The translations under genes and the position numbers were made by a program. A DNA stretch of 27,386 nucleotides, taken from IMG/VR virus record IMGVR_UViG_3300006027_000050, positions 1-27,386 of that record. One strand, written 5' to 3'. Origin of the DNA: a virus. The first letter of the stretch is position 1, and each line of letters starts with the position of its first letter. Below are positions 1 to 27,386 of this stretch, one piece after another. The notes beneath the pieces were generated by a model. It saw only the letters and a list, made by a program, of their open reading frames with translations. It did not search any database and had not been told where the DNA came from.

Positions 1-2
1 GT

Positions 3-1574
3 ATGCCTGCAACCTTACTTAGAGAAACAGTCACAAGAGACCCCGGATTTATACTTATCAATATGTTGAGAGATACAATGTCAGCTTCTGTGACAAGTGG
101 TTCTCGCATAACACCTGTCATAGATACCTTTAGAAATTTTCAACTATTTGGTGCTACGGATTTAAGAGAGCTAGAAAGATTTGGTGTTCTTGGAGGATAT
201 GATTATTCAGCAGACTCTGTAGATGCAGTTAGATTTTTTGATAAGAAAGTAAAAGAAGCTGGCTATGGAGAGAATGGTAGCCTTAATCCTAAAGATGCCA
301 TGATAAAAGTATGGGATTATTTGGGCAGAAAAACTTACGAGTCAGATGGTGCAACTAGATTAGGTGTCTATAAAAAAGTTTTAGAAGCTACTGGCAGTCA
401 CACCGAAGCGGCTTTCCAAGCATCAGAAATAATTAACTTCTCAAGAAGAGGTGGGCATCCAATCATGTCTATCATTACAACAGCTATTCCATTTTTAAAT
501 GCAAGAATACAAGGACTAGATGTACTGTACAGAAGTATGACTGGTAAATATTCTGCAGGCAGCCCGGGAGCTGCTGTCACCTCAGATAACCAAATTCGGA
601 ATAATATCATCAAAGGATTTGCATTTAGAGGTGGATTACTTGCGATGGCTACACTACTTTATTATGCAATGGTTAGTGATAAGGATGAGTACAAAGCAAG
701 AAGAAGAGAAGAGAGAGATGACAACTGGTTTATCTTTGCATCTGAAGGACTCCCACCTTTGAAAATACCAGTACCTTTTGAAGTAGGAGTTTTATTTAAA
801 ACTTTACCTGAAAGAATAGCGGATGTTTTAATTGGTCAATCAAGCTTAGAAGATTTAAGCAGAACATCTTCAAGGGCATTGACTCAAACATTCATGGTAG
901 ACATCTTTGGCTTCCAAGCTATCAAACCTTTCTATGAAGCATACATAAATAATAGAAGTGGCTTTACTGGTAATCGTGTTGTACCTGATTACATAGAAAG
1001 AAGCTTAGAACCTAGACTACAAGTCACACCTCAAACAAATGAATTCATAAGATTAGTAGGGCAAGGATTAAACATCTCCCCTATGAAACTTGAATATGCC
1101 TTGAGTGGATATGGCGGAACTATAGGTACTTACATTCTGAGCCTCATAGATGCGGTCACAAGAGGCGTGACTGGTAAAGACATAGTGACCCCTACGATAG
1201 ATAGATTGCCTCTCCTGAAGCGTATATTTGCCTCTGAGGTAGGTGCTGGTGTTCAGCAACAATTCTATGAACTAAGAGAGGAAAGCAATAGAGCCATTGC
1301 AACTATCAATGAATTGAAAGAAAGAGGTATGTACAAAGAAGTCCAAACATATCGAGCCAACAATGAAGGCTTGATAGAAACCAGACCTCAAGTGCTGGCT
1401 ATCGATAGGTATATGAAAAGATACAGAGATAGAAGAGATGCAATCAGAAGAGATGAGACTATCTCAGATGAAGTAAAAAAAGAATTGCTTAAGCAACTTG
1501 ACCTTTCTAGAAATGCAAGACTATCTAAAGTACCCTATCTTCGTACCAAAATAGAAACTTTCATAAATCAATAA
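3..1574 (+). CDS. Large internal/ejection virion protein, C-terminal part (LPD38-like)
   Basis: The reading frame is open to the left edge of the window, so the ATG at position 3 is probably internal and the real gene starts upstream. The visible 523 residues begin with a segment (DPGFILINMLRDTMSA, then a conserved Pro/Asp-Thr-Phe-Arg stretch) that I recognise as the large polyvalent protein-associated domain LPD38. That domain is typical of giant phage proteins that also carry a lytic transglycosylase or other enzymatic domains. A hydrophobic helix (about residues 208-225, GGLLAMATLLYYAMV) is followed by a very basic/acidic segment. The C-terminus is charged and coiled-coil-like. By family analogy it is an internal virion protein ejected with the DNA, like the T7 gp14-16 group. 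It would be the last gene of the rightward late operon, with convergent early genes after it. Function is inferred from the domain and position. Confidence 0.7.
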   Translation: MPATLLRETVTRDPGFILINMLRDTMSASVTSGSRITPVIDTFRNFQLFGATDLRELERFGVLGGYDYSADSVDAVRFFDKKVKEAGYGENGSLNPKDAMIKVWDYLGRKTYESDGATRLGVYKKVLEATGSHTEAAFQASEIINFSRRGGHPIMSIITTAIPFLNARIQGLDVLYRSMTGKYSAGSPGAAVTSDNQIRNNIIKGFAFRGGLLAMATLLYYAMVSDKDEYKARRREERDDNWFIFASEGLPPLKIPVPFEVGVLFKTLPERIADVLIGQSSLEDLSRTSSRALTQTFMVDIFGFQAIKPFYEAYINNRSGFTGNRVVPDYIERSLEPRLQVTPQTNEFIRLVGQGLNISPMKLEYALSGYGGTIGTYILSLIDAVTRGVTGKDIVTPTIDRLPLLKRIFASEVGAGVQQQFYELREESNRAIATINELKERGMYKEVQTYRANNEGLIETRPQVLAIDRYMKRYRDRRDAIRRDETISDEVKKELLKQLDLSRNARLSKVPYLRTKIETFINQ

Positions 1575-1605
1575 CTATCTGTGAAACACCAGAGTGTGAA
1601 ACATT

Positions 1606-1624
1606 GACCAGTAATATTTTCTCC
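1606..1624. repeat. Dispersed palindromic motif, site 1 (half-site)
   Basis: Reads CCAGTAATATTTTCTCC on the plus strand. It is the first half of the upstream copy of the 46-bp direct repeat, in the gap between two convergent operons. Confidence 0.6.
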
Positions 1625-1696
1625 AAACAGGAAAAATCTGGGTTGCAGGTGAAAGCCAGAAATCAGCAGAACCGAAAGCCTTGTAGTACAAACTAT

Positions 1697-1715
1697 GACT
1701 GGTAATATTTTCTTC
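1697..1715. repeat. Dispersed palindromic motif, site 2 (half-site)
   Basis: Reads CTGGTAATATTTTCTTC. It differs from site 1 by compensating C/T and A/G changes at the symmetric centre and lies in the second copy of the direct repeat. Confidence 0.6.
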
Positions 1716-1756
1716 GGAGCTAAAAAATCTGGGTCGCAGGTGGGAGTTGTTTTGGA

Positions 1757-2104
1757 TTAGAAGTCTAAAGCTTCGCCTAGTTTTTCTATCAGCTTTTCTT
1801 CTTTGAATGGCTTGGTTCTGAAGAACCCTTTGTGTTGTGGATGCCTAGCATGGAACAACCTAGCATAGAAAGATATGTAATCATTACTAATCTTGAAGTC
1901 TCCTCCTTGAGTTTCTATCTCTCTATCCCAGCGTATCCGATTGATAATCGCCCATTGGGAATAATGTTTCCTTCCTGACTGTATCGCTCTTAGCGTGTAC
2001 TCTTCAAACGCTTCCCACACTTGAGGATTTTTCTTATGCCAATCCCACCAATGTCTCTTTCGTTCTTCGAGTTCTTCCTTAAGTTGTTCCGCTAGCAGAC
2101 TCAT
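1757..2104 (-). CDS. Conserved phage protein of unknown function
   Basis: 115 residues and the last gene of the leftward early operon. It is rich in Trp and aromatic residues. It has a charged helical N-terminus (LLAEQLKEELEERK), a central segment YSQWAIINRIRWDRE, then FKISNDYISFYARLF and a basic, aromatic C-terminus. This layout resembles a small protein family seen in many phages among DNA-metabolism genes, for which I know no established function. Its ATG overlaps the upstream gene's stop by 4 nt (ATGA), so it is translationally coupled. No membrane segment or signal peptide is seen. Confidence 0.8.
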   Translation of the reverse strand: MSLLAEQLKEELEERKRHWWDWHKKNPQVWEAFEEYTLRAIQSGRKHYSQWAIINRIRWDREIETQGGDFKISNDYISFYARLFHARHPQHKGFFRTKPFKEEKLIEKLGEALDF

Positions 2105-2301
2105 ATCTCTAGATAGTTTTCATCCATGAATTCTGTCTCTTCAATATCTCGCCAAGTCCTTTCGATACCATCCTCGATTGGCTTGCCTTCATTGTCTAAC
2201 CCATCCATGAGTTTATCGACAGCTTCTTCTAGAGACTTAGCTTTTACATGGTAGCATTGATAAGTCTTTTCTAGCATGATGACCTTTACTTTGTTATCCA
2301 T
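2101..2301 (-). CDS. Small acidic protein, unknown function
   Basis: 66 residues. It begins with a hydrophobic beta-like strand (KVKVIMLEKTYQCYHVKA), then a helix (SLEEAVDKLMDGL) and a very acidic C-terminus rich in Glu and Asp. The strand-helix pattern recalls small phage proteins of the DpnD/PcfM-like type, but the match is only by eye. The start overlaps the upstream gene's stop by 8 nt and its own stop overlaps the next start by 4 nt, both typical of this operon. Confidence 0.7.
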   Translation of the reverse strand: MDNKVKVIMLEKTYQCYHVKAKSLEEAVDKLMDGLDNEGKPIEDGIERTWRDIEETEFMDENYLEI

Positions 2302-2515
2302 TAGTTTCCTCCCAAGGAAAAAGGTCTATATGGACACTTTCGACTTCAAAGTCATCTAGTTTTTCAGGCATATTACCATCGCCAATTCTTATTTTGTTGT
2401 AGTGTTCCAACCACCTTTCAGGATTGTCTGTCATACCGACAGCCTCCTTCTCTCCATAAGAATTTATATGACTAATCTTATAGGCAGTCATTTTTCTGAC
2501 ATTCGTACCATTCAT
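2294..2515 (-). CDS. Small protein, unknown function
   Basis: 73 residues, mixed composition, with an aromatic acidic tail (IDLFPWEETNG). The ATG at 2515 is preferred because it forms an ATGA overlap with the upstream stop. No domain recognised. The segment from about residue 9 (MTAYKISHINSYGEKEAVG) looks like two short strands, so it may fold like the neighbouring small strand-helix proteins. Confidence 0.65.
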   Translation of the reverse strand: MNGTNVRKMTAYKISHINSYGEKEAVGMTDNPERWLEHYNKIRIGDGNMPEKLDDFEVESVHIDLFPWEETNG

Positions 2516-2853
2516 TTTACTGACCTACCCAACTCGTTAGTATCTTCAAAGCTAATGAAGTTTTCCATACTTATCTGAGCATCATCGCCATACTCTGTGC
2601 CACGAAAGATAACGAATATGTCGTTGCCTTCATCGTTTCTATAGTGCATAGAACTTCCCTCAGTAGTTATATCTACCTGAGCCAAAGCTTCAATGACTTC
2701 ATCCATCTCGTCATCGCCCAAAGGATTGGTGCTTTCGATGGTATAGTTTCTTAAATCGACAGTCTGTTCTACAACATCAACAGAGAAGTTATATTGTGGA
2801 ATAGACTCATCGCCCTCTTTAGAGACATAAAATGTCTTTGCGTTTTCACTCAT
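2512..2853 (-). CDS. Acidic protein, unknown function
   Basis: 113 residues from the second of two adjacent ATG codons (2853), which sits 6 nt after a GGAGG sequence. The first ATG (2856) would leave only 3 nt. The protein is strongly acidic (many Asp and Glu, few Arg and Lys). It alternates predicted strands, such as YNFSVDVVEQTVDLRNYTI and NDIFVIFRGTEY, with an acidic helix. An acidic beta-rich protein could be a DNA mimic or an inhibitor of a nucleic-acid enzyme, but nothing in the sequence proves this. It lies in the middle of the recombination/nuclease operon. Confidence 0.7.
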   Translation of the reverse strand: MSENAKTFYVSKEGDESIPQYNFSVDVVEQTVDLRNYTIESTNPLGDDEMDEVIEALAQVDITTEGSSMHYRNDEGNDIFVIFRGTEYGDDAQISMENFISFEDTNELGRSVK

Positions 2854-3190
2854 CATTTACCTCCATAAATAATTTAATAAAGTGTTCTGCATCCACTACA
2901 ACGAGTGGCTTTGTTCTGTTTCTTTTGATGACTACCAAAGGTTCATACCCCTTGCAGTTCTCAGTAGCTTGTTCATAAGCCTTCCATACATTCAAGGCTT
3001 CTTGGTTCTTACATTCAATACTGTAGGGAAACACTTCTCTTGATTGCTTACCCATGATTATATCCTCGCCTTGACTACCCATAGGTCTTGACTCTAAATC
3101 CTCTTCGTCTAGTTTCAAAAACTCCACCAGTTTTTCTACAAACCATTTCTGTAAATTCCTTCCTTTTGCTTTTGCAGATTGTGGTTTCAT
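2846..3190 (-). CDS. PD-(D/E)XK nuclease, resolvase-like
   Basis: 114 residues. A basic N-terminal helix with KAKGRNLQKWFVEKL is followed by the catalytic pattern of the PD-(D/E)XK fold: Glu42-Asp43, a beta hairpin, then Glu59-Cys-Lys61 (IECKNQ). The helix after it (NVWKAYEQATENC) and the strand LVVIKRNRTKPLVVV fit small Holliday-junction-resolvase-like or VRR-NUC-like phage endonucleases. It probably cleaves branched or damaged DNA during recombination-dependent replication or before packaging. Its start overlaps the upstream HNH nuclease stop by 4 nt, so the two nucleases are made together. The exact substrate cannot be read from the sequence. Confidence 0.75.
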   Translation of the reverse strand: MKPQSAKAKGRNLQKWFVEKLVEFLKLDEEDLESRPMGSQGEDIIMGKQSREVFPYSIECKNQEALNVWKAYEQATENCKGYEPLVVIKRNRTKPLVVVDAEHFIKLFMEVNDE

Positions 3191-3498
3191 AAACTACTAC
3201 CAGTAATATTTTCTTCTAGCAAGAGCCTGACTTGCTCTAACAATTCTTCTTCAGTTCCATAAGCTTCTTCAAATCTTTTCTTGTTGGGATGTCTGCTTAT
3301 TGGTGGATTGTGACTGCCATTCCTATGATGGATTGCACACAAGGGCAAGACTTTCATATGACTTCTCTCGCCATCTATGATGTGATGTATTTCTGCTGGT
3401 GTATTTGGATACCCATTATTGAGGCACACAATACAACCCAACGCTCTTACTCTGTCCATATGTTTCTGTTCTTCCTTAGTAGGTGTCTTGCCCTTCAT
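3187..3498 (-). CDS. Ref-family HNH nuclease (RecA-dependent nuclease-like)
   Basis: 103 residues with the compact zinc/HNH layout of the Ref family (recombination enhancement nuclease, known from phage P1). It has Cys22-x2-Cys25, the EIHHI motif at 37-41, then LPLC (Cys54) with His57-His58, and an NPPISRHPNKKRF segment typical of this family. In P1, Ref cuts DNA within RecA-formed D-loops, so a role in recombination fits the annealing protein and exonuclease encoded upstream in this operon. The C-terminus ENITGSSL is encoded by one copy of the dispersed palindrome and may be a later addition. No Shine-Dalgarno sequence is seen before the ATG. Confidence 0.85.
   Translation of the reverse strand: MKGKTPTKEEQKHMDRVRALGCIVCLNNGYPNTPAEIHHIIDGERSHMKVLPLCAIHHRNGSHNPPISRHPNKKRFEEAYGTEEELLEQVRLLLEENITGSSL
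3198..3216. repeat. Dispersed palindromic motif, site 3
   Basis: Reads TACCAGTAATATTTTCTTC on the plus strand. It overlaps the last codons of the Ref-like gene, where the minus strand is read as EENITGSS. Confidence 0.6.
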
Positions 3499-3540
3499 GT
3501 GTTATGACTAGGTATGATGTTAGCAAAGTACCAATTAAAT

Positions 3541-3882
3541 CTAAGCACCATACCTAGCTTGTTCTCTCCTCTGAGAAACTTCTCTTGTTCGCCAAACTTC
3601 ATAGCCAACCTCAAGACTCTTCAGCTTTACTCGTATAGCTTCTAGAGTTCCCTTGGCTACCCCAACTTTTATCCTAGCATCTTTCAATTCTTCCGATGCT
3701 TCGGCATAAGTCTCCTGACCGCTATTGGTTTTGATACCACTATCCAAAGCTTTCAGCTTCAACACAGCTTGCAACTGCTTGACCTCCGCTTCTTTCGTGT
3801 GTACTTGAACCATCGCATCTTCGATTAGAGGTGCTAACTTTCTAATCATGTGTTGCCAGTTTTCAATTACTTCTTCACTCAT
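3541..3882 (-). CDS. Coiled-coil protein, unknown function
   Basis: 113 residues, almost wholly helical. Heptad-like stretches run from about residue 10 to 45 and from 60 to 95, with a basic C-terminal tail (WRTREVSQRREQARYGA). Such short coiled-coil proteins are common in phage recombination operons, but I do not recognise a specific family. The start codon is not preceded by a Shine-Dalgarno sequence. Instead TAATAT (part of a dispersed-palindrome site) lies exactly 6 nt before the ATG, the geometry of a -10 box for a leaderless transcript. Confidence 0.7.
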   Translation of the reverse strand: MSEEVIENWQHMIRKLAPLIEDAMVQVHTKEAEVKQLQAVLKLKALDSGIKTNSGQETYAEASEELKDARIKVGVAKGTLEAIRVKLKSLEVGYEVWRTREVSQRREQARYGA

Positions 3883-3900
3883 GACAAAATATTACCAATC
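3883..3900. repeat. Dispersed palindromic motif, site 4
   Basis: Reads ACAAAATATTACCAATC on the plus strand. It abuts the ATG of the coiled-coil gene at 3882. Only one arm is well conserved. On the minus strand it offers TAATAT followed by 6 nt and ATG. Confidence 0.5.
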
Positions 3901-4171
3901 ATAATTTCTGCGTGAAAACATCTGCGTTGTCAGATTTGATAGCTTGATATTTGTCAGCGTTTTCTTCGATGACTTCTGCATCTTCTATCTCGTCTCTCAT
4001 GGCTGGTGTGCAGACACAAACCAAATCAACTCCTTCGCTATAGACAACCTCCCAATCTTCATTGTCAGCTAAGTCTACTTTTCTTTTAGCATCTTCAAGA
4101 TTGTCAGCTTCAACTGTTATCTCTTCAACCCTATTGATAGATAACTCAAATGTGTAAAGTCCTCTGCTCAT
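3899..4171 (-). CDS. Small acidic protein, possibly DpnD/PcfM-like
   Basis: 90 residues. The N-terminus (YTFELSINRVEEITVEADNLEDAKRKV) has the strand-strand-helix pattern of the small DpnD/PcfM-like domain, whose members are of unknown function and occur in phages and mobile elements. The rest is acidic and includes two Cys in VDLVCVCTP. The start overlaps the upstream stop as ATGA. The family assignment is tentative. Confidence 0.65.
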   Translation of the reverse strand: MSRGLYTFELSINRVEEITVEADNLEDAKRKVDLADNEDWEVVYSEGVDLVCVCTPAMRDEIEDAEVIEENADKYQAIKSDNADVFTQKL

Positions 4172-4446
4172 TCTTCTACTCCCATTGTTGCTCTGCCCTC
4201 AAGCAATTCTCCTATCTCACATTCAAAGTCTTGAAGTTCTCTGATAGTCCTTTGCTTAAGTGCATCCATCATGTTCTTGATTGCCGAGTAGCTAGGCTCT
4301 TCTTTCTTCTCTAGTTCATTGAATACAGTTTCTAAAACCTCATGAACCTCAAATTCAAATCTCCTTTCTACTATCCCATATACCCTATCGAATATCTTAT
4401 GGTAGCCATCGTATGATGGTAGATTACTTCTCTGTTTCTGTGCCAT
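4168..4446 (-). CDS. Small helical protein, unknown function
   Basis: 92 residues from the ATG at 4446 (MAQKQRSNLP), chosen because GGAGGT lies 4 nt upstream. A longer reading from a TTG at 4458 would bury this ribosome-binding site. The protein is mainly helical and acidic, with a Tyr-rich start (YDGYHKIFDRVYGI). No domain recognised. The start lies inside the 3' end of the upstream gene (23-nt overlap). Confidence 0.65.
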   Translation of the reverse strand: MAQKQRSNLPSYDGYHKIFDRVYGIVERRFEFEVHEVLETVFNELEKKEEPSYSAIKNMMDALKQRTIRELQDFECEIGELLEGRATMGVEE

Positions 4447-4639
4447 CTGCACCTCCAAAAAAATTAGTTAAGTCTTTCTTTTCAAGAATTCTATTCCCAT
4501 AGAGTTCTGTGAAAATCCTTTTGCCTATAGGAAAAGGATGAGGCTCTTGGTTATATGCCCTCCTTTCCCTAGAGTTTTCGTTGTACCAAAGCTTGAAGTT
4601 CTCTTCAAAACCTATCTTGCTGTCATACTCAAATTCCAT
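4424..4639 (-). CDS. Small charged protein, unknown function
   Basis: 71 residues, rich in Glu, Asn and aromatic residues, with the segment HPFPIGKRIFTELYGN. No domain recognised. It starts 5 nt after the stop of the SSB-like gene without a clear Shine-Dalgarno sequence, so translation probably depends on ribosomes arriving from that gene. Its end overlaps the next gene's start, and the GGAGG for that gene lies within it. Confidence 0.55.
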   Translation of the reverse strand: MEFEYDSKIGFEENFKLWYNENSRERRAYNQEPHPFPIGKRIFTELYGNRILEKKDLTNFFGGADGTETEK

Positions 4640-4644
4640 AACAA

Positions 4645-4965
4645 CTAGAATGGCACATCAATATCTTCCAAGACTGGATGAGTTCGCTTCTCCTCTTCAG
4701 GCTTAGGCTCTTCAGCTTTAGTCTCAGTATTTTGTTTCATAGGAATATCAAGACGAGCATACTTGTAATCGTTGCCATTCTTACTAGTCCTATCCCAAAG
4801 AGCAACTCTGAGTTCTGCTGGTTCTCCAGTCTTAACTTTCTCTACCAACTCTTTCAGAGTATCTCTGTGTATCTCAATCTTCCCAGTCCAATCAGGCTGT
4901 TTATCAGTCTTTTTGTAATTGTTCTGATAGATTGCACCATCGCTTTGCGGTCTTTCGTCTGCCAT
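4645..4965 (-). CDS. Putative small single-stranded-DNA-binding protein
   Basis: 106 residues. The core has alternating strands (KIEIHRDTLKELV, AELRVALWDRT, YKYARLDIPM) and resembles the short beta-rich phage proteins that begin with a GAIYQNNYKKTD-type motif followed by PDWTG. A flexible Glu/Pro/Lys linker ends in LEDIDVPF. That tip is very like the DDDIPF tip by which bacterial SSB recruits partner proteins. It sits directly downstream of the Sak3 annealing protein gene and has a strong GGAGG site. I infer an SSB-like role in recombination and replication. The fold was not confirmed. Confidence 0.6.
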   Translation of the reverse strand: MADERPQSDGAIYQNNYKKTDKQPDWTGKIEIHRDTLKELVEKVKTGEPAELRVALWDRTSKNGNDYKYARLDIPMKQNTETKAEEPKPEEEKRTHPVLEDIDVPF

Positions 4966-4966
4966 A

Positions 4967-5647
4967 TTAACCCTCCTTTTTAGTTAGTTCTTCGGCTTTC
5001 TCTGTGAACAGCGTATCTAACTTTTCCTTATGGTCAGGAAACTTCTCGCCCAATACTGCGATGTGCTTTGCATTAGACTTGTAGTTCCCTCTAAGTTCTT
5101 CGGTAGTATCAAAGGCTGTGATAATCAAAGACATTCCCTCAACGAAAGCTTCCGCCCAAGCTTCATCATAAGCTGGCTCTTCTTCTTTCTGAGGCTGTTC
5201 TTCTTTCATCTTGACAACCTTCTTAGCTGTTTTCTTTTTAACTTCCTCAGACTTCTTGTCCTTGCTTTCGTCAGGCAAGTCATCCGAGAAACCCATGTAC
5301 AATGATATACCCAATCCGAACATGGCAATCGCCTTCGTAAAACATCTCTGCTTATTGTCGTTGATTTGCCTACTATCAGGATTGATTATGCTATTGTTCT
5401 TGTAGTCCATAACTGGCAAGGTAGCAGAACGACTGCACTCGCCAATGGTTATCGTGACAGCAACTTCTAAAGTGCCATCCTCAAATTTCTTCGGCTCATG
5501 ATACAGATACTTAGCATCAGGATAATTCTGACAGAGCAAGTACCATGCTCTACTCCATGAGAGGTAAGAAAGATTCATCTTCTCTTCTACATATTCTGAG
5601 ACATCTACTTGAGATAGTGTCTCCCATATTTCTTTATAGTCAGACAT
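4967..5647 (-). CDS. Single-strand annealing protein, Sak3/DUF1071 family
   Basis: 226 residues from the ATG at 5647. GGAGG lies 9 nt before it, and the first residues then match the family start (a WETLSQVDVSEYVEEK-type opening). A reading from 5677 adds an unlikely Trp/Arg-rich stretch. Diagnostic DUF1071 features follow in order: NLSYLSWSRAW (about 24-34), a strand pair ending in TLPVMD, an Asn/Asp-rich loop, and RCFTKAIAMFGLGISLYMGF with DDLPDE. Sak3-type proteins anneal complementary single strands. The C-terminal third is a Lys/Glu-rich linker and a helical tail. With the exonuclease encoded just upstream it forms an exonuclease-annealase pair. Confidence 0.85.
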   Translation of the reverse strand: MSDYKEIWETLSQVDVSEYVEEKMNLSYLSWSRAWYLLCQNYPDAKYLYHEPKKFEDGTLEVAVTITIGECSRSATLPVMDYKNNSIINPDSRQINDNKQRCFTKAIAMFGLGISLYMGFSDDLPDESKDKKSEEVKKKTAKKVVKMKEEQPQKEEEPAYDEAWAEAFVEGMSLIITAFDTTEELRGNYKSNAKHIAVLGEKFPDHKEKLDTLFTEKAEELTKKEG

Positions 5648-6026
5648 TTGCACTCGCCTCCATCTCCATCTGTTCATTCCAGTATGCCTCTAGGTCAGGC
5701 AACTGTCCTCGTATAATGTCATCAAGGTCGTAGCAATAAGCAACTCCATGCTTCTGCATAACCTTAGCTTCAGACTTCTTGAGTTTCCTAACCTCTTCGA
5801 TTCTGATAAGTCTGTTTCCATCTGTGTACCAGTTCTGATTGTCAGCATCCTGACAACTTGAGTAGTTCCAAGAAAGATAACATTGCTCAGTCACATCATC
5901 CTCAGCTTTGGGATGTTCTCCCCATTTGTATTTACTAGATACCATTGCTTTATCATGGTATTCGTGAAAACCATCACGACAAGTCGTGGTGATTAGGTAA
6001 ATATTACCAGTTATATTTTCATCCAT
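5640..6026 (-). CDS. Protein of unknown function with ENITGNIY start
   Basis: 128 residues between the exonuclease and annealing protein genes. It contains five Cys, several in the first two-thirds (TTTCRDGFH, EQCYLSW, SSCQDAD), and many Tyr and Trp residues. A basic helix (IRIEEVRKLKKSEAKVMQ) follows, with YCYDLDD near the end. No family recognised. A zinc-binding role is possible from the Cys/His content but not demonstrated. Its first codons (MDENITGNIY) are encoded by a full copy of the dispersed palindrome. It overlaps both neighbours by 8 nt. Confidence 0.65.
   Translation of the reverse strand: MDENITGNIYLITTTCRDGFHEYHDKAMVSSKYKWGEHPKAEDDVTEQCYLSWNYSSCQDADNQNWYTDGNRLIRIEEVRKLKKSEAKVMQKHGVAYCYDLDDIIRGQLPDLEAYWNEQMEMEASANV
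5999..6020. repeat. Dispersed palindromic motif, site 5 (full)
   Basis: Reads AAATATTACCAG then TTATATTTTC on the plus strand, with both arms present. It overlaps codons 3-10 of the gene that starts at 6026, giving the peptide ENITGNIY. Confidence 0.6.
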
Positions 6027-6909
6027 CGGCTACCTCCATAGCATATTGATTACAAAACTGTGAGACATTGCAGTAGTCTTTGCACTTACGACTCTCGCCT
6101 TTGACAAAGTCTACATACAAATCTTTATCGTTTTGTTCGTTAATAAAATCGTTCACTTCCTCTTCAGTATTCAGAACACGAATTGCTCGCACTCTGTTTT
6201 TCTTCAATACTCTATAAGAGTCAGCTTGTTTCCATCGTTCCTCGTCAGTACACAAGGGCAAGTCCTTACTAATAAGATAATCAGCATCTGCCTCTTGATG
6301 TGCCTTGACTCTAGACACAATGAATTCTTCTTGCTCTTCTTCAGTCCAAAGCTTGATAGGTATTACTGATACCTGAGCATCAGGATAATCCCCACCGCTT
6401 CTCTGCTTCTGCCTCTCAGACCAATCTCTATTGATGGTTATAATCTCCAGCTTCTCAACATCCTTGTTGTGATTCTTCTTGTATAACCAAGCATAACAAT
6501 TCAACTGTTGTTCCCATTCAATCTTCCCTTCCTTCAGAGCGTGCATCACAGTCCATGAGGAAGTGACCTTCAAATCTCTGAGAGCAGAATCCTTCAATGA
6601 CATCGAGTCAAATTGTCCTGAGATAGTCCAGCCTCGCACATTCCAGTACAAGCGTTCTTCGGTTATCGTTCCTTCGTGACCGATGTTGGCTTGTTCCATA
6701 ATGTAGTGCGAAGCTGTTCCTAATATCTTCCATATCTCGTCTGATACATCGACAACTAATTCGTTGTGATGTTCTCTCGCCAAGATATTAGGTCGAGGTG
6801 CAGAGAGTAATCCAGTCACACTTATCGAAGCCTCGCCCTTAGAGTATGTGTCTTGCTGGACAGCACGAACAATCTCTTCAGGCAAGTTATTCTTATTAGT
6901 GTACTTCAT
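6019..6909 (-). CDS. Cas4/RecB-like PD-(D/E)XK exonuclease
   Basis: 296 residues from the ATG at 6909, which overlaps the upstream stop as TGATG. The nuclease core is visible: the His68 region (GTASHYIMEQ), an acidic segment (EERLYWN), GQFDSM with Asp101, and RDLKVTSSW with Asp112-Leu-Lys114. Downstream, one Cys (PLCTDEERW) and a C-terminal cluster Cys-x3-Cys-x5-Cys (KCKDYCNVSQFC) match the four-Cys iron-sulfur pattern of Cas4/AddB-type nucleases. The enzyme probably resects double-strand ends to make single strands for the Sak3 protein encoded two genes downstream, as in lambda Red or RecET. Direction of resection cannot be read from sequence. Confidence 0.85.
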   Translation of the reverse strand: MKYTNKNNLPEEIVRAVQQDTYSKGEASISVTGLLSAPRPNILAREHHNELVVDVSDEIWKILGTASHYIMEQANIGHEGTITEERLYWNVRGWTISGQFDSMSLKDSALRDLKVTSSWTVMHALKEGKIEWEQQLNCYAWLYKKNHNKDVEKLEIITINRDWSERQKQRSGGDYPDAQVSVIPIKLWTEEEQEEFIVSRVKAHQEADADYLISKDLPLCTDEERWKQADSYRVLKKNRVRAIRVLNTEEEVNDFINEQNDKDLYVDFVKGESRKCKDYCNVSQFCNQYAMEVADG

Positions 6910-7220
6910 CAATCTTGTGGTAAAGAAAAAAATCTTCTAATCGCTTCCGCCCAATAAGTCCAAGTAGAAGGAGAATACTTTACACCGAACCATCTGAGGT
7001 TGAAGTCTGCCCTCAACTCTGCTCGCTTGGTTTCAAGTCTTTCTATCCTTCTCCTTAGCCTATCGGTTTCCTTAACTATCTCCTTGACCTTATCGTCAAG
7101 AGCATAAAAGTCCTCAGCAAATATAGGTCTGTGCTTCTTGCGAATCTTTTGAATGACCTTGATGCAACGAGTGACTTGTCTTTCGCCCAAGTCATCAAAA
7201 AATTTTTCGCTATATCCCAT
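6909..7220 (-). CDS. Coiled-coil protein, unknown function
   Basis: 103 residues from the ATG at 7220, which overlaps the upstream stop (TGATG). The middle is a highly charged coiled coil (KVKEIVKETDRLRRRIERL and onwards, about residues 45-75). The C-terminus is aromatic (WFGVKY, WTYWAEAIRRFF). No enzyme motif is seen. It lies directly upstream of the exonuclease and could be a partner of it, but that is a guess from position only. Confidence 0.65.
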   Translation of the reverse strand: MGYSEKFFDDLGERQVTRCIKVIQKIRKKHRPIFAEDFYALDDKVKEIVKETDRLRRRIERLETKRAELRADFNLRWFGVKYSPSTWTYWAEAIRRFFSLPQD

Positions 7221-8038
7221 CACTCAACTCCGAAGTCTTTCTTCTCTATAGGAGTGCCAAGCTGTACAACTGCTTTAGCTATCCTAGTCACAACTCCAGC
7301 CAAGCTTAGAGTAGAACCCATGTTTCTTGTAGTGCTGTGTGAGTATCTTCTTAAATCTCTGAGACTTATATTGCCATCCCTGAACCTATCAAGAGTTTGC
7401 TGGTGTGCAATCTTGCTAGCAGAGTTCTTAAACCTAGTGTGGCAGTTAGTCATTCTGTCAGGATGACCCTTCAAGAATTGACCTATGACATGAAGGTCAT
7501 GGTAAGTACAGAACGCTATCGATTTGCAATCGAAAGTCAAAACAACTTCTGCATCCTTTTCTTCGGATTGCTCTTGCTTCTCAACAGCCTTGGATTTCTT
7601 GACCTCTGCATCTGCGAAGGCTTTCGACATGGCTGTGTCTCGATGGTTGTTTGTAATATTATAAACTGTGACTGGTCTAGATTTCTTCTCAGCCTCAGCA
7701 TTGATAACTTCTTTTACATTATCAACCTTTGATGTACTCAAGAGTTTCTCTGAGAGAATGTCTATCGTGCCATCTGCATACTTGAGTCTATGTACTTTGA
7801 TGACTTCTAAAGATGCCTCGCCTTTAAATCTAAACTGTCTGTGATTAGTCAGGTCAGATAGCTGGACAGCCATAGTGTCAGTAGTGCCTACCTTACCAAT
7901 GATAGCTACTCCTACTTCATAGTCTCTGATTTTATTTACAGTAATGTCCAATACTTCGTATAGTCCACCACCACCATTGCGGTCTGTCTCATTTACTTTC
8001 TGAAACATCTGACCATTTTTGATTTGATTTGTTTCCAA
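7220..8038 (-). CDS. Protein of unknown function
   Basis: 272 residues from a TTG at 8038, chosen because AGGGAGG lies 5 nt upstream and this removes an overlap with the previous gene. A GTG at 8086 is possible but has no ribosome-binding site. The N-terminal half (to about residue 120) is beta-rich with a run of four Gly (DRNGGGGLYEV). A Lys/Glu-rich linker follows. The C-terminal half has Cys and His (FDCKSIAFCTYHDLHVIG), then basic helices (RFKNSASKIAHQQTLDRFR, LRDLRRYSHSTTR). The basic C-terminus suggests nucleic-acid binding. No family recognised. Confidence 0.7.
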   Translation of the reverse strand: METNQIKNGQMFQKVNETDRNGGGGLYEVLDITVNKIRDYEVGVAIIGKVGTTDTMAVQLSDLTNHRQFRFKGEASLEVIKVHRLKYADGTIDILSEKLLSTSKVDNVKEVINAEAEKKSRPVTVYNITNNHRDTAMSKAFADAEVKKSKAVEKQEQSEEKDAEVVLTFDCKSIAFCTYHDLHVIGQFLKGHPDRMTNCHTRFKNSASKIAHQQTLDRFRDGNISLRDLRRYSHSTTRNMGSTLSLAGVVTRIAKAVVQLGTPIEKKDFGVE

Positions 8039-8057
8039 TTCTGCCTCCCTTATAAAG

Positions 8058-8309
8058 TTAGTTAGTTCGCCATATACCAACACCACCTTTCATCTTAATA
8101 ACAGAGAACGACATATCAAGTCGCACAGATTTAAATCTATGAACAGCGTTTCTTATTATCTTGATTTCCTTATCAATCTTAGACTTACTAATCTTGATAA
8201 AGATATGGTCTCCCTTGTCCATCTCGACAAGAGGCAAGTCGTACTTGATAGGTTTCCCTCTCACATTACGCTCAGGCATTGGCACATCTTTTTCAATTTC
8301 GTATTTCAT
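8058..8309 (-). CDS. Small conserved phage protein (DUF7303-like)
   Basis: 83 residues from the ATG at 8309 (MKYEIEKDVPMPERN). It has the layout of a small protein very common in phages: a Pro-rich basic start, KYDLPLVEMDKGDHIFIKI in the middle, a basic helix, and the terminal GVGIWRT. The family has been catalogued as a domain of unknown function (DUF7303, as far as I recall). It is the first gene of the leftward early operon. The longer frame to 8369 would run through the promoter and is rejected. No Shine-Dalgarno is seen. The promoter predicts a 5' end only a few nucleotides before the ATG. Confidence 0.75.
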   Translation of the reverse strand: MKYEIEKDVPMPERNVRGKPIKYDLPLVEMDKGDHIFIKISKSKIDKEIKIIRNAVHRFKSVRLDMSFSVIKMKGGVGIWRTN

Positions 8310-8330
8310 AGTAGTTAATGTGTATATAAT
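8302..8330 (+). promoter_or_regulatory. Divergent promoter for the primase-helicase operon
   Basis: A perfect TATAAT (8325-8330) lies on the plus strand, face to face with the leftward promoter and overlapping its -10 region. The -35 (TATTTC) is poor, so activation or an alternative promoter nearer the gene is possible. The two overlapping promoters could exclude each other. Confidence 0.4.
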
Positions 8331-8350
8331 ATGTACATACTGTACCACAA
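8323..8350 (-). promoter_or_regulatory. Promoter of the leftward early operon
   Basis: On the minus strand TTGTGG (8345-8350), a 16-bp spacer and TATATA (8323-8328) precede the ATG at 8309 by 13 nt. The spacer contains the perfect 10-bp palindrome TATGTACATA (8330-8339) and a second overlapping repeat GTACATACTGTAC. These are candidate operator sequences. Confidence 0.55.
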
Positions 8351-8410
8351 AAATGAGAAAGCGGTTCACTAAATTTGAAAAAAATTAAAAAAAAATTTAT
8401 ACTGCCTCTC

Positions 8411-8662
8411 ATGGATTTTGGTAAGCATCTCGATAAGAAAATTTTGCAACAAGCAATACGAGACCTCGCTTCCAAAAACCTAGACATTTCCACAGAAGCC
8501 ATTGAGTATTTCCAGTCAGAGTCTTTTAAGAATCTCTGCATGAGATATGAAATAAATTCTAGGAATGTCTTGGAGGCTGTTAAGAACCTTTATGATTATC
8601 CGCTTGTGTCTAGAAAAAAACTAGCGAATGAAATAAATCGCATGGTAGATAGTAAGTGGTAG
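8411..8662 (+). CDS. Small helical protein, unknown function
   Basis: 83 residues from the ATG at 8411 (MDFGKHLDKK). A TTG at 8375 would add a Lys-only leader encoded by an A-rich tract and is not favoured. The protein is helical and basic, with the segment DISTEAIEYFQSESFKNLC followed by a possible helix-turn-helix-like region (NSRNVLEAVKNLYDYPLVS). That is compatible with a small DNA-binding or replication-accessory protein, but I recognise no family. It is the first rightward gene after the divergent promoter and precedes the primase-helicase. Confidence 0.6.
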   Translation: MDFGKHLDKKILQQAIRDLASKNLDISTEAIEYFQSESFKNLCMRYEINSRNVLEAVKNLYDYPLVSRKKLANEINRMVDSKW

Positions 8663-8710
8663 TAGGTACTTAGTAAGTATTTAAGTAAGTATATACATAG
8701 TAAGTATATA
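8650..8710 (+). repeat. Short tandem repeats of AGTAAGTAT type before the primase gene
   Basis: Four imperfect copies of (T/A)AGTAAGTAT or AGTAAGTATATA begin near 8650, 8671, 8683 and 8699. GTAGTAGGTA lies between the first two. They fill the gap between the small rightward gene and the primase-helicase ribosome-binding site (GGAG at 8711). They could be iterons, an operator array or an AT-rich unwinding stretch. Similar elements, inverted, occur before the large terminase gene. Confidence 0.6.
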
Positions 8711-8721
8711 GGAGAGTGAGA

Positions 8722-10536
8722 ATGGAAAAGAAAGAAATTCGCCAGCATATTGATAGCAACCCAAGGACATCAGGTCTGAAGGTAGGTCAATACAAAATCA
8801 TTTGCCCTAACTGTTCCAGCCAAAGAAAGAAAAACAAAAAGGACACACCTTTGAGTGTGAACATTAGCATAGATATGATTACCTATTACTGCCATCATTG
8901 TAATATCAAGGGAGGCATATCAAGAAAAGGAGAAAGAAGTATGGAAATAGTAAGCGACTCAACAACATCAGCCACACTAACAACAAGTGGTAGTTTAAGC
9001 ATCATGAGTTCCAAAGGAGGAAGCATATCTATAGGCACAATAAAAGAAGAGAAGCTATCGGAGTGCGAGCAGAAGATTGGAGAATGGCTGGGCAATAGAA
9101 AGATTGATTTGGATACCGCCAAAAAGATGGATTGTGTCTGGGAGGAGACAAAACATTTACTGGTAATAGGTTTTCCATACTGGGAAAACGGCAAAGTTTC
9201 TGCTTGTAAATGGCGTACAGCCAATGGCAAGAAAGACTTTTGGTGGACAAATTCTGCTAGCAGATTGTGGGGAAAGGAAGGAGACGAAAGCAAAAGGATT
9301 GAGGGATTGGTTATAACAGAAGGAGAGATGGATGCCTTGTCAATTAAGCAAGCTTTCTTGGATGCAGATATGGATGTCTCTGTTTTCTCTGTGCCAAATG
9401 GAAGTCCTAACAAGATTACTGATGGAAAGGTAGACCCAAGTGAAGATGGTAGGTTCAAGTATGTTTGGAATGATAAAGATTTGTTAGACAAGTACGACAA
9501 AATAATACTAGCCTCAGATACTGATACTGCTGGAGATTGTTTGGTTCACGAATTGAGCAGAAGGATTGGGAAAGCAAAGTGCTATCGTGTTGATTACAAA
9601 GGATACAAGGATGCCAATGAATTACTTATCAACACAGATGAGACTACTCTGAGAAAGCAAGTCCTCAATGCAGAGCCTATTGAATTACATGGATTGCACA
9701 ACATGAAGCATTACTCAGATGAGTTCGAGACTTTGTACAAAGATGGTAAGCCATCAGGTATATCGACTGGGATAAAGTCTTTAGATGATTTGTTCACACT
9801 TCAGACTGGTCAGCTTTATGTCGTGACTGGATGGGCTGGTCATGGGAAGTCTGCTTTCCTTGACCAAGTGATAGTCAATGCTGGCAAGCTGTATGGTTGG
9901 AAAACTTGTTATGCTAGCTTTGAGAAACCGCCTTCGTTCCATAGCGTACAGCTAGCACAGATACTAACTGGCAAGCCTTTCTTTAAAGGACACAATGAAA
10001 GAATGACAGAGGCAGAAAGAGATAGTGCTTCCGCATGGATAGAAGAACACATACTGTTCCAAGATTATTTGGATGGAGGATTGCCGACAATAGAAGCTGT
10101 CTTAGAAAAAGCACAAGCAAGTATTCTAAGGATGGGATGTAGGATGTTAGTGATAGACCCATTCAACTTTATACATACTGATAAGTCTTATGCTTTAGAA
10201 ACAGATATGGTCAGCGATATGTTGAGCAAGGTGCAACTCTTTGCCAAGCAGACTGATTGTTTGGTTTGGTTCGTGGCACATCCGAGCAAGCCATTCAACA
10301 AAGAGAAGGTAGGACACCCAACACCGCTTGATATTGCTAAGTCAATGGCATGGAGTACCAAGCCTGATGTATGCCTCGCAGTCCATAGAGGCAACGAGGC
10401 TGTCGAAATACATTGCACCAAAGCAAGATGGTATTGGAACGCTAAACTTGGCTGTGTTAAGCTTAAATACAATGCAGTAAATGGAAGGTATGCAGAAATT
10501 GAAGAACAAGAAGATGACTTCGACTGGGATTTCTGA
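8722..10536 (+). CDS. T7 gp4-like primase-helicase
   Basis: 604 residues from the ATG at 8722 (GGAG 7 nt upstream). Domains in order: a zinc ribbon with Cys28-x2-Cys31 and Cys57-x2-Cys60; a Ser/Thr-rich linker (about 78-105); a TOPRIM domain with EGEMDALS (about 199-206) and the acidic ASDTDTAGD (about 264-272); and a RecA-like DnaB-type helicase with Walker A GWAGHGKS (about 370-377), Walker B MLVIDPFN (about 474) and the His-containing VAHPSKP (about 518). It unwinds DNA at the fork and lays down RNA primers. No DNA polymerase gene is visible in this window, so the polymerase must lie elsewhere or come from the host. Confidence 0.95.
   Translation: MEKKEIRQHIDSNPRTSGLKVGQYKIICPNCSSQRKKNKKDTPLSVNISIDMITYYCHHCNIKGGISRKGERSMEIVSDSTTSATLTTSGSLSIMSSKGGSISIGTIKEEKLSECEQKIGEWLGNRKIDLDTAKKMDCVWEETKHLLVIGFPYWENGKVSACKWRTANGKKDFWWTNSASRLWGKEGDESKRIEGLVITEGEMDALSIKQAFLDADMDVSVFSVPNGSPNKITDGKVDPSEDGRFKYVWNDKDLLDKYDKIILASDTDTAGDCLVHELSRRIGKAKCYRVDYKGYKDANELLINTDETTLRKQVLNAEPIELHGLHNMKHYSDEFETLYKDGKPSGISTGIKSLDDLFTLQTGQLYVVTGWAGHGKSAFLDQVIVNAGKLYGWKTCYASFEKPPSFHSVQLAQILTGKPFFKGHNERMTEAERDSASAWIEEHILFQDYLDGGLPTIEAVLEKAQASILRMGCRMLVIDPFNFIHTDKSYALETDMVSDMLSKVQLFAKQTDCLVWFVAHPSKPFNKEKVGHPTPLDIAKSMAWSTKPDVCLAVHRGNEAVEIHCTKARWYWNAKLGCVKLKYNAVNGRYAEIEEQEDDFDWDF
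9154..9176. repeat. Degenerate dispersed motif inside the primase gene
   Basis: Reads TTTACTGGTAATAGG followed by TTTTCC. It keeps the centre and the T-rich arm but has lost the left arm, so it could be a chance match. Confidence 0.3.
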
Positions 10537-11038
10537 GGAAGTTCTAATCGTAAATGATGTAGGAAATTCCTATCTACATCTGAGGCACAAGGTAGAAGTC
10601 AGAAGCATTGATAATACTAAGGTTGGTAGAGCCATAGTCTTTGACCAGCATATTATCGACAAGCTTTATACCGAACAACTAATCAACGAGAAGCAACACA
10701 ATGTTTGCGACAAATATCTTGGTTTGATTTCTAGGTCAGGAGTTTTCCCACAGAGTTCCGCTGGCGACCTTGATAAAATATTTACTAGTAATAGTTCTCC
10801 CAGCGTCAATACAAAACCACTTGTACTAAGTCAAGTTCAAAACAGATTGGTCGAGGATTGTGGGAGTAAGAAGGAGAAAGAGTTTTGGAAAGTCATGACT
10901 GAGAACCCTGATAGGATTACTCAGTCGCAACTTGATAGTGTGATTGATTGCTCAGATGCAATGCTTAACTTTTGGTATCTTAGTCAGACGAGTCCGATTT
11001 CCTTATTTCAGAAAGCTTTTCTAAACCTGACTGAGTAA
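10514..11038 (+). CDS. Protein of unknown function
   Basis: 174 residues if the ATG at 10514 (MTSTGISEEV) is used, overlapping the primase gene by 23 nt. An ATG at 10481 would add 11 residues. The middle part (LHLRHKVEVRSIDN, then RAIVFDQHIIDKLYTEQLINEKQHNVCDKYLGLI) is a strand pair followed by two amphipathic helices. The C-terminal part (KEKEFWKVMTENPDRITQSQLDSVIDCSDAM) is also helical. No known domain is recognised. Its 3' end overlaps the convergent ribbon-helix-helix gene by 59 nt. A full dispersed-palindrome copy lies inside it. Confidence 0.65.
   Translation: MTSTGISEEVLIVNDVGNSYLHLRHKVEVRSIDNTKVGRAIVFDQHIIDKLYTEQLINEKQHNVCDKYLGLISRSGVFPQSSAGDLDKIFTSNSSPSVNTKPLVLSQVQNRLVEDCGSKKEKEFWKVMTENPDRITQSQLDSVIDCSDAMLNFWYLSQTSPISLFQKAFLNLTE
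10776..10800. repeat. Dispersed palindromic motif, site 6 (full)
   Basis: Reads AAAATATTTACTAG then TAATAGTTCTCC, with both arms and the TTACTAGTAA centre. It lies in a rightward gene, so it is not read as ENIT here. Confidence 0.55.
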
Positions 11039-11318
11039 GTCTGCCCTGACCTTCCCACTCTTCTAAGACTTCACGAGGAACATCGTCTCTGTGTTCATAA
11101 TACTCTTCCTTGTTCATGCCTTGATACTTGTCATCTTCTTCAGCTTGAATAGGTTGTGGTTCTGCAATCGCTGGTTCTGATTTCACAACGCTATCATAAG
11201 CTTCATTGATTAAATGAATTACTTGTCTGTTCAAAGAGCGAAGATTTTTTTGTGCCAACTCTCTTGCCTTCACATAGGTTTCTTCGTCACACCTAATATA
11301 TAAATTTTTCTCAGCCAT
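10980..11318 (-). CDS. Ribbon-helix-helix (Arc-like) DNA-binding protein
   Basis: 112 residues. The first 45 have the Arc/Mnt layout: a short strand (NLYIRCDEETY), a helix (VKARELAQKNL), a turn with SLNRQ, and a second helix (VIHLINEAYDSV). A flexible Pro/Glu linker and a charged C-terminal region (about 65-112) follow. Such proteins bind short palindromes as dimers of dimers and often repress phage promoters, so this is the best candidate in the window for a factor acting at one of the palindromes. A GAGGAGG site precedes the ATG. It is second in a two-gene operon, 10 nt after the previous stop. Its end overlaps the convergent gene by 59 nt. Confidence 0.8.
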   Translation of the reverse strand: MAEKNLYIRCDEETYVKARELAQKNLRSLNRQVIHLINEAYDSVVKSEPAIAEPQPIQAEEDDKYQGMNKEEYYEHRDDVPREVLEEWEGQGRLTQSGLEKLSEIRKSDSSD

Positions 11319-11327
11319 ATAGCCTCC

Positions 11328-11639
11328 TCAATTAATTTGGTTATCGTCATCATGTAAGTACACTATGTCAGGCGAAGGTTCTACTTCTGCTATCGCTACG
11401 CTTTCTTTACCCAACTGATAGAACCTATTATTTTTTAACTGTTCTATAGCAATATCCATCGCCCACTCATCATGTTTCAATAGAGGCTCGTCAAGTAATT
11501 TAATCGCATGAGCAATCGCATCTAACTCAGAGTCATGTACCCACACCTTATGCACCCATCTCCCAATACTTTTCTGAGAAGATTTAACAAAAGGCTCAGG
11601 CAAATCTAATTCGTAAGTGTGTCTTACAACTGCATACAT
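11328..11639 (-). CDS. Small protein of unknown function, predicted leaderless mRNA
   Basis: 103 residues. Strand-rich N-terminus (YAVVRHTYELDLPEPF), a Trp pair (GRWVHKVWVHDSELDAIAHAI), helices, and an acidic tail (YLHDDDNQIN). No family recognised. There is no Shine-Dalgarno sequence. The -10 box TACAAT ends 6 nt before the ATG, so transcription should start on the A of the start codon. First gene of the operon that encodes the ribbon-helix-helix protein. Confidence 0.7.
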   Translation of the reverse strand: MYAVVRHTYELDLPEPFVKSSQKSIGRWVHKVWVHDSELDAIAHAIKLLDEPLLKHDEWAMDIAIEQLKNNRFYQLGKESVAIAEVEPSPDIVYLHDDDNQIN

Positions 11640-11645
11640 AATGCT

Positions 11646-11674
11646 ATTGTAGAGAAATGCTATCAGTAATTCAA
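11646..11674 (-). promoter_or_regulatory. Promoter for the small gene/ribbon-helix-helix operon
   Basis: Minus strand TTGAAT (11669-11674), a 17-bp spacer, then TACAAT (11646-11651), with the ATG 6 nt further on. This geometry predicts a leaderless transcript. Confidence 0.65.
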
Positions 11675-11686
11675 TTTTAATTTAGA

Positions 11687-11732
11687 GAGGAGGCACTAGA
11701 AGAGAATTATTTTGTTGTACTAGCACCTCCTC
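11687..11732 (-). repeat. 13-bp inverted repeat, hairpin of unknown role
   Basis: GAGGAGG(C/T)(A/G)CTAG arms at 11687-11699 and 11720-11732 with a 20-nt loop. Read on the minus strand all 13 pairs form if two G-U pairs are allowed; on the plus strand there are two mismatches. So if it acts as RNA it is on the minus strand. No U-tract follows. It lies between the small-RNA terminator and the -35 of the next promoter. Confidence 0.55.
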
Positions 11733-11778
11733 ATTGGGAGAATTGGTATGAAAAAAATAAACCAATAACCCATTATAT

Positions 11779-11811
11779 AAAAAAAGAGAGAGGCAGTCTA
11801 TTACCTCTCTC
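11779..11811 (-). terminator. Intrinsic terminator of the small RNA
   Basis: On the minus strand GAGAGAGG (11804-11811), a 10-nt loop, CCTCTCTC (11786-11793), then seven T (11785-11779). Confidence 0.85.
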
Positions 11812-11895
11812 AACTTTTAACTTTCTTAGGAGGTGTTGTTAAAACACTTCTTAATAGCGACAATCTCTAAACATAGGAAAAGACTTGTCGCTGTT
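11779..11895 (-). ncRNA. Predicted phage small RNA, antisense to four operon leaders
   Basis: A discrete transcription unit of about 115-117 nt with near-consensus promoter and intrinsic terminator. The predicted RNA opens with stem-loop 1 (AGCGACAA at 11892-11885 pairing with TTGTCGCT at 11863-11856). Next comes a small hairpin GTGTT/AACAC, then a stretch containing CACCTCC (11835-11829) and GAAAGTTAAAAG (11825-11814), then the terminator hairpin. The last two segments are exact complements of the SD (GGAGGTG) and of CTTTTAACTTTC, both conserved in the 5' leaders of four leftward operons, and occur in the order needed to pair with both at once. Inferred role: translation repressor, or trigger of mRNA decay. 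An alternative is that this DNA is a decayed inverted copy of the leader itself. Confidence 0.7.
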
Positions 11896-11900
11896 CATCT

Positions 11901-11929
11901 AGTATAGCAATCGGCTTGCACCTCGTCAA
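11901..11929 (-). promoter_or_regulatory. Sigma-70-like promoter of the small RNA
   Basis: On the minus strand TTGACG (11924-11929), exactly 17 bp, then TATACT (11901-11906). Each hexamer matches the consensus at five of six positions. The start is predicted near 11894-11896. It is the strongest promoter I can find in the window. Confidence 0.8.
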
Positions 11930-11942
11930 TCTTATTAACAGC

Positions 11943-11963
11943 TTATCCACAGAGTTATTCACA
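11943..11963 (+). promoter_or_regulatory. Two DnaA boxes in tandem
   Basis: TTATCCACA (11943-11951) and TTATTCACA (11955-11963), same orientation, start-to-start spacing 12 bp. Both match the bacterial consensus TTATNCACA perfectly. The nearer box is 13 bp upstream of the small-RNA -35 hexamer. They may serve as part of a replication origin or let host DnaA influence the small-RNA promoter. Confidence 0.65.
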
Positions 11964-12012
11964 TTCAACTTTTCACAACTAACTTCGCCCAAGGGAACAC
12001 GAGATGTTAAAA

Positions 12013-12036
12013 AAATATTTACCAGTAATAGTTTTC
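12013..12036. repeat. Dispersed palindromic motif, site 7 (full)
   Basis: Reads AAATATTTACCAG then TAATAGTTTTC. It lies about 20 bp beyond the T-tract of the terminator at 12055-12104 and upstream of the DnaA boxes and small-RNA promoter. Confidence 0.6.
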
Positions 12037-12054
12037 GGGAGAGGATTTTTGACC

Positions 12055-12104
12055 AAAAAAAAAGCGGAGACTATGCAGTAAATTAATACCACATAGCCTC
12101 CGCT
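12055..12104 (-). terminator. Intrinsic terminator after the ADP-ribosyltransferase-like gene
   Basis: On the minus strand a 13-position stem (arms 12092-12104 and 12063-12075) with one mismatch is followed by nine T (12063-12055). It closes the three-gene operon that starts at 13588. Confidence 0.9.
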
Positions 12105-12126
12105 AGTTTTTACTTCCTTGTTTTTT

Positions 12127-13134
12127 TTATGCTTTAGTTATTCTGAATTGTTCTTCGATACAGAAATCAACAAAGGTTTCGGCTGGAGGTCTGAGAATAA
12201 TCTCCTCCTCGTTTCTTGCATTGATATAAGCAAGCACCTCATCTTTCTTGATACGCTTTTCAAAAAGCTTGCACTCTCGAAACCCTTCGTATCTATCTCT
12301 AAACCATTCAGCTTTTTCTTTGCTTAAAGTCCAAGACATATGCTCGTGTTCTCCACCTCGATAGACTGTGAACTCGTCAGGCAAAGAGTCAAAGGTTTCC
12401 CTATCCTCTTTATCCATCATGAGCCTTATGTCTTTCGTATCGTGGTCTAATATCAGAGCCATCCAAGGAACAAAATGTTCATAGACATTCTCTGTATCAG
12501 TCCACAACCAGCGAACAACCTCCCAATATTTCTCTCTTGAGAGATTGCAATGCCTAGTATATTCACTCGGATTGGCATCGTTTTTCTGCTGGTCATGTAA
12601 GCACCAACGAATAAACTCAGGCACTCGATAAGGTCTTTCTATCATCATGAGATAAGCATCAACATCTTTTTCAAGATAAGCTTTTCTCAGATAGAAAACT
12701 TTATTCCAGTATCTGAGATTGGTTTCATGAATATGCCAATTTGTAGATGGATACACGATAGAGATTAAGCAAGGATGATGAAGCATGAAATTACCACGCT
12801 CTCCATACTCACGCTTATGGCAATCCCACGAGAGACCATCTTCAAGCAAGTCATCCATTTCCGACTCATCGCCATGAAGGTTTTGCATATGAGCCTTTAA
12901 CTCTTCGAGCAAAACATCCTCATCAATGAACCTATCAATCCATTTACCATTGATGTCTACATAATCAAGCATCGAAGTAATGTACTCTCCATCCGAGTCG
13001 ATAGTGTTGTATCTATTCTCAACACTAAAACGACCATCCATTTTGTGAACACTTCCATGAGGTAAGGTAGAGAAATGTTCATTGATAACATCCCAATTCA
13101 ACCATGTAGGATTAGCTTTTGAAATAAGACTCAT
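12127..13134 (-). CDS. Putative ADP-ribosyltransferase (C-terminal domain)
   Basis: 335 residues from the ATG at 13134, which forms ATGA with the upstream stop and has GGGAGG 5 nt before it. The N-terminal two-thirds are helical and aromatic with no known domain. The last 80 residues show the order of motifs of R-S-E class ADP-ribosyltransferases: VYRGG with Arg259, SWTLSKEKAEWF with Ser267, a strand with VLAYINA, and RNEEEIIL with the Glu309-x-Glu311 pair. Similar YRG...SWT...E-x-E domains occur in unannotated phage and bacterial proteins. If active, it would transfer ADP-ribose from NAD to a host target, as T4 Alt and ModA/B do. Last gene of an operon under one of the structured leaders. 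Activity is an inference from motifs only. Confidence 0.6.
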   Translation of the reverse strand: MSLISKANPTWLNWDVINEHFSTLPHGSVHKMDGRFSVENRYNTIDSDGEYITSMLDYVDINGKWIDRFIDEDVLLEELKAHMQNLHGDESEMDDLLEDGLSWDCHKREYGERGNFMLHHPCLISIVYPSTNWHIHETNLRYWNKVFYLRKAYLEKDVDAYLMMIERPYRVPEFIRWCLHDQQKNDANPSEYTRHCNLSREKYWEVVRWLWTDTENVYEHFVPWMALILDHDTKDIRLMMDKEDRETFDSLPDEFTVYRGGEHEHMSWTLSKEKAEWFRDRYEGFRECKLFEKRIKKDEVLAYINARNEEEIILRPPAETFVDFCIEEQFRITKA

Positions 13135-13409
13135 GACCACCTCCCATCTTCACTCATTCGTTCCGCAAGGACAGTAATAAAATCTGCTGTCTTTAACTTA
13201 GCACTCTCAGAGTATCGAGAAGCTGTTGAAAAAGTATCCATCAAATCATAGACAGCATCGAAGCTTATAGTGTCGAGTCTTTTTAATGACTCCGACCAAC
13301 TCTCAAGCATCTCTGCATGACTGAGTATTGTCTGAATATCTCTTATGAGTTTCGTCTGCAACTCGTCTCGTTCCTCGATAGTCAATAAGTTTTTAGATAT
13401 AACTGCCAT
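13131..13409 (-). CDS. Small helical protein, unknown function
   Basis: 92 residues, helical throughout, with an ERDELQTKLIRDIQTILSHA segment and Ser/Thr-rich middle. No domain recognised. It is coupled to both neighbours: its ATG (13409) overlaps the end of the upstream gene by one base, and its stop overlaps the ADP-ribosyltransferase-like start as ATGA. The GGAGG for that next gene lies in its last codons. Position suggests a partner or inhibitor of the downstream protein, but this is only contextual. Confidence 0.65.
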   Translation of the reverse strand: MAVISKNLLTIEERDELQTKLIRDIQTILSHAEMLESWSESLKRLDTISFDAVYDLMDTFSTASRYSESAKLKTADFITVLAERMSEDGRWS

Positions 13410-13588
13410 TACGCACCTCCAGTTTTTGTGGTGCTTGAGGAAATATTACTCGTAATATTTTCTCCTCCCTGTTCCACAGGATTGTGCAAAACAAGAACAC
13501 CACCATTCTCATACGAAAGATAATAAGGTTTATCTTCCACCACTTGAGTTTTGAAAAGACTCAAAAACTTTTCATATATTTTTTTCAT
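13409..13588 (-). CDS. Small protein, unknown function, with ENITSNI tail
   Basis: 59 residues from the ATG at 13588 (MKKIYEKFLSLFK). The conserved leader with its GAGGT ribosome-binding site ends just before this codon, so the longer reading from 13642 is rejected. The N-terminus is a short amphipathic helix. The middle (PYYLSYENGGVLVLHNP) is strand-like. The C-terminus (GENITSNISSSTT) is encoded by a copy of the dispersed palindrome. First gene of a three-gene operon. Confidence 0.65.
   Translation of the reverse strand: MKKIYEKFLSLFKTQVVEDKPYYLSYENGGVLVLHNPVEQGGENITSNISSSTTKTGGA
13439..13465. repeat. Dispersed palindromic motif, site 8 (full)
   Basis: Reads GGAAATATTACTCG then TAATATTTTCTCC, one of the most symmetrical copies. 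It is read as GENITSNIS in the gene ending at 13409. Confidence 0.65.
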
Positions 13589-13718
13589 ATGCACCTCGCA
13601 TTTGAAAGTTAAAAGGAACTGATTTCGGTTCTTTTGAACCAACGCTTACACGCTCTCATATTGAGTCATCAGGGGAAAACACACATTCTCCCTATCAGTT
13701 TCCTGAATTTGACCTCCA
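13589..13718 (-). promoter_or_regulatory. Structured 5' leader, copy C (small protein/ADP-ribosyltransferase operon)
   Basis: On the minus strand: outer stem AACTGAT/ATCAGTT (13694-13700 with 13617-13623); a stem closed by a TGTGTG loop (13686-13692 with 13673-13679); conserved CTGATGA; an extra small hairpin; a stem GGTTC-AAAA-GAACC (13627-13640); then CTTTTAACTTTC (13604-13615) and GAGGTG (13593-13598) before the ATG at 13588. Compared with copy A, the outer and GGTTC stems differ in sequence but keep pairing. Confidence 0.7.
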
Positions 13719-13738
13719 TAGAGGCTCTCTCGCTGGCG

Positions 13739-13785
13739 AAAAGAGAGGAGGCTAAGGTTTAGTACCACCCTAAAAACCTCCTCTC
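13739..13785 (-). terminator. Intrinsic terminator after the metallopeptidase/VWA gene
   Basis: On the minus strand GAGAGGAGG (13777-13785) pairs with CCTCCTCTC (13743-13751) around a 25-nt loop, followed by four T. The U-tract is short, so termination may be partial. Confidence 0.65.
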
Positions 13786-13801
13786 AGAACGCTCATTGAG
13801 A

Positions 13802-15349
13802 TTAACTCATGTAGATAACTTCTCCGAAGCCTGACTCTTCAATCTCATTACCGCCATCGTTATCGCCATCTTGACCATAGCTAAAGACATGGCAGATTGG
13901 AGTATCAAGCAAGGCATCGTGGTCTTGCTCGAAGTATCCCTCTCCATCCGAGAAGTGAATAATCAAATCAATATCATCAAGGTCTAGGAACTCTTCGACA
14001 GCGTTGAAAGGTGCATCGAAGTTAGTCCACCCTGACCCAGCAAAATTGATTTCATCCTTATCAGGCATCTCATCTCCTTGGTCAGTATCGTAGACATCGA
14101 AGTATTCTCCTTTCTCATTTCTGAGAGAGACACCAGCATACCTATTGACCATAAGTTTCTTGACCTGAAACTCTTCGAGGATAGCGAGAGCCTCAGTAAT
14201 GAATGAGTCTCTATCTCCCTCAGTAGAACCTGAAACATCAACAAGCATCACAACATTTTTGATTGATGGTTCTTTGTCCTTACTAGGCATATAAATACCT
14301 CGAGCCATATGTCTGCGATTAGGCATAGACCAAGTGTTATTGTTCGATTGAACCTGAGTGAACATATCTCTAAACATATCCTCCCAAGGAACAACTTGCT
14401 CGACCAATTCAGACTTACGACCTCCGAGGTAATCAATCCCTGAGCCTTCGCCTGAGTTAATCATGCCTTGAACTTTCTCTGCCATCATTACCTGAGCATC
14501 AAGTTTAGTTATCTGTTCTTGCAACTCATCTTCAGAAAACTGAGAGCCATCTTCATTAGTCATATCAAAGACACCGCCAGCCATCTGAGGCAAATCATTC
14601 AAGTCAATCTTTCCTGACTCATTGGTCTCAGGAGAACGCTCATCGGAGAAACCTCGACCAGTAATATTTTCATCATCACCAGTCTCCGCATCTCCATCTG
14701 CATCTCCGCCTGAGCCCTGACCTTCGGATTCCTCATCGGATTCCTCATCGCCATCGCCTGAGCCTGAGCCTTGAGTATCCTCTTCAGACTCATCTTGATT
14801 GTCATCCTGACCCTGACCCTGACTTTCGTTCTCGTCAGAGTCATCGCCCATCTGCTGTTGCATATCATCGATAGCTTCTTGAAGAGCCTCATCATCATCG
14901 AACAAGATGTCATGAATAGTATCCGCATCCATGATAGAGCCATCTTTGTTTAGGTATCTATGCGAAAGCAATGCACCTTGAGGCAACTGTTTCCCAAGCT
15001 TATAAACTTCATAGCCATTGATTGCATAATCGGTAGCAATGTTCCAAAGCTTGTGATGTCTATCGCCTCTTCTAAGATGATGACCCCATACAACATGAAG
15101 AGCCTCGTGAATGAGAACACCTTTTATTTCCTCCATCGGTAGACCGAGGACAAAATCAGGATTGTATTTTATGACCTCGCCATTGGTTGCCATGGTGTCA
15201 AAAGAACTATCCTCCTCTAAGGGCAGACTCAAAAGAATTGATGCAAGTCCTGACTCAGAATTCATCAATTTGTTTTTCGCTTTGAGCATTACCTCATTAG
15301 CAGAGAGACCACCATGAAGCGAACTCTTAGATTTATCGTAGCTACTCAT
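13802..15349 (-). CDS. DUF2201-type metallopeptidase with VWA domain
   Basis: 515 residues from the ATG at 15349 (GGAGGG upstream; TAATG overlap with the previous stop). The N-terminal part has a zinc-peptidase helix LIHEALHVVWGHHLR with His81-Glu82-x2-His85, as in the DUF2201 N-terminal domain. A long low-complexity acidic linker (about 160-240, Asp/Glu/Gly/Gln/Ser) follows. The C-terminal part is a von Willebrand A-like domain with the MIDAS pattern DVSGS (about 371-375), GSGWTNFD and HFSDGEG. Proteins of this type pair with MoxR AAA+ ATPases, one of which is encoded two genes upstream. The pair probably remodels or matures a protein complex. Target unknown. A palindrome copy in the linker gives DENITGRG. 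Confidence 0.85.
   Translation of the reverse strand: MSSYDKSKSSLHGGLSANEVMLKAKNKLMNSESGLASILLSLPLEEDSSFDTMATNGEVIKYNPDFVLGLPMEEIKGVLIHEALHVVWGHHLRRGDRHHKLWNIATDYAINGYEVYKLGKQLPQGALLSHRYLNKDGSIMDADTIHDILFDDDEALQEAIDDMQQQMGDDSDENESQGQGQDDNQDESEEDTQGSGSGDGDEESDEESEGQGSGGDADGDAETGDDENITGRGFSDERSPETNESGKIDLNDLPQMAGGVFDMTNEDGSQFSEDELQEQITKLDAQVMMAEKVQGMINSGEGSGIDYLGGRKSELVEQVVPWEDMFRDMFTQVQSNNNTWSMPNRRHMARGIYMPSKDKEPSIKNVVMLVDVSGSTEGDRDSFITEALAILEEFQVKKLMVNRYAGVSLRNEKGEYFDVYDTDQGDEMPDKDEINFAGSGWTNFDAPFNAVEEFLDLDDIDLIIHFSDGEGYFEQDHDALLDTPICHVFSYGQDGDNDGGNEIEESGFGEVIYMS
14656..14671. repeat. Dispersed palindromic motif, site 9 (half-site)
   Basis: Reads GACCAGTAATATTTTC. It falls in the acidic linker of the metallopeptidase/VWA gene and is read as DENITGRG, which interrupts an otherwise Asp/Glu/Gly-rich stretch. 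Confidence 0.55.
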
Positions 15350-16314
15350 TACTTGCCCTCCTCAAGTCCGACACCTGAAAAGATTTTGCCAAGCGTATTC
15401 TGATTAAGAATCGACTTAGCCTTCTCCATGTCCTGAGTGACTTTTGCTCTTTTGGTTTTTCCAATATCGCCTTTATCTCTCAGAGAGTCGATGTCATTTA
15501 CTGAAGCGAGAGACTCGACACAGACTGCAACAGCCTTATCAATCTCTTCACTTTTGAAGAGAGATTTATTCAGGTCTCTGCAAGTTTCAATTTGGTTTTT
15601 AAGACCTTGAAACACGCTGTCCTTGAAAAAGGATTTACCTGAGCCATCTTTCTTTAGAGCATTGATGATATTAGATATAGAACCTTCCAAATCCTCCTTC
15701 ATCTTCTCCGCCATGGTTTTGAAGTTAGCCTCATAACGAGAAGCAATATTGTTCTCTATCGCTTTCCTTCTCTTAGCATCCGCATGGATTCTTTCGTCAT
15801 TGCTCGTATCATAAGAACTGAAAAAGTCAGTCGTTATAGTAAAGGCAAATTTCTTTTCAATCTCATGCCATTCTTTATAGTCATCTTCATTCGCAAGCTT
15901 ACCGAGTTTAGCCATGCCTTCTTGGATGAGTCTAAGATAATCAGTCTTAATCTCATTGACCAACTCTGAGAACTTAGCCTCATACTCTTCATAACCATTA
16001 AGCAAAGTATCAAGCTTATCATTGGAGACTATCCTCCACTCAGATGCCATGCCCTCGCCATCTTGCCAAGCGTGAGAAAATTTATAAAGATAATTCTTTC
16101 TAAATTCATTCTGAATTTTTCGGAACTCTTTATTAATATCTCTACCGAAGATTTTTTTATTAACACCAACGAGAGAAGCGACAGCATTTTTATTGCTGGC
16201 TAACTCCTCACTCGCAAAGCTATCTTTTTTGATACCACTAATGGCAGACGAATAAAACCTGACCTTCGTGAAAGTATCTTGAAAGATAGTATCTATTTTA
16301 GTTTTCTTTTTCAT
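15349..16314 (-). CDS. Helical protein of unknown function in the MoxR/VWA cluster
   Basis: 321 residues from the ATG at 16314 (MKKKTKIDTIFQ), which follows the GCGGAGGTGCAAT of the structured leader. An upstream TTG reading would cover the ribosome-binding site. Almost entirely helical and charged, with long coiled-coil-like segments (about 50-160 and 170-260) and no enzyme motif. It lies between the MoxR ATPase and the metallopeptidase/VWA gene and shares an mRNA with the latter (TAATG overlap). I infer it is a third component or substrate adaptor of that system. No homologous family recognised. Confidence 0.75.
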   Translation of the reverse strand: MKKKTKIDTIFQDTFTKVRFYSSAISGIKKDSFASEELASNKNAVASLVGVNKKIFGRDINKEFRKIQNEFRKNYLYKFSHAWQDGEGMASEWRIVSNDKLDTLLNGYEEYEAKFSELVNEIKTDYLRLIQEGMAKLGKLANEDDYKEWHEIEKKFAFTITTDFFSSYDTSNDERIHADAKRRKAIENNIASRYEANFKTMAEKMKEDLEGSISNIINALKKDGSGKSFFKDSVFQGLKNQIETCRDLNKSLFKSEEIDKAVAVCVESLASVNDIDSLRDKGDIGKTKRAKVTQDMEKAKSILNQNTLGKIFSGVGLEEGK

Positions 16315-16450
16315 ATTGCACCTCCGCAAAATTAAATTTAAAGAAAGTTAAAAAAACTGTTTCATGCTTTTGCAATCATCAGACCGAGTACCCACTCGAT
16401 TACAGTTTCTGAAACTGAGTAGGGAGAAATATTTACTAGTAATATTTCCC
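16315..16450 (-). promoter_or_regulatory. Structured 5' leader, copy B (coiled-coil/VWA operon)
   Basis: On the minus strand: outer stem AAACTGT/ACAGTTT (16402-16408 with 16354-16360); stem CGAGT-GGGT-ACTCG (16385-16398); conserved GGTCTGATGAT; short stem TGC-AAAA-GCA (16365-16374); then TTTTAACTTTC (16343-16353) and GGAGGTG (16319-16325). The CGAGT/ACTCG stem is CGAGG/CCTCG in copy A, a compensating change. The upstream hairpin position is taken by a copy of the dispersed palindrome. Confidence 0.7.
16422..16450. repeat. Dispersed palindromic motif, site 10 (full, extended)
   Basis: Reads GGGAGAAATATTTACTAG then TAATATTTCCC. The symmetry extends into flanking G and C runs, making it the longest copy. 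It lies between the MoxR gene and leader B. Confidence 0.7.
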
Positions 16451-16464
16451 CCCACCAGTCTGAT

Positions 16465-17541
16465 TTAGATTAACACCTTGTCATTTTCAGAAATGAAAAC
16501 TGAATAGGTGCTGGTGTTTTTCAACTCAGGGCAGACACCGACCACCGCTCTCATGAAAAAGACTGAGAACTCTTTCGATGGAAAAGTATCAATCCATTTC
16601 AGAGAGTTATCGAAGTATGTAGGCTTCAATTTCTCGTCTGCATCTTGGATGGCAGAGACCAAAGCAACAGCAGTCGCATATTGCAGACCCATGGTCTCAG
16701 GAACATCGACCTCCTTGCCATCGACAATGTCTGCAAGGTTCGGAATATCCTGAGATAGATTTACAAAATTCATAAACTCTAACCCAGCCTCGATACCGAC
16801 ATTGCTCTGAGCGTGGAAAGGCATCAAGTCTTTGTCACTCTCAGGCATTGCCTTCATGATGTCAGACAGTCTCGACCATGCTCTTGGAGAAGGTTGAGGA
16901 TTGCTATCCTTGGCATCGAACTTCCACAACAACTTAGGCATAAAATTTATGAACCCTAAGATAGAGGAATGAACACCAGCCTGAGAACCCCACACGAGCC
17001 AGTCATTAACATCATGCTTGAAATTAATCAGAGCCAGCCTATTGGTCATATGAGCAAGCATCTTGTTAGCACCTGACCTATCGGTTGCTCTGTTTCCAGC
17101 CATGACAATATTCCAGCCTTCAGGCATGACATATTCTCCCAGCCTTCTCTCATGAACCAACTGTCCGAGAAGCTTCTGCATATCTGCTGTCGCTTGTGCG
17201 AACTCATCGATAAAAAGTAGACCCTCATTAGCAACTGGAAGATTTCCGAGAAATGCTCTCTTCTGTTCTCCATTGTCTATAAAAGGTAGACCACCCAACT
17301 CAATCGTCTCATACAGACTCGCTCTAAAATCAATGAATCCGAATTCATCTTTTTTAGGTCTAATCGTCTCAACGACTTTTCTCTTTCCAGCCAGCACCTG
17401 AGCGAACTCATTTACTATCGCAGATTTACCGACACCAACACCGCCTAAGAGCATCGGAACTTTTCCAGCACTCACGACATTGTTTAATAGCCTCAACGCT
17501 TTAGATGGAGAGGCTTCCATCATTTTATTTTCTTCACTCAT
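16465..17541 (-). CDS. MoxR-family AAA+ ATPase
   Basis: 358 residues from the ATG at 17541 (MSEENKMMEA), directly after the leader's GGAGGTGCAAT. The in-frame extension to 17670 runs through the leader and is rejected. Motifs: Walker A GGVGVGKS (33-40), the MoxR-typical LPFIDNGEQKRAFLGNLP loop (about 85-102), Walker B LLFIDEF (108-114), sensor 1 IVMAGN, and the NRLALI arginine-finger region. A helical lid follows, with SPRAWSRLSDIM. MoxR ATPases act as ring chaperones together with VWA proteins such as the one encoded at 13802-15349. In the cell it would be cytoplasmic and ATP-driven. Single-gene operon with its own leader. Confidence 0.9.
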   Translation of the reverse strand: MSEENKMMEASPSKALRLLNNVVSAGKVPMLLGGVGVGKSAIVNEFAQVLAGKRKVVETIRPKKDEFGFIDFRASLYETIELGGLPFIDNGEQKRAFLGNLPVANEGLLFIDEFAQATADMQKLLGQLVHERRLGEYVMPEGWNIVMAGNRATDRSGANKMLAHMTNRLALINFKHDVNDWLVWGSQAGVHSSILGFINFMPKLLWKFDAKDSNPQPSPRAWSRLSDIMKAMPESDKDLMPFHAQSNVGIEAGLEFMNFVNLSQDIPNLADIVDGKEVDVPETMGLQYATAVALVSAIQDADEKLKPTYFDNSLKWIDTFPSKEFSVFFMRAVVGVCPELKNTSTYSVFISENDKVLI

Positions 17542-17668
17542 ATTGCACCTCCGCAAATTGTGAAAGTTAAAAGAACTGTTTCGGAACTTTTGTTCCATCA
17601 TCAGACCGAGGCACACACCTCGATGACAGTTTTTTGAGAGAGAGGATTTATTGCTAAACCCTCTCCTC
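17542..17668 (-). promoter_or_regulatory. Structured 5' leader, copy A (MoxR gene)
   Basis: On the minus strand: first hairpin GAGAGGGTTT/AAATCCTCTC (17656-17665 with 17640-17649); outer stem AACTGT/ACAGTT (17626-17631 with 17574-17579); stem CGAGG-TGTGTG-CCTCG (17607-17622); conserved GGTCTGATGAT; stem GGAAC-AAAA-GTTCC (17583-17596); then CTTTTAACTTTC (17562-17573) and GGAGGTG (17546-17552) before the ATG at 17541. It is the best-formed copy: two hairpins inside an outer stem, a three-way junction. Confidence 0.75.
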
Positions 17669-17675
17669 ATATGGA

Positions 17676-17933
17676 TTAGAAATTTGGATTATTCCAAATC
17701 TGCTTTTCCCATTCTTGAAAGTCCTCGCTTTCGTGTTGCTCGTCAATCCAATCACGAACAGTCTCATAAGTAGGCAACAAATATTCGTTATGCCATTCGC
17801 TATCCCACTTATACTCTGCATGGTAAAAGACATCCTTCCCAGCCAACTCAGAATTAACAGTTATCTTTCGAATTCTGAAACCCTTGTACTCGCATACTTC
17901 GACTGTTTCTTTAGTCAGATAAAAATCTTCCAT
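17676..17933 (-). CDS. Small acidic aromatic protein, unknown function
   Basis: 85 residues, acidic and rich in Trp and Tyr. The N-terminal half is strand-like (VEVCEYKGFRIRKITV, DVFYHAEYKW). The C-terminal half is a helix with many Glu (VRDWIDEQHESEDFQEWEKQ). No domain recognised. The ATG (17933) overlaps the stop of the 38-residue gene (TAATG) and has GGAGG upstream. The last codons contain an 18-bp palindrome, ATTTGGAATAATCCAAAT. Confidence 0.65.
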   Translation of the reverse strand: MEDFYLTKETVEVCEYKGFRIRKITVNSELAGKDVFYHAEYKWDSEWHNEYLLPTYETVRDWIDEQHESEDFQEWEKQIWNNPNF

Positions 17934-18049
17934 TACGCCACCTCCTTTGATGTTGCTTCCCAGTATTGAGAACTGTTTTTAAATTTACGAACAGATTGCT
18001 TTCTGCTATCTCTGTTCCCTTTGATATTTCTAATATAGAAATTTTTCAT
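17933..18049 (-). CDS. 38-residue basic peptide gene, first in its operon
   Basis: An ORF from the ATG at 18049 to the TAA at 17935-17933, which overlaps the next start as TAATG. The peptide begins MKNFYIRNIKGNRDSRKQSV and continues basic (VRKFKNSSQYW), ending EATSKEVA. It follows leader copy D with its GAGGTGCATT ribosome-binding site at the same distance as in the other three operons, the best evidence that it is translated. It may be a functional basic peptide or a leader peptide that couples translation to the next gene. Confidence 0.6.
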   Translation of the reverse strand: MKNFYIRNIKGNRDSRKQSVRKFKNSSQYWEATSKEVA

Positions 18050-18159
18050 AATGCACCTCTGCATAAAAGTTAAAAGTATCTGTTTCTGCTTTCGCTTCAT
18101 TCAGGCAAGGCACACACCTTGCGACAGATATTGCGAGGGATAGCAAAGAGCCATCCCTC
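18050..18159 (-). promoter_or_regulatory. Structured 5' leader, copy D (38-residue peptide operon)
   Basis: On the minus strand: first hairpin GAGGGAT/ATCCCTC (18153-18159 with 18135-18141); outer stem TATCTGT/ACAGATA (18124-18130 with 18077-18083); stem GCAAGG-TGTGTG-CCTTGC (18105-18122); conserved CTGAATGA; short GC-GAAA-GC hairpin (18088-18095); then CTTTTAACTTTT (18065-18076) and GAGGTG (18054-18059). No leftward gene lies close upstream, so the first hairpin belongs to the leader rather than being an upstream gene's terminator. Confidence 0.7.
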
Positions 18160-18475
18160 ACAAAAAATTTTCTTTAAGGAATTTGTTTTACATAAATGTT
18201 TTTTTATTCTCGTTTCAGAGTCGGATGAGTTAGCGGTCTCTGTCACTCTGCTCTGTTCATCCATTCGTCACTCGGTAGTGACCATCATTTACCTTTTGCG
18301 ACATCTTGTTTCGTGCTAACAAGTGCTAGTCTTGTTTCGCTGTCTGTCCGAGGATTTATTCTTGTACCTCATCCGCCAGTCTGCGAGTTTTCCTTCCTGA
18401 GTTAGAGAGCCAAGGAGAGACTCCACGCTTGCCACCTTCTCTAGATGTTTTCCGCAAGCGGTCAGATAAAAATTC

Positions 18476-18571
18476 TTACTGGTCTATTTTTTCCACCTCC
18501 ATATTTTGTCCACGACCCAGCGACAGAACTTGTCGCTCTGGAAAATCGTGTATGTCAAAAGTCGTTGTCAT
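18476..18571 (-). CDS. Possible 31-residue microprotein
   Basis: ATG at 18571 and TAA at 18478-18476. The peptide runs MTTTFDIHDFPERQVLSLG and ends GQNMEVEKIDQ. No Shine-Dalgarno precedes it, and it overlaps the AGCGACA hairpin, so it may be fortuitous. Reported because the surrounding region is otherwise empty. Confidence 0.25.
   Translation of the reverse strand: MTTTFDIHDFPERQVLSLGRGQNMEVEKIDQ
18517..18541. repeat. Hairpin sharing AGCGACAAGT with the small RNA
   Basis: AGCGACA (18519-18525) and TGTCGCT (18531-18537) with a 5-nt loop, flanked by CC and GG. On the minus strand it begins AGCGACAAGT, the same ten bases that start stem-loop 1 of the predicted small RNA at 11892. Confidence 0.55.
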
Positions 18572-18648
18572 GAAACCATTCTATCAAAATGACCAGTCAG
18601 AGCAAGCAATTAGATAGCTAAAAGCAATACAGCAGAGCCTAGGGATTA

Positions 18649-18672
18649 GAAAATATTACTAGTAAAATTTCC
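18649..18672. repeat. Dispersed palindromic motif, site 11 (full), at the terminase start
   Basis: Reads GAAAATATTACTAG then TAAAATTTCC. It ends 2 nt before the ATG of the small terminase gene and takes the place where a Shine-Dalgarno sequence would be. TAAAAT within it lies exactly 6 nt before the ATG. Confidence 0.65.
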
Positions 18673-18674
18673 GC

Positions 18675-19163
18675 ATGACGCAATCCAAAAAACCCAATTT
18701 AAAAATCGTACCGAATCAATCCGACCTCACACCGAAGCAGAGAAAATTTGTAGACCTAATCATAAAAGGAAAGCACTCATACAAAGACGCTTACTGCGAG
18801 GCATATGATGTAAAGATGAAAAAGGATGGAAGTCCGCCTAAATGGACAGAGACAGAGTCGAGCAAGCTTCTAGCGAACCCTAAGATTGCACTAAGCATAC
18901 AAAGAGCAATTCAGAAGGTAGAGCAGTCCTCAGTAGCATCCTCAGTCAGAACGAGAGAGTATGTTCTTGAGAGGCTAATGAATGAGAGCAAGGAAGCGGA
19001 TAGTGATGCAAGCAGAGTCAGGGCATTGGAACTTCTAGGAAAGACCATCGGATTATTCACAGACACAGTCGAAGTAAAAGAGACGAGAGATAGCGAAGAG
19101 ATTGCATCGGATATAGAGGAGAAGATAATCGCTCTATTAGAGGAGACCACCGAGAGCGAATAG
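18675..19163 (+). CDS. terS: Terminase small subunit
   Basis: 162 residues. The N-terminal part (LTPKQRKFVDLIIKGKHSYKDAYCEAYD) is the DNA-binding helix-turn-helix start typical of phage small terminases, followed by a Ser/Leu segment (SKLLANPKIALSIQRAIQK). The C-terminal part (YVLERLMNESKEADSDASRVRALELLGKTIGLF) is the characteristic oligomerisation region, and the tail is acidic. It recognises the packaging site and recruits the large subunit encoded downstream. The ATG at 18675 has no Shine-Dalgarno sequence. A palindrome lies directly upstream, so expression may be controlled there or be leaderless. Confidence 0.9.
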   Translation: MTQSKKPNLKIVPNQSDLTPKQRKFVDLIIKGKHSYKDAYCEAYDVKMKKDGSPPKWTETESSKLLANPKIALSIQRAIQKVEQSSVASSVRTREYVLERLMNESKEADSDASRVRALELLGKTIGLFTDTVEVKETRDSEEIASDIEEKIIALLEETTESE

Positions 19164-19553
19164 TAAGACCCAAATAAAAAGACCCACCCTTTTATTTTAG
19201 AAAGTCAGGAAATCAAAAGACCCCCACCCCCCATACGCTAGCAAGGTACTTGCATAACATACATACATAGTGATTCACACATTTGATGTTGCATTTTCAT
19301 GTACCCCCCCCTATTGTATTGCAAAATGATAGCGTTTTTTAATCCATATATATAATCGAATGTGGAAACAGGGTAGGAATCCTACACCCCCCATAGTATA
19401 TTTTTTGATTTATATGTTGCATTTGATGTTAAGACCCTATAATATGGTAAAGTCTAGCAGTAGATATACCTACTACTTAGTATATACCCACTCAGTTATA
19501 TACCCACTAAAGAATTTTTTAATTAGTATCTACTAATCTAGTATGTACCTACT
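19164..19553 (+). other. AT-rich gap between the terminase genes with C-tracts and repeats
   Basis: 390 bp with no gene. It contains three runs of C (19221-19232 with one A, 19304-19311, 19387-19392) spaced about 80 bp apart, two copies of a TTTGATGTT/TGTTGCATTT-type sequence, and near the terL start several TACCTACTA and TATATACCCACT repeats. Such a large gap between terS and terL is unusual. A packaging (cos or pac) site is one explanation, a late promoter array another. No classical promoter stands out. Confidence 0.6.
19464..19552 (+). repeat. Short repeats of TACCTACTA and TATATACCCACT type before terL
   Basis: TATACCTACTACTTAG, two TATATACCCACT copies and TATGTACCTACTATG end at the terL start codon. 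Their reverse complements (GTAGTAGGTA, AGTGGGTATATA) resemble the repeats before the primase-helicase gene (8650-8710). No Shine-Dalgarno is seen before the ATG at 19554. Confidence 0.55.
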
Positions 19554-21050
19554 ATGAATCAAAATGTTTTAAATCAGATAAGGAGTCTTAGTAATTCTCA
19601 GAAAGCAGAGCTATTGGATTTGCTTGAAGAATACGAGGATGCGAAGCAGAGAGAGTTATCCCACGATAACTATCTTAACTTCGTACAAGAGATGTGGTCA
19701 GCGTTTATTCATGGTAAACATCACGAGATAATGGCTGAGGCTTTCGAGAAGGTCGCTAGAGGCGATATAAAGCGTTTAATTATTAATATGCCTCCTAGAC
19801 ATACCAAGAGTGAGTTCGCCTCTTATTTGCTCCCTGCGTGGTTCTTAGGGCGTTCTCCTGACAAGAAGATAATCCAGACTGCCCATACTGCAGAATTAGC
19901 GGTTGGCTTTGGTAGGAAGGTTAGAAACCTTGTGAACAGCAAAGACTACAAAAGGATATTCCCTGATGTCAGTTTGCAAGCAGATAGTAAAGCTGCTGGT
20001 CGTTGGAATACTAACAAAGGTGGCGAATACTTTGCGATTGGTGTAGGCGGTGCGGTGACTGGTAAAGGTGCAGACCTATTGATAATCGATGACCCTCATT
20101 CAGAACAAGAGGGTGCGAGTGGCGATGTCAATGTATTTAATAGAACTTACGAGTGGTATACATCAGGACCAAGACAGCGTTTGCAACCGAATGGCGCTAT
20201 CGTTGTGGTAATGACAAGATGGCATCAGCGAGACCTTACTGGTCAGGTTATAGATGCTAGCATAAAGCGAGGTGGTGCAGACCAATGGGAAGTAATAGAA
20301 CTCCCAGCCATCATGCCTTCAGGTAATCCATTGTGGGAAGAGTTTTGGTCGCTCACAGAATTAGAAGCTTTGAGAGCAGAACTGCCTAATAGCAAATGGC
20401 AAGCACAGTATCAACAAGACCCTACAGCAGAAGAAAGTGCTTTGGTTAAAAGGGAATGGTGGAAAACATGGGAAGGCAGAAATCCACCAGACTGTGAGTT
20501 TATAATACAATCTTGGGATACTGCCTTTATGAAGAACCAGCGTGCTGACTTTTCTGCTTGTACTACATGGGGAGTGTTCTATAAAGAAAACGATGAAGGG
20601 ATGCTAGCACCCAATGTAATATTGCTAGATGCCTATAAAGATAGGCTGGAGTTTCCAGAGCTAAAAGTAAAAGCTATGGATAAGTATAAAGAATTCAAAC
20701 CCGATGCTTTCATTGTTGAGGCAAAAGCAGCAGGGATGCCTTTGATATTTGAACTGCGTGCTATAGGAATACCAGTACAAGAATACACGCCAAGCAGAGG
20801 TAATGATAAGATTTCGAGAGTAAATGCTGTATCAGATTTATTTTCATCAGGAGTAGTATGGTGTCCTGAGACTCGTTGGGCAGAAGAAGTTGTCGAAGAG
20901 TTTGCAGGATTTCCTAATATGGAACATGATGATTTAGTTGATAGCAGCACGCAAGCTCTGTTAAGATTTAGACAAGGTGGCTTTATTCCTTTGGATAGTG
21001 ACGAGGAAGAAGAACCATTAGAACATAATAAAGTCGCAGACTATTACTGA
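19554..21050 (+). CDS. terL: Terminase large subunit
   Basis: 498 residues, full length. ATPase: Walker A-like MPPRHTKSE (79-87), coupling region with QTAHTAELAVGFGRKVRN, Walker B LLIIDD (about 175-180) followed by PHSEQE, and motif III-like VVMTRWHQRD. Nuclease domain of RNase H fold: SWDTAF (Asp about 322), DAFIVEAKAAG (Glu about 390) and EHDDLVDS (Asp about 460). It drives DNA into the prohead and cuts the concatemer. It is preceded by a 390-bp gap and followed after 8 nt by the portal gene. Confidence 0.97.
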   Translation: MNQNVLNQIRSLSNSQKAELLDLLEEYEDAKQRELSHDNYLNFVQEMWSAFIHGKHHEIMAEAFEKVARGDIKRLIINMPPRHTKSEFASYLLPAWFLGRSPDKKIIQTAHTAELAVGFGRKVRNLVNSKDYKRIFPDVSLQADSKAAGRWNTNKGGEYFAIGVGGAVTGKGADLLIIDDPHSEQEGASGDVNVFNRTYEWYTSGPRQRLQPNGAIVVVMTRWHQRDLTGQVIDASIKRGGADQWEVIELPAIMPSGNPLWEEFWSLTELEALRAELPNSKWQAQYQQDPTAEESALVKREWWKTWEGRNPPDCEFIIQSWDTAFMKNQRADFSACTTWGVFYKENDEGMLAPNVILLDAYKDRLEFPELKVKAMDKYKEFKPDAFIVEAKAAGMPLIFELRAIGIPVQEYTPSRGNDKISRVNAVSDLFSSGVVWCPETRWAEEVVEEFAGFPNMEHDDLVDSSTQALLRFRQGGFIPLDSDEEEEPLEHNKVADYY

Positions 21051-21058
21051 GGTACTAA

Positions 21059-23542
21059 GTGGCAATAGAAAGAGATAACCCAGCAACTCCCATAGCTGGT
21101 ACAGACGAAATGCCAGAGCAAGAAGAATTATCAATCTCCATAGATAATCCTGATTCGGTAGCAATAGCTACCGATGATGGAGGGATGATTATAGATTTTG
21201 AGCCTGACAAACAAAACATAATGGCTGAGGACTTTGATTCAAACCTTGCTGACTATATGGATGAATCAACCCTGAATGAATTAGGTGGTGATTTAATTAG
21301 TCAGTATCAAGCAGACAAAGACTCTCGTTCCGAATGGGAAGAAAGTTATGTCAAAGGTTTAGACCAACTAGGTTTGAAGATTGAAGAAAGAACTACGCCT
21401 TGGGCAGGAGCTTGTGGTGTATTCCATCCGATGTTGAGTGAAGCAGTTATTAGGTTTCAATCGCAATCTATTGCAGAGATGTTTCCAGCACAAGGACCAG
21501 TAAGAACAAAGATTGTTGGTAAGCTTACTGATGAAAAGACAAAGCAAGCTGGTCGAGTGCAAGATTATCTAAATTATCTTTTGACACATGAGATGTCAGA
21601 GTACCGAACCGAAACAGAGAAGATGTTATTCTCTTTACCTTTGGCAGGTTCTGCATTTAGAAAAGTTTATTATGACCCTAACTTAGAAAGACCTGCTTCT
21701 ATCTTTGTACCAGCAGAAGATGTTGTAGTTAATTATGGTGCAAGCGATTTAGAAACTTGTCAGCGTGCAACTCATGTAATGCACAAATCATCTAACGAAG
21801 TTCGTAAGATGCAAGTAGCTGGATTCTACAGAGACATAGATATACCTGAGCCAGCAAATAATCAGTCTGATATTCGTAAGAAGTATGACGAGATGACTGG
21901 CGAAAGCAGAACTTATAACTACGATGATAGGCATACTGTTTTAGAAATGCAGGTAGACCTTGATTTAGAAGGTTATGAAGATATGGCTGATGGCAAACAA
22001 ACTGGGATAGCTTTGCCTTATGTTGTATCTATTGATTATCCTAGCGGGCAAGTATTAAGTATCAGAAGAAATTATTTTCAGGATGACCCAAAGAAACTCA
22101 GGCGTATGCACTTTGTTCACTATCAATATTTGCCGGGTCTTGGTTTCTATGGCTTTGGTCTGATACATATGGTTGGTGGTTTAGCTAAATCAGCAACATC
22201 AATTTTAAGACAGCTTGTAGATGCTGGAACATTATCTAACTTGCCGGGTGGTTTAAAGGCTAGAGGTCTTAGAATAAAAGGCGATGATACTCCTATAATG
22301 CCCGGAGAGTTTAGAGATGTTGATGTTCCCGGTGGTGCTATTAGAGATAACATAACCTTCTTACCATACAAAGAACCATCAGGAACTTTGTATCAACTAT
22401 TACAAAACATTGTGGAAGAAGGTAGGCGTTTTGCTAGCATGAATGATATGAAAGTATCTGACATGAACAACCAAGCACCAGTAGGAACTACTCTAGCTTT
22501 GTTAGAAAGAAACATGAAAGTTATGTCAGCAGTACAAGCAAGACTTCATGCTTCTATGAGAAAAGAATTTGAAATCCTTGTGGGCATTGTTAGAGACTTT
22601 ACTCAGCCTGCATATCCATATGAAATGGATGATGATGAATTTATTAAGGTAGAAGATTTTGATAACAGAGTAGATGTGCTACCAGTATCTGACCCTAATG
22701 CTTCAACAATGGCACAAAGAATTATGCAGTATCAAGCTGCAATGCAGTTGGCTACATCTGCACCACAGATTTACAATATGCCTGAGCTACATAGACAAAT
22801 GCTCGAAACACTTGGTATAAGGAATGTAGAAGATATTATTCCTGATACAGATGATGTTAAACCTGTAGACCCTGTGACTGCAGTACAGAATTTAATTAAT
22901 GGTAAACCTGTGAAAGCATTTAGCTTTCAAGACCATGAAGCTCATATTGAAACAGTTGTGGCTGCACAACAAAATGCAGACATACTGGAACAACTTGAGC
23001 AAAGTCCAAATCAAAATGCCATCCTTGCTAATGCAAGTGCATATGTGAATGAGCATTTAACTATGATGTTTAGAAAACAAGTAGAGGAAGAAATGGGTAT
23101 ACCACTTCCACCTGAAGGAGAACCTTTACCTCCTGAAGTTGAGAAAAGAATATCTGACCTTGTAGCTGAAGCTGCACAAAGAGTTGCAATTACATCTCAA
23201 GCTAAACAGCAACAAGCTAGAATACAAGAACAACAACAAGACCCACTACTGCAAATGAAAGATAGAGAGATTGCAGTTAAGGAAGCTGATGTACAAAGAA
23301 AGATTGCTGTCGATACTGCGAAGATACAACTTGATGCAGAGAAAGCAGAAAACAGAGATGAGATAGAAAGAGAAAGGATAGCATCTCAAGAGCAAATTGC
23401 TGGCGTTAAAATAGGTCAGGATATTGCTAGAGATTTGCTAGAGATTGAAGAGCGTGAAGATAGCAAAAAGCGAGAGGATTACAAATTAGGACTTGACATA
23501 GCCAAAGACTTGGTTCAAAGTGCTAAAGATAATGGCGATTGA
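21059..23542 (+). CDS. Portal protein
   Basis: 827 residues from a GTG at 21059, 6 nt after GAGGT at 21048-21052. The acidic N-terminus is followed by WEESYVKGLDQLGLKIEERTTPWAGACGVFHPMLSEA. Such a segment opens portal proteins of many marine podovirus-like phages. The stem/wing region continues to about 620. The last 150 residues are a long Glu/Gln/Lys coiled coil (RIQEQQQDPLLQMKDREIAV onwards), longer than in minimal portals and reminiscent of the P22 portal barrel. A dodecameric ring at the head vertex is expected, acting with TerL. Identification rests on position, size and family look. Confidence 0.9.
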   Translation: MAIERDNPATPIAGTDEMPEQEELSISIDNPDSVAIATDDGGMIIDFEPDKQNIMAEDFDSNLADYMDESTLNELGGDLISQYQADKDSRSEWEESYVKGLDQLGLKIEERTTPWAGACGVFHPMLSEAVIRFQSQSIAEMFPAQGPVRTKIVGKLTDEKTKQAGRVQDYLNYLLTHEMSEYRTETEKMLFSLPLAGSAFRKVYYDPNLERPASIFVPAEDVVVNYGASDLETCQRATHVMHKSSNEVRKMQVAGFYRDIDIPEPANNQSDIRKKYDEMTGESRTYNYDDRHTVLEMQVDLDLEGYEDMADGKQTGIALPYVVSIDYPSGQVLSIRRNYFQDDPKKLRRMHFVHYQYLPGLGFYGFGLIHMVGGLAKSATSILRQLVDAGTLSNLPGGLKARGLRIKGDDTPIMPGEFRDVDVPGGAIRDNITFLPYKEPSGTLYQLLQNIVEEGRRFASMNDMKVSDMNNQAPVGTTLALLERNMKVMSAVQARLHASMRKEFEILVGIVRDFTQPAYPYEMDDDEFIKVEDFDNRVDVLPVSDPNASTMAQRIMQYQAAMQLATSAPQIYNMPELHRQMLETLGIRNVEDIIPDTDDVKPVDPVTAVQNLINGKPVKAFSFQDHEAHIETVVAAQQNADILEQLEQSPNQNAILANASAYVNEHLTMMFRKQVEEEMGIPLPPEGEPLPPEVEKRISDLVAEAAQRVAITSQAKQQQARIQEQQQDPLLQMKDREIAVKEADVQRKIAVDTAKIQLDAEKAENRDEIERERIASQEQIAGVKIGQDIARDLLEIEEREDSKKREDYKLGLDIAKDLVQSAKDNGD

Positions 23543-23735
23543 TTTCAAAGAGCAATCACTTTCAGAGTTTCTGAAAGACAGACTTGGCGAAATTAAAACC
23601 GAACATAGAGACCATTTGAGTGCAGGAAACTTGAAAGACTTTGCTGAATACAAAAGGTTCTCTGGAATAATCGAGGGCATTGCCCTTGCAGAAAGGGAGT
23701 TGGCTGACTGGATAGACAGACATACTCGTGAATAG
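23532..23735 (+). CDS. Small helical protein, unknown function
   Basis: 67 residues from the ATG at 23532 (MAIDFKEQSLSEF), overlapping the portal stop by 11 nt. A reading from 23520 adds four residues and is less likely. Two charged helices (SLSEFLKDRLGEIKTEHRD and IIEGIALAERELADWIDR) form a likely helical hairpin. Small helical genes at this place in head operons are common and mostly uncharacterised. Confidence 0.65.
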   Translation: MAIDFKEQSLSEFLKDRLGEIKTEHRDHLSAGNLKDFAEYKRFSGIIEGIALAERELADWIDRHTRE

Positions 23736-23742
23736 GAACTCG

Positions 23743-23757
23743 ACTCCTAAAGTCGTG
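23743..23757 (+). other. Small hairpin before the Cpn10-like gene
   Basis: CGACT-CCTAA-AGTCG, a 5-bp stem between the small helical gene and the Cpn10-like gene, which lacks a Shine-Dalgarno sequence. No U-tract follows, so it is not a terminator. Confidence 0.4.
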
Positions 23758-23765
23758 CAAGCAAT

Positions 23766-24146
23766 ATGACAGAAGCAATTAAGAAAGAAATCACACCACC
23801 TGTAGAAGAAGATAAAAGGAAACAATTACCTGAACCTAAAGGCTGGAAGATTTTAGTTGCTATGCCACAAGCAGATGAAAAAACTGATGGTGGTATTATC
23901 AAAGCGTCTACCACAATAAGAGATGAAGAAGTATCTAATATCTGTGGTTATGTTATGAAGCTAGGACCAGATGCGTATAAGGATACAAAAAGATTTTCAG
24001 AGCCTTGGTGTAAGAAAGGTGACTGGGTAATCTTTAGAGCTTACTCTGGAACTAGGATAGTAATGTATGGACAAGAGTTTCGTTTAATAAATGACGATAC
24101 TGTGGAAGCAGTCGTTGATGACCCAACAGGAGTGGTAAGAGCATGA
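23766..24146 (+). CDS. GroES/Cpn10-like co-chaperonin
   Basis: 126 residues. After a charged start, the Cpn10 fold is recognisable: PKGWKILVAMPQADEKTDGGIIKAS (first strand and mobile-loop position), CGYVMKLGPDAYKD, CKKGDWVIFRAYSGTRIVMYGQEFRLINDDTVEAVV. It is longer than typical GroES (about 95 residues). The mobile loop seems altered (TIRDEEVSNI). By analogy with T4 gp31 and the GroES-like genes of marine phages, it could cap the host GroEL chamber for folding the capsid protein, which fits its place between portal and scaffold. Its stop overlaps the scaffold start as ATGA. Confidence 0.8.
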   Translation: MTEAIKKEITPPVEEDKRKQLPEPKGWKILVAMPQADEKTDGGIIKASTTIRDEEVSNICGYVMKLGPDAYKDTKRFSEPWCKKGDWVIFRAYSGTRIVMYGQEFRLINDDTVEAVVDDPTGVVRA

Positions 24147-25171
24147 GCGAAACAGAAATAATACATGAAGAACCTAATATACCTGATACGCCAATAACTT
24201 CAGAAGAAGATAAATTCTTTGGCAAAACTACTGAAGTAGATAACTCTTTGGTAGAAGGTTTAGAAGTAGAGGTTGTAGACGATACACCTGAAGAAGATAG
24301 GAGACCGCCTAAAGACGAAACTGCAGAAACAGAAGTCACAGATGAAACACTTGATGCAGAGATAACTGATTATTCTAAAAGAGCAGGCGATAGAATTAAC
24401 AAGCTTAAGTATGACTTTCATGAAGAGCGTAGAGCTAAAGAAGCTGCACAAAGAGAGTCACAAGAAGCTGTAGCAAGACTACAAACCTTAATGAATGAAA
24501 ACCAAAAGCTACAAGCTTTTGTAGAACAAGGTGGAGAAGTCTTAAATAAACAAGCAGCTAACAATGCTTTGTGGGCAAAACAAAATGCACAAGCAATGTA
24601 CAAGGCTGCTTACGAAGCTGGCGATGCAGATAAAATGGCAGAGGCTCAAGAGCTTTTATCAAAAGCTGTGCTAGCAGAACAGACAGCCACTAACATGGCA
24701 ACCAATGTTCAACAAGAGATTGAAAAAGAATTAGTAATACCTGAAGCTGAAGAAACTCCTCAGCCACAACAGGTAGACCCTGAATTACAAAAGTGGGCAG
24801 CTAAGAACCCTTGGTTTATGGGAAGCGAGCCAGTTCATAAAGAGATGACTAGCTTTGCAATGTATGCAGACCAAAACATAAAAGCCAAAGGAATAGACCC
24901 CATTGCTCAAGCTGATAAATACTATGAAGAAGTAGATATAGCTATGAGAAAACAGTTTCCAAATTTTTTTGGAGTTGCTACTGAAAGTGTGGAAGCACCA
25001 GAAGAGCCAACAAAAAGACAACCTTCAACAGTTGTCGCAACTGCATCGAGAGAAAGCAGTAATAAAAAACCCTCGCAAGTACGATTGACTCAGACACAAG
25101 TTAGGCTAGCTCGCCAACTTGGAATTAGTCCTGAGCAATATGCAAATCAATTATTAAAGGAGGCAACATAA
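24143..25171 (+). CDS. Head scaffolding protein
   Basis: 342 residues, very acidic at the N-terminus (first 80), then a long coiled coil (DFHEERRAKEAAQRESQEAV to about residue 190) rich in Ala, Gln and Glu. A Pro/Gln linker follows and a C-terminal helix-turn-helix-like end (RLARQLGISPEQYANQLLKEA). This composition and the position between portal and major capsid genes are typical of scaffolding proteins that shape the prohead and leave before DNA entry. No protease is encoded nearby in the window. Its ATG overlaps the Cpn10-like stop by 4 nt. Confidence 0.8.
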   Translation: MSETEIIHEEPNIPDTPITSEEDKFFGKTTEVDNSLVEGLEVEVVDDTPEEDRRPPKDETAETEVTDETLDAEITDYSKRAGDRINKLKYDFHEERRAKEAAQRESQEAVARLQTLMNENQKLQAFVEQGGEVLNKQAANNALWAKQNAQAMYKAAYEAGDADKMAEAQELLSKAVLAEQTATNMATNVQQEIEKELVIPEAEETPQPQQVDPELQKWAAKNPWFMGSEPVHKEMTSFAMYADQNIKAKGIDPIAQADKYYEEVDIAMRKQFPNFFGVATESVEAPEEPTKRQPSTVVATASRESSNKKPSQVRLTQTQVRLARQLGISPEQYANQLLKEAT

Positions 25172-25674
25172 TGTCTGACGAAAATAAAACTGAAGAGATT
25201 ATTGAATCTCCAAATCAAGAGCGTTCCCCTAGGGGATTAGATAGTCGAGAGGCTACCCAGAGAAAAATGAACTGGGAAAATGAAAGCAACCTACCTGACC
25301 CTGAGCCACAAGATGGCTGGGTTTTCAGATGGATTAGAACTTCTCTTTTAGGGAATAGTGATAATCCTAATGTATCAAGAAGGTTTCGTGAAGGATGGCA
25401 ACCTTGTCGTTTGGAGGACCACCCTGAGCTTCAGGTACATATGATGGACCATCAATCTGAATGGGCAACTAAAGGTAATATTGAAATCGCTGGTTTATTG
25501 TTATGCAAGATACCAAAGGAAGTTGTAGACGAAAGGAACAAGCACTTTGAAAATATTGCACAGCAACAAATAGAAGCAGTTGATAATACCTTTTTTAAAG
25601 ACCAAGATAGTAGGATGGCTACTAAAGAAGTATATGAACGCAAATCAAAAACGACTTTTGGTAAAGACTCTTAG
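25171..25674 (+). CDS. Head-operon protein of unknown function
   Basis: 167 residues from the ATG at 25171, overlapping the scaffold stop (TAATG), with AAAGGAGG upstream. It has a disordered charged N-terminus, a core with GWVFRWIRTSLLG, RRFREGWQPCRLEDHPELQV and IEIAGLLLCKIPKEVVDER, then a helix (FENIAQQQIEAV). I recognise this type as a conserved companion of major capsid genes in podovirus-like marine phages, of unknown function. Its stop codon is inside the stem of a terminator-like hairpin. Confidence 0.7.
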   Translation: MSDENKTEEIIESPNQERSPRGLDSREATQRKMNWENESNLPDPEPQDGWVFRWIRTSLLGNSDNPNVSRRFREGWQPCRLEDHPELQVHMMDHQSEWATKGNIEIAGLLLCKIPKEVVDERNKHFENIAQQQIEAVDNTFFKDQDSRMATKEVYERKSKTTFGKDS

Positions 25675-25697
25675 AGTCTAATTTAATAATTTTTTTT
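25665..25697 (+). terminator. Terminator-like hairpin before the decoration and capsid genes
   Basis: AGACTC-TTA-GAGTCT (25665-25679) followed by an AT-rich stretch and eight T (25690-25697). The stop codon TAG of the preceding gene lies in it. The T-tract is 10 nt from the stem, so termination is probably partial, or it may mark an RNA-processing end. A second small hairpin CTGCA-GTAT-TGCAG follows. Confidence 0.45.
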
Positions 25698-25725
25698 CTG
25701 CAGTATTGCAGAGGAGTAAAATACT

Positions 25726-26313
25726 ATGGCTTCAACAGCTTCACCTATGGGTGCAAGACCAGTAGGCTCTTTAGTATCGGCTGCTTACAACGCAAAGATT
25801 ACTCACTATAAAATTAACAATGCTTATGGCACAGATATTTTTTATGGTGACTTTGTTAAGTGGGCAGATAACAACCCAAACACTACAATTCAAAAGGATA
25901 CTGGCACAACTGCCATGACTCCTATTGGAGTATTCTTAGGTTGTTCCTATACTGACCCTTCAACTGGTCAAACGACTTTTAATCAATATTACCCAGCATC
26001 AACTGCTGCGGATGATATTATGGCATATGTTGCTTCTGACCCATTCTTAGTAATGCAGATGCAATCTGACGAAGCTCTTACTCAAGATGACTTGGGCAAG
26101 AATGTCGCAGTTGTTCAAACTGGTGGCTCAACAGCTATCGGCACAAGCAAAAATGCAATCGATGGGAGTACAGCAGCTACTACCAATACACTACCTTTAA
26201 AGATTATCGACTTTGTCGAAGGTCCTGATAGTGCTATTGGTGATGCAAAAACTGATGTACTTGTAATGTTTAATGTAGGACATCAGTTGTTAAACGCAAC
26301 TGGTATCGGTTAA
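25726..26313 (+). CDS. Putative capsid decoration/stabilisation protein
   Basis: 195 residues, rich in Thr, Ala, Gly and Asp and low in Lys/Arg, with predicted beta structure throughout (KITHYKINNAYGTDIFYGDFVKW, MTPIGVFLGCSYTDPSTGQTTF, PLKIIDFVEG). No signal peptide. Its place 12 nt before the major capsid gene and its composition fit a head decoration or stabilising protein. GAGGAG precedes the ATG. Other possibility: a minor head or spike subunit. Confidence 0.65.
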   Translation: MASTASPMGARPVGSLVSAAYNAKITHYKINNAYGTDIFYGDFVKWADNNPNTTIQKDTGTTAMTPIGVFLGCSYTDPSTGQTTFNQYYPASTAADDIMAYVASDPFLVMQMQSDEALTQDDLGKNVAVVQTGGSTAIGTSKNAIDGSTAATTNTLPLKIIDFVEGPDSAIGDAKTDVLVMFNVGHQLLNATGIG

Positions 26314-26325
26314 GGAGAATAAATT

Positions 26326-27237
26326 ATGGCTGCTATTTCAAGAGCAAATGAGTTAAAGCAACTCCTACCGGGATTAAATGCCCTTTTTGGCGAAGAGTAC
26401 GCAACTCATGACAATGAGCATGAGGAAATCTATACAACTGAAAACTCTGAAAGAAGTTTCGAAGAAGAGTTAAAGCTGTCGGGATTTGGTGCTGCTCCAG
26501 TAAAAGACGAAGGTTCGGCTATCACTTATGATACTGCACAAGAGTCTTTTGTCGCTAGATATACACACGAAACTATAGCAATGGGATTTGCTGTGACAGA
26601 AGAAGCAATGGAGGATAACCTCTATGTGCAACTATCTGCCAGATATACCAAAGCTTTGGCTCGTGCTATGGCGTACACAAAACAAGTGAAAGCTGCATTA
26701 CCACTTAACAATGGTTTCAGTTCTTTCCAAAGTGGTGATGGTGTAAGTTTATTCAACACAGCACACCCACTTGTTAATGGTGGTACAAACTCAAACAGAC
26801 CAACAACTGGTGCAGATTTGAACGAAGCTTCTCTAGAAGATGCGATTATTCAAATTGGTAAGTACACAGATGAAAGAGGTCTTAAGATTGCTGCTAGAGC
26901 AAGAAAGTTAATCATACCTTCTGAGCTTCAATTCGTAGCAACTAGACTACTTCAAAGTGACTACAGAGTTGGTACTGCAGATAATGATATTAACGCAATC
27001 AAAACTAATGGTGTAATTCCTGAAGGTTTTGTTGTAAACCATTATCTGACTGACACTAACGCTTTCTTCATTACTACAGATATTCCTGATGGAATGAAGC
27101 ACTTCGTTAGAAGTCCAATGACAACCAGCATGGATGGTGACTTCGAAACTGGAAATGTAAGATATAAAGCTAGAGAAAGATACTCCTTTGGTGTATCAGA
27201 CCCTCTAGGCATCTACGCAAGTCCGGGAGCGAGCTAA
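26326..27237 (+). CDS. Major capsid protein (Mu gpT-like, HK97 fold)
   Basis: 303 residues with AAGGAG before the ATG. It has features of the Mu gpT-type major head protein: a short N-terminal arm without an obvious cleavable prodomain, ITYDTAQESFVARYTHETIAMGFAVTEEAMEDN, a spine helix rich in Ala (YTKALARAMAYTKQVKAALPLNNGF), LFNTAHPLVNGG, RKLIIPSELQFVATRLL and a C-terminal RERYSFGVSDPLGIYAS. It forms the icosahedral shell. A strong terminator follows the stop, consistent with a high-level transcript. Confidence 0.9.
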   Translation: MAAISRANELKQLLPGLNALFGEEYATHDNEHEEIYTTENSERSFEEELKLSGFGAAPVKDEGSAITYDTAQESFVARYTHETIAMGFAVTEEAMEDNLYVQLSARYTKALARAMAYTKQVKAALPLNNGFSSFQSGDGVSLFNTAHPLVNGGTNSNRPTTGADLNEASLEDAIIQIGKYTDERGLKIAARARKLIIPSELQFVATRLLQSDYRVGTADNDINAIKTNGVIPEGFVVNHYLTDTNAFFITTDIPDGMKHFVRSPMTTSMDGDFETGNVRYKARERYSFGVSDPLGIYASPGAS

Positions 27238-27246
27238 TAGAATTTA

Positions 27247-27271
27247 GGGGAGACTTCGGTCTCCCCTTTTT
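27247..27271 (+). terminator. Strong intrinsic terminator after the capsid gene
   Basis: GGGGAGAC (27247-27254), a TTCG tetraloop, GTCTCCCC (27259-27266), then five T. A perfect 8-bp stem with the very stable UUCG loop. Confidence 0.95.
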
Positions 27272-27357
27272 CTATATCTAGGATTTAATTAACTTCTCTA
27301 TCAACTGACCTAGCAGACAACCCAAGATGATAGAGTTTTTCCTTTAAGGAGGGAATA

Positions 27358-27386
27358 ATGGGAACAACAACATTCTCAGGACCAGT
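27358..27386 (+). CDS. Start of the next structural gene (cut by window edge)
   Basis: AAGGAGG lies 6 nt before the ATG at 27358. Only the first nine codons are visible (MGTTTFSGP). Short starts of this type (TTTFSGP) are common in phage head-fibre or minor head proteins after the capsid gene, but this is too little to assign a function. Confidence 0.6.

Follow-up and report, generated by a model that had tools for sequence, protein, structure and literature searches.

A phage small RNA predicted to pair with the hammerhead ribozyme leaders of four phage operons

Analysis of a 27.4 kb IMG/VR phage contig, which in its entirety we refer to as the window, revealed a putative small RNA (sRNA) gene whose product is complementary to the leaders of four phage operons, each of which is predicted to fold as a hammerhead ribozyme. 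We consider it likely that this RNA acts in trans on ribozyme-processed phage mRNAs, covering their SD and repressing them together as a single regulon, although transcription of the sRNA, like the processing and the repression, is inferred. The contig carries genes for terminase, capsid, the Sak annealing protein and Toprim/DnaB, and a gene with a Cpn10 co-chaperonin domain (PF00166, E 1e-9) is found upstream of the capsid gene at 23766-24146 (plus strand). No lysogeny gene was recognised in the window, and since no relatives were found in bacterial genomes the host is unknown.

The sRNA gene lies on the minus strand between the end of one of the target operons, which is closed by a terminator (12104-12063) just upstream of the sRNA promoter, and a gene encoding a 103-aa protein (11639-11331) that has no relative among cultured phages. 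The promoter (11901-11929) comprises a -35 element TTGACG (11929-11924), a 17 bp spacer and an extended -10 element TATACT (11906-11901). Together with an intrinsic terminator (11779-11811; a hairpin at 11811-11786 followed by seven T) it bounds a unit of about 115 nt (11779-11895, the 5' end being approximate) that contains no conserved ORF and has syntenic counterparts in relatives. Possession of its own promoter and intrinsic terminator, along with the lack of an ORF, is as expected of a trans-encoded base-pairing sRNA. From its 5' end the RNA would contain a hairpin (11856-11892) that varies in length among relatives and is lost in one of them (L015), then the anti-SD segment CACCTCC (11835-11829), three bases, and the anti-linker segment GAAAGTTAAAAG (11825-11814). 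A sequence-only reading of the same DNA had already described the promoter, the terminator and the two pairing segments in this order, and every one of these elements was found again here. The sRNA and its four targets are on the same strand, 1.8-6.2 kb apart and with a terminator between them, and the sRNA is not antisense to the targets.

When the sRNA was folded alone, the first seven nucleotides of the anti-linker segment were predicted to be unpaired (>0.9 for the GAAAGUU part) and the remainder partly paired, while CACCUCC was mostly held in a weak hairpin. A U-rich terminator tail is present; this is not diagnostic of Hfq binding, and a role for Hfq or any other chaperone could only be inferred. 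A second hairpin, in which GAGGAGGTGCTAG pairs with CTAGTGCCTCCTC, was observed between the sRNA terminator and the 103-aa gene (11732-11687, minus strand); its 5' arm is SD-like and could pair with the anti-SD segment of the sRNA.

The four target leaders, also on the minus strand, each have a linker followed by (G)GAGGTG and then ATG. Target A (17546-17573) precedes the MoxR ATPase gene and has linker CTTTTAACTTTC (17573-17562) with SD GGAGGTG, and target B (16319-16354) has linker TTTTTAACTTTC (16354-16343) with the same SD and precedes a 321-aa gene that has no family assignment and is itself followed by the 515-aa DUF2201 gene. Target C (13592-13615; linker CTTTTAACTTTC, 13615-13604, SD GAGGTG) heads a three-gene operon ending at 12127, and target D (18054-18076; linker CTTTTAACTTTT, 18076-18065, SD GAGGTG) heads an operon with a 38-aa ORF. 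As had been claimed from the sequence alone, all four match both sRNA segments, and the counts of 12 bp of linker pairing in A and C, of 11 bp plus one wobble in B and D, and of a further 6-7 bp at the SD in every copy are correct. The label of ADP-ribosyltransferase that the same reading gave to one operon could not be upheld, as Pfam, PHROGs of known function and the PDB gave no sign of such an enzyme for the 337-aa gene. The bipartite motif of linker plus SD has four occurrences on the minus strand of the window and one on the plus strand, which is the complement of the sRNA itself, against a mean chance expectation of 0.003 (300 dinucleotide shuffles of the window). Relatives of 56.2 and 58.9 kb have it only at the four orthologous leaders and at the sRNA.

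All four leaders are predicted type III hammerhead ribozymes, their self-cleavage being inferred from the fold. The sequence-only reading had described them as structured leaders and did not recognise the hammerhead. By eye, the layout is stem III, NUH, stem I, CUGANGA, stem II, GAAA and stem III. A covariance model built from 20 leaders of distant relatives only gave exactly four matches in the window, and these were the four leaders: hammerhead A at 17573-17632 (E 7e-12, predicted cleavage after 17625), B at 16354-16408 (E 4e-16, after 16401), C, with an enlarged stem II region, at 13617-13700 (E 3e-7, after 13693) and D, with the core CUGA-A-UGA, at 18077-18130 (E 2e-12, after 18123), all on the minus strand. 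When the same model was applied to longer records, each near-clade genome gave four hammerheads (three if its contig begins within the region), and in the 56-59 kb relatives the four leaders were the only hammerhead matches. Among the 20 leaders behind the model the stems covary: both partners have changed in 15 of 17 pairs, and the score is 0.76, compared with 0.22 after shuffling. The SD is often in the loop of a short hairpin downstream of the hammerhead (mean stem 4.50 vs 3.36 for shuffled arms, sd 0.18).

The type III features of RF00008, namely three stems with stem III open, the CUGANGA and GAAA core and the NUH site, are present. The Rfam RF00008 model itself missed the window copies, with nothing reaching the gathering score, and the best distant relatives gave 35-37 bits (E ~1e-8), under the gathering score of 48.5, which is a curation cut-off and not a structural feature. 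The core is intact in three of the four window copies; copy D has one base inserted after A6, and an insertion at this position has been measured as low in activity (PMC3088659). Close relatives of copy D have CUGAAGA or CUGAUGA as core instead. The usually conserved G10.1-C11.1 pair (alignment columns 36 and 50) is unpaired in 14 of 20 copies, being replaced by U-U, A-A or a bulge, and its loss may slow or tune cleavage. In L026, the MoxR leader (approximately 9845-9935, plus strand) appears by eye to be a type I hammerhead, with open stem I, rather than type III; if this assignment holds, the ribozyme type would have changed at one and the same gene.

When the entire sRNA was co-folded with the leaders one by one, the predicted two-part duplex was recovered in all four cases, with energies of -11.3 to -18.5 kcal/mol that were better than those for shuffled sRNA (z -2.3 to -4.9) or shuffled leader (z -2.7 to -7.5), so that pairing no better than for shuffled sequence, which the sequence-only reading had named as grounds for refutation, can be set aside for all four leaders. 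A raw scan of the window by duplex energy without the bipartite constraint was noisy and did not single out the leaders, which were among the top ~14 sites.

A pattern search for the sRNA gave seven contigs, all at the same locus. By anchoring first on the MoxR protein and afterwards on the 103-aa protein, we collected approximately 140 loci, some of which are overlapping stretches of one contig. In every close relative covering the locus the promoter, the ORF-less unit and the terminator are conserved. Within the near clade there is little or no variation in the promoter (whose -35 and spacer are almost invariant between variable flanks), the anti-linker segment and the terminator, whereas the length of the 5' hairpin differs by 18 nt. 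Of the loci that cover the region upstream of the 103-aa gene, nearly all have CCTCC, an interval of 5-30 nt and, mostly, a clear intrinsic terminator, the last being unclear in L046, L139-L142 and L146. Distant phages, whose MoxR proteins share about 50% identity, also carry an sRNA at the syntenic position; its pairing sequences are not the same, yet they again fit the leaders of the phage concerned. Had relatives retained the leaders but no complementary RNA, this would have told against the sRNA; nearly all with the leaders have a complementary RNA at the same position. The exception is L150, which has hammerhead leaders and no sRNA that we could find within 800 nt of the expected place. 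L144 has no sRNA element and no hammerhead match either. In L139 and L140-L142 the sRNA element upstream of the 103-aa gene is followed by more GGAGG and GTTTAA/GTTAAAAG words in a longer region, which is perhaps a larger or double sRNA.

The anti-linker segment varies by clade and tracks the leaders. In the window clade GAAAGTTAAAAG is matched with CTTTTAACTTTC; in L070/L071 TGGTTAATAA is matched with TTATTAACCA and CCTCCTA with TAGGAGG; in L028 the anti-linker ATACAATT goes with leader AATTGTAT; in L088 TTAGTTAGAT goes with ATCTAACTAA and ATAACCTCCAT with ATGGAGGTTAT; and in L104/L114 the anti-linker TAAAAGTTAG goes with leader CTAACTTTTA. Duplex energies were calculated for all combinations of sRNA and hammerhead leaders across the clades; after subtraction of row and column means the clade labels were permuted, the clade groups having been drawn by hand from sequence similarity and not from a tree. 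For nine clades none of 20000 permutations was as extreme, either with the full segment or with the linker alone, and without the two strongest clades the values were 0.0003 and 0.00045. For 20 clades the cognate excess was -4.43 kcal/mol with the full segment (z -8.4, 0/20000) and -2.19 with the linker alone (z -6.2, 0/20000); all 20 clades were negative on the full segment, and the excess persisted when the window's clade was left out. Co-variation of the two pairing segments across related phages, which had been proposed as a check on the sRNA, is thus confirmed between clades.

There are limits to this specificity. In L037, L112, L125, L149 and L046 no cognate excess is seen for the linker and it is the SD with its neighbours that carries the match, and hence the window's clade and a few others show the bipartite form most strongly. 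A specificity test with short linkers was clear for the near clade and L070/L071 and not for others, in part because the linkers were cut inside stem III. At other SD-bearing starts of 19 clades the excess was -0.72 (full segment) and -0.29 (linker), compared with -4.64 and -2.47 at the hammerhead leaders. This excess is small but real, and targeting may not be exclusive to hammerhead leaders; it is not a clean negative, because some of these starts may be hammerhead types that the model missed, for example the type I of L026.

We envisage that the type III hammerhead in each leader would cleave the transcript ahead of stem I, so that the mRNA begins with a 5'-OH and the ribozyme remnant, followed by a single-stranded linker and the SD. 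The exposed GAAAGUU of the sRNA would meet the linker (CUUUUAACUUU) first, and pairing would then extend to place CACCUCC on the SD, the duplex blocking 30S binding. Translation of the MoxR ATPase, its partner and DUF2201 proteins, the C operon and the small D operon would fall together, and a single RNA thus probably turns down the whole hammerhead-headed gene set jointly. A point against this scheme is that most of the anti-SD half is engaged in pairing in the predicted fold of the sRNA. With GAAAGUU unpaired and CACCUCC mostly in a weak hairpin, the fold suggests that the linker is the landing site and the SD is taken second, an order of binding that remains an inference. Covering of an SD normally represses translation. 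The idea of a trans-acting antisense RNA that represses one regulon had come from the sequence-only reading; its match to the set of leaders and the co-variation are borne out, and repression is the likeliest outcome, still inferred. It is a tentative possibility, and no more, that ribozyme and sRNA form one post-transcriptional switch, in which cleavage makes or exposes the target, or pairing beside stem III sets cleavage. A polycistronic transcript would then be cut into units that one RNA controls in concert, as a general device across a large group of uncultured phages.

A potential explanation that would not need to invoke a block on initiation is that the sRNA influences the ribozyme or the stability of the mRNA, pairing just 3' of stem III so as to favour or prevent cleavage or to protect the processed 5' end, in which case it could activate expression. 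Targets and hammerheads occur at exactly the same places, in each of the four leaders the linker directly adjoins the 3' strand of stem III, and in MFE folds leader C pairs more weakly with the sRNA when uncleaved (-8.3) than when cleaved (-12.8). However, leaders A, B and D are nearly equal in the two states, the duplex covers the SD in every copy, and in clades with weak linker pairing most of the duplex is contributed by the SD and its neighbours; we regard this explanation as unlikely without discarding it. A general SD decoy, in which CACCUCCU mimics the 3' end of 16S rRNA and broadly lowers SD-led translation of phage or host, would account for the retention of CCTCC in all counterparts, the wide use of GGAGG SDs by the phage and the small cognate excess at other SD starts. 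It would not account for the permutation result with the linker alone, where pairing without the SD still matches a clade's own leaders, nor for the near clade, where the linker alone gives -12.2 at hammerhead leaders vs -2.5 at other starts, and we consider it very unlikely.

It is also conceivable, if distinctly improbable, that the sRNA mainly targets host mRNAs and that the hammerhead leaders are sponges that titrate it. Phage sRNAs with host targets are known, VpdS and PreS being examples (PMC12197685), but here the targets are within the RBSs of syntenic phage genes, and the SD is part of the duplex in every case, which is what regulation in place would predict. Finally, there might be no RNA gene at all, only an inverted, decayed leader copy that lies by chance between promoter-like and terminator-like sites. 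Read on the plus strand, the locus does resemble a leader (hairpin, CTTTTAACTTTC, AGGAGGTG); yet that strand has no convincing start codon or ORF downstream, the direction of transcription is set to the minus strand by the T-tract, and near relatives conserve the promoter, the anti-linker segment and the terminator. In distant clades the same anatomy is seen with different sequence and matching targets, so this reading is already contradicted by the co-evolution and we give it almost no credence. Whether the sRNA gene arose from an inverted leader copy is a separate matter, neither supported nor excluded.

Repression of a regulon by SD pairing, the reading that we prefer, has parallels in known systems. 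Trans-encoded sRNAs that occlude SDs are known from bacteria, for example the C-rich-loop RNAs of Staphylococcus and the Hfq-dependent sRNAs of enterobacteria. The window's sRNA resembles these in being short, in having its own promoter and intrinsic terminator and in its imperfect two-part pairing over the RBS of several mRNAs, and differs in being phage-encoded, in lying beside its target operons and in having ribozyme-headed phage leaders as targets. It likewise resembles c4 of P1/P7, OOP, sas, 24B_1, VpdS and PreS as a phage RNA pairing with phage or host mRNAs; however, the reviewed phage antisense RNAs are for the most part directed at a single phage gene or at host mRNAs (PMC12197685, PMC5415839), whereas here one separate RNA matches four phage leaders. 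In HF1/HF2 the HHphage hammerhead also lies directly upstream of a phage start codon, 13 nt from that of the helicase, and the mRNA 5' end was mapped near the cleavage site (PMC3088659). The window's clade differs in having several copies per genome (four), heading a syntenic set of operons and targeted by a co-evolving sRNA.

The role of hammerheads in phage and bacterial genomes has been described as an open question (PMC6155905). No published counterpart of the combination of sRNA and hammerhead leaders was found in the open-access literature, most subscription papers and all preprints being outside the scope of the search. In the phages studied here hammerheads stand in front of a fixed set of operons, and co-evolution over some 20 clades, as judged from the sequences, links them to one phage regulator RNA. 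This offers a concrete, testable role, that of producing processed mRNAs under shared sRNA control. If true, it would be an unusual case of a multi-operon regulon of a phage's own genes run via one trans-acting RNA.

We also noted that the word ACTRGTAAATATT is repeated in the window, at 540-552 (plus strand) and at 10777-10789, 12014-12026 and 16428-16440 (minus strand), with eight matches when up to two mismatches are allowed vs 2.1 expected. It is also present in the corresponding part of distant relatives, and is perhaps a regulator site or a phage promoter element.
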